Of a stretch of DNA of 64,000 bases, positions 1 to 64,000 are shown one piece after another. The number at the start of each line of letters is the position of its first letter. The first letter of the stretch is position 1. A program made the position numbers and the translations under genes. The notes beneath the pieces were generated by a model. It was not told the DNA's origin and did no database searches. It was given only the letters and a program-made list of their open reading frames with translations. This DNA is from Triatoma infestans (taxonomy: Eukaryota > Arthropoda > Insecta > Hemiptera > Reduviidae), in the NCBI GenBank assembly GCA_011037195.1, contig JAAEAF010002613.1, positions 1-64,000 of the forward strand, in the 5' to 3' direction.

Positions 1-1086
1 TTTTGAAATGAGTGCTCTAACTCATTGCTATGATGTATATCTATATGAATAAAGCATACCTACTTATATTTGGGGTTGAGTACTCGATATTCCTACCATC
101 CCTTCAACCTAACCTATAATTTATAAGATATTTATTTACAAAGTTTCATAATCCAAGGAGGTGATTAAAGATTTATATAATAATTATACTTTAACATTTA
201 TCTCAACCAAATATTTAAAAATTGCTTTATATACTTCCACGTTATTACTCATTAACATTGTGCTATAGCTGAAATGGTTAATTAACAGGCGACTTATCTC
301 TGTTAATATAGCCTGTCGTTTTGGCAATATACAAAGAACAACACATAATAATATGTTGGAGGTCTTCGATTTCTCCACAAACCTCGCATATAGCTGTCGT
401 TTCGGCATTTATTTTCACCAAATACTGCTTGTGCAGATGCCATGATTTGTATGTAATCTGCAAATAGTTCTACAGAAATTTTTTTCTTAATTTCAGCATA
501 TGCATACTGTAATGCTGTAGGAGGAGATGTTGGTTGTAGATGTTGATAGATAAATAACACCTCAATATCGGTATAAGATATATAATTGATATATATGTAT
601 ATGACTGACCGCCAAGGACTGTATACTTTACACTACTCTGAACTGAACAGACTGACTGACGTGGCTAAACGATGTGTACAATTCAAGTGTGAGACTGTGA
701 ACAGAATATCCCTTTTGACTCGTATATATATCCAACTGGCCTCTCCTCTCCTCTCTCTCGAGAGGGGCTCTTTCTCTCTGATGCGTGGTGGGGGTTCACT
801 TGCTAGTGTGGATGAGTGGTGGGGGTTCACTACCCCTACAATACCAAGGCCTGTTTCTAACACTTGGATTAATCTTCTTCTTATAGAATCGTCCCTTGGT
901 GGCATTAAAATACTTATTCTGCCATTCCATCATAACACTGTTCTTAATGAGTGGCAGAACGTATAAAGGCGATAATAATATAGCAAGGTCTTCTCCTTCC
1001 TCCTCCGTAGCTCTTTTGGCCAAAGCATTGACCCTTTCATTCCCTGCTATCCCAGTATGATAACTGCTATCCCAATATCTGCACAC
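1..1086 (-). pseudogene. I-like non-LTR retrotransposon remnant (RNase H and C-terminal zinc-knuckle region), split by a solo LTR
   Basis: On the minus strand, 1086 down to about 841 encodes the end of an RNase H domain: HTGIAGNERVNALAKRA, followed by W-x-N-K-Y and ending NRPWY. The position that is normally the last catalytic Asp (GNExxD) reads Asn. Coding resumes below 508 with a Cys-His cluster (CEVCGEIEDLQHIIMCC) typical of the end of the pol protein in RNase-H-bearing non-LTR elements. The two halves are separated by the LTR at 508-840. Both halves carry frame changes. The left 130 bases share a stretch (from about 76, GAGTACTCGATATTCCTACC) with 51665 onward, so they are probably 3' UTR of the same family. 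A dead copy; I see the motifs directly and infer the I-like assignment from RNase H presence. Confidence 0.7.
508..840 (-). mobile_element. Solo LTR, family A, copy 1
   Basis: A 333-bp unit bounded by TGTAATGC and CCCCTACA and flanked by the 4-bp duplication ATAC (504-507 and 841-844). On the minus strand it starts TGTAGGGG, has a CTCTCTCGAGAG-rich stretch and a TATATATA motif (about 725), and ends ..CATTACA, the layout of an LTR with a promoter. It is repeated at 13808-14165. It interrupts an RNase H reading frame. No internal gag-pol sequence is seen, so a solo LTR is inferred. Confidence 0.75.
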
Positions 1087-1213
1087 CCAAACATCTATGA
1101 CTATTATCTGAAAATAATAATAATAGGTTTTGGGGAAAAGTAGCGGATAAGCTTTCCTTTAAAGTGTCTCCCCCTTCAGTACAATGTATGGTTCGGTTTG
1201 TGTATGTGTTGTT
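1087..1213. other. R-type repeat fragment
   Basis: About 1130-1195 (GGGGAAAAGTAGCGGATAAGC, then CTTCAGTACAATGTATGG) resembles the inner part of R copies near 11490-11530, 18130-18170 and 37330-37385. Too short to delimit. Confidence 0.4.
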
Positions 1214-1352
1214 TGTGTTTTTAATGACAAAATGGAATTATTATAAATTATGATTAGACATCAGAAAATAGTGTAAATGTGTTATTTATTATACACAATT
1301 TTCTAATGTCTAAACATAATTTATAATAATTCCACGTTGTCATTAAACACCA
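1214..1352. repeat. Foldback repeat (MITE-like inverted repeat)
   Basis: Arms of about 60 bp at 1214-1274 and 1292-1352 are inverted copies of each other (left: TTAATGACAAAATGGAATTA; right ends TTCCACGTTGTCATTAA), separated by only 17 bp. The transcript or single strand would form a long hairpin. No open frame. The family is not recognised. Confidence 0.75.
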
Positions 1353-2561
1353 CACATATAGTAACATAACCTTACATAACCTCCCGCACATATATACAAC
1401 CAACAAGTGTGTGTGTAACAGAAACATTACGAAAGAAGTGAACTCTCTACATGAACTTTCGAACAAAATCGTTGGTCTTTTTTTGTTGAAAAAGAAATCG
1501 TGAAAAACTGTAAAGCGCCCATTGTTTTCAATTAATTTTTTTTTCTCTGTAGTAAATAGAGCCATAAAACAAACCATTATCAGTTTATAATTTCAGTGCC
1601 AGGCGCATCTAAATCCCAATACACACCCCTTTACACACACATGTCGTACATGTTTCCGAAGAAAGTAATGATTACGAAATCATGTTTTCATATTATAACA
1701 TTCTCCCACCTTATCAGTGGAAACGTTTAACATTATTATTTATATAATCATCTTCTATGTTGTTGTTTCAACTTCATGAATGAATAGTTAATAGTTTTTA
1801 TAGTTTTAGGTAATAATTTTAATTGAATTGTTCAGGAAGCATATAATTTATATTCATATTCCATTCAAGATATTTCTATTCTCTTTCTTCTCTTTAGATT
1901 TCTTGATACCAACTAATGATATTTCTGTCAATTTATTCTGGGGGATAGGGTTATTGATACTGGGCAGCATTATTGAATAATTAACACTATTATTCTACAT
2001 ATAAGTTTTATAGTAATAATACAATATATCTGATGATTTATAAAACAAAAAGTGAAAAAAAAAATAAAAAATATCCTTCTCCCAACATTCGCCTTGTTGA
2101 TTTGTGATTGTTGTTATAATTTTGACAAATTTACATACGAAAAAAATTGTTTCTTTAGCATTTTCTTTTAGCATTAAACTACCAGCCATTCTTCGTGAAG
2201 CATGTTGCCATGTGTGGAACTAATGAATCATCTCATTGCACTCTCTTAAGTTAAACTTACAAGCTTATGAGAACTTTTTCAAAACTAGCATTGTTCCCAT
2301 AGTTCAGTTCTCTTGATATAGGTCCGATTTTTCTGATAGAAGTTATATCTCTTACTCGGGGAATGAGTAAAGTTGGCCAAATTAGGTGTATCTCTCTCTC
2401 TCCCATTCATTAGTCCCAAGCTGGCTGTTGGCCTATCTTTGCCCACATGCTGTCAAGCTTCCCAGCATGGACTGGAAAAAATATTTAGTAAAGTCATACT
2501 TCCAGCATGCCATTAGAGCACAAAAAAGAAGCTTCATAATAACTCTAATTTGAACAAAACA
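1353..2561. other. AT-rich stretch, no gene recognised
   Basis: Non-coding by inspection: frequent stops in all frames and long A/T runs. I see no RNA gene or family repeat that I can delimit. Confidence 0.6.
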
Positions 2562-3178
2562 AAAAATCTGGTGTGAAACGCTCACACAATTTTCCCCTAC
2601 TCCAGTTCTCAAACTTATAACTGACAAATTTTATAGTTTGTACCAAATTTAATGAAATTCATTGAAAACTGTTCAGTAAATCGCACATTCGGCTTACTAA
2701 TTTTTTTGAAACTCGGAGTCCATTCGTTGAAACCATTTTTGAGAAAATTTAGTAAAGTGGTAAAGTAAACGTACTTCCGGTCATCCGATTTTTCAATTCA
2801 AACTCGGAATTCAACAACATATTTAATTCTAATTAACAATTATTTAGATGATAGAATCGTCTAATAAACTGAAATAGCAATTTAGATAAAAACCTAACCC
2901 CATCCCCCCCCAAAATACCCTTAAATGAATTTTCCTGGAGAAATATTTCAAATAAAAGTTGTAACTCTTAGTATGTCTAGTTGATATACCAAGCTTTAAG
3001 AAAATTGTCGAAGCCATTTTTGAGAAAATCGCAATAAAGTGAAAAAAACCTATTAGTAAAAAGGTACTTCCGGTTGAGGAATTTTGACAGATAACGTACC
3101 ATCAGATCCCATGGTGATACCTAAATGGAATATCAAGTTTCAACTTTCTACGGTTTTTCGATTTTGAGCTATGCTGTT

Positions 3179-3212
<34 letters not shown>

Positions 3213-3346
3213 ACACAACAGACCACTTACTAAAAACCACTTTTTTTGGACTCAGGAGACCTCAAAACGGATATTTCCGGTGAAAACTCGATATCGAAAG
3301 TTTGACACGGTTACAATACTTCCTCTTACTAGAAGTAAGAGAAAGT
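2562..3346 (-). repeat. Dispersed repeat R, copy R1, with (CA)n tract
   Basis: The best preserved minus-strand copy of the commonest repeat in the window. Read on the minus strand it begins ACTTTCTCTTACT with a hairpin (AGTAAGAG partner), runs through a (TG)n tract (CA at 3182-3212 on plus) and a set of phrases such as CCGGAAGTACC and TCTCAAAAATGGC, and ends near GTGTGAGCGTTTCACACC. No open frame of length. The same phrases in the same order recur at 30637-31300 and 61799-62720. Class unknown. Confidence 0.8.
3182..3212. repeat. (CA)n microsatellite inside R1
   Basis: Nearly pure CA dinucleotide repeat. The same tract sits at the homologous place in R copies near 7378, 30747, 49733 and 61631, so it belongs to the repeat family rather than arising independently. 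Confidence 0.9.
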
Positions 3347-4576
3347 AAAAATAAAAAAATTTTGACATACAACATAGCAAGATTTCTTCTTAATTGCGTA
3401 GCATCAGTAGATCTAATCCCGTTAATTGTAGTCATTACTGACTTAAAGACAGACAAACAAGTAGTTTTATATAGATACCAAAAATTTGCATATACGTATG
3501 TGGGTGTATTTGTAATCCCTATATTATAAATAAGTGAAGATAAAAAATATCGCGAACAAATGCGCATTGGAACTCAATCCAAAAAAACTTTACGTCATAT
3601 TACATCACAATTTCAATAGAAATTCCAGGATAGCAAACATATCTTCTTCCTTGTTTCTTTTTGAATATACAACAAAATATTTATTTAAACAATTAGTAAG
3701 TGGATATAAATATGTCATCATTAGTAAATACGCAGTAATATTGTTATCAAGAAATTTATTTTCTCTCGAAGTGAGCGAGTGAGTTCTCTGGAAGGGATCA
3801 ACAGAGAGGTTGATTTGGTTGGTGGTGGAGGTTTCAACATAAACATGTTTACTAAATATTATATATTTACATAAAATTTAATGTAACTAGGGCTGTTTCT
3901 CTTTGAATATTTTAATATATTTCTCAAAGAGAATATCTCTCTGTATGTTTCAATAGTTACGTATATTCTCTCAGTTACAAAGATATATATATCCTTAGAG
4001 ATTTAAGTTTGATGGGAATGTAATATAGGTATATTATATTTAAATCAATTATAATCCTCCTTATTTCAATCCATGAATAATTTTAATTTTAATAATACGA
4101 GATCATAACAAATAGTAATAAAATTCGATGGATTTATATATACATACGTATATATACACACGCACACACACACATATATTTATTTCCCCGTTAATTAAAT
4201 AGAATTAATTAAAAATAACTTCAAGGATTTATGATTAGATTTTTTCAAATTAATCATTAATTTATTCTTGAAACCTAAATTAATTAACAATATATATATT
4301 TTTATAACGATAAAGGAAAATTTATTAATAATATTACATTTTTATAAAACACAAAATAATTTTTAATTTTTTTTTTAAACATTTTATCTATGTGTAGTTG
4401 TTTGAAGTATTGTAGAAGTTCGTGTGTGTATTCCAGGGTACTTCTAAGGGGGGGAGAACCCATTACGTTGTAAATATACTGTCCTGCTAATGGATATGAT
4501 AATGATGTAGAATGAAAGCACAAAACTGTACTCTACACGTAAATTTATAATTACGAATTTTGTAATGTGTAAAGAG
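3347..4576. other. AT-rich stretch, no gene recognised
   Basis: Short open frames here have no recognisable motif. 3890-3990 contains a local imperfect repeat of TTCTCAAAGAGAATATCTCT type. Otherwise nothing that I can name. Confidence 0.55.
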
Positions 4577-4697
4577 TAAATTGAGGATAGAGTGAACAAG
4601 CGAAGAGTAATGATGTTGGTGATGAATGGTAGAATGGGGTAGCGTTGGCTGATATGTCATTAGTTAGAACACTTGCTTGTTCTAACGGTAGTGAGCT
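4577..4697 (+). repeat. Dispersed repeat with conserved hairpin, copy 1
   Basis: About 120 bp shared with 7813-7930, including GATGTTGGTGATGA and GGCTGATATGTCATTAG. It ends in a hairpin at 4663-4686: GTTAGAACA, loop CTTGCT, TGTTCTAAC. The similarity stops a few bases after the hairpin in both copies. Confidence 0.75.
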
Positions 4698-5046
4698 AGT
4701 GTCGCACCCTTGGAAACTTATTCAAAAATTATTCTGCCAATTTTCTAAAGCCTACAGATTCCCAGTTTTTATTCCAGTTTCTCTTAACATATGGTGGGAA
4801 CTAGAAACAGCTTCTAGGGGGAAGCTTGGCTGTTCAAGTTGAAACTTATTCGTCAATACATTGCAGTGAGCATGTCAAAATTACGCTTAGAGTAGTTACT
4901 AGGAAAGCGCTCGGCACGGCTGATAGACCTGTGCTTAGTGACGGACGAAATTTCTCCATAAAGGCTTTTGGCTTGTTTCCGTTACAATGTTTTTCAATTT
5001 CGTATATGGAAAATTTAATAGCATAAAATTTATTCAGAATTGGGTG
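4698..5046. other. No gene recognised
   Basis: Unassigned sequence between a dispersed repeat and a solo LTR. Its open frames overlap on both strands and show no motif. Confidence 0.5.
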
Positions 5047-5344
5047 TGTAATAGTATCCAAAGAGAGTATTCGTAGCAGAGACGGAGAGAGAAAATGACA
5101 GGACCACTCTCTAGGACTGGCGTGGGAGAAATCACATAAATACAGCGACAGGAGATAGATAGAAGAACTTCATACAGCCAATCACTATGTGTCATTACCA
5201 TTTTCCACTCTACCATACTATCATTTCAAGTGTAAAGTCCAGGCAGTCAGTGGTCAGCGTCATTTATCATATTATACAGTATTAACCATATTTAGTTAAT
5301 TCATTCAAACCAGACCATTTCTCTTCTTCAACAACCCCATTGTA
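5047..5344 (+). mobile_element. Solo LTR, family C, copy 1
   Basis: A 298-bp unit starting TGTAATAG and ending CCCCATTGTA, flanked by GGTG (5043-5046 and 5345-5348). It has GAGAGAGA-rich U3-like sequence, a TATA-like motif (CATAAATACAGCG, near 5135) and a conserved GTAAAGTCCAGGC near 5233 shared with the minus-strand copy at 55717-56004. No coding region is attached. Confidence 0.65.
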
Positions 5345-5940
5345 GGTGTTATATATTATGAAAAACTCACTCTACTCTTTTCACGAAAATTGTTTCAAAC
5401 AAAGAATGTTTACTTAATTTTCACGGAAATGTGTATGAAATAAGTAATATGTATAGTTGACTGATCAAATTTTTTTACGCGATTAAAGAAAATTGCGAGA
5501 AGTTAGAAGAAAAACAAAGATCTGGTGTGAAACACTCAAATGATTTTTTCTTACTGTAATTTTCACAGTTATAAATGAACAATTGTCTTCAATGTTATAT
5601 CAGTGGGGAGTCGCTAAACTTAATTAAACAACCATTCTTGATAAAAGCATAATCTTACCCCCTCCATCTAATCCCTCCTAAATGAACTATCTCTGATAAA
5701 ATTTCAAACAAACCTGATAGCCTCTGAATGTATAATTAGTATACCAAGATTAACGAAATACATTCATGTTTTATGTAGAAAATAAGCAGATAATTGAAAT
5801 AACTTTGCTGTAAAGGGAATCGCATAATAAACTAACATAACAAATTAACACTTTAGAGGAAAAATATTTCCAATAAAAGTTGTAGATCTTTATACGAGTA
5901 TTAGAGATATTTTCCGTGATAGTCGGCTTTTTTTTGTGGT

Positions 5941-5978
5941 CATCGATCGGTTTCAGGCGTTCGCCCATCATCTGGATG
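5941..5978 (-). ncRNA. Degenerate hammerhead-like motif, F1 left arm
   Basis: On the minus strand: CATC, core CAGATGA (C then A where U is required), stem II with GGGC and GCCT, GAAA, CCGA, UC, GATG. One essential core base and one stem pair are altered, so this copy should be inactive. Confidence 0.45.
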
Positions 5979-6069
5979 TTTTTGTCAAAACAGTGTGATA
6001 ACATGGACTTGAGGTATCAACTAAATTTGCTCTGTGCAAATCTAGGTTATCATACTGTTTTGGCAAAAA

Positions 6070-6107
6070 CATCCTTATGATGAGCGATCACCCGAAACCG
6101 ATCGATG
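6070..6107 (+). ncRNA. Degenerate hammerhead-like motif, F1 right arm
   Basis: CATC, core CTTATGA (G5 of CUGANGA is U), weak stem II, GAAA, CCGA, TC, GATG. Stem I pairing is kept but the core is broken; predicted inactive. Confidence 0.45.
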
Positions 6108-6129
6108 ACCATAAAAAGAAGCAGGCTAT

Positions 6130-7084
6130 TGTGATGGATGCCAGAATTCTAGAAATTATATCTATTTTATTTTAGAGAAAAATGCACATTCGCTGGCAAA
6201 AAGGGTACACACAAGTAGAAAACTACAGTTACAGAAAGAGTTCAAAGGACCTGGTTAGCTTTGTCTTTTAGAGTTCACAGAACTTTGGTAGCTTTGTCTT
6301 TTCATCCCTTCTCTCAGGGGAAGATTTATACTAACAAGAGAAGGCATTCTTTCAGAACAGTTCGCATTCTGCTTTCAAACAAGAACAGTCTGTAACAGAC
6401 ATTATACCAGTAAACATCAGTACCAGAATAGAAGAGTTTATTCTAGCTAGTTTCAGTATATTAATAAGCATATTACTGTGATATTGAAAAGTACTTAAAT
6501 TTCCTTAGAGAATATATCTATTTTAAAAACAGTGTGATTTCTTATTTATTTCTAATATTTCTCTCTCTTAAACATATATACTCATAAGCCCTTTACTAAA
6601 CCGCTCACGGCACAAGCTACTACAACACAATATCACCAATTACTCTATTTTATTTGAGAGAAAAATGCACATTCGCTGGCAAAAAGAGTACACACAGGTA
6701 GAAGACTACAGTTACAGAAAGAGTTCACAGGACCTGGTTAGCCTTGTCTTTTAGAGTTCACAGAACTTTGGTAGCTTTTTCTTTTCATCCCTTCTCTCAG
6801 GGGAAGATTTGTACTAACAAGAGAAGGCATTCTTTCAGAACAGTCTGCATTCTGCTTTCAAACAAGAACAGTCTGAAACAGACACCGAACCAGAACACTT
6901 GTACCAGTAAACATCAGTGCCAGTTATAAGTTATAACATAAGAGTTTTGCACTTAATCTATATAAATAATTGATTTATAAACATAATTACTGTGTTATTC
7001 TTTGAACATACACACTAGCCCTTTACAAAACCGCTCATGCCATAAGCGGTTCACACCAAACAACAGCACACCTATTACATTTCA
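6130..7084 (+). mobile_element. LTR family L1 with internal tandem duplication
   Basis: Starts TGTGATGGATGCC and ends ATTACATTTCA, as does the 474-bp copy at 20813-21286. Flanks CTAT (6126-6129) and CCAT (7085-7088) fit a 4-bp duplication with one change. The unit is double length because the body (ATGCACATTCGCTGGC... through CCGCTCA) occurs twice, from about 6170 and from about 6655. The second unit lacks the first ~40 bp of the LTR, so this is an internal tandem duplication, not two insertions. It carries an AATAAG/AATAA-type polyadenylation region near 6460. Confidence 0.7.
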
Positions 7085-7375
7085 CCATCATGGAAAATAT
7101 CTCTGATGCTTTCCAGCTCTGCAGAACCAACCACACCAACTTTATACTAGTAGTTGGTATTTCAAAATCACTGTGAGGTGTTTTCAAGAAAATTGCAAAA
7201 CAAAACTTGAAAAAATCCATCAGGAAAATAGTATTATAATTTCGCTTAAGGAATTTTGTCAGCTTACTTCCTATTAGATTCCAAGGTTATGTCAAAACGG
7301 AGTTTCAAGTTTGAATATTTGGCGATTTTTTTTTCGTTTTTGAGTTATTCTGATTACACAGACTCAGACACAGAT

Positions 7376-7407
<32 letters not shown>

Positions 7408-7412
7408 ACACA
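7376..7412. repeat. (CA)n microsatellite in R copy
   Basis: CA tract at the position typical of R, interrupted by a few ACAT units. Confidence 0.85.
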
Positions 7413-7812
7413 CAGAAGAAAAGCAGAGACAATGAGAAATACAAACACAAACATTCGCATACAAACTTCTTTTAGTACCCAGGCGAGTGAGAATATTACG
7501 TATTAAATGATATCATTTTTGCAAATTTGACGTTTGCAATAAAAGGAAAAGTCGCAGGAGATTGAAACATTAATTTCAACCGCAAGATAATTCGATCGAA
7601 ATCATTAAATTGGCATTACTATTTTTAGTTCTTCGCCATTTTCTTAAAAAAAAGTTTTATCTTTAATCTTACTATGTTCCCTGCGCGTATACAATACTTC
7701 ATTTTTTATTTGACTAATATTTTTGAGAAAATTTATAATTAAGGATAGTTTCTGGTTGAGCATTTTCAATAGTATTATTTAAGTGAGTCCTCAATAAATG
7801 AGTGAGTGACGT

Positions 7813-7930
7813 AAATTGATAGAGTGATCGAGCGAAGAGTGATGATGTTGGTGATGAGTGGTAGAATGGGGTGGCGTTGGCTGATGTGTCATTAGTTAGA
7901 ACACTTGCTTGTTCTAACGGTGGCGAGCTC
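7813..7930 (+). repeat. Dispersed repeat with conserved hairpin, copy 2
   Basis: Counterpart of 4577-4697. The hairpin at 7895-7918 (GTTAGAACA / TGTTCTAAC around CTTGCT) is identical in both copies although nearby bases differ. Confidence 0.75.
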
Positions 7931-8235
7931 ACTTAAGTGGATTCGCATTACTAGACAATATCTGGGATTCATCCATTCAAGCTTGATTCTGCTTTTTATT
8001 AGTTCTGACCGATTTCGGATTTTTCTCCATCGCCAGAGTTTTGATTCTACAGGATTATATCAAGAGTTGTTTCAACAACAATTTAATTTCAAGTATTCAC
8101 GTGTGAATTTTAAACTGAAATGGAAATTGTTTAGATAATTTAAAAGTTTGTGTCAATATCGTGTTTGGAGTATTAGTAATGAGTCATAAATATGATGATA
8201 AGTGCGTAAAATAATAATTGAATTTTTTCTTTTAA

Positions 8236-9004
8236 ATTGTGTGACGCAAGCCATCCAAGATTCCACTTCTTCTCTTATTTATCCGGTTCACGCCGGAGTT
8301 CCTCTAGGAAGCATTCTTGCACCTCTGCTATATACTTTGTATACATCCGACCTACCCACTTATCCAAATACAATTACCTTTACATTCGCCGAAGACACTG
8401 TAATTCTATCCCCCCATGTGGATCCCATGCTCTACAATCATATCTTCATATTCTTGAACTTGGCTCCGCCAGTGGAGGATCAAAATAAATGAATTTAAAT
8501 CCAAACACATAGTATTCACTCTAAACAGAAAATCTCATCCTCCTCTATACTTCAGTAGTTCCATCATTCCTATAACGAACCAAGTACGATATCTCGGACT
8601 ACAACTAGACATACGACTAACATGGAACCCCCATACAAGATTGAAACCTAAGATATAAAATGCTAATAAGACTACTTGACAAACGTTCCAAACTGTCTCT
8701 ATCGCACAAGAGAAAACTATACACTGATCTTCTGGCTCCAATTTGGACATCACGGAATAGAATTCCATGGCAATGCTAAACAATCCAACCTTAACCGACT
8801 TCAAACCCTAAATCTAAAATCCTAAGAACTATAGATACTGCTCCCTTTTACTTTTCCAACTACACAATCCACACCGACCAAAACATTCCATTTATCTCAA
8901 ATCTGTCACATTCTCTCCATTCCAAATTAAACAGTCACCATAATCCTCTAATCGTCCAGAATATGTCCACCAGAACACTTCCCACAAATCCTTCTCGTAA
9001 ATTT
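8236..9004 (+). pseudogene. Jockey-like non-LTR retrotransposon reverse transcriptase fragment
   Basis: Plus-strand frames encode consecutive reverse-transcriptase motifs. First comes the substrate-binding block (HAGVPLGSILAPLLYTLYTS), then the active-site region FTFAEDTVILSP, where the usual ADD triad reads AED, so one catalytic Asp is changed. A frame shift near 8445 leads into LRQWRIKINEFKSKHIVFT and NQVRYLGLQLDIRLTW, the conserved block after the palm. Past about 8650 the frame is lost, but the composition and Jockey-type phrases continue to about 9004. No start or 3' tail is present: a broken internal fragment. Jockey-like is inferred from the motif wording; a protein search would settle the clade. 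Confidence 0.8.
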
Positions 9005-10078
9005 AAACAAATCAGTTTTATTTTAATAATGTTTTTCTGGAAAATTGATTTTAATGAGTTCTAAGAAATCTGTGACATGAAAATTTCAAACATTATTTAC
9101 ATGTTCAATATTACTGGCTTTCACTTTTGGATCTACAAGGTAATCAATCAATTAATTATTACCTTTACCACCACCACCACCTCTATATTTATGTTACAGC
9201 AAATAAAAGTTCAATTAAAAAAAAATTGGTCAATTTTATATTTGTATTAACATTTATTAAGGAGAAAGTCGTGTTGAGTGTGTTGTTTTTTTTTAATTTT
9301 CTGCATCATCAAGAGTGACGAGCAAATTTAAACATTATAAATAAAGTGAAATGTTAATATTTGGCCTACCAGGAGTATTGAGATATACTCATCACCGACC
9401 AATCCCGTACCTAGTTAATAATCATAAAAAACAAAACATGCCCCTCCCGCCTCCTTTCTGCGTTATTAGTCATTAATGTATGGTCAAGATGTTTCTAATT
9501 TAATATGATTCTCTTTATTTATTTAGTATTATAATGTAAATATGTATTTTATTAATTAATTTAAATATACATATTAAATTAACAATATGTAAATATTGGT
9601 TATTGGATAAATATAAAGGAGATATAAAAAGTACACTCTTCTAAAACACAAAATTTGAATTTTATCAAACATTGAATGTAATTTTGCGTTATTCACTATC
9701 ACACATCATACTAGGGATATTTTCATTCCTTTCTTCTTTTAATATAATAAAATACAATTTTTAATTACTTAATTGTTTCGAAATAATTCTAAAAATAATA
9801 CAATTAACCAATGATTTGTTAGCTGCAATTAAGAAAGGCCATTATTGGCTAACATCTACAGTGCAGGATTAAAGTTGTGAAAGAAATTTATATAAAGATT
9901 GTGAACGATGTTAAAAAATTATTGTCAGATCTCATTTTCAATAAAATGTAAACTCTTTGCTTTACACACACACACACACATACGCAAAAAACGATATGCG
10001 GGGTGCGAGGAATATCCAGTATTCCACCCACTTTTATAATTAGATTGCGTGATCATCGTTAGAATGGATGTATTTATT
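9005..10078. other. AT-rich stretch, no gene recognised
   Basis: Very AT-rich with long T and A runs and a short CA tract at about 9964-9980. No supported feature. Confidence 0.55.
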
Positions 10079-10099
10079 GGTGTCTGCGCGGCAGACACC
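10079..10099. repeat. Perfect 9-bp hairpin
   Basis: GGTGTCTGC, GCG, GCAGACACC: a perfect 9-bp stem with a 3-bp centre at the left edge of the GC-rich island. Confidence 0.8.
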
Positions 10100-10790
10100 C
10101 AAGGCGAGGGAGAACAGCAGACGAATAAGCAATGAAATTATAAGATAAAAGAGAAGAATTATCTCAAATAGGAGAAGGATGAGAATTACCCTTTGGTGAC
10201 GGTGAGTGGTGAATCGGAGTGATGATGAGGTGACAGGCGGACTGAGAAAGGAAAATGTGGCGTGTGGGTGTGTGTATATGTGCGTGTGGGTGGGTTTCTC
10301 AACGGAGCGGAAGGAGATTGAGTGCTCCGTAGAAGCGGGTGACGCTGCTGTTGAAGCTGCGGTGATGGTGAGTCCACTAACGCGCAGGTAATATAGTCTC
10401 GTGAAGGTGATGGCGCGTAGAGATGAGTCTTATTACTCACCGATGAGTCAGTATTAATTAACACGGCGAATAGGCACGTATAAGGCGACACAAAATTAAT
10501 TAAAGGCGAAATTACAACTGGCAAACAGATGCTAGCAAGCCGGGCGGCAGTAGAAGAAAAACGGCACAAACACTGTTGAACTGGCGAGATATAGAGGACA
10601 AGTGAAGTAATTTTATAGGAAAGGAATGTTTGAAGGTGTGGGAAAATAAGTAAGGCGCGATCCCGGAGAGATAAAAGGCTCCGACTATCCCACCACCAAG
10701 AGAGAGAGAGAGAGGTAAAAGGCGGGGAGGTGTGGGAAATATGCGGGCGATGAAATAATAATTCAGAAATAGCGAGGCAAAGTTAATCTG
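10100..10790. other. GC- and CpG-richer island of unknown function
   Basis: Clearly different in composition from the AT-rich surroundings, with many CpG dinucleotides and no match to the repeat families I tracked. A minus-strand open frame (10186-10569, 127 codons) is Ser/Pro/Thr-rich and low in complexity, with no domain, so I do not call it a gene. A GAGAGAGAG tract lies at about 10702-10715. It could be a host promoter or first exon, or an unknown element. Of the long stretches here, it looks least like transposon debris. Confidence 0.35.
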
Positions 10791-10839
10791 TCAAAGGTGC
10801 CGCTACCTAACAATTACATTGCATTTTCATCAGAAATAT

Positions 10840-11620
10840 GAATTTTGAGATCCCCTGAGTTATAAAAAAAATGTTTTCAGCGAATGGTACAATGGAGTTG
10901 ATGAGGAGAGAAATTAGGATTGAATAATTAGACGAAATATGAAGACACTGTTTTAATATGGCTATAAGTTACACAAACTGCACTGGACTGTAATGATTTT
11001 TGTAGAATAAAGGGTGGGAGTAGAAATATGACACAATGCGATGTATATGGTTGAATCTGATTGATTTCTAGCTCTCTCACTGGCTTATATACAGGTTCTC
11101 CACTCCAGCCTGCTTAAGTGAGGGAGTACCAGAGAGAGTCTTTTTTCACTCGGTCGGGCTTGTGCTCTCTCTTTTGCCGTTACAAATGGTCTGTGTATGA
11201 ACAAAATAGTATTTCAATAACAAAACAAAAAATTAAGCTTAAATTTGAATTCAATTTAAGCATCCATTTATGCATCTGACACGAAGGTTACGGACAAATT
11301 CCATCAAGCGGAATTGCGAGTTTACCGAATAATTTTTTACAGTTTTTGTGATTTTCTTGAAATCGGCTTCATTGATTTGTTTTAAACTTCGTATAAAATC
11401 TACAGACATAAATACCTATCGCATTTCTTTTGTTACATTTTCCTAAAAAAATTGATTTTTTTGGGAGTTCTGAGGGAATAGTAGCGTAATGCTTTCCTCC
11501 AAAATACCACTTCAGTACAACACTATGGCTTTACGACCTACATAACATTAATATACATTACAAGCATTGATAGAATTTCAAATTTGAAAAACACCGGTTA
11601 ACCGGAGAATGCGACTTTAA
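10840..11620 (+). repeat. Dispersed repeat R, copy interrupted by a solo LTR
   Basis: TTTGAGATCCCCTGAGT and TTCAGCGAATGG (to 10887) are R phrases. They continue after the LTR as AATGGTCTGTGTATGAACAAA (11185 on) and then ATCTGACACGAAGGTTACGG, ATCAAGCGGAATTGCGAG and CTTCAGTACAACACTATGG. Removing the LTR and one AATGG restores the R order seen at 61600-61700. Confidence 0.75.
10888..11184 (-). mobile_element. Solo LTR, family B, copy 1
   Basis: 297 bp; on the minus strand it begins TGTAACGGCAAAAGAGAGAG and ends CTCCATTGTA. A perfect 5-bp duplication AATGG flanks it (10883-10887, 11185-11189). It contains a TATA motif (TGTATATAAG on minus, near 11085) and an AATAAAG-type signal region. It is related to 50626-50935. 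Confidence 0.85.
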
Positions 11621-11800
11621 GAATAGGTTTTTGAATTTGTTGGAAATTTTGTCGAAAAAGGGCTACGCTTATTTTCTCTTTAAACATGGACTGCTTTGGG
11701 AAAAATGTACTGATTAAATTTTTTGCTACTGGTTTTGTTGGTCTGTCTGATAGGTTTAATTTAAACTGCACAAGCCTTTTTAAATTTTGAAAAACAGTTG

Positions 11801-11985
11801 TGTTTCCGGGTTGTGACCACGTTTCGCCCGTATTGCAATGTGCCTCTTCACAGTCGTAACGCCTTAAAAACCAAGAAGGCAATAAACCCTCGGTCCCTTT
11901 TGTGTTCAAGGTTTACGACCCTGAAGAGGCACTTTGCAATACGGGGGAAAACGTCGGTTCCTGACGCGGTCACAGCCCGAAAACT
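11801..11985. repeat. Foldback repeat
   Basis: Left arm 11801-11859 (GTATTGCAATGTGCCTCTTC) and right arm 11912-11985 (GAAGAGGCACTTTGCAATAC) are inverted copies with one bulge. GC-richer than the surroundings. Family unknown. Confidence 0.7.
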
Positions 11986-12139
11986 TTTTCATGAAAGTGG
12001 CCGCGGAAACCTAAAAGAAGTTTATATTTTTTGACAGAGGGCGTTCGATTGTAGTCCGTTCTGGTATACATTATAACCGAACTAGCTTTATTTATGGCTA
12101 ACCCATCTAAACATTTTAAACGTTGCAACTGTATGTATT

Positions 12140-12541
12140 ATTAAGGTCTAGATCTTAACGGACTAGAACTCTATGGCGCTGCTAAAAAATCAAATCTAAA
12201 CCGCATACAAACCTTACAATCTAAAATTCTTCGTCGAATAGCTAACGCTTCTTTCTATGTTTCAAACCTCACTCTACATACTGATCCCATTCGTAGCAGA
12301 CCTTGCTAAATCCTGTTACATCAACTTCCCTTTGGAAGAAACCCTCCCGTTCCCCAAACCCTCTCGTTCAACTCCTTTCTTCCCGATCACTTCCCGGACA
12401 TCCATCCCAACGGCTCAGGCGTCGATGGCCACAAGATCTCTTGAATTAATGTTGGCCACCCACCACTGGGTGGGTGACCAATATTAACGTTAATATCACG
12501 TCAATTTATATACCTCTTCTTCAATATATTTACAAAAAAAA
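12140..12541 (+). pseudogene. Jockey-like retrotransposon 3' end with poly-A
   Basis: Encodes GLELYGAAKKSNLNRIQTLQ, SKILRRIANASFYVSNLTLH, then a shift into RSVADLAKSCYINF, the characteristic C-terminal region of Jockey-type pol proteins (compare 26140 and 41040). Coding is lost after about 12330. A short 3' UTR follows and ends in A9-A10 at 12532-12541, as expected of a target-primed insertion. 5'-truncated and frame-shifted. Confidence 0.75.
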
Positions 12542-13689
12542 ATGTATTATTAAATAGAATACCTAACAAAAAGTCGTATGAGTGATTCACACCAGATTTT
12601 TATTCATGTTTTTATTTACAACGAAGTTCTTAGTAATTCTTTGTTTATCAGTAATCTATTATCATTAGTTTTGTTCTATCTGTTACGGATATTATTACTT
12701 TTAGCATTTCTAAATTATATTCATTTTTACTTATTTATTTAATTTTAATAAAGTATTTTTAGAATTATCTAATATTGAGGTTATTCTCTATCTCACACCT
12801 CTTCACCTTGTAGTTGAGAGGTGGCAGAAAGAAGCTATTATCTTCAAATATCTAGCGATATCTAATTTTTATAACAATGAAATCTTCCGATAACGTTCTG
12901 TTCAGATAATGTTTTTTTAAATATATATATATATATATTTTATAATCTTATATAAATTAAAAATGTTAGAAAGTGCCAATTTAATACTGGCAGTTAAGGT
13001 CATTAGTTTGGTGTAGATGGTGGAGGAGATATCTCGTCGTGCCATTTTATTGGCTGGTATTTCCATAGAATTAAATATCTCACTATATTCGATAAGTATT
13101 TCCCTTGGGAAAAGGTTGACATTGTAATTTAACTCTGCTCCAGTTTAACAATTGGTTACTGTTTATTATTTTTATGTTTTTTTTTTTTTAATGATCTCCC
13201 CGTCAATAAATATCGCAACACTGAAATTTTTTTGAACTTTACAAGAACACCTAGTTTTAAATAAAACAAAAACAAGTTCAGAAGTTCATAATAAACCATT
13301 TTAATTTGTATTTTGATAATTCTAGGAAGAATTTTTAGAAAAGATATGAAACCATTTTTTATTAGCCTTGTAAAATTTGTTTTTCCTTTTATTGCATGTT
13401 TTTCTTATTAGCAACAAATATATGAAAGAAACTCTACGTTTCGGGAATTTTGTGTTTGCCATTTTCATGAGTATTCTTATTTTATATTGAACATATTGCA
13501 TAAAAAATCGAATTTAGGGCGACCAAATTTTATTTAATATTTGTGAATATACTTATGATTTAAGCTTGTCTCTTTTGTTATAATATGTAGAGGAATTTTT
13601 CCTTTTTCGTTTTTTTTTAGGGTTTATTTTTACTTTGTAGTAGACTTCGTTTAAATGTTGATATTAGTTTTTGTATAATATAAAAGAAT
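12542..13689. other. AT-rich stretch, no gene recognised
   Basis: Includes a partial R-end phrase (TGAGTGATTCACACCAG near 12580) and a TA tract at about 12919-12940. Nothing else is supported. Confidence 0.5.
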
Positions 13690-14240
13690 TTGTTGACCGC
13701 TGATGAATTATGTCATAAAGAAATTTGGTGAGGATTGGTCAAGAAAAAAAAAAAACATTCAATTATGCCAACGTTTTGACAGAGTTTCCTATCTTTATCA
13801 AGGCTTTTGTAAGGGTGTTGTGAGGAGATGTTGGTTGTTGATGATCAAGATAAACACCTTAAGATTTGGTTTACGATATATAATTGATGTATGTAAATAT
13901 ATAACTGACTACCAAGGACTTGCACTTAAGAGTTTAGAACAGAACTGATACTGACAGACTGACGTGGCTAAAAATGAGATGTACGGTGCGATATTAACTG
14001 ATGTGTATCTGAATTCACAGAATGTCCTTTTTTGACTCTGTCTCTCGTATATATATCCAACTGGCCTCTCCTCTCCTCTCTCTCGAGAGGGGCTCTTTCT
14101 CTCTGATGCGTGGTGGGGGTTCACTCGCTAGTGTGGATGAGTGGTGGGGGTTCACTACCCCTACAATATATAGAAAGTCGTGAAGATGTAGAGAAAGAAT
14201 TCTTAAACATATACATTTGTTACATCGCAGAAACATAAAA
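13690..14240. repeat. Foldback repeat G, copy 1, split by LTR A
   Basis: 13690-13807 matches 58146-58250 (TTGACCGCTGATGAATTATG, TATGCCAACGTTTTGACAGAG), and 14166-14235 matches the continuation at 58270 on and, inverted, 58380-58440 (CTTAAACATATACATTTGT). The LTR at 13808-14165 sits between. The 58-kb copy shows the pre-insertion state. Confidence 0.7.
13808..14165 (-). mobile_element. Solo LTR, family A, copy 2
   Basis: 358 bp, TGTAAGGGTG to CCCCTACA, homologous along its length to 508-840, including the CTCTCTCTCGAGAGGGG block and the doubled GGTGGGGGTTCACT phrase. No clean duplication is visible at the ends, but comparison with the unoccupied repeat at 58.25 kb places the junctions. Confidence 0.75.
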
Positions 14241-15867
14241 AAAAAAATTAAAAGTTACTAGTGTCTTGTCTTAGTTTTTGTAATATAAAATGTATATATT
14301 TTTATTGAATATTATATTTAAAATTTAAGAATTGTTACAGCCTTTTAACACGGATGCATTGTTTTATTTTATATTTGTTTTTTTTCCTTATTGTAAAGAC
14401 TGAAAAAAAATGAGTTGAAAAATTTTTAATGTTATCACGTGTAATTCACACATTTAACACAAGTAAAGTTTTTAACGTTTAAAATTGCATATTACAAAGA
14501 AATCATGTATTAAACGATCTAATTTGGAACTTCATAAGATCCAGTCGGTTTGTTAGAAGAAATTATAGGTTACAAAAAGCTAATAAAGTTGATTTAAATA
14601 ATGACAACCAAGAATGGACGGCATTTAAATAATTGTTTCCGGTTGGCAGGCTGGAAAAGTTCATGGCTTTTAAGTTTTTTTTTTTTACTCTTTTGTTTGT
14701 TGGTAGCAGTGTCTTTTTTTTTATCTTTTAAATGATCGATAAAATCGAAATATATATGTGTTGATCTTTAATCTTTATGATATATATAATACATATATCA
14801 GACAGGATATACCGTTGATGTTATCGATAGTCCAGGTAGCAAGATTGGTATAAATGATTATTGAAAGGCGTGCCAAGGAGATCTCCCCTGTTGGACAACT
14901 TCTTTAACGATTGGAGTGCCTGTTAATAATAACCAAAGCACATTATAATTATTACTCGTAAATATACCATGGAATTTCTGATTGTGGTTTGAGGTTAAAC
15001 TCAAAAATTCAAATGAATATAAAAAATTGGTTTAAAATAAACCAACTATAAAAAGTTATTGTATTATACAAATGTTTTACTGTGACATAGATATAAGTTG
15101 TATAAACTTGAATTGTTATTTCTTAATACTAGATATCTATTATAAAAGATTATTGCATAAAGAAATGCATAATGTGAGGGAGTCGGGGGTGAAAAAGGCC
15201 TTGCATTTCTTGTACTAACCATTGTGAAAAAGTCAGCTACGAATTTTTCTAAATGTTCGTTTTTTTTTTGTTTTTTTTTTTTTTGATGTGATTGTAATTA
15301 TTTAGCAAAAAAATTCCCATGTGAAATATTCACACGAAAGTTTTAGTTGCCTTTTAGCACTACAACTAAATATAAAAGATGCTATAACGGATCTTAATCT
15401 TGTCCGGAGCTACATGAATATGATTACCTTGTAGATTATTAAAATAGCCTCAATCACGCGCAGCAAAACATGATAAAGTAGTTGAGTGTTAAGCTTAACC
15501 AAAACATATCTGACTTTAGTAGAATTCCCAGAATCAGTTTTTTCAGGAAAAAATTAAAGTGTGATAAGTTTAGTAAATGTATGAACTAACAATTTTCAAA
15601 ATCTTTAATTCTTTAGAGAATTTTAATGTTAAGTGAATGATTTGAGGTTTCACCATCTGTTAGATACTTGAAATCTTTTATTTCTAGCCCTGAAGAAGAA
15701 TGAAATATAACACGAAAAGTTGGTAGTTAAATAGTTTGCAAAGAAAAGAAGGACAACTCTTGAAATTCTTATATATCAGGTTAAACAACTTGGCCACCTA
15801 TTAACGCTAATGATTGATCTAAGATTAGCTAAGATCTGCCGAGGAAATTATAACCAACGAAGGAATC
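14241..15867. other. AT-rich stretch, no gene recognised
   Basis: A/T-rich non-coding sequence. A weak CTGAAGAAG...ACGAAAAGTT phrase at 15689-15723 recalls the hammerhead-like motifs elsewhere, but without a stem II. Confidence 0.5.
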
Positions 15868-16510
15868 GGAGACCTACATCGGCCTTAGTAAGAACAAACT
15901 CCGCGTCCTTACGGGTTGCCTCACAGGGCATTATCGACTAAGAAGACGCCTTGAGGGTTTGGAGAGTGACGGCATTTGTAGATTCTGTAGGGAAATGGAG
16001 GAAACTCCATTGCATCTGCTAACGGACTGTGAGGTTGCCATTCAAAAACAGATTATGAACCTGGAGGGAAGGGAATAGCTAAGTGGTTAGCGTACTGGAC
16101 TCCCACGCGGAGGACCTGAGTTCGAGTCCAGCTGGGCTACCCTTAGATTTTTTCTTCGTAGGAGCCTCTACAGTTCACTGTCCTGTGATGGACAGTGTTG
16201 TCTGTAGCGAGAGAATACTGTCCGGCGGTGGGCAGTGCTGTGAGAAGGCTCCGGGCGCCAATGACCATAGATGTCGGCGTTCCAAAATTTAAAAAAAAAG
16301 AACCTGTGTAGTTACCAGGAGGAGTAGGAGGCGGATATACCCTCCTTAAAGCCCGCCAGGTTATTAGGATTCCTTAGCGATCTTAACCTGATGGAGGTGT
16401 TGCAGACGGTATTTGCCTAGAACATCTGTTTAGGATGCTGTGAGCAGCCTACTCCACTTAAGGGGCAAAGCACAATAGATCGTGAAAGTCGCAATGTATT
16501 GGGCCTCTAA
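15868..16510 (+). pseudogene. Non-LTR retrotransposon C-terminal fragment, split by a SINE
   Basis: The plus strand encodes KNKLRVLTGCLTGHYRLRR, then DGICRFCREMEETPLHLLTD, the Cys-x2-Cys...His...Cys motif and preceding TGHY block found at the end of RNase-H-type non-LTR pol proteins. Frame is lost at about 16060, where SINE1 (16064-16299) is inserted. 16300-16510 continues as 3' sequence (GGCCTCTAAAAAATAAAGAG). No upstream RT is visible, so this is a 5'-truncated relic. Confidence 0.7.
16064..16299 (+). mobile_element. tRNA-derived SINE1, copy a
   Basis: Begins GGGAAGGGAATAGCTAAGTG (A-box region), has a B box GTTCGAGTCC near 16120, an unrelated body with inverted CACTGTCC/GGACAGTG phrases, GGCTCCGGGCGCCAATGACC near the end, and an A-rich tail. 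Flanked by GAACCTG (16057-16063, 16300-16306). Not a functional tRNA: the acceptor stem is absent. Confidence 0.85.
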
Positions 16511-16589
16511 AAAATAAAGAGTAAATGATTTTTGTGTTAATTTTGATCATATGCAAATGCTATTATAATTTTTACTTTTTATAATTTTA

Positions 16590-17521
16590 GGCGCGTTCAA
16601 TATCTGTGGTGAGGTGATTGGCGCCCGGAGCATTCTCAGTGCACTGCCGGCCTCCGGACAGTGTTCTCTCGTTACAGAAACAATGCCCACCCCTTTTCCT
16701 CCTGGTACTTCGGGGGATCTTTCTAGACCGTACCTACCCGTTCGGGTTTACTGGTCCCCCGTTGCAAGCAACGGGATCGTTCAACAAAAAGGGGATGTCA
16801 CTACCATGGAAGGACTTTTAGTGCAATGCCCTACAATAGCAGAAGTGCCGAAGCAATCCCACGCTTGACCCATTTAAGGACAGGTTGAGATAAACTCAAC
16901 AACTAGCGCAGAGTGATCCCACAACGTGGTCACACTCTACTACCAGAAGCTAGAGAAGGCACTCTCTAGCAGGCTCTGGTGAACCGCGCACACCCAGCAA
17001 ATGCGCTTCCAGCAGCGCGCTAGCTCCGGGGTTAATTTTATATTGCGAGTCTCCTCCCGCTCAACTCATGACCTCGGTCACTGCAGTTATTGGTTAAGCC
17101 ACGGCCACTACGAATCCTACCTCAATTGCTCGGAATGTAGCTTGCGCCCTTAGTTCAGTATTTCAACTCTAACGAGCTAGCGTGACTGATCGCACGCCCA
17201 ATGGATCTAGTGTCAATCTACTGATTCCTGTCCATTGCCTCAAGCACAGGGGTTTCAGTAACCCAGGTAACTTGCAGGCAACCCCTGCAAGGGGAAAGGT
17301 TCAGGATGGGTTGGGGTAGGGAATCCCTAACCTGGAGAGCCAGGTGCTGATTGCACCCCGCAGGATGGGCGATGGCTTCGCCACAAGCCTACGCCAATAC
17401 TTCACCGGACAGTGGTTCTTAAGGCTCCTAGGAAGAGAAAATTAAGAACAGCACAGTTAAACTCTAGCAGGGGACCTACTCTTGAGAGGCCAGCGCGCTA
17501 TCACTGAGCAAATCCCTTCCC
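16590..17521 (-). mobile_element. SINE1, copy b, interrupted by a GC-rich insert
   Basis: The SINE1 tail (16590-16692) and head (17403-17521) are on the minus strand in the right order, but they are about 710 bp apart. The head keeps a recognisable A-box region (GATTTGCTCAGTGATAGCGC), but the B-box part is diverged. Direct reading of both halves supports a single split copy. Confidence 0.75.
16693..17402. mobile_element. GC-rich insert of unknown type within SINE1b
   Basis: About 710 bp of sequence much richer in G+C than anything nearby. It contains GCAAGCAACGGGATCG, AACTTGCAGGCAACCCCTGC and GGGTTGGGGTAGGGAATCCC. No long open frame with a motif and no clear terminal repeat. The phrase AACTTGCAGGCAACCCCTG distantly recalls the end of the composite repeats at 34430 and 53870. 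It may be a retroelement UTR or an unclassified transposon. Confidence 0.45.
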
Positions 17522-17736
17522 AAAACTTTTAGTTAAAATGTTTAATAGAAGCAAATATTTGTTTGAAGCTTAGCTTTCAGGATTTTAGAACAATAAGCAA
17601 GCAATCTAAGTTCAATTCATGACACTCCTGTTTCTAGAGAACAATTTTTTTTTCAAAAGATTCAGCATAATTGTGACACACAAACAGATAAACACTGACA
17701 AAGTATTTTTATTTGTACCGTTGGATAGGCTTCATT

Positions 17737-18512
17737 TTCCTCTTACTAGGAAGTTTTGTGATCGTGACACATTTTCGACGATTTTTGAGGTTTTTCCGGA
17801 AATACGTGTATGAAGATCCTCTGAGTGAGAAAGAAATGTTTTTTGCCAAAGATCCGTGTGTGTGTGTTAACAAAATATCTCAAAAACGAAAAATCCCAGG
17901 AAGTTCAAGCTTGGTATTCCGTTTAGTTGCTATCATCGCATCAGACACGAAGATTTCGAGGGGGGGAATCCATCAACCGGAAGTGCAACTTTACTAAACT
18001 TTTTTTTTTCCGGTTTTGCACTACTTTCACGAAATGCTGCTCCGACCATTTCCTTTAAATTCGTATACTATCTACAAACATAAATACCTATCACTTTTAT
18101 TTAAAACATTTTCAAGAGAATGGTTGCGTTATGCTTTCCCCTAAAGTACAACTTCAGTACAATATATGCTACTGCCCCTTATGTAATATTAATACCAGAA
18201 ATATTTTAGAATTCAAAATTTGAAGAAAATCGGATAGCCGGATGTTCCGGTTGATGGATTTTACCCGTAACCTTCATTATCAGATGCGGAGGTAGTACCT
18301 AAACGGAATACCATCTTTCACCTTACTGCCTTTTTTTTTCGTTTTTGATATATTTTGTTTAAACCCATACAATTCACTGATCTTACGCTAAAAACACTTT
18401 TTACGTACTGAGGAGAGCTCAAAACATGTATTTCCGGTAAAAACTCAGTTTCGAAAAATTTGACCCGTACGCAATACTTTTTTTCTTACCAAGGAGTAAG
18501 AGAAAGTAAAAA
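17737..18512. repeat. R-related foldback copy
   Basis: Both ends carry the R start: TCCTCTTACTAGGAAG... at 17739 on plus and ACTTTCTCTTACTCC on minus at 18512, each followed by GACAC/GACCCG, CCGGAAATAC and CCTCTGAGT / ACTGAGGAG phrases. The two outer ~150 bp are therefore inverted copies, with R body between. Confidence 0.65.
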
Positions 18513-18857
18513 AAAAATGAAGGAATCAATTTTATAAAATATATACTGTTGATTGTGTTATCGAGAAAAGTGTGAAAATAACAAAGCACGTCTATATCAA
18601 GGCTAAAATCCTAAAATGGAGGTGATTGTTGCGGCAATGGAAAATCACCAAGAGTACAAAATATTGTTAATATTAATAATTGAACAAAAGTACAAAAGCT
18701 TAGTGGAACAAAATTGAATTTTTTTAAGATTAGAGAAACTAAAAGTAAACTTGGAGAAGTAAAATGCAAACTAAAAGGTCTACATTGGTTTTTCTCCAGG
18801 ATGTCACCATCTACTGGCACGCTGAACCCAAACAGCAGTTGTACACATCAACTACCT

Positions 18858-18943
18858 CTGTAAAAAAAAAAAAAATTCTTTGACGCAACAGCCCATGAAG
18901 GGTTGACCTTGGGGCTTCCTAGGACGGCGTCTTGGGCATTTAT
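18858..18943 (-). mobile_element. SINE3 3'-end fragment
   Basis: GACGCAACAGCCCATGAAGG at 18881 matches the 3' end of the tRNA-Glu-type SINE at 24358-24617. The remainder (GACGGCGTC) is partial. It also contains the left copy of the duplication flanking the I-like element. Confidence 0.55.
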
Positions 18944-20755
18944 TTATTTATTTATTTGTTTTTTGTTTTTGTCTGTTTGACATTAACCAGTTATTTGGAT
19001 TTTGAGAGCTGGAAAAAACCAACATATTGACATTTTTAACTACCCTTGGCTTCTAATTGCCTGCAACTGCCAATATGTTGGTGGAAAAAACCAGCCCTAT
19101 CTTTTCAAATTGACATGTCTCTTATAGTCTTCCAGTAACTAGGCTTCTGCACTCTCTTCCCCTTCTTCATTCTTAATCCTTGCAGAGATAAGGATTCTTA
19201 TCCTTAATCTTTAGACATGTCATATCGGAAACAATTTTATGGTTAATGCCTTTGAATATTATGTTGTTTTGGTGTCTAGTATAAGTGAAATGAGCACAGA
19301 ACTACAATGTGCTGAAAGATAATTCCTAATCCGACTTATATTTTCATTTTATTCCCTGTGATGAACTTGTATATGCAAACAAGCGCTTCCTTTTCCATTA
19401 GTGCCAATATGCTCTTTGCGCTACAAGGAAATCTACATACTTGGACAGTGCGGTTACAAACTTTTCTGTTTTTTTACTATACATTTTACAACTAAAGAGT
19501 AAATGATTGATGTCGCCATCCTCTCCTACCGCAATCGCATTTGGGACTATTTACGATGCGTATTTTATAAAGGTGCGGCTTGGTGAGATTATGGTTAAAC
19601 CTCAATCGCATTATCGTGGTGTAGAATTGCCTTTCCCCCTCCAACTCTTCAAACCAAGGGATTCGAGGCTGTATGTCTGAATAATATTTGCCTCTATATT
19701 CTTTTCCGTATTGATCCTGCCATAATTCTAAATACTTACTTTTCAGAGCATTGTTAATATCTCTCAAACTAGCTATCGGAATGTCTTCACCCGACTTAAT
19801 AGCATCTTTTGCCAGGATAATGACATATTCATTACCTTGGATCCCGGCATGCCCTTTGTTCCACACTATATGTATCCTTCCTGCAGCATTCTCCAACCTA
19901 TTCGCTACTTCTACGAGTATCGGGTCTATTACATCACCTGGACATTTTATCTTCTGAAGTGTACTTCTTGAGTCACTGAAAACTACCACAGTGTTGTCCC
20001 TCTTCTGGCTTATCTTATCTGCCAGCCCTATTGCTTTCCAAATTGCTGCCAATTCCGCAGTGTACACCGAGGCGATATTTGAAAGACTGTACTTCTTGGA
20101 GCTGCCAGTCTGGGGGTCCCATATGGCACAATCCACTCCATGGATCGATCTGGATCCATCCGTAAACAGGAAATACAGATTGGCTAGGCTCTCCTCAAAC
20201 ACCGCAGTGATCCCCCAAATCATGCACTCACCCCCTTCGTTTTTAAGTTTGTCATATATGTTCAAATGAACATAATATGACTCTGACCAGACCACACTGT
20301 AGGTTAACCGTCGCCTGGAGATCCTATGCAAAGCCGTGAATATGGAATACATGTCAGTAACAACTCCAACCATCCTGACACTTATCGGCTGTTTCCTTTT
20401 ATACCAAAACCTGTGTGAGGAGACCAAGTCTGCCAGCCTAGAAACTCCCGTTTGAAGCAGCTGATTGCATGATATCAGCCTTCTACACCAGAATCTACCC
20501 ATTAGTAAATCTCTTCTTAGTAGTAGTGTCATCTCTTTAGCCTCCACCAATAGAATACTAGTGGGTGTGGATCTCATGGCGCCCAAGCACATACGTACCG
20601 CTTTATACTGAATTTTATCTAGCTTGGCCAAAGCTGATTGACAAGCATCTCCGTAAATACCGCACGCATAATCTAACTTGGACAAAATTAAGTTCCGGTA
20701 AAGGAGGAGTGCGATTTTCGATCCGCCCCATAAGTCATATGCGCTATATATCGTA
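18944..20755 (-). mobile_element. 5'-truncated I-like non-LTR retrotransposon insertion
   Basis: Flanked by a perfect 15-bp direct repeat GTCTTGGGCATTTAT (18929-18943 and 20756-20770), the expected mark of target-primed reverse transcription. On the minus strand it starts inside the RT thumb region, runs through RNase H and a zinc-knuckle, and ends with a 3' UTR and A-rich (AAAT)n tail at the left. The segment from 19262 is shared with 56302-56922. The extra 19-kb 3' sequence is absent in that copy, which ends in (TA)n. Confidence 0.75.
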
Positions 20756-20766
20756 GTCTTGGGCAT
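19492..20766 (-). CDS. I-like retrotransposon pol C-terminus (RT thumb, RNase H), degenerate
   Basis: An open frame of 424 codons, the longest in the window. Residues about 20-90 match the region after the RT palm (LILSKLDYACGIYGDACQ; GAMRSTPTSILLVEAKEMTL). RNase H follows: FTDGS near 200, TAELAAIWKA near 235, FSDSRS near 263 and GHAGIQGNE near 306. The last catalytic Asp (GNExxD) is Ile here, so RNase H is probably dead. The end shows C-D-C-G but then runs off frame: one base is missing near 19515, and the +1 frame continues GEDGDINHLLFSCKMY, as confirmed by the copy at 56.5 kb. The first Met-Pro-Lys codons lie in the target duplication, so the start is fortuitous. Not a host gene. Confidence 0.85.
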   Translation of the reverse strand: MPKTTIYSAYDLWGGSKIALLLYRNLILSKLDYACGIYGDACQSALAKLDKIQYKAVRMCLGAMRSTPTSILLVEAKEMTLLLRRDLLMGRFWCRRLISCNQLLQTGVSRLADLVSSHRFWYKRKQPISVRMVGVVTDMYSIFTALHRISRRRLTYSVVWSESYYVHLNIYDKLKNEGGECMIWGITAVFEESLANLYFLFTDGSRSIHGVDCAIWDPQTGSSKKYSLSNIASVYTAELAAIWKAIGLADKISQKRDNTVVVFSDSRSTLQKIKCPGDVIDPILVEVANRLENAAGRIHIVWNKGHAGIQGNEYVIILAKDAIKSGEDIPIASLRDINNALKSKYLELWQDQYGKEYRGKYYSDIQPRIPWFEELEGERQFYTTIMRLRFNHNLTKPHLYKIRIVNSPKCDCGRRGWRHQSFTL

Positions 20767-20812
20767 TTATGTGTTTACATAGTAGATGAATTTTAAAGAA
20801 AATCATTGGAGC

Positions 20813-21286
20813 TGTGATGGATGCCAGAAATATAAAAATATATTTAATTTGAAATCATGAAAAATATCAAGAAAAATGTAACATTCGCTTGCAAAAGGAC
20901 TATTCAGATAGAAGACCACTATTGTCTTTTAGAGTTCATGAACTTGATAGCATTGTCTACCCCTTCTTCTCACAGGGGAAGATTTGAACGAACAATTAGA
21001 AGATATTCTTTTAAGACAGTCTGAAACAGACACCGATGCAGAACCTTTTCAGGAATCAGTGCCAGATATAAGTTAATCATAAGAGTTTATTCCAGTAAAT
21101 TAATAAAACATATTGCTGTGTTATGTAAATATCTTTAAAGAATATATTTAATTTAATCTACCAGTCTTTTTTCTTAATTATTCTTATTCTTCTCTCTCTT
21201 AAAACTTACAAACACAAGCCCTTTACTAAACCGTTCACGCCACAAGCTACCACTACACTACAACTCATCACACCAATAACATTTCA
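20813..21286 (+). mobile_element. Solo LTR, family L1, reference copy
   Basis: 474 bp, TGTGATGGATGCC to AACATTTCA, with a perfect 4-bp duplication GAGC (20809-20812, 21287-21290). It contains an AATAAAACATATTGCTGTG polyadenylation-like region near 21099 and the conserved GCCCTTTACTAAACCGTTCACGC near 21210. This copy defines the ends of the family. Confidence 0.8.
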
Positions 21287-21290
21287 GAGC

Positions 21291-21515
21291 CATATTCTAG
21301 AAAAATCATGAAACACTGAAAACAATCATTCAATAGAAAGTCGCCCTTCTGGATACTGAATTTTGACCCTATTCCTCATATCACATGCGATTTTACATTT
21401 TTGAGATATTTCGTTCATACCTATAAAACAAACATGCATAGAAGTCCATTCGCTAAAAGAAACTTTTCCCATACTCAGAGAGCCTCAAAACATGTGTTGA
21501 TTATTAATCATCATG
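21291..21515 (-). repeat. Fragment of repeat R
   Basis: Minus-strand R phrases in order: GAGGCTCTCTGAGTATGGG, AGCGAATGGACTTC and TGAGATATTTCG equivalents. Interrupted at its left end by the LTR. Confidence 0.55.
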
Positions 21516-22460
21516 TGTAAGTAACAGCCTTACCTTAATTGAATTCTGAATTGGAAATAAACCAATAAATTAAAGTATTAAACTTTATTTTATTTTACAA
21601 TAACAGTAATAATTATTAACAAGACAAGCAAGCATATGATATTATAACCTAAACAATAATTAAAGCCAATAGATTATGTACTTTCCACTGTCGCCCAATT
21701 CTGCCAACCTAATTACAAAATACCAAAAAAAGATACTAAATTTCCCTAAACAATATCTATATTTCCCTGAGAAAATAAATTGAATTTTTAAAAATTTCAT
21801 TTGATCGCAATATTTCCTGTTATAAGCAATAAAGATATATTTTTTAAACTGGACTTAAAACTCGTTTTATATAACAGATTTTATTGTCTGTTATCACATT
21901 AAATTGCTGATAAGTTTGACAGTATTTTTCTGTTTTATATGTTGTTTTAGGGAACACTTTTATATTATATATAATAAAAAGGAATTTAACAACAATAATT
22001 GAACTTTGATATTTATGTAATTATTATACTACCCATTAATTATGATAATAATTAAGTATTGAGATAATATTATTATTATTATGAACATTAATTATAAAAT
22101 TCCTTTCTAATTAATTTTACTTTCGCGAAATTTATCATTATGGTATTTGAAAGTGTGGTTGGGTATAGTGGATATTTGAAGTGTTACGAGTATGTGAAAT
22201 TAATGAACCTTTCATTGTTAAGAAAAAGTGTCAAAATTATGCTACTTAGATGAATCATCTACTGGTCCACTATTCCGATATATATTTGTGAATTTCCAAA
22301 GAAAGTAAAAGAATTTGTTTATTTTTTCCAATCCGCTAAGAAAGAGAGAACTTGTAACTTTCGCCACTCTAAAGATTCCAATACTAATCTGTCCCCTTGG
22401 TTTACTTGATATATTTCCGGGAGAGAGTATTTCCGGTTAGACAATAAATTAACCCACTCA
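21516..22460. other. AT-rich stretch, no gene recognised
   Basis: Nothing recognisable beyond A/T runs. Confidence 0.55.
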
Positions 22461-22920
22461 GAGTTCAAGTTTGTTTTTTTAAATAATGACTGCTTTTAAT
22501 TATTAAAACTGTACAAATACACTTGAATAGTTCTTTGAGAAAATGAAAATATTTTGTGATATTTGAGTTTTTACGGTATGTTGCCTGGTCCGAAAAAAGA
22601 CCGTTTTTGAAACTGATGAAGGAGTTTTTGAAATGTATCTTCTTTTCCTTTTGTCTCCATTTCCCATGTTCCGTACGCCTTGGTGGAAGAACATTCCCAA
22701 TCCTCCAGCTCTTTCTATCCAATGCATCCTTCTCATCCCCGCTAAGGATTCATGCCTTGTTTGATCCAGCTTTCCTGTCTTGATTTTTCTTGCAAATGAC
22801 AGCTGTATAGCTTTTACATCCACCTGCCGGGATTTCATAATTTGCCGCACTGATACGCTTTTATTCGCGCATCTTTGACATGGATGATCATTACTATTTT
22901 TCACGTATGAGAATGCGTCT
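22461..22920 (-). other. Unrecognised open frame region, possibly degenerate RT
   Basis: A minus-strand frame (22904-22503, 133 codons) reads VDVKAIQLSFARKIKTGKLD then GMRRMHWIERAGGLGMFF. The first part loosely recalls the region downstream of the RT palm in some non-LTR elements, but no catalytic motif is present. Function unknown; it could be chance. Confidence 0.2.
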
Positions 22921-23860
22921 TAGAAAGGCGTATTTCTGGCTTTAATGACCCGACATCGCCTAACTTGAAAGTTGAAGCACCATAAAGGAATATTTATTTA
23001 TTAACATTACAAGAACAACAGTATGTGCCCATTATGGTTGCAGTCGGTATAACAACAATAACAACAAAGTATATATAACAAGAACAACAGTAAAAAAAAT
23101 AGCCTATCTCTTGAAATATTTCTTGTACTAATACCTGTCGACATGTGAAAATCTGTGTTCACCGGGTACACAGTCTTTCCATTCCTTGCGTGTTCTTCAA
23201 ATGACAATGATGTTAGCACAGACAAAAAATAAAAATCTTACAAAAAGGAATAATAAAGGATAATGGATGCATGCAATCCTACGAGATAACACATGAAAAG
23301 GAATGTCGTCAGTAAGCAACTTCGTATAGTCAATTTCACCATTCAATAAGTGTTTAAAAGCAGCCAATCAACTACCAGTCTTTCTCATCTCCAACGTATT
23401 AAATTTCGTACTAGTTGTGGAAAACTTCTTGTTGAGTGCTACTGACGGCTGCAATCGATAAAAAACTGACATGAAATAACATGGCATTCTTTTTAATATA
23501 TTTCAATTAGAATATATTTTAATTATATTTCAATTTTAATATATTTCCTATTTAATTCAATCTTTCTAATTAGGGCAGAGAAAAGGCCATTAGCCTGTTG
23601 TTGGTCGTTGTCTGTTGTAACCCTAAATAACGTCTAGCGTAAAATAGAAAATTAGCAAATAGGAAGTTAAAAGCTGTACAAAATTATTTTATTGACTAAT
23701 TTGCTTTGTGAATTTTCTTTGCCGATGTTGTATTTGATGAAAGAGAAAGGTTGTTTAATTCAAAACTTTCCCATAAAGTTTTAATTTTCAACCATTTTAA
23801 TTTTAATTTCCTAATTTACATAACATAAAGCGCAATTAATTATTTTACTTTTTGTGCTGT
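22921..23860. other. AT-rich stretch, no gene recognised
   Basis: Contains small local repeats (ATATATTTCAATT, 23495-23540; AACAACAGTA/AACAACAATA, 23010-23095). No gene seen. Confidence 0.5.
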
Positions 23861-23861
23861 T

Positions 23862-23960
23862 TTTTACTTTCTCGTAAAAGAAAGTACTGCCATCTTGTAA
23901 ATTTCTTTAAATTGAGTTTTCACGGGGGGGGGGGGGGGGGGGATACATGTTTTGAGGTGC
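23862..23960 (+). repeat. R 5' fragment with a 19-G run
   Basis: TTTACTTTCTCGTAAAAGAAAGTACTG and GAGTTTTCAC are the start of R. The CCGGAAATA that should follow is replaced by 19 consecutive G (23924-23942) before ATACATGTTTTGAGGTGCC. Confidence 0.65.
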
Positions 23961-24091
23961 CTCTAATTGAAAAACAAATATGTTTTTAGCGAATGTTGTC
24001 TTTTTAACACCCTCTCTCTCTTTCTCAGATGACATCGCTATCAAGTTCTCAAAGGTATTTATTGGTATGACCGTATTTATTGGGATGCGTG
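23951..24091 (+). repeat. Duplicated segment, copy 1
   Basis: About 140 bp nearly identical to 27805-27941 (AGGTGCCTCTAATTGAAAAA; CATCGCTATCAAGTTCTC; TATTGGGATGCG). Derived from R plus minisatellite. Confidence 0.85.
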
Positions 24092-24185
24092 TCTTTATTA
24101 GGATGAACGTTTTATAAGCGTGAATGTATTTATTAGGGTGCTTGTATTTATTAGGGTGAATGTGTTATACGTATGAGTGTATATA
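24054..24185 (+). repeat. Minisatellite, unit about 20-24 bp
   Basis: Imperfect tandem units of the type GTATTTATTRGGRTGNNTGT, about six copies, for example GTATTTATTGGTATGACC, GTATTTATTGGGATGCGT and GTATTTATTAGGGTGAAT. Confidence 0.7.
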
Positions 24186-24357
24186 CATTGGGAACTTAGA
24201 TATTTTGCATCTCTAGTTCCCAAAGTTTTTTATAGTTATTGTTATAAATCTCCCCTAGCGCAACAATACTTCCCAGATATGAATGACAAATTAGTTTCCA
24301 AGTTAGAATTTTTATTAAATATTTTTGCGTGTGCTAAATGTCAGTCAGGCCTAGGTA

Positions 24358-24617
24358 AAAAATAAACCCTATGGCGCAACAGCCCATGAAGGACCAAGGC
24401 TTGCCAGACGGCGTTTGAATAGGGGGGCGTGTGGTAAGCACACCGCACTTCCCACGCCATTTTGTTCCGGCCTTCGCTACCTAGGACGCTACTAACTGTA
24501 GCTTCTAACTTTTTATCACGATGCTGGGTCAACACCAACTTTGACCTAACGGGAATCGAACCCTGAATTCTCGCACGAAAGGCGAGTGCGCTAGCCACTA
24601 GACCAACGCGTGAGGAC
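24358..24617 (-). mobile_element. tRNA-Glu(UUC)-derived SINE3
   Basis: On the minus strand the head reads GTTGGTCTAGTGGCTAGCGC, an anticodon arm with stem CTCGC/GCGAG around CTTTCGT (anticodon TTC), and a B box GGTTCGATTCCCG. A 190-bp non-tRNA body follows and ends CCATAGGGTTTATTTTTTAC. A perfect 12-bp duplication CAGGCCTAGGTA flanks it (24346-24357, 24618-24629). The tRNA-like head is well kept, suggesting a fairly recent insertion, but the body and tail make it a SINE, not a gene. Confidence 0.9.
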
Positions 24618-24629
24618 CAGGCCTAGGTA

Positions 24630-25426
24630 TGTGTATAAATTTCATTCAGATCCCAAATCAATTTTTTCAAAAAAAATTGTCGAAGAATGCTCTAGATGGA
24701 TTTCGGGTGAAAATTTCGGAAAACTGACGAAGATCATGTTGCTCTTGCCTTTTGTACTTGTTAAGAGTTAATCAAATTTTACATTACCAATTTTAAAGCG
24801 CTTCTTAATAAAAAATAAGAGCCAATATTTGAATCTAATTTGCTCAGGAACTTTGTTTAATGACTCTTAGGATTAGAAACTTTATCACTTTGCAAATATT
24901 GCAAAAAAAAGTATAAAGGAATCATCAATAAAATGAACTAAAAATTTTTCTGATTACAAACCATTATTTGTGATCCATATTGTTTATTGATAAATTGAAT
25001 CGTATTTGTTAGTTTATTTTTACCAATTGAACGAATATTTTTGCGATAATAAAGCCGGTCCAGTGTATGCATACTTGTAAATGTGGATTAATAAATAACA
25101 CTTCAAAAATTCAATATTGTTGAATTTAATTTTTCAACTTGTTAGATTGATTATGAGTATGTTTAAAAAATGTTGCATTTTATCAATTACGTAACTTCCT
25201 TCATTATGTAATAATAATGGCACGTGTTTTACACGAGGGAAAGTAATGTCTAGTGACAAACAAAAAATTGGATTGAATTTTTTATTTAATTTCTTCTTTT
25301 TTTTTTCTTTTTTTTAATAAAGGGTAATTATTATAATTTTTATATCATCTCAGTGTATGTTTTACTTATTTGAAATTTAATAACAAAAAAAAAAATCTGT
25401 CTCAAAACTCAATCATTATTTCTGTA
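24630..25426. other. AT-rich stretch, no gene recognised
   Basis: No supported feature. Confidence 0.5.
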
Positions 25427-25660
25427 GGGAAGGGAATATCTAAGTGGTTAACGTACTGGACTCCCACGCGGAGGACCCGGGTTCGAGTCCAGCTGTGTCC
25501 TTAGATTTTTTCTCCCTAGGAGCCTCCACAGCTCAGTATCCATTCATGGGCAGTGTTGCCTGTAACGAGAGAACACTGTCCGGAGGCCGGCAGTGCACTG
25601 AGAAGGCTCCGGGCGCCAATGACCATAGATGTCGACGCGCCTTAAATTAAAAAAAAAAAA
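25427..25660 (+). mobile_element. SINE1, copy c
   Basis: GGGAAGGGAATATCTAAGTG head, B box GGTTCGAGTCC near 25479, GGCTCCGGGCGCCAATGACC near 25603, A12 tail. It lies inside a larger duplicated segment (25427-25830, also at 27119-27440). Confidence 0.85.
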
Positions 25661-25830
25661 TTGAAATTCCAACATTGCTTTAATGTGCCTTATTGTTATA
25701 CAGTTGGTAGAACCATATATTATACTAAATGGTTGTTTAGAGAGAAGTTTCTTCCACAGATCATCCCCCAGAAATCCAATTTTCTTAAACTGATGTCTGT
25801 TTTTAGACGGTTCACAAAGTTGAAAGAAGA
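25661..25830 (+). repeat. Segment duplicated with SINE1c, copy 1
   Basis: Matches 27270-27440 (CATTGCTTTAATGTGCCTTA; GTTGGTAGAACCATATATTA; TGTTTTTAGACGGTTCACAA). It adjoins the SINE tail in both places. Confidence 0.8.
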
Positions 25831-25849
25831 TCGTTAGAGCCACTTTTAG

Positions 25850-26006
25850 AGAGAATTGTGAAAACTAAAATATTCAGTATTATTTTTGTCCAAAACCTTT
25901 GTATCCATTTAAACGGAATGTCTAATTTGAACTTCGTGAAATTTCGAAAAATTAAATTTGACACAATCGCAATAATTAATCTCTTTTAGCCAAGAGAAAG
26001 TAATGT
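25850..26006 (-). repeat. R fragment
   Basis: Minus-strand R start ACTTTCTCTTGGCTAAAAG, then GCGATTGTGTCAAATTT, CCATTTAAACGGAATGTC equivalents. Confidence 0.55.
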
Positions 26007-26059
26007 AATACAAAAAATAAAAAGAACCATGCCAATTCTTTAACTGTAAATAAAAATTA

Positions 26060-26104
26060 TCTAGAATATTCTATAGAATTCTAGATCTAGAGTATTCTAG
26101 AATA
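26060..26104. promoter_or_regulatory. Cluster of heat-shock-element-like inverted GAA/TTC units
   Basis: CTAGAATATTCTATAGAATT then TTCTAGA and TATTCTAGAATAC: repeated nGAAnnTTCn and nTTCnnGAAn units in 45 bp. It resembles an HSE array but stands beside transposon debris with no gene next to it. Could be chance in AT-rich palindromic DNA. Confidence 0.25.
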
Positions 26105-26139
26105 CAAAACAATTTTACGACCAATTTGGACGAGTTAAG

Positions 26140-26534
26140 GGAATGAAGTCTGGGGCTCAACCTAGCGAACCAATTTGAAAATACTCCAATCCTAACAATT
26201 CAAAATTCTCTGCAAAATTACCCATACTCTATGCTATGTATCCAATCTGACCTTACACAGTGACTTGAAAATCCCTTTCTACAGACTTCATCCTAATCCT
26301 CTCGTCCTACAATTTGATCTCTTCCTATATTCCAGATAGTCCTTCCAGCAGACAAAAATGTCTGTGCCCGCGAGACCATTACACAACCATTAACAAACTG
26401 CCTCAGTATACTTTAAGGGACATTATTACTGAATAATGTCCCCCTCACTTGTGCACATGTCACATAATCATCATATTCGCTTATTGTACTGTATAATACA
26501 GTTATAAATATCAATAAAAGTAAAAAAAAAAATT
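26140..26534 (+). pseudogene. Jockey-like retrotransposon 3' end with poly-A
   Basis: Degenerate plus-strand frames resemble the Jockey C-terminus (SNPNNSKFSAKLPILYAM around 26190; compare SKILRRIANA at 12220), with many stops. The 3' UTR ends in AATAAAAGT then A10 (26512-26531). 5'-truncated and heavily decayed. Confidence 0.6.
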
Positions 26535-26870
26535 ATAGTATAGACCCAGTTCGCCCATAAAATTTATATAAATCAATTTATTAATATTTCCATAGAACTA
26601 GCCATTGTCTTTATATTTACAGACTTAATAACAACCACTTTTAAGACCGGTTATAGCCGGCTAAAAAAACGCATTAATAACAATTACAAAACTGTCCATT
26701 TGTTGATTTCAAACAGCTGCGTTTAATGATAACATTTCTCTATTTATTTATTTATTTTAAATTTTATTTCTTAAAAGACCAATTTGTTTTATTTACGTGT
26801 TCTACAACATGACTTTCTTTTTCTCATTGTTGTAGGACACGAAAAAATGGATTTTCAATTATTCCATATG
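26535..26870. other. AT-rich stretch, no gene recognised
   Basis: Nothing recognised. Confidence 0.5.
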
Positions 26871-26879
26871 TTTGAAGTG

Positions 26880-27110
26880 TCTGTGTCTGTAACAGGTTTT
26901 TTTTTTTTATCCAAATTTTTTGCGATTTTGTGGAAAAATGGCTCCTACGATTTTTCTTTATAATATACACATTGTTCTATCACTTTTATTTGAAATATTT
27001 TCTTAAAGAAAAATGATTTTGCAAAGGTTTTGGGAAAGGATAACGTTAGGCTTTTCTCTTTAGTATCACTTCAGGGTATTGTACTAGGATCTAGCACCTT
27101 AATGAGAATT
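26880..27110 (+). repeat. R fragment
   Basis: Inner R phrases: GCGATTTTGTGGAAAAATGGC, CACTTTTATTTGAAATATTTTC, TAGTATCACTTCAGGGTATTG. Confidence 0.6.
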
Positions 27111-27118
27111 AAATTTTT

Positions 27119-27262
27119 CCTTAGATTTTTTTCTTCATAGGAGCCTCTATAGCTTACTGTCCGGTGATGTGGTCAGTGTTGTCTATAGCGAGACCGACTG
27201 TGCACTGAGAAGGTTCCGGGCGCCAATGACCATAGATGATGACGCTCCCTAAATAAAATAAA
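27119..27262 (+). mobile_element. SINE1, copy d, head missing
   Basis: Begins within the body (CCTTAGATTTTTTTCTTCATAG), lacks the tRNA-like promoter, and ends CCGGGCGCCAATGACCATAG plus tail. Followed by the same 170-bp flank as copy c. Confidence 0.8.
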
Positions 27263-27440
27263 AAAATTGGAATTCCAGCATTGCTTCTAATGTGCCTTAT
27301 TGTTATAAAGTTGGTAGAACCATATATTATACTAAATGGTTGTTTAGGGAAAAACTTCTTCCACAGAACAAGCCCCCAAAAATTCCAATTTTCTTAAAGT
27401 GATATCTGTTTTTAGACAGTTCACAAAGTTGAATGTCTAA
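27263..27440 (+). repeat. Segment duplicated with SINE1, copy 2
   Basis: See 25661-25830; identical order and junction to the SINE tail. Confidence 0.8.
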
Positions 27441-27804
27441 CGCCGCTTTACGGAAAGTTTCTCTTTTCTTTTTCCTGCATTTTTTCGGAAAATACTTCAA
27501 GGCTTTCTTTAAATTTATTATCTAAATTAATTAATTTTAGTGGGTGTTCTTGGGAGCTGTGGAATCCACGTTCCTCTTAGACGTATCATATTCGCAAGCT
27601 ATATTAATATAAGTATTTATATGAAATATGCTATTTCTTTTCCTCCCGACGATGAGGAGTCATGTGTTAAAATTTTCCCATAGCTCTCGCTACTGACTAT
27701 AAACCCAATAAAAACTGTAGGCTGATAAAGATACTTCACTCAATGCCGTGAAGAACAGATGACCTCTTAAACTGTAGAATGTTTTTTTTTTTTGTTTTTT
27801 TTTT
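27441..27804. other. No gene recognised
   Basis: Mixed sequence with T-runs at 27782-27805. Confidence 0.5.
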
Positions 27805-27941
27805 TAGGTGCCTCTAATTAAAAAAAAAATATGTTTTTAGGAATGTTGTCTTTTTAACACCCTCTCTCTCTTTCTCAGATGACATCGCTATCAAGTTCCC
27901 AAAGGTATTTATTGGTATGACCGTATTTATTGGGATGCGGT
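27805..27941 (+). repeat. Duplicated segment, copy 2
   Basis: Copy of 23951-24091, ending just after the first minisatellite units. Confidence 0.85.
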
Positions 27942-28820
27942 GTAAAATTTTGACGATTTCAGTCTGAGAATTTAACTTGCCATCCAAAAAAGAAGAAACA
28001 TTTGATTAGGAAATTAAAACCAGAAAAAAAAATTAAATAAATTATCTAATAAAATAATTACATTTATAAAAATTAAAATCGTTTAAAAAAAAGGTTTTTA
28101 CTTATTAAAGTAAGTATAGCTAAAATCGAAATCACAATATTATTAAGGCACCGTTTCACCAATAATTTGCTTTACCTTCTGTTTTCCTCGGGGTGAAACA
28201 TTTTGGAAAGCAAGGTCATTCTCATTGCATACCAGTTAATAACTTTTTTTATATATTTAAAAAATTAAAGGTTTATTTACTTTCTAATTATATATATATA
28301 TATATATTATATAAAAAAGCTATTACATTAATTTGTATATAACGATATTTTGTAAACATTTTTTTTGCTATATTTATTTCTATAAATTATTTATAAAAAA
28401 ATTTGGGGAAATAATTAAGACTTGTTTTTGGGGATAAATTTATTCATGGATATGGGGGGGTTATTAATATCCTCTGACGTAGACAAACTAGTCTTTTTTA
28501 TTCTTTTTTTTTAGAATGTTTTTGGTTATGGGAAAAAAACTGTTTGATATAAAAGTTAAACTTAATATATCCTTGCGGAATTTATTATCATTACAACTGT
28601 AATATTCCCCTCCTTCCATATCTAGCAAACTTTTTGCTGTTTTGTGGACATTAACCACTCTGATTCTAGTATTTGTATTTCTAAAGTTCACAGATTCTTC
28701 GTAGGTTAACTGTGAAACAGCACTTTTCGGCTAGCTAAGTGGCTATTTCATCTGCCACAATATGATGTCACTTTATTATTATTTTATGATGTCACTATTT
28801 TTATTATTATTATTTTGTTA
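27942..28820. other. AT-rich stretch, no gene recognised
   Basis: Includes a TA tract at about 28289-28307 and poly-A/T runs. Confidence 0.5.
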
Positions 28821-28865
28821 TTTAAGGCGCGTCAACATCTAAGGTCATTGGCGCCCGAGCCTTTA
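28821..28865 (-). mobile_element. SINE1, copy l, 3' stub
   Basis: TTTAAGGCGCGTCAACATCT then GTCATTGGCGCCCGAGCCTT: the last 45 bp of SINE1 on the minus strand, broken at the junction with an RT remnant. Confidence 0.7.
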
Positions 28866-29475
28866 AGGGAAAGTGATATGAGATGGGATTGGTAAGTGAT
28901 GGTTGCTATCGTTGCGATGAATTGGAGACCGCCGAACATCTTATTTTTGAATGCATTCGTTATGAGAATCTCCGGGCAAATTATGGAGTGCTATAGGCTA
29001 TCATGTTCGCATTGATAATGATACACTAACCTTGTTGCTGGAAAATCACATTGCAGTAGAGGCTCTAAGACATGGTAACACTGTGGGGAGATTTTCGAGG
29101 GTAGGCGGAGCGTAAGTGTGTGATATTAGTAATTTATTGTATGACTGTGGAATGAATGACTTAAATTGGGTAGTTATCGAGTTTTTAGCGGGCCTCTCAG
29201 GAATATCGAGTACTGAGGAATTTTGTCTGCATGCGTGAAGTATGAATGTATTTATTGTGTGAAAGAGTATGAATGAGATGTGGTTTGTTAGCTTGTTTTG
29301 CTATGGTGGCATAAATTCATTATAATTTATGAAAGGTACCTAGTTGTGCCCTTCCCTCATATATTCTTGCTTGGGAATCATTCTTGTTTCGGGATCATTG
29401 GGGATGAAGTATAATCATGGGGCTGTTAAGAGCGAGAGCATACGGTGTGCGTGTAATAAAAAAAAAATTATTATT
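28866..29475 (+). pseudogene. Non-LTR retrotransposon C-terminus and 3' UTR
   Basis: Plus-strand GLVSDGCYRCDELETAEHLI then FECIRYENLRANYG gives the Cys-x2-Cys...His...Cys signature. After one frame change at about 28995 it continues YHVRIDNDTLTLLLENHIAV to GGA-stop at 29114. The UTR runs to an A9 then (ATT)n tail at 29458-29480, so a 5'-truncated insertion is likely. No RT catalytic motif is included. Confidence 0.7.
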
Positions 29476-29589
29476 ATTATTCTATTTCTTGGAGAATAGC
29501 TCGAGAAGATATAGTCTGGCTTCTTTCTTTGGGGTTGGCTATTTAGCCTAGGCCACTGTGACCCACTCCAGTCCTGCCTGATTGATTAG

Positions 29590-30010
29590 ACTTAGGAGTC
29601 TGGAGAAAGTGAGACTCCTGGGTCAAGCTTGAATGCATCAGTTTCTCCTTCCTTCAAAAAGAGGAGAAATCTCAGCCATACAAGCTGACCATACACTAAC
29701 GCAATACATTCTTGAAAATTTCCTCTTCTTCCTGACAAAACTTACACAGGCTATCTATTCACAGATCCATACGATGCTTAATATGACCCAAAACAGCGTT
29801 CTTGACCTGCAAGCAACTTGTATCCTTCTTTCCCGCTTGGCTTTCAGCGAAAATTTTTACGCCAGTGTGATGTCAATATTGAAAGACTTTTTGGAAAAGG
29901 TTCTCACAGAAAAGATACTCACTGCAATAGTTCACCAGATATTTTCCCATTTATGCAGGGAATGTTGGTTTTTAAACAAAATCATCGTTGGTTTAATCAT
30001 CGTTGACATT
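29590..30010 (-). pseudogene. Possible non-LTR pol C-terminus
   Basis: On the minus strand around 29780-29690, AVLGHIKHRMDL is followed, after a stop, by DSLCKFCQEEEENFQ, resembling the TGH...C-x2-C...E-E-E region at 15.95 kb. No His/Cys completion is seen. The plus-strand frame of 129 codons across the same bases has no motif and is taken as a shadow. Confidence 0.35.
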
Positions 30011-30136
30011 TGTGTTTTGTAGAGAATTGTCCACGGCGGAAATCATGAAGGCTTTTTTCATTGTTAACTGTATAAAAATAAGAACTTTCAAATTCACCAA
30101 AATAATTCTACGTGAGAATATATTTGTAAACATGTA

Positions 30137-30344
30137 ATGGGGCGGGTGTTGGTGTAGTGGTTATGAGCATGGACTTGTAAGTGGAAGGACCCTAGTTCGA
30201 CTCCCGCGTATAACTGCTATAAATTTTATATTGGTATGAAAAATGTTATCAGTAAAGTAGGTGCTTCCGCTCCCGTCCACGACACCTGATTTGGTAGTTA
30301 GACGTTAAGCCCGCCTGAAAAAATAGGCATTACTTTATTTTTAC
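30137..30344 (+). mobile_element. tRNA-like SINE2, copy a
   Basis: Starts GGGGCGGGTGTTGGTGTAGTGG (A-box region), B box AGTTCGACTCCC at about 30194, body with TAAAGTAGGTGCTTCCGCTC, end AAGCCCGCCTGAAAAAATAGG. Perfect 16-bp duplication TATTTGTAAACATGTA (30121-30136, 30345-30360). A second copy lies at 47523-48181. Confidence 0.9.
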
Positions 30345-30529
30345 TATTTGTAAACATGTATAGTTCGAGAATGTTCTCCTTAAAAGGTACTCTCAACCAG
30401 TCATCGACGATTAATGCAATTACTTTAATATATCTACTTATAATATATTTACTTATCCGTTGCGGTTGGGTCCGCAGAGCTGGGAAGTATCAGTGATATT
30501 TTCCGAGGTAGTCTGCTTCTTTTGGTGGT

Positions 30530-30567
30530 CATCGACCGGTTTTGGGCGTTCACCCATCAATAAGAAT
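30530..30567 (-). ncRNA. Degenerate hammerhead-like motif, F2 left arm
   Basis: Minus strand keeps GGTC-GATG and part of stem II (GGGTGAACGCCC), but the CUGANGA core reads TATTGA and GAAA reads CAAA; inactive. Confidence 0.4.
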
Positions 30568-30636
30568 GTTTTGTTAAAACAGTGCTATAACATAGACTTG
30601 TACAGAGCGAATTCAGTTTATACACTCTTTCTTTTT

Positions 30637-30748
30637 ACTTTCTCATACTCCTAGTAAGAGGAAGTATTGTAATCGTGCGATATCGAGTTTTCACTGGAAA
30701 TATTCGTTTTGAGGTCCCCTGAGTCCAAAAGAGTGGTTTTTAGCAATG

Positions 30749-30785
<37 letters not shown>

Positions 30786-31300
30786 AAGAGCATAGCTCAA
30801 AAACGAAAAATTGTAGAAAGTTCAAACTTGATATTCTGTTTAGGTATCACCATGGAATCTGACAGTAAGTTATCTGTCAAAATTCCACAACCGGAAGTAC
30901 ACTTTACTAGTTTTTTTTTTACTTTTTTGCGATTTTCTCGAAATGGCTCCGACGATTTTCTTGAAACTTCGTATATAAATTACAACTTTTGTTTAAAACA
31001 TTTCTCTGGGAAAATTCATTTAAGGGCACTTTTAAGGGAGGGGTGGGATTACAGCTTCCTCTAAAGTGGTATCATAGTTGATTATACAATTCTACCATCC
31101 AAACAATAATAAATAGAAATAAATAGATGGCCAAAATTCCAAGTTTTAAGAAAATTAGTAAGCCGGGAGTGCGCTTTTACTGAACACTTTTGTCAATTTT
31201 CGACGAATTTCGTCATATTTGATACACAAACTATAACATTTGTCAATTATAATTTTGAGAACAGGAGTAAGAGAAAGTTGTGTGAGTGTTTCACACCAGA
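30637..31300 (+). repeat. Dispersed repeat R, copy R2
   Basis: Terminal ACTTTCTCATACTCC (30637-30651) and GGAGTAAGAGAAAGT (31264-31278) are inverted, 14 of 15 matching, followed by GTGTGAGTGTTTCACACC. Internal (TG)n at 30747-30781. A deletion derivative relative to R3 (664 versus about 920 bp). Confidence 0.8.
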
Positions 31301-31366
31301 TTTTTTAGTATATAAACCGAATTTGCTCTGTGCAAGACTATGTTATTCACAATGTCTTAACAAAAC

Positions 31367-31412
31367 ATCCTGATGATGGGCAAACGCCCGAACACCCGAA
31401 ACCGGTCGAAGA
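31367..31412 (+). ncRNA. Hammerhead-like motif, F2 right arm
   Basis: CATC, CTGATGA (31371-31377), stem II GGGC/GCCC extended by an 8-nt insertion (GAACACCC), GAAA (31399-31402), CCGG, TC, then GAAG where GATG would pair. Core bases are kept but stem II and stem I are disturbed; doubtful activity. Confidence 0.5.
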
Positions 31413-31464
31413 CCACAAAAAGAAGCAGGCTATCACGGAAAATATTTGCTGATACTACTTATCC

Positions 31465-32759
31465 TCTTTGGAAAAGCCAATAAAAAATTGTCTCTCTCTG
31501 GGTGCCTATAATTCTAATTCGATTTTACGAATAACGTCTGAATGAGGAGAATTCACTATTACATGGCTGCTAATATTAAAAAAATTAGATTTAATTTCAA
31601 ATGGATCTAGACAAATATTGACTATAACGACGTTTTCAATGAACACAATCACATTTCGTCAGAAATATTTCGTTTATTATTTATTGTTTTTAGTATAAAA
31701 ATGAATAGAACACAGTTCCAAATTAAATTTTATGACCACCAAATTTTCTTAATAATCCTATTCGCAATAGGACGAAATCAACGTAGAAATGGGTGAATGG
31801 AAGATACGTAGTTGTTAAAGAAGACCTTTAAACCATGGAAATGTCATTGAATGCTAAAAGAAATATTGCCAGTTCTTCGTTAAAATGTCTAGACTATTAA
31901 ATGTGTGAAGTAAATTATAAGATAAATGGCAGATATTGTTAATGGCATTTTTGTGTTAGTTAATTGATAGAAACTATATGCAAAATAGCTTTAATTGTAA
32001 AATTTATCTATTTAGCCTTATAAGTTATAAGCAAGCGGGTGGTGATGGAGTCAGATTTTCGAAAATGTGTTTTCACAGGAAATATATTGGTTTTGAACTT
32101 CCGTCAAATTTGGAAAAGGTGTTTTTAACAATTGGTTTGTGTATATGTGTGTTTGTGTGTGCGTAGGGTTATTTAAAAATATTCTCAGGAACCTCCAACA
32201 TTATATTTTTTTGGGTAACTCTCGTATATAATTGGTAAAAATTCCAAATTTGAAGACAAATTATTGTCTTTTAGGACTCTGAATGATTTCATTTTTAATC
32301 AATATAAAACATTTTTTTTTTTCACAATATAAACAACACGAATAATCACAAATTAAATAGATCAGCATAATGGATTTTTTTTTTTTTTTTAAGATGTGCG
32401 TCACTATTTATTGCTCATTATTAGCAGCAAATCAATTTCATTTTGATTCTGTATGCGCACGCGCATATTGGGTTGATAGACTGGCTAGAAGAAGTAACAA
32501 CGAGTTGACATGCCTTATCACAACAAACTATTATCAATCAAATAATTTAAGTGCAGCGGAAAACAATTGAAAACAAGGTCCTAGTTATTATTAATGTAAA
32601 CTTTGACGCAGTTCATATCAATATTTAGGTTATTTTTTTTCTTTTTATCATAAGTTTTTCTATTTATTTTTTTACTTTCTCTTCGATTTTAACAGATTTT
32701 CCAAATTTGAGAATTTGTCCGAATTATTTATATTACGTGCCCCCAGAGAGGCGCCGGAA
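31465..32759. other. AT-rich stretch, no gene recognised
   Basis: No supported feature. A short T12 run is at about 32376-32388. Confidence 0.5.
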
Positions 32760-33480
32760 TAATCGTAAAATATACTTTAATCTTCAACTCTCCCAAGCAT
32801 TGCCTTGAGAGATACCCCCATCCAAATACGTGGAACTGATCTTTATCGTCACAATTCTGACACAAAGGACTCTAGATGCCCCGTCAATTTTTGTAAATAA
32901 CTTGCTTGAAGCATGTTCAGTCATTTCACCTACCATGACTCTCAACTGTATCCTACTCAGGGAAAGAAATACGTCAAGTAACCCCTACCTTTTATAAATT
33001 TTTAGCCCGTCCGTGTTCTTGCGATTCCCTTTTTCTCAAAAATTTGAATTTCTCTCTGGCAAAATTGCTTAGTGATGACTATTGCTGGCTCGGGAGCACA
33101 AAAGGGAAATGTGGATCCCATTTTAGCGCGTATCCGCGTACCTAGAAGAGCTCACTGCTCCTCTGTGCGAGGCCATTAAGCCTTGTCTTACATTCATCCA
33201 ATAATTTAGAGCTCCAGCGTGGCTTATTCAAAGCTTTTAGTGTAGCTTGATCATCAGGAGAATATCCTTATCTTTTTAAATTCTCCTTGCTATTCTTTCA
33301 CCATGCTGCAGCATTCAATGGTACCAGCCTGTCTTGTAAACACTGGCTCTCTAAAGCCACAGATCTTCCTTTGTTCAACCGCTGCAGCCAAGCTTCTACT
33401 CCAGACAGGTTTGCTTTTCTTCTGTTTGGAGCCATCAGTTTATAAGCTTCTGTTTTAAGGTACCTTGAGAATGAAAACAA
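32760..33480 (-). pseudogene. Non-LTR retrotransposon pol C-terminal remnant
   Basis: Minus-strand frames read, in order: FSRYLKTEAYKLMAPNRRKA (from 33480), ATLKALNKPRWSSKLLDEC (about 33240), LSRIQLRVMVGEMTEHASS (about 32965) and a Cys-x2-Cys (LCQNCDDKDQF in a neighbouring frame, about 32860). The R-V-M-V-G-x-M-T-x-H block before a Cys pair is the pattern seen at the end of RNase-H-class pol proteins. Several stops and shifts; dead. Confidence 0.5.
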
Positions 33481-34002
33481 TATTTTTAGAAATTTATCAT
33501 TGTTATGTTAATAGTAATAACTCAAAATGAAAAACAAGTCCACTTAGTTTCAGTATAAACTGCTTTTGAACAGAATCAATTAATCGAAAGTTCTACCTAT
33601 TGGTTTTTTCGACTTTTCTCTTCAATTTTATCTCCAGTGACTTTCTTTGGTTAGAGATCCAAATGTGCACCTACTCTTGAGCCTGGATCATTGTATCTTC
33701 TAAGGTGCTTTGGTATTGTCTGTAACAAACTGTCTATTATATACGCTCTCATGGTATTTGTAGTAAACTGCATACAGGTAGATGTAATGGAGTAAATCTT
33801 GTGTTTTGAAAATTCAACACCACAGTATTGGTAACCCGTATTGTACTATACCTGCTGGTCATCGCGTGACGGTGGCCTCTTACAGTACACCTGACTCTCT
33901 CTGTCACGCCCAACAGTACGAAACGGACGAATGGGCTACAATTTTACAAGCATCCAATTCCCACCAAAATTATAATAATATTTAAGCATGTGATAGCAAG
34001 CG
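33481..34002. other. No gene recognised
   Basis: Unassigned sequence; no motif. Confidence 0.45.
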
Positions 34003-34442
34003 TAGATTGTAGATTGTTGTAGGGGATAATTTCACTGCGACCTGCAAGGTCTATTGTGCCCTCCGGAGCCTTCTCCGTGCACTGCCGGCCTCCAAACAGT
34101 GTTCTCTAGCTACAAACAACACTGTCCATCACGGACAGTTAGTTGTAGAAGCTCCTAAGTTGTAGAGGAAGAGAAAATCTAGGGGCAGCATGCTGGATTC
34201 GAACCCGGAACCTCCGCGTTGCAGTCCAGCGCGCTACCATTGAACTAATCCCTTCCTTCTCCCTTGGCTTACGCCAATTAACTAGGGGCGGAGACCCTAG
34301 TTTGTGTACTGTGTTTGTCCTTGTCTGCAAAGGGTCGACTGAATGTAGTTTAAGTGTATTGTGTACTGTTCTGGCGAAGCGCATGGTAACCCATGGGGTC
34401 GCTACTCCCCAAGTAACTATATGCAACAGACATCCCTTGCGG
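34003..34442 (-). mobile_element. Composite repeat containing SINE1, copy 1
   Basis: About 440 bp matching 53453-53897 end to end: GTAGATTGTTGTAGGGG, then an inverted SINE1 (34061-34258), then AACTAGGGGCGGAGACCCTA, TTGTGTACTGTGTTTGTCC, GGGGTCGCTACTCCCC. The SINE sits at the same position in both copies, so the composite spread as a unit. Confidence 0.75.
34061..34258 (-). mobile_element. SINE1, copy e (in composite)
   Basis: Minus strand: GGGATTAGTTCAATGGTAGC head, B box GGTTCGAATCC near 34195-34205, end GGAGAAGGCTCCGGAGGGC. Confidence 0.8.
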
Positions 34443-34489
34443 GCATATAGCAGAGCGTAAGTCAATTTGAAACATTCAAGAGACAATAA

Positions 34490-34760
34490 TTAATTCTCTA
34501 CAAGACTGCAACTTATTCAAAAGTCCATTCAAAACAATTGTGGAAGAGTATTTTAAACAAGCAACAACTTCCAAGATAGTAATCATTTAATGAGACGTCT
34601 TCACTCCACTCTCTATCAAGAAGTACTTTTTACAGGCCAGGTATTCTCTGATAGTTAACTAACCAGCAGACTATCGTTAAAACAAGCAAGAGTTCTAACT
34701 AGCAATATATCGCCAATGTAACCATCGCCGCTCTTTCCTCAACACAAATTTCACTAAATA
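34490..34760 (+). repeat. Dispersed repeat D, copy 1 (LTR-like)
   Basis: Shares TTTTTACAGGCCAGG, CTAACCAGCAGACTATCG and ACAAGCAAGAGTTCTAACT with 39300-39510. Ends not defined. Confidence 0.5.
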
Positions 34761-35811
34761 ATCGTAAAAGATAATTAACGAGTACAAATACAATAAGGAG
34801 TTATGGAATTCATTTTTCCATATTAACCATTATTCTGCTTCATTACAACTGAAAACAATTTCTTAATCTACATTCACTGAAGCGTAAACATAAACGAGAA
34901 TGACGTTTTGCTGCAGGACGTATTACAAGATTGCAAACACTTCCTTTAAATAAAAGGAAAAAACAAAATCATTTTCATTGATTAAATCTGGTCATTAAAA
35001 AATTGCATAATAACGATTAGAATAAAAAAGGAAAAAAAGCAGACTAGTTCCATCACAGTTTTGTTAGCGATCTAACCTAATTTCCAAACAAATAATGCTA
35101 ATATATTATTATGTTCGTTCATCCTCGGTTTGAATGATATAAATCTACAAGGACGTATTTGTTAATAATTTTTATAATGAAACATATATTTTATTATATT
35201 CAGTTGTTAAATTATCATTTATATTGCTTAATATTTAAAATACATTGTTATATCTATCTCTATTATATTTTTTTTAATAAAATTTATTCATTATAAATTT
35301 AAACTCTTTATTAAATAAACATTTCTTTAGTTTTTAAATTTTCTATTATTAACTTGGTGAATTTTAATTAAACTTTTTCCATATTTCATTACAATTGAAA
35401 TGTTAAGATAATAATAATAATAAATAAATTGCTTGTTGAACCATTAAAAATACATGCCTACAAAATATACAAAACTTTTATTACCATTGGTTTAAAAAAA
35501 AAAAAAAAAAACATTAAAAAAATTGTTTTATTAGGATGATGTATATGAATTTAATTTGTTTATTTAATCAAATATTGGATAACAGTTTTAATATTTTTAT
35601 GGTCAAATTGCTACTGGTTTTGTTTACATGCGTCTCTGTAAAAACCGTATTAATTTCAGTTATTCAATTTTGTAAACATCTAATGAGTATCTACGTATTA
35701 CTTTTTAAAGCTGCCTTATCTGATATAATATTCTGTTTCTCACTTTCTCTTATTGTCTGATGAAGTATTGGGATTCGAAATTAGATTATTCATTGTTTCT
35801 TAATTTGTTTT
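34761..35811. other. AT-rich stretch, no gene recognised
   Basis: Very AT-rich. A plus-strand frame at 35536-35760 (74 codons) is hydrophobic but matches no family I know; AT-rich DNA often gives such frames by chance. Confidence 0.5.
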
Positions 35812-36149
35812 TTATTTTCTCTTACTCGTTGTAGTGAATAAATTTTATGATCGTGACAAAATTTCAAAATTAAGTTTCAAAACCGGAAATACAGGTTTTG
35901 ATGTCCTCTGAGTACGAAAAAAAATGTTCATTCTCAAAAATATATAAAAAAAAAAAATCACAAGGAAGCTTTAAACTTGGTTGGTATTTCATTTAGATAC
36001 TACGATCGTATCAAACACGAAGGTTACATGCAAAATCCATCAACCGGAAGTGCGACTTCCAGCTGAATTAATTTTTTCTTTTCTTTTCAGTTTTTCCATA
36101 AGCGGATCCAACTTCGGATTTTTCTTTGAACTTCGCATACTATCTACAA

Positions 36150-37249
36150 ACACAAGCGCCAAATGCGCACCATTCTTTCATGTGGGCTGTAGAAACTTGA
36201 ATCAAGTTAAGTAGTCCCTATTGGCATTTGCGGATGACTTGGTGGTACTAGCTAACAATGGCCGACACATGAATTATAATGTGGCTATTCTGAGTACGGA
36301 GCTGGGAAAAGTTAATGTGGAGATCAGCTCCGGGAAAACGGAAGGCATAGAATAATGAGGGTGGTGGTTCGATAGAAGAGGAAAAGGTAGAGCAGATCAC
36401 GAAGTTCAGGTACTAGGTGCCCATCTAAACGAGAATGAATGCGTGGACGAGGAGATCAGGGAAAGAACATGTGCCGCGGGTAGGATGTTTGGCGCGGTCA
36501 GGAAGGGAGGTGTTAAAGAAAAAAACGAAGCTGTTTGTCTATTCCTTCCCATACTCACTTACTCATCGGAGTCCTGGTCACTGACCAAGAAGCACAAAAG
36601 TAGAATTTGAGGAAGATGGAGGGGAAGACAAGAAGGGGACACGGTTCATAATGCCACAATAAGAACCAGCTTGAACATACAGCCAGCAGAAGAAATAATA
36701 GAAGAAAATAGGCTCCGCTGGGGTTCGGGCATGTTATACGGATGGATTCCGACAGAACGGCTAAAATGGCATATGAAGCACAGGTAGAGGGACGGAGAGG
36801 AAGAGGTAGACCTCGATGCATGTGGGGGATGAGGTGCAAAAGAGTCGTGCGGGAAAAAAAGGAATTGCGCGGGAGTATAGGAGAGCTTTGGTGGAGGACA
36901 GAGAGGGATGGAAAAAGAGATTCAAGATGAAGGGAGGGAAGGGATTAGCTCAGTGGTAGCGCGCTGGACTAGCAACGCGGAGATCACGGGTTCGAATCCA
37001 GCCGTGCTACCTTAGATTTTCTCTTCCTAGGAGCCCCTACAGCTCACTGTCCGGTGATGGACAGTGTTGTCTGTAACGGGAGAACACTGTCCGGAGGCCG
37101 GCAGTGCACTGAGAAGGCTCCGGGCGCAAATGACCACAGATGTTGAGACGCCTTAAATAAATAAAAAATTAAAAAATTAAAAAAAAGATGAAGGGAGCCT
37201 CACATCGCTAAGGCGGTAGAAGAGGCGTACGATGATGATGATACTATTA
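36150..37249 (+). pseudogene. RTE-like retrotransposon RT fragment with a nested SINE
   Basis: Plus strand: LLAFADDLVVLANNGRHMNY (palm motif with an intact ADD), a shift, then LGAHLNENECVDEEIRERTC, PILTYSSESWSLTKKHKSR and, after further shifts, the RLRW.G..., MDSDRTAKMAYEAQVEGRR and GRGRPRCMW C-terminal block of the RTE/BovB-like class. The 3' end is a (GAT)n tail at 37229-37243. Flanking copies ATACTATCTACAAACAC (36129-36146) and ATACTATTACACCCAT (37241 on) look like a diverged 16-bp duplication. SINE1f lies inside. Clade assignment is inference. Confidence 0.75.
36937..37184 (+). mobile_element. SINE1, copy f, nested in RTE-like element
   Basis: The best preserved SINE1: GGGAAGGGATTAGCTCAGTG, GGTAGCGCGCTGGACTAGCA (tRNA-Ala-like loop CTAGCAA), GGGTTCGAATCC B box near 36990, body, A-rich tail. 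Perfect 13-bp duplication AAGATGAAGGGAG (36924-36936, 37185-37197) in the host element. Confidence 0.92.
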
Positions 37250-37660
37250 CACCCATAAATATCTATCACTCTTATTTGTAATCTTTTTACGGTAAAATTT
37301 ATTTTTTGGGGGGGAAGGGGACTGATTGTGAGGAAACGGTAGCGTTATACTTTCTTCTAAAGTACCACTTAAGTACAATGTATGGGTACTGTGACATATA
37401 TAATATTAAGACATCAGTATTAACCATTTCTTTCCATTTTACTCTCTTGCTTTTAAAATGATTACAAATTACTACATTTTTGGTTTTCTTTGTTTGCAAT
37501 TTGCTTTAAATCGGATCCAATGATTTTCTGTATGCTCCTCATATATTTTTTGGAACATTTTCCTTAATCAAGTTGATTTTTTTGGAGATTCTGAGGAAGA
37601 GCTGCGATCTCTCAAGCGCCATTTCTTTATAATTTACAGTTTTCATTATCTAATATTTAA

Positions 37661-39259
37661 TGAAAATTCCATGAAAAAAAAGATATTAGGAGTCACATAG
37701 AAATTTCACCGGAGATATTTATACTTAATTATTTTAATTTATTTAGTTTTAGGGTTTTATTAAAGTCTAGTGTAGACTCAGTGTTGTTGGAATTGCATTA
37801 TTTAAGAGATAGGTAGGGTTTAAATTAAAAGCGGCCCTTTTACTCCGTATTTGTTTAATATACAGGATTTTGTTGCCATTCAACATTAATATTAGTATTT
37901 TTTTTTTTTTAAAGAAACTGTTATAAATAATGTATCTGATTAAAGATTCAGATTTTTTTTTTAATTACATGCAATGTCACGTTTTTCAAAGCTGAATTTA
38001 AAAAAAAGATAAGTATCATGTCCTTAGGATTATGGCGTTAATAGCGATTATTTATTCTCAGTTTGTTTTTTGCATAACTTAAATAAACTAATTAAAAAAT
38101 ATATAAAACAGTAATTTAGGCTTCAGGAGTAAATAATTAATCTATTCATATTTTGTTAAAACTTTCTTGGTACATTTCTTTTAGGACAATTGATCTAATT
38201 GTCTCTTAATGATTTACTTTTGTGATTTTAAAAATCATTGGGCAAACAAATGTGATATTATAAAAAAAATATATTGTCTATCTATTCAAGAAATTAATTT
38301 CCCTGTGGGGGAAGAGGGAGTCACAAAATATACGTTGGTCGTAGTTGATGTGTACATAGCCGCTTGAGTTTACGTAACCATCTGCATATCTAAATTATCT
38401 GAGCCTAACTTTTTGCGAACAGCACTTGTACAGATATTATGTTGAGTTTAACCGAGGTAGCATTGCAGAGTTTAGTGTGCATCTTCTTGGTTTCAGCATA
38501 ACCACACGCAAATTCCAACTCATAACTACATCCTCTTATCGCTGCACTTTTTTAGCTGATTATATGCATTTTACAAATACTAGACACACAAAGATGTTAG
38601 ATCTTCTTGGACGTTATGCACTGAACTTTACAACCATGCCATTTTTACATCTACAACTTGACGCAAATGTGAATTAATGTACTGAATACGATAAAGAAGC
38701 AAAGCAGCCAGAAGGGGTATGTATGTTTCGGACTGTATTATGTGAGATTTTAAGCATGATGCAAAGAGGTGGGATACACTAAAGTGGCTAAATTACCATT
38801 AACTGCGTTCATTCTCACACAGCCACTACAAAATAAATCGTTGCACCTTTCTGTAATCATCTATGATCTCTCGCTTGTTTTATGATGATCTTAGAGTCCA
38901 GTGAGAGTAACTAAGGTCCACTGAGGACTCAATAGACACGCTAGCGCAATGTTGCACAGTCTCTTTATTTTTTTATATATGTTCCGGTTTAAACCTAGAA
39001 ACTGGAATTTATAAATGGAATGGAATGGAATCAATCCTCTATTACCGAGATCATCCATATCAAGCACTTCTCCAGGTGCACTTAACCTACGCATTACCCC
39101 CTCTCACATGCCCCATGAGAGCCAAGCTACGACTTAGAAGCTGTCACTAGCTCCCGCACTAAGAGCTAAGAGAAATCTGATAAAAAGCCGGTAATCTTAG
39201 GGCTTTAGGGAGTCCCAAGAACAACTTGGAAATGTTAACAAGCACTACTTGAAGGAATA
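37661..39259. other. No gene recognised
   Basis: AT-rich to 38300, then mixed. The plus frame 38426-38677 (83 codons) has no recognised motif. 38900-39120 (CACTGAGGACTCAATAGACA; ATTACCCCCTCTCACATGCC) is unassigned and may belong to repeat D. Confidence 0.4.
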
Positions 39260-39640
39260 AGCGAACAAGAATAAAACCGACAATCAAGTATTGAAGAGCT
39301 TATTGCTATTGAGTAATCTACAACACAACACTCAAAGAGTTATTCAAGAAATTGCTTATAACAAGCAATCAACTGTCTCAACTCATTCTCAGCCATAAGT
39401 GTTTTTACAGGCCAGTGAGTCTTCACTAAACTAGCAGAACTACTATCGCAATTAGAACAAACAAGAGTTCTTACTGGCCATATCGCTCTACTAGCGACTC
39501 AATGCTACTATTCTACAGCGACCATTCAACACATTCTTCGCCCGATTACTCTTTATATACTCCTACTCTATATACTCAATATCCTCTTTCACAATTTTCA
39601 TTAAATATACATAGTGTAAAATGCAATAATGAGTTTTGTT
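39260..39640 (+). repeat. Dispersed repeat D, copy 2 (LTR-like)
   Basis: Homologous to 34490-34760. Ends against the perfect inverted repeat at 39642. Confidence 0.5.
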
Positions 39641-39641
39641 G

Positions 39642-39760
39642 TAATAGGATCCGAAGAGAGGGATCTAAAGCAGAGAGAAAATTGACAGTCTAGGCCAGAC
39701 AGAGTGGGAGAAACTCTCAATTTTCTCTCTGCTTTAGATCCCTCTCTTCGGATCCTATTA
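39642..39760. repeat. Perfect 44-bp inverted repeat with 31-bp spacer
   Basis: Arms 39642-39685 and 39717-39760 are exact reverse complements over all 44 positions (TAATAGGATCCGAAGAGAGG begins the left arm). It would form a long perfect hairpin; no similar sequence is seen elsewhere in the window. Confidence 0.95.
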
Positions 39761-39840
39761 AATCATTTCTATTTCATTTTTCAATTTCAACAAAAGCTGC
39801 TTCCATTATATTAAGAAATATAATAATAATTGTTAATAGA

Positions 39841-40060
39841 AGGATGGAATTAGCTCAGTAGTAGCGGACTGGACTTTGGAATTCGATGGTCTGAGTTTCC
39901 TTGAATATTTGTCCTGGGAGGCTTTACATCACACTTATCCAATAATAGGCAGTACTGTTCGTAACAAGAGAACACCGCCTGGAGGCTAGCTAGCAGTGAG
40001 CTGAGAATGCTCCAGTGTCTGTGGTCACAGACATTGACGCGCCCAAAAAAAAAAAAAAAA
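39841..40060 (+). mobile_element. SINE1, copy g, diverged
   Basis: GGAATTAGCTCAGTAGTAGC head; the B box is degraded (GGTCTGAGTTTCC); GAGAATGCTCC and A16 tail. Confidence 0.75.
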
Positions 40061-40929
40061 TCATACCCAACCTAATGAATGAAGTATATTTTAACTAAGG
40101 AGGAACCTTTTACATCCTACCTTGACCCAATCTACAATCTAATAAAACCTTGTTACCCACATTCTGATCATAATGGACAATACTGAAATTATTCCTAATA
40201 TTACGTTAATTATAATTGTTATTAGTATTATTGTTAAACATAAAACTCACTTTATTATGTCCTTCTCTTTATGTATATAGTTCCAGTTGACCTGCTTTCT
40301 CTTTAGTCCCCCCTCCCCCACTATTCTCGCTATTTCTAACTTACTAATAAAAATAAAAATAATGCAGTTCAGTTTCTCTATTCACTTTCTTTTATAACAG
40401 AGTAATATCATGTTTTAATTAATCTATTAAGATCGATTCCTGGTTAGCATTGATGCCAATTGAAAGCAAGAATTAGAGAAAGTTGATTGTGCAAATACTA
40501 GGGGAGAAACAGAGTATGCGATGGCCAAACAAAGACGAAAATGTTAAGCTTAAATTCTTTCTGAATTTTGAAGTTCCTGAAGCTTAAACATAAAACGGTT
40601 TTTGTTTTGGAATGAGAGTCAAATCATAACAAAGAGCATATTTGCTAAAAATTATATTTGAATGTGAATTATTCACAGAACTTTCTTTTGCCTTCAGTGG
40701 ACGAATTTCCCTGAAACTAGGAATTTTTTTGCTCTCTTATAATTGTCCTCAAAATCATACAATGGGCGCACATGTAAAACAATATCGTTGTGGACCATTT
40801 TAGAAAGAAGCTTACCTCCCACATCTTATCCCGAGTCCTATTAAAATTGGTTTCCGGGGAAATGTTTCAAATAAATGCATTAAGTCAATAATTACAGATA
40901 TGGACAAAATTAATAAATAAATAAATAAA
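40061..40929. other. No gene recognised
   Basis: AT-rich; inner R-like phrases near 40690-40880 only. Confidence 0.45.
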
Positions 40930-41511
40930 AATCAAATTAAATTTCAAAAAACAGACGCTTTCGACAACTTAAAAGACTACTGGACAACAGATCTAAACTC
41001 TCTCTAGACAACAAAAGAGAGGAGATCACTACATCTATTTTAAAGCCTATCTGGGCGTATGGGATAGAACTATGGTGTTCAACCAAACGCTCAAATCTCC
41101 AAAGACCCAAATCCGTACAATCCAAAATCCTCCATATCATTGTAAACGCTCCTATTTACGTAAACACTCCAACCGATACACGCTGACCTTATTATACCTT
41201 TCATTGATCAAGTCGCCCAAACCTGTTACAGAAAATTCCATACTAATCTACAGACTCACACAAATCCTTTAAGTTCAACACCTATCTTCCTGAACACTTC
41301 CTAATAACCCTTCTAGACGTGTTAAAAGACAATGGCCTCGTGATCTCCTCTCAAGTGGAAGAGAGTGTATAATATTTTTGTGTAGTTTTGGAGTGTTACC
41401 AACGGATAGCTTCTCCATTCAGTATGTATAGTATGTTCTTTGTAATAAGTGTTACTTATAGCGCTATCGCGCTAATTGTAGCATAAATAAAGATTTACAA
41501 AAAAAAAAAAT
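40930..41511 (+). pseudogene. Jockey-like retrotransposon 3' end with poly-A
   Basis: Frames read RQLKRLLDNRSKLSLDNKRE, then EITTSILKPIWAYGIELWC, KRSNLQRPKSVQSKILHIIV, NAPIYVNTPTDTR: the conserved Jockey C-terminal region, nearly in one frame to about 41190. The 3' UTR includes AATAAAGATTTAC and ends A12 at 41498-41509. Adjacent to foldback F3. 5'-truncated. Confidence 0.8.
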
Positions 41512-41513
41512 TA

Positions 41514-42104
41514 AACATCAGAGACATTTTCCGTGGTAGCCTGCTTCATTTTGTGGTCATCGACCGGTTTCGGGCGTTCGCCCATCTTCAGGATGCGTTT
41601 TTCAGACAGTGTGACAACACAGACCTGCACAGAGAAACTTAGTTTCACTCTAACTGAGACGTATTTTTAAAATACTAACCTCTTAAACTAGGTAAAGGGA
41701 TGTGGCCTGATGGGTGGGAAAACACGTGTTTGGGTTGTTAAAGGGCAAATTTTTTTCTTTCAGTGGACACAACACGATTTTTTTTTTTTAAATCGTTCAA
41801 TTTTAAACGAATGAATGAATTTTAAATGTTAGTTTAATCGTTGTTTAATTTATTTAAATTTATTTTGTGTATTTCTTATATTATTCATATTTTGGTTAAT
41901 TAATTGTAAAATAAGTCTCCCTCCAACAACAGAGTTTAAACATTAGACCCCCACGTGTTGTGTCCACTGTAAGAAAAAAATTTGCCCTTTAACAACCAAA
42001 CACGTGTTTTCCCACCCATCAGGCCACATCCCTTTACCTAGTTTAAGAGTTTAGTATTTTAAAAATACGTCTCAGTTAGAGTGAAACTAAGTTGCTCTGT
42101 GCAA
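41514..42104. mobile_element. Foldback element F, copy F3
   Basis: Outer left part 41514-41627 contains the hammerhead-like motif. The long inverted arms are 41628-41776 and 41953-42104 (for example GTGGGAAAACACGTGTTTGG against CAAACACGTGTTTTCCCACC), with an AT-rich loop between. The right arm is cut off at 42104, before its own ribozyme motif, by a mariner fragment. Confidence 0.8.
41558..41596 (-). ncRNA. Hammerhead-like ribozyme motif, F3 left arm, intact core
   Basis: Minus strand: GCATC, CTGAAGA (41591-41585, fits CUGANGA), T, stem II GGGC/GCCC around GAAC, GAAA (41571-41568), CCGG, TC, then GATG pairing with CATC as stem I. Predicted cleavage is after the C at 41562. One extra base lies between the core A and stem II, as in all F copies, which departs from the textbook fold. 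Confidence 0.65.
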
Positions 42105-42345
42105 CCGAAACAGATGGAAGCCGGGTGGAGCTAAATCTGGATTATAGTGTGGGTGTAAAAAAAGTTCAGCACTATCAAGTTCTTCAGATATTTCTTTAGT
42201 CCGTTGAGAGGTTTCGAGAGGTGGCCGAGCGTTATCTTGCTGGAACAAAACTTGTTTGCCATTAACCAAAGCTGGATATAACACTGGACCATTTTTCAGT
42301 ATCATTCTCTCTAGTTGTTGGAGCATTAAAGGGTCGGAATTCATG
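42105..42345 (-). pseudogene. mariner transposase C-terminal fragment
   Basis: Minus-strand frame: LERMILKNGPVLYPALVNGK, then VLFQQDNARPPLETSQRT (second catalytic Asp kept in QDNARP), then HPHYNPDLAPPGFHLFR. In mariner the third acid lies in the PSDYHLF-type block; here that Asp is Gly. No first acid or HTH is present. It abuts F3, whose right arm it truncates. Confidence 0.8.
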
Positions 42346-42424
42346 GAAAAAGTCCATCGGGAAAAATGTGGAATTTGTGATGAATTACTTCACAAGTTCC
42401 AGAAAATTCAAACATCGACTTTTG

Positions 42425-42585
42425 ATGAGGTTGGTTCCGCAGAGCTGGAAAGGCATCAGAGATATTTTCCGTGATAGCTTGCTTCTTCTTTTGGTCATCG
42501 ACCGGTTTCGGTCGTTCGCCCATCATCAGGATGCTTTTTGTCAAACACTGTGATGACATAGATTTGCACAAAAAATTAAAAGAGA
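42425..42585. mobile_element. Foldback element F, copy F4, left arm only
   Basis: GGTTCCGCAGAGCTGGAAAG to GACATAGATTTGCAC follows the F left-arm consensus. The right arm is absent, and the arm is followed by an R-end phrase (GTGTGAGTGTTAGACACC). Confidence 0.75.
42496..42534 (-). ncRNA. Hammerhead-like ribozyme motif, F4
   Basis: GCATC, CTGATGA, T, stem II GGGC/GACC (one mismatch) with GAAC loop, GAAA, CCGG, TC, GATG. All core bases are present; one stem II pair is lost. Confidence 0.6.
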
Positions 42586-42599
42586 AACACGTGTGAGTG

Positions 42600-43466
42600 T
42601 TAGACACCAGATTTTTTTTTTTATGTAAAAATTCTCATTCTAATAAATAAAATGCTAAGAATTATTTTCTTTCATTTCGTAGAATAATTTCTTGGCCTTC
42701 AACATATTAAATTAACATAATATTATAATGAGTTCAATTGTTAAATCAGTGAATTATGGCCTTTTATAAAGTTAAACAATTTAACATTAATGAACGTTAA
42801 AAGTGATGGTAAGTCGTGTTCGGATTGCGTCATTAGGATTTACCTTTAGCCTTGGACCGACAATTGATATAGATACAGTGGGAACTCATATAGATCGCCA
42901 AAATGTACAGTTTCTTACAGTTGTAAATATACATTGAACAATTAAACTAGTTTTACATATTTACAACAATGGCTTTCTTTGAAAATTAGATTGCTTTCAT
43001 AGCAGATTTCCAGCTGTAATTTCCAAAATAAATTGACATGTGACTCCTATGTCCAATCATTGGAGCAATCGCAGTTTCAGATCACTGATCGCTTGTTGGA
43101 TTAATCTGTGCAAAGCATTGACAATAGAGTTAAATTTCTTTTGTTTTGATCGTGTTGGAGAGAGAGTTCAAACACACATTTTTCGTTCTGTACGATGTAT
43201 TCTCAAAAATTTTGTCGATAAATCCTTATTGATGTAATGTAATCAATTACTATTCAAATTTGCCACACAAATCTAACTAGTTCCTTTAGCAGCTGCATCG
43301 AGGCGCCATCTAAACTGTGCTTCAACTTCAACAGCGAATCTCCCTCATAGTAGCTGTTTATGTTGTAGGAGAAACCGAATAAAAGACGAACATCAGAAAG
43401 TTTAATAAGCGGTCGCCAAATAAACTTCGGCGAGTTCACGAATCTTAACATCAACTTTAAAAGTTT
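42600..43466. other. No gene recognised
   Basis: AT-rich and mixed sequence; no supported feature. Confidence 0.45.
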
Positions 43467-43536
43467 GTTGTGGTTGGTTCCGCAGACCTGGAAAACATCA
43501 GAGATATTTTCCATGAGAGCCTGCTTCTTTTTATGG

Positions 43537-43566
43537 TCTTCGTCCGGTTTCGGACAGAATTCATTT
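43537..43566 (-). ncRNA. Deleted hammerhead-like motif, F5 left arm
   Basis: The GAAACCGG and flanking bases remain, but stem II and CUGANGA are deleted. Inactive. Confidence 0.4.
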
Positions 43567-43989
43567 TGTCAAACAGTGTGATAACATAGATTTGCCCAGA
43601 GCAAATTTAGTTGATACACTGACTGGTTTTTAAATGTTTTTGTTTGGGCTTAACTAGGTTACGAGGGTGATGATGGTAACTGAGTGGGAAAAAACACATG
43701 TTTCGGACTTTAAATGGGGCATATTGTACCCTTTAAAAATGGAAACATCCAACATTCCATCTATCCAACCTTCAAAAAATGTAGTTTAAGTTATACACCC
43801 CCACGTGTTGGATGTTTCCATTTTTAAAGGGTACAATATGCCCCCTTTAAAGACTAAAGCATGTGTTTTCTCCCACTCAGGTACCATCAGCTTCGTAACA
43901 TAGGCCCTAACAAAAACATTTAAGGACCAATCAGTGTACAATTAAATTTGCTCTATACAAATCTATGTTATCACGCTGTTTGACAAAAA

Positions 43990-44028
43990 GCATCCTGACG
44001 ATGGGCGAACGCCCGAAACCGGTCGATG
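43990..44028 (+). ncRNA. Hammerhead-like ribozyme motif, F5 right arm, intact core
   Basis: GCATC (43990-43994), CTGACGA (43995-44001), T, stem II GGGC-GAAC-GCCC (44003-44014), GAAA (44015-44018), CCGG (44019-44022), TC (44023-44024), GATG (44025-44028). Stem I is CATC/GATG; stem III is minimal (A-U and C-G). Predicted cleavage is between 44024 and 44025. The single unpaired T after the core differs from the canonical form. Confidence 0.7.
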
Positions 44029-44193
44029 ATCACAAAAAGAAGCAGGCTATCACGGAAAATATCTCTGAAACTTTGAAAGTTTCACCAAGTTAGTCACATC
44101 ATTCTTCAGGTGATAGTCAGTCAACGCTACTCTTTGCCCAGTCACTCCACTCTCTCTAAACAAGCCTGATACAATAACAGCAATCGTAGCTTT

Positions 44194-44283
44194 CAAGAGG
44201 AAACACTACCCAGAGTGTGGCAGCGCACTGAGAAGGCTCCGGATGCTTGTGATCACAGATGTTGATGGCGCCTTAGTAATTAA
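44194..44283 (+). mobile_element. SINE1, copy h, 3' part
   Basis: GAGGAAACACTACCCAGAG then GCACTGAGAAGGCTCCGGAT and GATGTTGATGGCGCCTTA: the last 90 bp of SINE1. Confidence 0.7.
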
Positions 44284-45158
44284 AAACAAAATTAATAAAC
44301 TTTTCTTTGTTCAGATGGTTTAATTTCATTTTTTTTAACCAGATAATTCTTAATGGGTAAAAAAAGTAAAATAATATCTTTTTAATCTTAATATTTACCT
44401 TTGCAGTATTATTTATATTACATAATCAAATATTTAAAGAACCTAGAAAAGCAAATTGACGCAAAAATGAATTACTATAAAATACTACGTCAAGGCAAAG
44501 TGAAATATTTTAATTAACTGACTAGAAGGTAGTAAATCATTAACAAATGGCCGGCCATATTATTGGAGACGTTGTGACAACATTGAATATATTAATATAT
44601 TATTATTTACAGTTGGCTTTATTCAAGAATTAGTATAATCTTTCTTCATTACTAATTACATAGATTATTATTAACAAGTTGTTTTTTTTTTTTTTAAATT
44701 GTCGTTTTATAATGAGTACGGATATTTCTTAATTTCTAATTATTTTTTATAATAGGAGTAATATATTTTTTTAGATTAAAAGTTTATATTATGGGGTTGT
44801 ATGTATTATTTTGTGACGTTAAATCTCAGATTTTACGTTGAGTTCCTTTAATGTTAGAGGCGCTGTCTTCTAGATTACTAAGTAACTATAACCTTCCTCC
44901 TCTTCAAATTACAATAACTTTACATCAGAAAACAACGTTATTTACATTTTGTTCATTAATGTTTACTATTATTTTTTACCTGCCAAAATTCTTTAGACTG
45001 TTAATCAGAACGCCAAAGTGATGTTGCAAACGATAAAAATAATACGTCCTTAGTCAGAACACGCGCACACTACAAACATAACACACACATTGATTTCGCT
45101 TCCACTAAAATAATTGACACGAGAAAACAATATCCATAAATTAAACATATTATCAATT
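44284..45158. other. AT-rich stretch, no gene recognised
   Basis: Nothing supported. Confidence 0.5.
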
Positions 45159-45382
45159 AGGGAAGGGATTAGCTAAGTGGTTAGCATACTGGACTCGCAC
45201 GCGAAGGTCTCGGGTTCGAATCCAGGTATGTGCCCTTAGTTTTTTCTCTTCCTAGGCGCCTCTAAAATTCACTGGCCGGTGATGGACAGTGTTGTTTGTA
45301 ACGCTAGAACACGTCTGGAGGCCCGGCATATGACCATGGATATTGACGCACCTTAAATTTATAAATTAAAAAAAAAAAAATT
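45159..45382 (+). mobile_element. SINE1, copy i
   Basis: GGGAAGGGATTAGCTAAGTGG, GGGTTCGAATCC B box near 45212, shortened body (the GAAGGCTCCGGGCGCC stretch is missing), A12 tail. Confidence 0.85.
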
Positions 45383-45760
45383 AAAATAATAATGTCAATT
45401 CCAGAGATGAAGGTGCGGTGTTGGCGCATTTTATATAAAGATATTTTAAAGATTGTAATTAATTAGTTACTGTTAACTGATACAAAAAATTATATGAATA
45501 ACTAACTGTTCTTCACAAGACAACGGTTCAATGATTAATAGACGTAATTATGTTTGAATTCCAAATTAATTTTGAATTTAATCATTCAAGAATATCTACA
45601 ATTTATATTTGTTATTTTTCTTATATATCATAGCTGTTTATCTTTGAAATATCCGAATTGATTTTATAGTATGCTAGTTTTAATGGTAAATAAGTTAACC
45701 TCTGCAGATAGAAATAAATTTAAAATATTAATAAGGTTTTGTTTCAAATATAAGTTTCTG
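45383..45760. other. AT-rich stretch, no gene recognised
   Basis: Nothing supported. Confidence 0.5.
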
Positions 45761-45800
45761 CTTTTGCTGAAGATAGTCTGATTAGACCGAAACGTCCAGA
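45761..45800 (+). ncRNA. Hammerhead-like motif, third family
   Basis: CTGAAGA (45767-45773), TA, stem GTCT-GATT-AGAC (45776-45787), C, GAAA (45789-45792), CG, TC (45795-45796), then CAG pairing with the TTG before the core. The core bases fit, but stem III is reduced to an A-U pair over two bases and stem II is offset by extra bases. A stand-alone motif in a repeat that I cannot delimit. Confidence 0.4.
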
Positions 45801-46480
45801 TTTTTATAGTATTAAAATGTGGAGGGAAAAAAATAAATACTAATTTGATCTTAGTGTCTTTGTTTCATGTTTTATTTTTTTTTCTTTTATAAATTTTGAC
45901 ATGTTTTTCTTTTTAATATGCATACATGTAACTTCCTTTTTAAAATGATTCTTTCACATGTCAGGAATTCTTTAGTTATTGTGTGACTTGAATAAAAATG
46001 AGTATATACTCAGTGTCCAACAATTTGAAGTATGGAATATATGCTCCTTACACTGGGGAATCACCATGTGTTAGAATTTAAAGACCCCCACCTACATAGC
46101 AAAAATTTCACTAAGAGCATTAAATAAATTGAAAACCTGTTTTTTAAAACAATCCTTATAGATTTACGAAAGCTGGCGCTAAATTATTAGTTTAGATGGA
46201 AAGAGAAGTAAGAACTGCAAGTAATTTGAATAAAATAAATTATTTTTTTTTTTTAAAGATGTATATGGGTGCATTGACTGAACACGGCTGGAAAAACCAT
46301 CCATTAAAAAAAAAAATAGGCAGGACTTGTTTCAGATTTGTGATGTTGGAATCACTACCTAATTGTCCCTGCTTCACATATTTGTGAGGACAACAAATCT
46401 CGGCGGAATGCTTGGGGAATATATAATTGTAGTCAGACCGATAGATTGCGAGGAAGAATCTTCTTGGGAGTTGAACTTTT
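45801..46480. other. AT-rich stretch, no gene recognised
   Basis: Nothing supported. Confidence 0.5.
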
Positions 46481-46482
46481 TG

Positions 46483-46502
46483 CCCCCCCCCCCTGGGGGG
46501 GG
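46483..46502. repeat. C11-T-G8 tract
   Basis: Eleven C, one T, then eight G: a homopolymer hairpin with almost no loop. Confidence 0.95.
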
Positions 46503-47244
46503 ATATTGGCTTAGGTTCCTCGCCTTCGGGCATCCATTATTAATAATAAGATACATGGGCATTACATTTTTCCCAGTTATTTAAAATCATTTTGATATTA
46601 AACGCCATTTTTATTTTAAAATCTTTTTGCCATGTTTAGTACTGTTTTTTAAATAATTTGTTTAATCTGACAGTCTTCCAATGTTCTTTCTTTTTTTCGC
46701 CTCCTTAGCCGGGGAAAATTTGCCTTCTTTTTCTTTGTTCGTTACCTAGACTTACCACAAATTTCCTACGATGTTGATTAATTTAAAGAAAGTTCAACTT
46801 TCACATTATCAACTTTCCAGAGTTTTTCAAGTAAGAAACTCAAAAGAGCAATCTAATTGTTATTAAAATAAACTTTAGGCACAGAAGAGAATGTTTAAAA
46901 GCTTATGAGATCAAGTTTCTAAGAGAAAAGAGCAAATAAACAAAAAAAACGGTAATAGCGAAATATAAAACTTTATATCTGCCAATTCTTGCATACCCTA
47001 ACTCACTGAAAGTTATAAATGTTTAATGAAAGCTTTGGAAATCTCCTTACTAAGTAAAATTGAGGGGAAATTTTTCAAATAAAGCCCACGCTTGAAATTG
47101 TAGCTTCAAATCAGCTGGCTGCCAGAGAGAAGTTGGGTATGAAAAAGATAGAGAAAGGTGGCGGAACTTTGTAAGTCTAAAACATTGACAATGGTAAAGT
47201 TAGGCAATCTGCTAACTAAGTCATTAGGTATGTAATGAGATTGG
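46503..47244. other. No gene recognised
   Basis: Nothing supported. Confidence 0.45.
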
Positions 47245-47387
47245 GTAAATTGTATAGTTGTGTGAGTGTGTTATTAGCACGAGCGGTATTGAAAGGGCTT
47301 ATGTGTGTATATGTTTTAGAGAAGAGAGAAGTATTAGGAAATAAGTAATAAGTTAATATTAAGTAATAAGTAGTAGGTAATCAGTTT

Positions 47388-47505
47388 TTACTTTCACATA
47401 CTCCTAGTAAGGAGGGATTATTGCGATCGGGCCAGATTTTCAAAATTGAGTTCAACGGAAATACATGTTTTGGGATCACAATAATAAGCTTATGAGTATA
47501 TAGGA
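47388..47505 (+). repeat. R 5' fragment
   Basis: ACTTTCACATACTCCTAGTAAGGAGG, GCGATCGGGCCAGATTTTC, TTCAACGGAAATACATG: the start of R, then broken. Confidence 0.7.
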
Positions 47506-47522
47506 TCTATTTACGAGAGTCA

Positions 47523-48181
47523 GGGGCGGGTGTGGTGTAGTGGTTATGAGCATGGACTTGTAAGTAGGCGGACCCCAGTTCGAGTCCCGCGTATAACTGC
47601 TAAATTTTATATTTGTTTAAAAAATATTATTAGTAAAGTAGATGCTTCCGCCCCCGTCCTCGACACCTAAGTTGGTAGTTGGACCTAATGTAATGTAATG
47701 GTGTGATGTTGTAGTTTGTAGTAAGTAGCACGAGCGATTTTGTATAAAGGGCTTGTAACTATGTAGCTTAAAATAGAATGAAGTGTTAGCAATAATAAAG
47801 AAGCCACACTGTTTTTCAAAAGATATTTTCTCTAAGAGAAAGTAAGTTAACAACAATATGCTTATAAATTAATTGGAATAAACTCTTAAAACTTGATATG
47901 GCTCTGATGTTTTCACTTTGGTAGCTAGAACGAGTCTGTCTTAAAATATCTCTTCTCATTGTTTCAATTCCTCCCCTGTGAGAAGAAGGGGTAGTACAGT
48001 ACAATGCCATAATTGTTCTTGAACCGTACGAGTAACTGGACTTTATACCTGGCTGGCCCTTTTGCAACATATTTTGATAATTTAGATTTATTTAAAATTT
48101 AATATTATTTCAAGTTTCTTGCATCCATCACATTATCCCCCCTCTTAAGCCCGCCTGAAAAAATAGGCATTACTTTACTTC
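47523..48181 (+). mobile_element. SINE2, copy b, split by an LTR
   Basis: Head GGGGCGGGTGTGGTGTAGTGG, B box AGTTCGAGTCCCG near 47577, body to GTTGGAC (47684). The 3' end AAGCCCGCCTGAAAAAATAGG resumes at 48147. A perfect 14-bp duplication ATTTACGAGAGTCA (47509-47522, 48182-48195) proves that both parts are one insertion. Confidence 0.88.
47689..48132 (-). mobile_element. Solo LTR, family L1, inserted in SINE2b
   Basis: Minus strand starts TGTGATGGATGCAAG and ends CACACCATTACATTACA. Inner phrases match 20813-21286 (for example GAGAAGAAGGGG against CCCTTCTTCTCAC in the reference). No clean duplication; about 13 extra bases (TTATCCCCCCTCT) lie at its right edge. Confidence 0.7.
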
Positions 48182-48193
48182 ATTTACGAGAGT

Positions 48194-49030
48194 CATTTAA
48201 TAATTAACGAGAAAATCGCTATAGCTCAGAAACAGTTTGTTTAATCAATAAAACAGTTTCAATGAGGCAAGTTGGCATCCTTGTACATAGTATCGCATCA
48301 GCTGTTCGAGCGTATTTGGTAAGCATATCCTCAGACGTATTCAGTTAACAATGGCGAGTCCGCTCGAGCATTGCACCTCGGAAGAGCAACGCTCAGTGAT
48401 TAGATTTTTAGTTGCAGAGGAAAGCAAAGTTAGTGAAATCCACGAAAGAATGTTGAAAGCCATTCGAACGTTTACAAATGGGGAGAAATGTCCGGGTGAG
48501 TGGCTGTGACGAGCAAGTTTAAGTTGCAACTTTCTCCCTCGAATCTCGCATTATCGCGTTATTCAGGACAACAGGCGCATCACTGTTGAACTAATAGCTA
48601 AAGAAGTGCACGCGAGTGTTGGAACTGTCCATAACATTATTCTGAATAAGCTGCAGTAGTGAAGAAAACTTGCGCGAGATGGGTTCCAAGACAACTTACG
48701 GAAACACTTCAAAAAGTGGGGTGGGAGATCCTTCCACATCCTCCCCTACAGCCCTGACCTTGCCCCATCGAACGTCCATTTCTTTGGACCCCTTAAAGAG
48801 GCTCTACGTGAGAAACATGGTCAATCCAATGAATAAGTTTAAAATCAGGTGTAAAAGTGGCTTCGAGATCATCCCAAAGAATTTTATGCCAGATGAATAC
48901 ACAAATTGAAAGAACGATTGGACAAGTGTATAATTGTTGCTGAGGACTATGTTAAAAAGTAGCCAAAGTTTTGTATTGATTAAATATATCGTTTTTGAGC
49001 TATAGCGATTTGTCTCGTTACTTATTGAAT
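48194..49030 (+). mobile_element. mariner-type transposon, internally deleted
   Basis: Terminal inverted repeats of about 55 bp: left 48194-48250 (TAACGAG..., CGCTATAGCTCAGAAACAG, TTTAATCAATA) and right 48975-49030, its reverse complement with few changes. Total length about 840 bp, shorter than a full mariner (about 1.3 kb). It encloses transposase remnants at 48351-48960. It begins directly at the 3' duplication of SINE2b. Confidence 0.85.
48351..48960 (+). pseudogene. mariner transposase, internal deletion and frameshifts
   Basis: ATG at 48351 opens MASPLEHCTSEEQRSVIRFL, then AEESKVSEIHERML, the first HTH. A stop follows at 48510. The second HTH (DNRRITVELIAKEVHASVGT) is in another frame near 48570, then KTCARWVPRQL. 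The sequence jumps straight to KVGWEILPHPP, so the block with the first two catalytic Asp residues is deleted. The final block reads APSNVHFFGPLKEAL, with Asn where the third Asp belongs. Non-functional. Confidence 0.85.
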
Positions 49031-49610
49031 GCCTTCTATGTACATAAACTTTAATTATAAATTAAATATTTAGTAGATTGATTTAAATACAAATGTTCAA
49101 GTAACACTGACTGGCACTGATGATCTCTTTCGTCCAATACTGGATGAACTCTGTAAGACGACTGATAAAATAATGCTCCTCTTAATAGTTAAAACCTGCC
49201 CTTTATATTTGATTTCTAGAAGGGGTTAAAAGACAAAGAGTGGCCGAGATCTTCGACCTCTCTTATAACGGTATTTTCACCACTTCTGTATTTATATTAG
49301 AGTAAATGAGTAAAATGTAAGTTTAGAGAAAATTAAATCAATTTTATAATTGTATTAACAACAATAAATTATTTAAAGAAAACCATGTTAATGTTTTCAT
49401 ACTCGATTTTTAACTGTTGATTTATATGCTCACAAACTCAAGGTGAGTGTACATACTGAAGGCGCCAGTTTTATTATTACTATTGTTATTATTATTGCTA
49501 ATTAGAGTGTATTCTCATATTTAACGCTCAAGGAAATAGTAAATATTCATTTTAATAATATCATGATTTATTTTAGTTAAAACATTTAATAATAATATAT
49601 GTTTATTCAT

Positions 49611-49726
49611 TTTTACTTTCTCTTACTCCCTACTAGTAAGGAGGGATTATTGCGAATTGAGTTTCCACCGGAAATACATGTTTTATGGTCTCTTGAATAC
49701 GAAAAAAAGTATTTTGAGCGAATGTC

Positions 49727-49757
<31 letters not shown>

Positions 49758-49893
49758 CTTGTGTTTTATCAGAATATCTTGAAAACGAAAAGTCGCAGAA
49801 AGCCCAAAATTGATATTCTGTTTAAGCGCTGCCATCGCTCAGATTTATTAAAAGATGTAAGAGAATGTCGTGTGAATATTTCACGCCAGATTT
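49611..49893 (+). repeat. R copy, short derivative
   Basis: ACTTTCTCTTACTCCCTACTAGTAAGG start, CACCGGAAATACATG, (TG)n at 49733-49757, then directly AAGAGAATGTCGTGTGAATATT and TTCACGCCAG end. The middle is deleted. Confidence 0.75.
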
Positions 49894-50620
49894 TTATTCT
49901 TACAAATTATTTTAAATAAATGGAATAGTTTTTACTTATATTTCATTTAAAAAAAAAAACACCCTTAAACGATGGGTATTAATTAATAAAAAAAAAGTTA
50001 GCTAATTTTTTTTACAAAAGAATAAAGCTGAGTTCATTATATTATTCTTTCTCCATGTTTATATCCATTATATAAAGGAATAATTGTTTACTTTTTACAT
50101 CATAATAATGATGGTATGAGATAGGTATGATTTGCTTTTGTCACACTTGTATCATGTGATTCAGAATTTTGTTACATTTTTAAACATATTTCAGATCTTC
50201 GTTTTTTTTGTTTTTTTTTTCAGCATTGATGATGCTTATTATTCCATGTTTAAAATTTTGAATAATTTTTTTATAATTTGCAAATTAATACAATATATAC
50301 ATTTATGTATTATATTTTGTATGATTCAATTTTAATTAGCTATTAGGAGAATTGCACAAGATCTTCTCAGGTTGCCTATCAGACTTGGTGCCCTAACCCT
50401 CTGAGTAGACCAGAACAGAGAGAATCCACCATCTTAGCGAGATCATGGTCTCCATGACCAAGATTCCAAACGCTCAACTCTATGGGACCATTTTAAAGTT
50501 TTATTCACTCTATCGAAGAATATTCGTCATTCACAAGGCTTTTAAGAGCTGGCTTATCTTCTAATGGAACCAACAGCCAGTATATTGTGCACAGAAGAAA
50601 TGGACTCAATATTTCTATTA
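49894..50620. other. AT-rich, then mixed stretch, no gene recognised
   Basis: A hydrophobic frame at 50132-50335 shows no motif; 50340-50620 is unassigned. Confidence 0.45.
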
Positions 50621-50625
50621 GCAAT

Positions 50626-50935
50626 TGTAACGGCAACGGCAAGAGAGAGAACACAGGCCCGACCGAGAGAAAACGGACTCTCTCTGTTACTCTCTGACTT
50701 AAGCAGGCTAGAGTGGGGAGAATCTGTATATAAGCCAGTGAGAGATCTAGACATGGATCTATCAGATTCAACCATATACATCACATCGTGTCATAACTCT
50801 ACTCTAACCCTTTATTCTATAAAATCATTACAAGTTCAGTGCAGTTTGTGTAGACTTATAGCCATATTATAACAGTTTCTTCATATCTCGTCTAATTAAT
50901 CAATCCCAATTTCTCTTCTCATCAACTCCATTATA
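50626..50935 (+). mobile_element. Solo LTR, family B, copy 2
   Basis: 310 bp, TGTAACGGCAACGGC to CTCCATTATA, flanked by a perfect GCAAT duplication (50621-50625, 50936-50940). CTCTCTCTGTTACTCTC block, TATA motif TGTATATAAGCC near 50725, and TTATTCTATAAAATCATT region near 50812. Confidence 0.85.
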
Positions 50936-50940
50936 GCAAT

Positions 50941-52130
50941 CGTATCAAGGTACTATTAACATGCTGCGAGCGCACGTCAACTTTGCATTAAAACCTCTAT
51001 CCCACAATTGGCGAATTGGCTTCAACCACCGATAGCTTATCTCAACTAGCTACACTTTCTCTACCTGCAGAAGAAATGGACCGTATAACCTAACTGAGGG
51101 CTTTTTTTTTCAAGTTTTTCGTTATCATCATCCAACACAATCCTACTGCACATTCACATGATGCCGGGGTGCCAATCTCCAGCTCAGCCCCCACAATAGC
51201 GCTGGCTCCCATTTATTTACAATATTTACATTATGTACATCGTGCAGAAAGACGGTCCCCACCTCTGGCCGGCATTGGTCCCCCCCGCAACTCGTTCATA
51301 CATAACATGCATACGAGACTAACCCAAACCAATAAATACATTTTTCTAATAAATACATTTATAGTAATACACCTGAATTAACTCGCTAAACCTACATTTA
51401 CTCTATATATAAATAAATTAATAAATAAATATATGAGCATATACCAATATATATATACATATTTACAAACCTTTATATACACACCCAATATAAATCTACT
51501 TAACTAGTCACATTATACATACCTCTGGATGGCGGTTTCTACCATCCTAGTATCATTCATACTTTTAAATACATACACGCTTTACATTCATCCTACAACT
51601 GTACACATCCTGTGAAAATTATATACAAACTTCTTTTTTATATACATCTATTTACAATAGATAGAGTACTCGATATTCCTACCATCCTCGAGCCTTAACC
51701 TATGATAAAACTATAATACAATCATTCCTCCAATCATAAATCACCAACTCATCAATATCAGGTATAACTTTTAACTACATTTATATTTACTAGTCATTTC
51801 TACCAAAGATTTCAGCACATAGATGTTGCTAGAAAATAATATCTCTTCATATTGAAAAGGGGCATCTAAATACTTGCAAAAAGAAAAACCTCAACCTTGA
51901 AAGATTCACTTTACTAGCGCCACATTAGCTCACTGATTTTAGAATCTATTTCTAACTAGTCACAACTCTCTTGAAGCGATTCGTAACATCAACTCTAAAC
52001 CATTCTACATTCTACACGCTAGTGATTAACAACAACCATCACTCACTCATGGCTCGGTCACTCTACCCCCTCCCCACAGCTTTTGTCTCCTTTCTAAGTA
52101 AATCCTTTAAAATATAAATTGTTGAGTAAC
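50941..52130 (-). other. Possible retrotransposon 3' UTR region
   Basis: Rich in A and C on plus. It shares GAGTACTCGATATTCCTACC (51665) with the 3' side of the I-like remnant at 76. On the minus strand ATTGTAAATAAATGGGAGCC (about 51225-51205) could be a poly-A signal region. No coding motif. A GC-richer patch lies at 51160-51300. Confidence 0.35.
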
Positions 52131-53452
52131 AGTGCAAGTTCGTATATTCTCACTTACACCATTTCATCATTTATTACTTTTTATCATTCTTTATCAATTC
52201 ACCTTTTATCAACCTTCATGTCCTGCTACTGTTACCGTTTGCTCTTTTTAGTCAGAGATGTGATGTAGCCATTAAGCAGTACAGCTCTGAAGTCTTGGCT
52301 ACTCATCTAAAGATGGAGTATGTCAGCTTGGCCGCTAGGTGTGCAAAGTTTTTTCCCCACATATCTTAATACAAATTTTTTTTTTTTTTTTTTTACCTCT
52401 GTTAAGTCGATAAAAATGCCTTTGTGGTTGACAATTTCATGTCATCATTGGTTCTCGGCAAAAAAAAAAAGTTATTACACTAGTTAATCCTCCTTAATAA
52501 TGTGATCCAATTAAACTAACCTCCGCACTCTAACCAAAGCCTCCAAGCAGTGCTAATAAAAATGTCGCATTACATCCTGAACTTTTTCAAGCCACGTGAA
52601 TCGTTATTTTTAGAACAGCTTTTTCACCGTTTTAATAATGCAAGTTACAAATTATTTTATCTACTTTAATGACAACATATAGAATATTCTAATATGAAAA
52701 AAACCACAATTCTCAACATTTTAAATGATAAAGTCTATTTAAAAAGTTGGAATTCGTAAACTAACTTTATTCTGTATGCAAGTATATAGGGACAAGTCAT
52801 GTTATAATAAATGTTTTCTCACACGGTATTTATGAAATGAAATTTTAAAAAAATAAACTATCTTCACATTTTTGAAATGAACTTCTCGAAAAATATTTTA
52901 AGATCCAGTCGCTTCCAGCAACTTACTAAAATTTTTCCCAGTTGCTCCTTGAGTAGTAAGAGAAAGTTGAAAACTTTAAGTTGTAATGTATATAATTAAG
53001 TTACTTATTACGCTAAACACCCTGTCTAATTTTTATGTTTAGGGTCCTCAGGAGGCATAAAAATGTATTTCAAAAAATGTCCTTGAAGCTAAACAGTTTC
53101 TAAAGAAAGGCTGTGGTTGTGGTCTTAATGAAATACTGTCGTATTGAATGTTAATAGAGTTATGTAAATTTTTTTGAATTATACAAGGGAAAGTGTATTT
53201 TTTTTTTTTCATTTAAAATTTCATTTTATCCCATTTAACAATTATTCATTTAATTTTCAAAATTGATTACCCAGTTGATGAAATGTTCCTATCATTACAA
53301 ATCCTATCACTCACACAACTTTCTCTTAATATATTGGATTGCTTGGGACTAATAATTTTCTTCAAATATAATTCTTTCTAGAAATGCATATATCTATTAT
53401 TCTTGACAGGTTTCGGACTTTCATTTGTAATGTAATGGTGAATCTTGTAGAT
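52131..53452. other. AT-rich stretch, R fragments only
   Basis: 52860-52970 ends ...GAGTAGTAAGAGAAAGT, the R start on minus. 53400-53440 contains minus-strand AAGTCCGAAACCTGTCAAG, the 3' half of a hammerhead-like motif without its CUGANGA. Confidence 0.4.
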
Positions 53453-53897
53453 GGTAGATGTAGATTGTTGTAGGGGAATATTGCACCACACCCTGAAAGA
53501 TCTATTGTATCCCCGGAGCTTCTAAAGGCACTGCCGGCCTTTAAATAGTGTTCTCTAGCTATAGACAACACTGCCCATCACCACCGGACAGTGAGTTGTA
53601 GAGGCTGCTAGGAAGAGAAAATCTAAGTGCAGTAAGCTGGATTCTAACCCGGGACCTCCGCGTTGCTAGTCCAGCGTGCTACCACTGAACTAATCCCTTC
53701 CTTCTCCCTTGCCAATTAACTAGGGACGGAGACACTAGTTTGTGTACTGTGTTTGTCCTTGTCTGTAAGTGTTGAGTGTATGTAGTTTCAAGTGTATTGT
53801 GTACTTTTCTGATGAAGTGCATCGCGAACTGAGCTGTGGTACCCGTGGGGTCGCTGCTCCCCAAGTAACTGCATGCAACGGATACCCCTTGCAGGCA
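53453..53897 (-). mobile_element. Composite repeat containing SINE1, copy 2
   Basis: Counterpart of 34003-34442 with the embedded inverted SINE1 at the same point. It begins GTAGATTGTTGTAGGGG and ends near AACGGATACCCCTTGC. Confidence 0.75.
53513..53702 (-). mobile_element. SINE1, copy j (in composite)
   Basis: Minus strand GGGATTAGTTCAGTGGTAGC head; the B box is mutated (GGGTTAGAATCC); body and GCCGGCAGTGCC end. Confidence 0.8.
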
Positions 53898-53924
53898 GTG
53901 AATGTAGTACCTATTCTAATCTAT

Positions 53925-54391
53925 AGCGTGAGCGGAAAAGTATTGAAAGGACTTATGTGTGAGTATCTTTTTGAAAAGTGAGAAGTATTAAGAATTAAGT
54001 AAAATGTCACCACTGGTTTAAAACAAAATATATTTAAAATAAATGAATTTAAATACTTTATAATAATTCGTAATAATAATCTTATAAATATATAGAAACT
54101 CTTGAACTTAAATATTTAGCTAGATTGATTTAAACTCAGATGTTCTGTCTCGAATGAATACTGGTTGAATGCTGTAAGACGACTGATGAAATAATGCCCC
54201 TCTTGGTAGTTAAAACCTGCCCCTTATTTCTAGAAGGGGTTAAAAGACAAAGATTGGTCTAGTTCTCCGACCTCTCTTGCAACGGTGTCTTGTACCTGTA
54301 TTTTTATCCTTTTCCAGCCAACTTACAAATATTTGCCTTTACTGATATTTTTAAAATAACTTTATTTAAGATAATTTCTTGCATCCATCAC
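53925..54391 (-). mobile_element. LTR, L1-related subfamily
   Basis: Minus strand starts TGTGATGGATGCAAG (54391 down) and ends near GCTCACGCTATAG. It contains AACCCCTTCTAGAAATAAGG and CAGTCGTCTTACAGCATTC, shared with 49036-49290. It cuts into the left arm of the foldback at 54392. Confidence 0.65.
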
Positions 54392-54625
54392 ACATTCATC
54401 AAAGTAAAGGTATCAAGTTTATGTAGAGAGCCTATTTCAACTCAGTGTTTCTGTTACTCACTACACCTTTTGATTTGTTATTGTGTGACATACAATCAAC
54501 AAAACAATAAGTGTAATGTGAGTAACAGAAACATTGATTCGAAATAGGCTCTGTACACGAACTTGAAACCTTTACTCTGACGATGGATGAAAATCCGAAA
54601 CCAGTCAGGGAGTAATAGAAATATA
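54392..54625. repeat. Foldback repeat H with hammerhead-like motif
   Basis: Arms 54395-54465 (AGTGTTTCTGTTACTCACTACA) and 54510-54582 (GTAATGTGAGTAACAGAAAC) are inverted copies. The right arm ends in a complete hammerhead-like motif. The left arm's motif is cut by the adjacent LTR (only CATCAAAGTAAAGG remains). Confidence 0.75.
54571..54615 (+). ncRNA. Hammerhead-like ribozyme motif, second family
   Basis: TTTACT, CTGACGA (54577-54583), T, stem II GGAT-GAAA-ATCC (54585-54596), GAAA (54597-54600), CCAG, TC (54605-54606), AGGGAGTAA. Stem I can pair TTACT with AGTAA, with AGGG bulged, or T-C with A-G directly. Predicted cleavage after 54606. All core bases fit; the same extra T follows the core. 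Confidence 0.6.
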
Positions 54626-55716
54626 AATGTTACGACTTATAAAATATCATATGTTATACAGTATTGCGGACCCTTCTAAATATTACATAAATAGTTAATT
54701 TTAATTTAATATTTAAACTTCTTCTAAGCAAAATTACTCTCTGGTGGAAGAATCCACTGTGAAATATAAACAATGACACCGTCATCACACATTAAATAAC
54801 CTTATCTTAAATATTTACCTATTGCAAGGTATCATATTATTTCATCATGAGATGCTCAGTTTACCCCATATTATTGATATAATTTATAAATAGCAATTTC
54901 TAGTTTTTTGAAAGCTGTATAAAATATATTTTGCTGCTTCTAACATAGAGGTGGAAAAAAAAAATTGAAGATTAGTCTTTCGAAAGCAATAAACTCTGTG
55001 GAGAAATGTCTATTTCAAAAATTGATAATCTTTGCCTTTGTCGAAAGGCAAAAGAGCTACGTTTTCTAGCTATTTTGTTAGTATTAGTTGGAGAAATAAT
55101 AGAATTAGTGAACGTTTTCGAATCTAAAAGTTTTAGGTAATTTCATCAGCCACTTGAATAGTCATTGTATTTCTTCTACAATTACACAATATACAGTGCA
55201 TATTGTTCTTGTTTAGTATACGCAATTCTTCTTCTTTTGTCCTGACCAATTAACGTTGACTAGGCAGTTGGTAATAATGAGTTCTTTTTTTTTTTTAGTC
55301 ACACGCAAATAACTACTCAAAAAGATCCGCCTCAAATTCTTGAGAGAATACATACAATGTTTTCCATATATTTGGGGAGCACTCTTAGATAAATGAGGAA
55401 TTGGCTAATCGGCCGTGGGATCTATTACAGCGTGTTTAGAGTGCTATTACTTGTTTAGAATGCCCACATCATTTCAACATTTTAATTTATTCATAAGAGA
55501 TGGGAGAGCAATTGCTGCCCATATTATTTTTTAGGCATTGATTTTTCCACTTCCAGATGTTGGAATTACCTGGACACAGCCTTGAATTGGCCATCACTTG
55601 ACAGTTTCTGAATCCATACTTCTATGTTTTGCAGTAGATCTAAGAAAACATTTGTTAATAAAATTTCTTTCCTGTCTCCAAACTAGGTGGTGGTTACTTC
55701 AATAACTTCTGAGATT
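54626..55716. other. No gene recognised
   Basis: AT-rich to 55240, then mixed sequence that may be old coding debris on minus (55300-55700), but no motif is clear. Confidence 0.4.
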
Positions 55717-56004
55717 CATAATGGATGAGATGGATGGAGAGAATTGGTTTGATTTGATGAGTTAACAAGACTTGGTTAATATAATGATGAGTTTCATTGA
55801 CAGCCTGGACTTTACAGTAAGGATGGTAGATTTAGAGTGGAAGGGGTAATGACACGTTGTGACTGGTGAACACTCATCTGAACTAATTTGAACTATATTT
55901 CTTCTGTGTCCCGTCGCTGTATTTATATAGTTTCTCCCCACTCCAGTTCGAGAGAGTGCCTGGTATTTTGTTTCTCTTTCTCTGCTCTCTTGGTTGCTGT
56001 TACA
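55717..56004 (-). mobile_element. Solo LTR, family C, copy 2
   Basis: 288 bp. Minus strand begins TGTAACAGCAACCAAGAGAG, TATA-like ACTATATAAATACAGCGACG, GTAAAGTCCAGGC, ends CATCCATTATG. Flanked by GATT (55713-55716, 56005-56008). Confidence 0.75.
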
Positions 56005-56262
56005 GATTTATTGTAAACTTATTGTGTTCATTCGATATCCTTATTGGGTTCAGCCGCCTCGATATCCTTATGTTATGCTGCACAAACGTTCAAACAAAAT
56101 ATTCTGGAGCTTCTCGCCCACTTCTGGATGCTCTCCACTTGATTAGCCTTAAGATCTGAAATCGGCTAAATTTCTGATAAGATGACGTCCGCTTATGCGG
56201 ATTATCAAGTGATAATATTGATTTTCTAGGAATTATTCTTCCAAGTACTTCACTCACTTATG

Positions 56263-56266
<4 letters not shown>

Positions 56267-56301
<35 letters not shown>
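56267..56301. repeat. (TA)n microsatellite at retrotransposon 3' end
   Basis: About 17 TA units exactly where the I-like copy's 3' UTR ends; probably its tail. Confidence 0.8.
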
Positions 56302-56302
<1 letters not shown>

Positions 56303-56922
56303 GTTATTTTGGTGTCTAGTATGAGTGAAATGAACACAGAACTACAGTATACCGAATGATAATTCCTAATCCGACTTATATTTTTATTTTATTCCCTTTG
56401 ATGAACTTATATATGCAAAAAAGCGCTTCCTTTTCCTAATATGCTAATAACTTTGTGCTTTTTGCGCTACAAAGAAATCGTACATACTCGGACAGTTTGG
56501 TTAAAAACTTCCCTCTCTTTTTATTATATATGTTACAGGTAAAGAGTAAATGGTTGATATCGCCATCCTCCCCGTTACCGCGATCGCATTTGAGACTATT
56601 TACGATGTGTATTTTGTAAAGGGTTAAATCTCAATTACATTATCGCGGTATAAAAAAGCCTTTCCTCATCCAACTCTTCAAACCAAGGTTTACATGGTAT
56701 TCGAGGCTGCATGTCTCTAATAATATTTGCTTGTATATTCTTTTCCATATTGATTCTGCCATAATTCTAAACACTGACTTTTCAGAGTATTGCTAATATC
56801 TCCCAAACTAGCTATCGAAATTTCTTCACCCGGTTTAATAGCATCTTTTGCTAGGATATCGACATATTTATTTCCTTGAATCCCGGCATCCCCTTTGATC
56901 CAAAGTATTTGTAACCTCCCGC
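56302..56922 (-). pseudogene. I-like retrotransposon, second copy (RNase H tail, zinc-knuckle, 3' UTR)
   Basis: Aligns with 19262-19890. On the minus strand it runs from the WIKGDAGIQGN region (56915) through IPWFEELD and the C-terminal knuckle, where NGEDGDINHLLF is read in one frame. This shows that the 19-kb copy lost a base there. Its own Cys codon is changed (KCDRG). 5'-truncated; the left end is (TA)n. Confidence 0.8.
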
Positions 56923-58145
56923 CTAGTCTAATTATAATAAATTTCGTAAGATCCTATATGTGATTCTTTGCGACCTTTGCGATATATCCAATACTGAACA
57001 TCTGTCACTAGGAAACAGAAAACATTTAACATAGAAATCATGTTATTTTTATTGTAACAATTTTTTTTTTTGATTTATAATTGGTACGAATTTATGAATC
57101 ATTCATTTTGATTATTAATTTATGATTTTTATATTCTATATTATATTAAAGAAGAAAAATGTCGAAATTCATGTTTCACTACGCAGTTTACTAATTTTAT
57201 CGTAATCTTCCAAAGATATTTGAGAGATAGTATTGTATTGTGCACTGTGAATCATAGACTAGTTTTTCAAACATAAATTATCTATAAAAATAATAATGGC
57301 TGGTAATGATATAATAAAGAATTATAGTGAAAAGCAGTATCCCCCAACTCTTCATCCAGTCATTGTATTCACTTTCACCGATTTTAATCCATAATAAATA
57401 ATATCTCACTCACTCTCTCTCTCTCTCTCTCTCTCTCATAAAATATTTCACAATTGTTAAGTGAACCGATACTTTATTAATTCTGTTTACTATATGTTTC
57501 ACTTTCTTTACATTAAGAAAATGGATAATTATTATTACAAAATTAGTTAGAAAACTTCATTCAGTTTGGTGGCGAGATCATTAATAGTTTCTCTGCATAA
57601 AATTTACGTAACTTATCATAGAAAGCAATATATTAATAAAGAAAGGGACCCAATGTTTCTTTTTTATATAATCCTTATTAGAGTTAGGCATTCTTGGATT
57701 ACCTTCTAAATAATTGATTTTATACTAAACTTGAATAAAATAAAAGTTTTTACGCACCCTAATTCCTTGGCCCGACCTTCAACATTAAAATCATTCGGTC
57801 ACTTTTGAATGATTTCAACCTTGACCCTAATGTGATTATTATAGTCATTATTTGTGATTAATTAATAATTTTGTACATTTCAATTCAGATAAATAATAAA
57901 TTTTTTCAAATACCTATGCACTATGCAGAAAGCAAAGTCCGTTAGATCGAACAATAATGACCACCAAAGTATTGTAAACATTATTTTATATAATTATCAT
58001 ATAGTATTATTAAGAAAATCTGATGTGAAACAATCATAAGACTTGCTCTTGCTTGTCTTAATTATAGTAATCTATACAATTACGAAATTTCTTTAGTTTT
58101 CAAATTACCCTCATATGTCATAAATCGTAAATATAAAAGTATTTG
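56923..58145. other. AT-rich stretch with (CT)n tract, no gene recognised
   Basis: (CT)n at about 57412-57437. 58008-58060 carries an R-end phrase (AAATCTGATGTGAAACAATC). No gene. Confidence 0.5.
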
Positions 58146-58510
58146 TTGACCGTCTTTGATGAATTATGCCATGAAAAAATTTGGTGAGGATCGCGGTCAA
58201 GAAAGAAGCATTCAAATTATGCCAACGTTTCGGCAGAGTTTCCTCTCTCTCTTTATCAACGCTTTAATATATAGATAATCGTGAAGATGTGGAAAAAGAA
58301 TGATGTGATTTTGAAAATTGATTTTCTATAGATGATTTGATTCAAATAATTAGTAACTTTTAAAATTTTTTTTTTTATGTTTCTACGATGTAACAAATGT
58401 GTATGTTTAAAAATTCTTTCTCCACATCTTGTCGACTTTATAGATTATATATTAAAGCCTTGATAAGACTGAGGAAACTCTGTTGAAACGTTAGCACAAT
58501 TACGTATAAT
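58146..58510. repeat. Foldback repeat G, copy 2, uninterrupted
   Basis: Left arm from TTGACCGTCTTTGATGAATT through ATGCCAACGTTTCGGCAGAG and TATCAACGCTTTAATATATAG; right arm inverted (TATATTAAAGCCTTGATAAG, AACTCTGTTGAAACGTTAGC). The arm phrase CTTGATAAG...GAAACTCTG..GAAACGTT loosely resembles a hammerhead but the CUGANGA core is not met. Confidence 0.75.
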
Positions 58511-58539
58511 GGAGGTAGAGAACTATAAATTGTACTGAA

Positions 58540-58905
58540 GAGATACTTTAAAGGAAAGTTAACGCTACTGTTCCCCCCCCAGAACCCCGCCAAAAAAATC
58601 AATTTTCCCGGGTAAATGTTGCAAAAAAAAAAATCCTTCATTAAAGTCGTACTTCCGGTTGATGTATTTTGCCCAAAATCTTGATGTCAGATACGGTACG
58701 TGGTACTACCTAAACAGAATACCAAGTTTGACTCTCCAAGTTTGATTTTTCGTTTATGTGATATTTTGTGATACACACACACCCGCGCACATACACCTAC
58801 ACGCACACAGACCAGAATCGCTAAAAACTTCCGGTAAAGACTTAATTTCGCAAATTTGACATGATCGCAATACATACTCATACTAAGAAAAAGAGAAAGA
58901 AAAAA
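58540..58905 (-). repeat. R copy, truncated
   Basis: Minus-strand start CTTTCTCTTTTTCTTAGTATG, GCGATCATGTCAAATTTGCG, TTACCGGAAGTTTTTAGC, (TG)n-like tract at 58772-58810, AAGTACGACTTTAATGAAGG. Confidence 0.65.
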
Positions 58906-59735
58906 ACTGATGTGTGAAACTGGACTTTCAAACTTTAATTGATTCTAATTTCGCAGAAAAAAATTTACGAATTAAATCTCGTCAATTCAAGAGTTACAAC
59001 AATAAAATTCATTAGTTGTAAAAAACATAATTGCATATGCAATTATGTTTTGTAATTGTTAGCTGTAACTACTTAACTAGTCATTGTCATTTACAAATTA
59101 TAACCCGGAAACCCAAGGGTTTTTCAGAAATATATAATAGTTAACTACTGCCCGATCTTTTGAGAAAACCCGACGTTTTTTTATCAGAAAATTATTCACC
59201 TTTACCTTCTGATGCATCAAATTATATTCTTTTTTTAGTAGAGGCCGGCGGTTGATCTATTATTTCTATATACTCTGAGACTTAATTTTAATTGTATATC
59301 TCAAAAGTGTTGAAGTATCCTGATTAGTAGATATGTCAAGATTGTTGCCTATGAAGTCATTAATAGCAATATTCTTTGGTATTAATCCTCTGGTTGTAAC
59401 CAGTGGACTACATTATCATCCATCCAACTGTCAGATTTTAATTTTTCTGTCGATAATATTTCCATGTGGCCATCTTTTTTTTCCCCCACACGAACTTATT
59501 AATAAAATTAGGGAAAGTCATGAATTGGAGATTTTTATTTTATAAATCTATGAATAGAAATTTTGATTTATTTAATTTTGCTATAAACAAGAATTAACGA
59601 GCTAGCTAACTCTGCTAGAATTATGATGGCTGTTTTAAAATTAGTGATGAGTTCTTGTAATTGAATTGTATTTTTTTTTATAGAGTAGGAAAATGTACTG
59701 TGTTCTATGTGTAACTCGAAGACAATGTTTATTTC
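58906..59735. other. No gene recognised; contains a perfect palindrome
   Basis: The frame 59333-59545 (70 codons, hydrophobic middle) has no recognised motif. Confidence 0.4.
59032..59061. repeat. Perfect 30-bp palindrome
   Basis: AAAACATAATTGCAT and its exact complement ATGCAATTATGTTTT with no spacer. Confidence 0.95.
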
Positions 59736-59891
59736 ATGGCAGAGTGCACTGTTTTATCCGAATTTGGAGTTTTGTATGTTGGTAGACGTATTTTGACAAC
59801 AGCCCAATTGATTGATATGTTAAATTTTCCTCATTGCAAAGTTATTCAATATGCTCGCACTGTACGGGAATTATCGCCAATATCTAAATGA
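59736..59891 (+). CDS. Unrecognised 51-codon open frame, possible exon
   Basis: MAECTVLSEFGVLYVGRRIL then TTAQLIDMLNFPHCKVIQY, ending LSPISK-stop. Composition looks protein-like and is free of the Ile/Asn/Lys bias of chance AT-rich frames. A polypyrimidine tract and TAG (59671-59683) lie 50 bases upstream, resembling a splice acceptor, but an in-frame TAA between them argues against a simple exon. No family recognised; low confidence. Confidence 0.2.
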   Translation: MAECTVLSEFGVLYVGRRILTTAQLIDMLNFPHCKVIQYARTVRELSPISK

Positions 59892-60149
59892 ACAATTTAA
59901 TTTTTAGGTTTATCTGTAAATATTTACTTTAATCATATAAATTACCTACTTATTCTATACATAGATATTATTATCTATTATCATATCCATATTCACTGAT
60001 TTCATTATATAACTCATTATTAAAATTTTTCTTTACATTCTTTTGTACAATTTTAATCTTATTTCTGTTTTTCACATCGACCTTCAACAGATGGATTTTT
60101 CCATGCTGTTATTTTGTAAAATTTATTTTTGAAAATAAAGTACTATTTT

Positions 60150-60357
60150 TTTTTTTTTAAGGCGTCTCAGAGCTTTCTCAGTGCACTGCCGGCCTCCGGA
60201 CAGTGTTCTCCCGTTACAGACCACACTGTCCATCACCGGACAGTGAGCTGTAGCGACTCCTAGAAAGAGAAAATCTAAGGGTAGCACGGCTGGATTCGAA
60301 CCCGTGATCTCCGCGTTGCTAGTCCAGCGCGCTACCACTGAGCTAATCCCTTCCCTG
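60150..60357 (-). mobile_element. SINE1, copy k
   Basis: Minus strand GGGAAGGGATTAGCTCAGTG, GGTAGCGCGCTGGACTAGCA, GGGTTCGAATCC, body, T10 (A-tail) at left. Duplication AGTACTATT (60139-60147, 60358-60366). Very close to copy f, hence recent. Confidence 0.88.
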
Positions 60358-60366
60358 AGTACTATT

Positions 60367-61475
60367 ATTATTATTATTATTACTGCCCGATCTGCTCTTT
60401 AGTGTTTGTACCTTTGATTGGAAGGATTGGGGAAGGATATGGTGAATTAATATTTTAAAGAAGATTTTTTATATTGAATGTAGTAGAAAGAATAGATAGT
60501 TAATCACCTGTTTGGCTTTAATTTCCAGCGAACTTTACGCAATAAACTTTAATTCTTATAAAAAAAAAAAAAAAGATGAAACCGGGATTACCATTTTCTC
60601 CCACTTGGATTATTACCTAGATATTTTCCATAACTTATACAGAACGGTCCTGTATTTGTGTCTGCCTATCGTTATGTGTATGTATATAATGTAGTAACTT
60701 CCTGTGGCCTTGTACACACGTATTATACCACTTTGTAACACACCAACTTTATTCAATAATATAAATCTTAAACCAGACTTACTATATCCTTTACTAACAG
60801 ATGGTTCTATCATCTGGAATTGAATTTCAGCTGTCTATTGTTTCGTTCATATTTAGAATAACATTTTAAATTTTGATTTTGTTGGAATTTTATCTTTGGT
60901 TATTACTTCTTGATTTTTTTTTTTTTCTATTGTTGTTAACAATTTCATTGATAAGCCATCTGGCCTTTTTTTATTTCTGCAAAATAAAAGAAGAAATTCG
61001 CAATAGTTAATAACATGTCGTAATGAACATCCTTGGCTTTATTTTTTTTTTTATATATATTTATAAATCTTGATTACATCATAAAAAAAAAACAAAACAA
61101 AAAACAAAAAAACAATAACTATTTCTCTGTTGTTTTTTTTTATTTATTTACGTAGTAGTATATTGATCTTGTATTCGTCCTATATATTTATCTAGAAATA
61201 GAAATTCTGATTGGTTACTATTTTTAACGCCTTTAATACAATATTAAGGACATTATCCGTTTGTGGGTGTGTGTGTGTGTGTGTGTATGTGTGTTTTATT
61301 ATTAAAGTAGTTTGAGGGTGGTAATGGTAGTGACGTTTTTTGAAGAATATACTGCCAAGTAAACAAAAGTTTCGCAATAATTTAGCTTCCAAACTAGATT
61401 ATGTAATAACATTACACCTTCATTGCAATTGAAAATGTAAAGATTCTATGTATGGTTTTTTTTTTTTTTATTGTT
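60367..61475. other. AT-rich stretch, no gene recognised
   Basis: (TG)n at about 61264-61290; poly-A/T runs. Nothing else. Confidence 0.5.
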
Positions 61476-61795
61476 TGAGAATATAATATATTATTTTCTT
61501 CCAATTAAGAGGAAGTAATTGCGATCGTGACAACATTTTTGAAAATTGAGTTTTCACCGGAAATATATGTTTTGAGGTCCCCTGAGTACGAGAAAAATAT
61601 TTTTAGCGAATGATCTGTCTATGTGCGTGCGTGTGTGTGTGTGTGTGTGTGTTTTTTTGAACAAATTATCTCAAAAACGAAAAGTAACAGGAAGCTCAAA
61701 CATGGGATTCCATTTAGGAGGTTCCACAATATCGCATCTTACATGAAGGATTTCAATCAAAATCCATAAACTTGAAGTGTGACTTTACTCATTTT
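61476..61795 (+). repeat. R copy R4, 5' part
   Basis: Begins ATTTTCTTCCAATTAAGAGG, GCGATCGTGACAACATTTTTG, CACCGGAAATATATG, (TG)n at 61631-61650, ends TTGAAGTGTGACTTTACTC against R3. Confidence 0.75.
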
Positions 61796-61798
61796 TTT

Positions 61799-62720
61799 AC
61801 TTTATCTTACTCCTAGTAAGAGGAAGTATTGTAATCGTGTCAAATTTTCGATATCGAGTTATCACCGGAAATATCCGTTTTGAGGTCCCCTGAGTCCAAA
61901 AAAGTGGTTTTTAGCAAATGGTCTGTGTGTGTGTCTGTGTGTATGTATTATGTGAACAGCATAGCTCAAAAACGAAAAACCGTAGAAAAGTTGAAACTTG
62001 ATATCCGTTTAGGTATCACCATGGTATCTGACCCTACGTTGTCTGTCAAAATTCCTCAACCGGAAAGTACCAATTAATATCAACCACATATTTACAGAGC
62101 TACAACTTTTATTTGAAACATTTCTCCGGGAAAATGCAATGAAGGGCACTTTTGGGGGAGGGTGGGGTTAGGTTTCCATCTAAAGTGCTATTTCAGTTAT
62201 TTAGACAATTCTGTCATCTAAATAATGTTAATTAGAATTAAATATGTTGTTGAAATTCCGAGTTTGAAAAAAATCGGATAACCGGAAGTGCGTTTACTTT
62301 ACCACTTTATTAAATGATTTATTCTCTTTTTCGCAATTTTCTCAAAAATGGCTTCGACGATTTTTTTGAAACTTCATATATAAATTAAACATGCAAAGAT
62401 CTACATCTTTTATTTAAAACATTTCTTTGGGAAAATTCTTTTAAGGGCACTTTTAGGGGAGGGGTGGGGCCATGTTTTTCTCTAAAGTGCTATCATAGTT
62501 GATTATACAATTCTATCATCCAAACATAATTAATTAGAAATAAATAGATGGCTGAAATTCAGTCTCAAGAAAATTAGTAAACCGGAAGGGCGCTTTTACT
62601 GAACAGTTTTTTCAGTTTTTGACGAATTTCATTCAAATTTGGTACACAAACTATGAAATTTGTCAATTATAATTTTGAGTACTGGAGTAAGAGAAAGTTG
62701 TGTGAGTGTTTCACACCAGA
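61799..62720 (+). repeat. Dispersed repeat R, copy R3, most complete
   Basis: Terminal ACTTTATCTTACTCC (61799-61813) and GGAGTAAGAGAAAGT (62684-62699) are inverted with one mismatch; GTGTGAGTGTTTCACACC follows. The body contains the full series of R phrases but no open frame above 65 codons. Tandem to R4 in the same direction. Confidence 0.8.
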
Positions 62721-62828
62721 TTTTTTTTTTTTTATTTTAGTTTTTTACTATTTTTCTTGATAACGCTACAACGATTTTCGTTGGTACTTCGTCTATTATG
62801 TACACTCATTAATACCTATCACTTTTAT

Positions 62829-63020
62829 CAGTGATATTTTCTGTGATGGCCTGCTCTTTTTTTTGTGGTCATCTACCGGTTTTGGGGCGTACGCCCATCA
62901 TCATGCTTTTTGTCAAACATTGTGATAACATAGATTTGCACAGCGCAAAACCACAAAAAGAAGCAAGCTATCATGGAAAATATCTCTGATGCTTTCCAGT
63001 TCTGCGGAACTACACAACAA
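62829..63020. mobile_element. Foldback element F, copy F6, deleted
   Basis: Left arm CAGTGATATTTTCTGTGATGG to TTTGCACAGCGC and shortened right arm AAAACCACAAAAAGAAGC to CAGTTCTGCGGAACT. A 14-bp duplication with one mismatch, CCTATCACTTTTAT (62815-62828) and CCTATCACTTTCAT (63021-63034). Confidence 0.8.
62870..62906 (-). ncRNA. Degenerate hammerhead-like motif, F6
   Basis: CAT, GATGA (first two core bases lost), GGGCGTACGCCC stem II, CAAA for GAAA, CCGG, then TAGATG. Inactive. Confidence 0.4.
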
Positions 63021-63300
63021 CCTATCACTTTCATTTGATACATTTTCCCGGAAAAATTGATTTTTGAGGTGTTCTGAGTGATCTGTAGCGTAATATATGA
63101 TAGAAACTTTGATGGAATTCCCTCATTTGAAGTAGATCGGGTAACCAGGTTTTTGTGTTGTCGGAGTTTTCTCGAAAACAGCTGCAACCTTTTCTTTAAA
63201 CTTGGAATGTTCACTGAACAGAACTAAAAAACATATTACTTTTATTTGAAACATTTATCCGTAAAGCTTGATTTTTGCTCTTGAACTAGGTCTATTCTAT

Positions 63301-63544
63301 AAGAGGAGAATCGTGGCTGGGGTCATTCAAACACCCTTACAAAAGTAATTGATCTGGAGGCAACCTTCCCCTAGCCTTTATCACAATTTTGACACCATTA
63401 TATATATATTGCAAGGGGGCTGCTGTTGGCTGTTCCATTTAGGATCCCTTCCTTGCAAGTTGGCGTATCTCTTTGTTTCCGTAACACCTCAGAGGCCCGA
63501 TATCAACGCTTGAGAGTGTGATAGGAGTTTCAGGGTTTAAAATT
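63301..63544. other. No gene recognised
   Basis: Unassigned. Confidence 0.4.
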
Positions 63545-63690
63545 AATCAGAAACATTTTCCGTGGTAGCCTGCTTCATTTTGTGGTCATCGACCGGTTTC
63601 GGGCGTTCGGTCCTTCTTCAGGATGCGTTTTTCAGACAGTGTGACAACACAAACTTGCACAAAGCAAAGTTAGTTTACACACTAAAATTA
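63545..63690. mobile_element. Foldback element F, copy F7, left arm only
   Basis: TCAGAAACATTTTCCGTGGT to GCAAAGTTAGTTTACACAC, closest to F3 (shared CTTCTTCAGGATGCGTTTTT, GTGACAACACA). Confidence 0.7.
63587..63626 (-). ncRNA. Hammerhead-like motif, F7, stem II altered
   Basis: GCATC, CTGAAGA, then AGGACCGAACGCCC with a broken stem II, GAAA, CCGG, TC, GATG. Core bases are present but stem II no longer pairs fully. Confidence 0.5.
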
Positions 63691-64000
63691 ATAACTAAAT
63701 ACTATTATTACTGCACTATAATTAATATATATACACTTATGTTTCCAAGGACTTGACTTATGAGATTAAGAAACAGGGAAATAAACTCAATGAGAGACTG
63801 ACAGATAGGCAAGAGCTGATGTGTAGACTCGATGTTTGTCTTTGGCTGGTGTCTTTGCTCTTGAAGGTGTCTTTGCTCTTGAAGATGGTGATGGAATGGG
63901 GGTGCCTCCACTGCCTCTTTTTCCTTCAATTTAGACTTCTGTGGTAGGGGAAGTAGGACGGTGCTTCATCCCCAACCCTTGTTGGCTTCGTTTCCTCTGC
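63691..64000. other. No gene recognised; short tandem repeat
   Basis: GTGTCTTTGCTCTTGAAG occurs twice in tandem (63850-63885) followed by a partial third. Otherwise unassigned. Confidence 0.45.

Follow-up and report, generated by a model that had tools for sequence, protein, structure and literature searches.

Short head-to-head insertions with the structural features of Penelope-like elements carry a hammerhead-like motif in Triatoma infestans

The closest described systems are the Penelope-like elements (PLEs). In the account of Arkhipova 2013 (PMC3846280), Penelope consists of an ORF flanked by pLTRs; another pLTR lies alongside in inverted orientation, and the target site is duplicated. 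The first codons of the ORF lie inside the pLTR, the commonest pattern is head-to-head, and an optional 31-bp tail is found on one inverted pLTR. Work from 2024 on PAc, a Poseidon PLE of an Anolis lizard, describes a protein able to cut both strands and extend them, which in vitro begins copying inside the RNA near the start of the ORF (PMC11167929). PAc hammerhead mutants still insert, and PAc cleavage required protein (PMC11167929). According to a review, PLE hammerheads are without helix III and might work as dimers, and no role is known for them (PMC7761336); both the mode of PLE insertion and the role of the hammerhead are described as unresolved in these last two sources. A literature search covering titles and the beginnings of abstracts found no description of a family of short, hammerhead-bearing PLE pairs in head-to-head arrangement. 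PLE hammerheads without stem III are already known; the family described here, F, adds a member whose anatomy is useful for testing PLE insertion.

F was examined in a 64-kb window of the Triatoma infestans genome (the whole stretch of DNA analysed) and at loci drawn from the 941-Mb assembly of 13,959 contigs, which includes the window. Like Pen2a of Adineta vaga (PMC3846280), F has head-to-head pLTRs, an optional 31-bp tail on one of them, an ORF start in the pLTR and short target duplications (9-16 bp in F vs 8-10 bp in Pen2a). Unlike Pen2a, F is mostly made up of pLTR pairs without an ORF and is far more numerous. PAc shares with F a hammerhead without a normal stem III, an ORF starting from stem II and, on the mechanism proposed below for F, internal initiation near the ORF start; the distance from the start codon to the cut site is 26 bp in PAc and a predicted 24 in F (PMC11167929). 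In contrast to F, PAc is intact and tandem. Cleavage by the PAc hammerhead required protein (PMC11167929). The minimal type I hammerheads of PLEs have in common with F the core, a single strong stem II, a stem III that is minimal or absent, and a palindromic junction (PMC7761336); this palindrome is the six-nucleotide ACCGGU in F and ACGU in the local PLE motifs. Local GIY-YIG PLEs of the L032 type have, like F, a one-base insertion after A9, a 4-bp stem I, outward motifs and one tail, and differ from F in their stem sequences and in an ORF that is partly open (590 codons in L054). Animal retrozymes also carry a type I hammerhead in small non-coding repeats, whereas they are tandem direct repeats with a circular RNA intermediate (PMC7229834).

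The original prediction described F as a foldback element, an identity that was replaced once the ends, tails and target duplications were compared: F copies are head-to-head, variably truncated terminal repeats of the PLE type. In F copies printed with their flanks, the outer ends are common and the inner parts differ, one outer end reading GTTGTGGTTGGTTCCGCAG... and the other ...AAAATATCTCTGA. All 25 examined pairs are inverted, and the 31-nt tail is present on exactly one arm in 23 of them, on neither arm in two and on both arms in none. Target duplications of 9-16 bp with a score of at least 8 were found in 15 of 22 F pairs compared with 8 of 462 mismatched flank pairs, and 7 of the 22 have no duplication above a score of 7 or none at all. 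The L010, L050 and 5.9-kb pairs lay outside this test, and no duplication is seen by eye at 5.9 kb. The 5' edge lies 135-139 nt before the TCTCTGA end in 15 of 64 arms and beyond 140 nt in 11 of 64, and the longer copies display progressive 5' truncation, being cut at different upstream points. The segmental duplicates L012, L018 and L023 were left out of the arm, tail, edge and duplication counts. Local GIY-YIG elements carry their own tail on 13 of 28 ends, and the four GIY-YIG loci with both ends in view each have one tail and a target duplication (scores of 9-14, compared with at most 6 in 12 mismatched pairs). As read from its sequence, F has the structure of a Penelope-like element. The coordinates of the features are collected in Table 1.

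Table 1. Features of the F insertion at 43.5 kb and of related insertions in the 64-kb window.
Feature	Position	Strand	Basis
Complete F insertion, with its two arms head-to-head and the tails pointing outward	43467..44068	+	Inverted repeats I1-I4; ends and flanks
Left target-site duplication AACTTTAAAAGTTT	43453..43466	.	Matches 44069-44082 at 13/14
31-nt tail, left arm only	43467..43497	-	End comparison; such a tail is described on one inverted pLTR of a pair (PMC3846280)
Left arm, which has lost the hammerhead core	43498..43754	-	Inverted repeats and alignment
Right arm, including the unpaired 5' stretch formerly called the 'loop'; ends ...AAAATATCTCTGA	43755..44068	+	Repeats, ends, longer copies
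TCAGTGT, which we take to be Inr-like (Inr consensus); most arms begin here or just downstream	43931..43937	+	5' edges of 64 arms
Type I hammerhead-like motif, predicted cut between 44024/44025	43991..44028	+	Descriptor, arm conservation, covariation, covariance model
Reading-frame start MGERPKPVDDHKKKQAITENIS	44001..44068	+	Translation; the PAc ORF likewise starts at stem II (PMC11167929)
Extra unpaired base after A9; T of ATG 44001-44003	44002..44002	+	Single insertion also in PLE-linked motifs
ACCGGT, self-complementary, replaces stem III	44018..44023	+	Sequence; predicted to pair between strands in a double hammerhead
Right target-site duplication AACTTTGAAAGTTT	44069..44082	.	Flank comparison
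Intact core, stem II duplicated, 31.4-kb F arm	31366..31411	+	Alignment and PLE-trained model, E 6.9
Intact hammerhead-like motif, 41.5-kb F arm	41558..41595	-	Descriptor and PLE-trained model
Intact core, one stem II mismatch, 42.4-kb F arm	42496..42533	-	Alignment and PLE-trained model
Insertion of the sister family, which has an inverted repeat of its own and a core at 54577	54396..54680	+	Repeats, alignment, translation
Short F insertion with a 5' truncation of the right arm; duplication AAAGTGATAGGT in the flanks, matched 12/12	62828..63018	.	Ends and flanks
Intact core, stem II insertion, 63.5-kb F arm	63587..63625	-	Alignment and PLE-trained model

The right arm was originally said to contain every core base of a type I hammerhead together with stems I and II, and a direct read of 43991-44028 agrees. 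The 5' half consists of CATC (43991-43994), CTGACGA (43995-44001), the extra T (44002) and GGGC-GAAC-GCCC (44003-44014), and the 3' half of GAAA (44015-44018), CCGG-T-C (44019-44024) and GATG (44025-44028). CUGANGA, GAAA and UH are present at their hammerhead positions along with stems I and II, and A9 is separated from stem II by one base. A strict descriptor of this form matches the 64-kb window at the 43991 (+) core and at 41591 (-), and it found no match in 60 dinucleotide shuffles of the window, with or without the stem I requirement. Pure chance is ruled out as the origin of the core by these shuffles (0/60) and by the block shuffles of fetched DNA given below (0/10). At the level of sequence, the hammerhead-like core is a real feature that is multicopy in the T. 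infestans genome; the motif is repeated and structurally supported, and its cleavage activity is putative.

F arms occur at all seven sites where the architecture had been placed (5.9, 30.5, 41.5, 42.4, 43.5, 62.8 and 63.5 kb), but the core is broken or lost at several of them. Further F arms lie at 31.4, 62.95 and 7.1 kb, the 62.95+ and 7.1-kb arms ending before the core region. Ten window arms reach this region in alignments read by eye, and the core is intact in five (31.4+, 41.5-, 42.4-, 43.99+ and 63.5-, which keep CTGANGA, GAAA and TC), broken in four (5.9-, 5.9+, 30.5- and 62.8-) and lost in one, namely the left arm of the very insertion for which the motif was described (43.5-). The statement that N7 varies is correct, as the base is C, T or A. 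The unpaired T attributed to every copy is found in 53 of 55 arms genome-wide, with A taking its place in the 63.5- arm. Compensated bases had also been reported within F, and none was seen: among the 47 gaplessly matched arms described below, a double-changed pair is absent save for one A-T cell.

A genome search with a 91-base F query gave 1288 first-look candidates, the best 40 of which were scored, and all matched. F loci were selected for their resemblance to the query (40 of 1288 and 40 of 1707 candidates, and 40 of 2956 for the sister family), and these genome counts are not copy numbers. A gapless match was obtained for 47 of 64 arms and failed for 17. All fixed core bases are kept in 29 of the 47 matched arms, and 22 of the 47 keep the core bases together with all four pairs of stem II and at least three of the four pairs of stem I. 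In an alignment of 57 arms, none of the other 34 core positions varies as much as N7 (41 T, 9 C and 6 A of 56), and G8 is invariant (56/56). This combination suggests hammerhead constraint; it is suggestive rather than proof because the same 57 arms also vary just outside the core, at 43990 and 44030 as much as at N7, and over much of the 5' half.

As a control, the genome was searched for the PLE GIY-YIG domain, which gave 38 matches among 150 scored, and 30 loci were fetched. The F-type architecture, including the extra base, is present in 25 of these 30 loci and, together with the pLTR, tail and target-duplication comparisons, bears out the Penelope connection put forward in the original prediction. 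The motif at the PLE loci is built of CTGANGA, one extra base, a stem-loop and GAAACGT. Across 354 kb of fetched DNA, which partly overlaps and retains duplicates, the strict form occurs 0 times with zero extra bases, 51 times with one, 0 times with two and once with three, and it is absent from 10 block shuffles of this DNA. The 51 one-extra-base matches belong to F (25), the L032 type (23), the L041 type (2) and the L037 type (1). The extra base is common to PLE motifs, and the unpaired T that had been raised as a caveat is therefore a regular trait; in T. infestans the PLE form of the hammerhead regularly includes one extra base after A9.

The stems were also compared across families in an alignment by type, in which 92.5% of the cells of stems I and II are paired. 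Double changes in these stems number 20, compared with a shuffle mean of 6.5, a value reached by 0 of 500 shuffles, and slid controls gave at most 5. Three of the five covariation measures were reached by 0 of 500 shuffles and the others by 16 and 25 of 500. This alignment keeps one misaligned row (45767), contains F in two near-identical rows and includes three rows whose stem II, though not stem I, was required by the scan that found them. In these aligned sequences, stems I and II covary between families. Two further sequences were noted among the fetched loci. In the F copy at L083 1901 (+), GAAACCGGTC is replaced by GAAACGTC, the junction of the local PLE motifs. L041 594(-) and 816(+), which carry the motif CTGAAGAAGACAAACAAAGTTTGTCGAAACGTCG, make up a third pair in head-to-head orientation.

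The check by covariance models, which had been suggested for the motif, gave a mixed answer. The Rfam hammerhead models produced no match in the window at the gathering score nor up to E 10. They also missed the motifs in four GIY-YIG PLE loci; the silence of Rfam on F says little because these local PLE motifs are missed as well. Rfam hammerhead models can miss the PLE form, and such ribozymes are probably under-annotated. A model trained on three PLE motifs, with F excluded and with rough E-values, was modestly positive. It gave 31 window matches up to E 10, with the 43991 core in seventh place (18.8 bits, rough E 0.027), and F cores account for four of the nine window matches with E up to 0.15, the 41558(-) and 63587(-) cores ranking above 43991 and 42496(-) ranking ninth (E 0.15). 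The non-F matches that rank above 43991 are 13431(-), 13766(-), 45763(+) and 15686(+); two of these are missing fixed core bases and may reflect decay or chance. This model finds the F core in six of the eight F loci given to it, gives matches of 16.8-21.8 bits in non-F loci as well, and scores the sister core at 54573 at only 11.3 bits (E 2.4). The isolated PLE-type hammerhead-like motif at 45763-45800 (+), CTGAAGA-T-AGTCTGATTAGACC-GAAACGTCC, reaches 23.9 bits. Further matches at 11917-11959 (+), 13431-13472 (-), 13766-13805 (-) and 15686-15725 (+) are possibly decayed PLE remains. The predicted monomer fold is no more stable than shuffles (37/200 as good). A double hammerhead formed through ACCGGU has a calculated energy of -27.3 kcal/mol, and a plain duplex, at -31.2, is the most favourable dimer fold. 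A scan of viral contigs for the F core gave 0 matches.

The search for coding sequence found no intact F ORF. In L094, the longest F copy followed, broken frames upstream of the arm match a profile of 120 PLE proteins in colinear order within 450 nt (positions 639-692, E 0.003; 698-722, E ~1; 745-769, E 0.4). The best value of E 0.003 holds for a set of 646 fragments, and at E 0.01 among 8387 fragments the L094 pieces are not reported. The endonuclease-like piece of L094 matches a local PLE by BLASTP at E 4e-4 over 47 residues. Pfam returned no PLE family for two broken frames, tblastn gave no match outside the GIY-YIG loci, the N-terminal reading of F has no resemblance to the 120 PLE proteins (best E 5.5), and the 64-kb window holds no PLE coding match at E 0.01. 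The L091 locus has a PLE endonuclease fragment between its arms (E 1.3e-6), and the adjoining arm is not of the long type. The endonuclease-like pieces of L094 hint at a link between F and a PLE coding region. The PLE proteins of the genome have their named matches mostly in insects.

A sister family, for which the genome gave 2956 first-look candidates, is represented in the window by the copy at 54577, whose frame has stops. Stem II differs by compensation between the two families (GGGC/GCCC in F vs GGAT/ATCC in the sister), with two stem II pairs changing on both sides, and the reading M-x-E-x-P-K-P-V is common to both.

It is considered likely that F is a Penelope-like retroelement family, represented mostly by short products, that inserts by internal priming on two strands and carries across its start codon a hammerhead whose cleavage would be assisted by a dimer or by protein. 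The F transcript would start near the presumed Inr-like TCAGTGT, with the hammerhead approximately 60 nt downstream and the ATG of the F ORF overlapping the hammerhead core. Reverse transcription would begin within the early ORF, at one of two sites approximately 31 nt apart, and copying would proceed back to the 5' end of the RNA. Both cut target strands would be extended by the PLE enzyme, the two cDNAs would meet at their 5' ends, and the product would be a head-to-head pair with outward tails inside a target duplication of 9-16 bp. The palindrome ACCGGU may let two strands share a stem III, such that the RNA would be cut as a dimer or with the help of protein, and the opposite arm of a head-to-head copy could base-pair with the motif and mask it. 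The many PLE insertions that are short, dated and two-ended would preserve, as a natural record, the starting points of reverse transcription on each strand.

The step of this mechanism with the most serious competitor is the formation of the pairs, which could instead arise by self-priming on an antisense transcript, as proposed for rotifer Penelope from palindromes at inverted junctions (PMC3846280). Self-priming alone does not produce fixed outer ends that differ from each other and carry a single tail, and a PLE protein has been observed to cut and extend both strands (PMC11167929); this origin is regarded as somewhat unlikely. The identity of F itself could be questioned on the grounds that every copy is an inverted repeat and that an F ORF was not found, as in a foldback or MITE-like DNA transposon with an incidental hammerhead-like stretch. 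The ends of the two arms differ in 23 of 25 pairs, however, the outer ends are fixed while inner cuts fall at many positions, and the target duplications are of imperfect length (9-16 bp). A foldback DNA transposon was rejected on this end asymmetry and these duplications, with neither symmetrical fixed TIRs nor a duplication of fixed length found, and is highly improbable. Small size, a type I hammerhead and short copies without an ORF would also fit a non-LTR retrozyme spreading via small circular RNAs (PMC7229834), but retrozymes are tandem direct repeats, the 25 examined F pairs are inverted, and the tail and ATG of F match those of PLEs, making this origin highly improbable.

The hammerhead likeness could also be a by-product of coding constraint on the first codons of the ORF, given that an ATG and open frame span the motif and the tail, that the T/C variation at 44030 falls at a third codon position, and that F and its sister have the M-x-E-x-P-K-P-V reading in common. 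Against this, C3-G8 and the 5' strand of stem I precede the ATG, the two stem II differences that separate F from its sister change the encoded amino acids on each side of the stem with the pairs kept, and unrelated PLE motifs have the same core and no common frame. A coding-only explanation is disfavoured by the spectrum of PLE motifs and by the covariation, and is viewed as very unlikely. An extension of the preferred reading, in which F is a Penelope-like family primed internally on two strands, would make F a self-sustaining 'mini-Penelope'. Thousands of pLTR pairs would derive from a short capped RNA, the two strands would be primed 31 nt apart with each insertion recording both, and the hammerhead spanning the ATG would decide between translation, cutting and templating; this extension is speculative and is held to be unlikely.

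Two other features of the window were noted. A 255-nt direct repeat, 93% identical (6161-6415 and 6644-6898), adjoins the 5.9-kb F pair, and a 424-codon ORF at 19492-20766 (-) has RNase H and reverse-transcriptase relatives in insects, with named matches in flea and Rhodnius.
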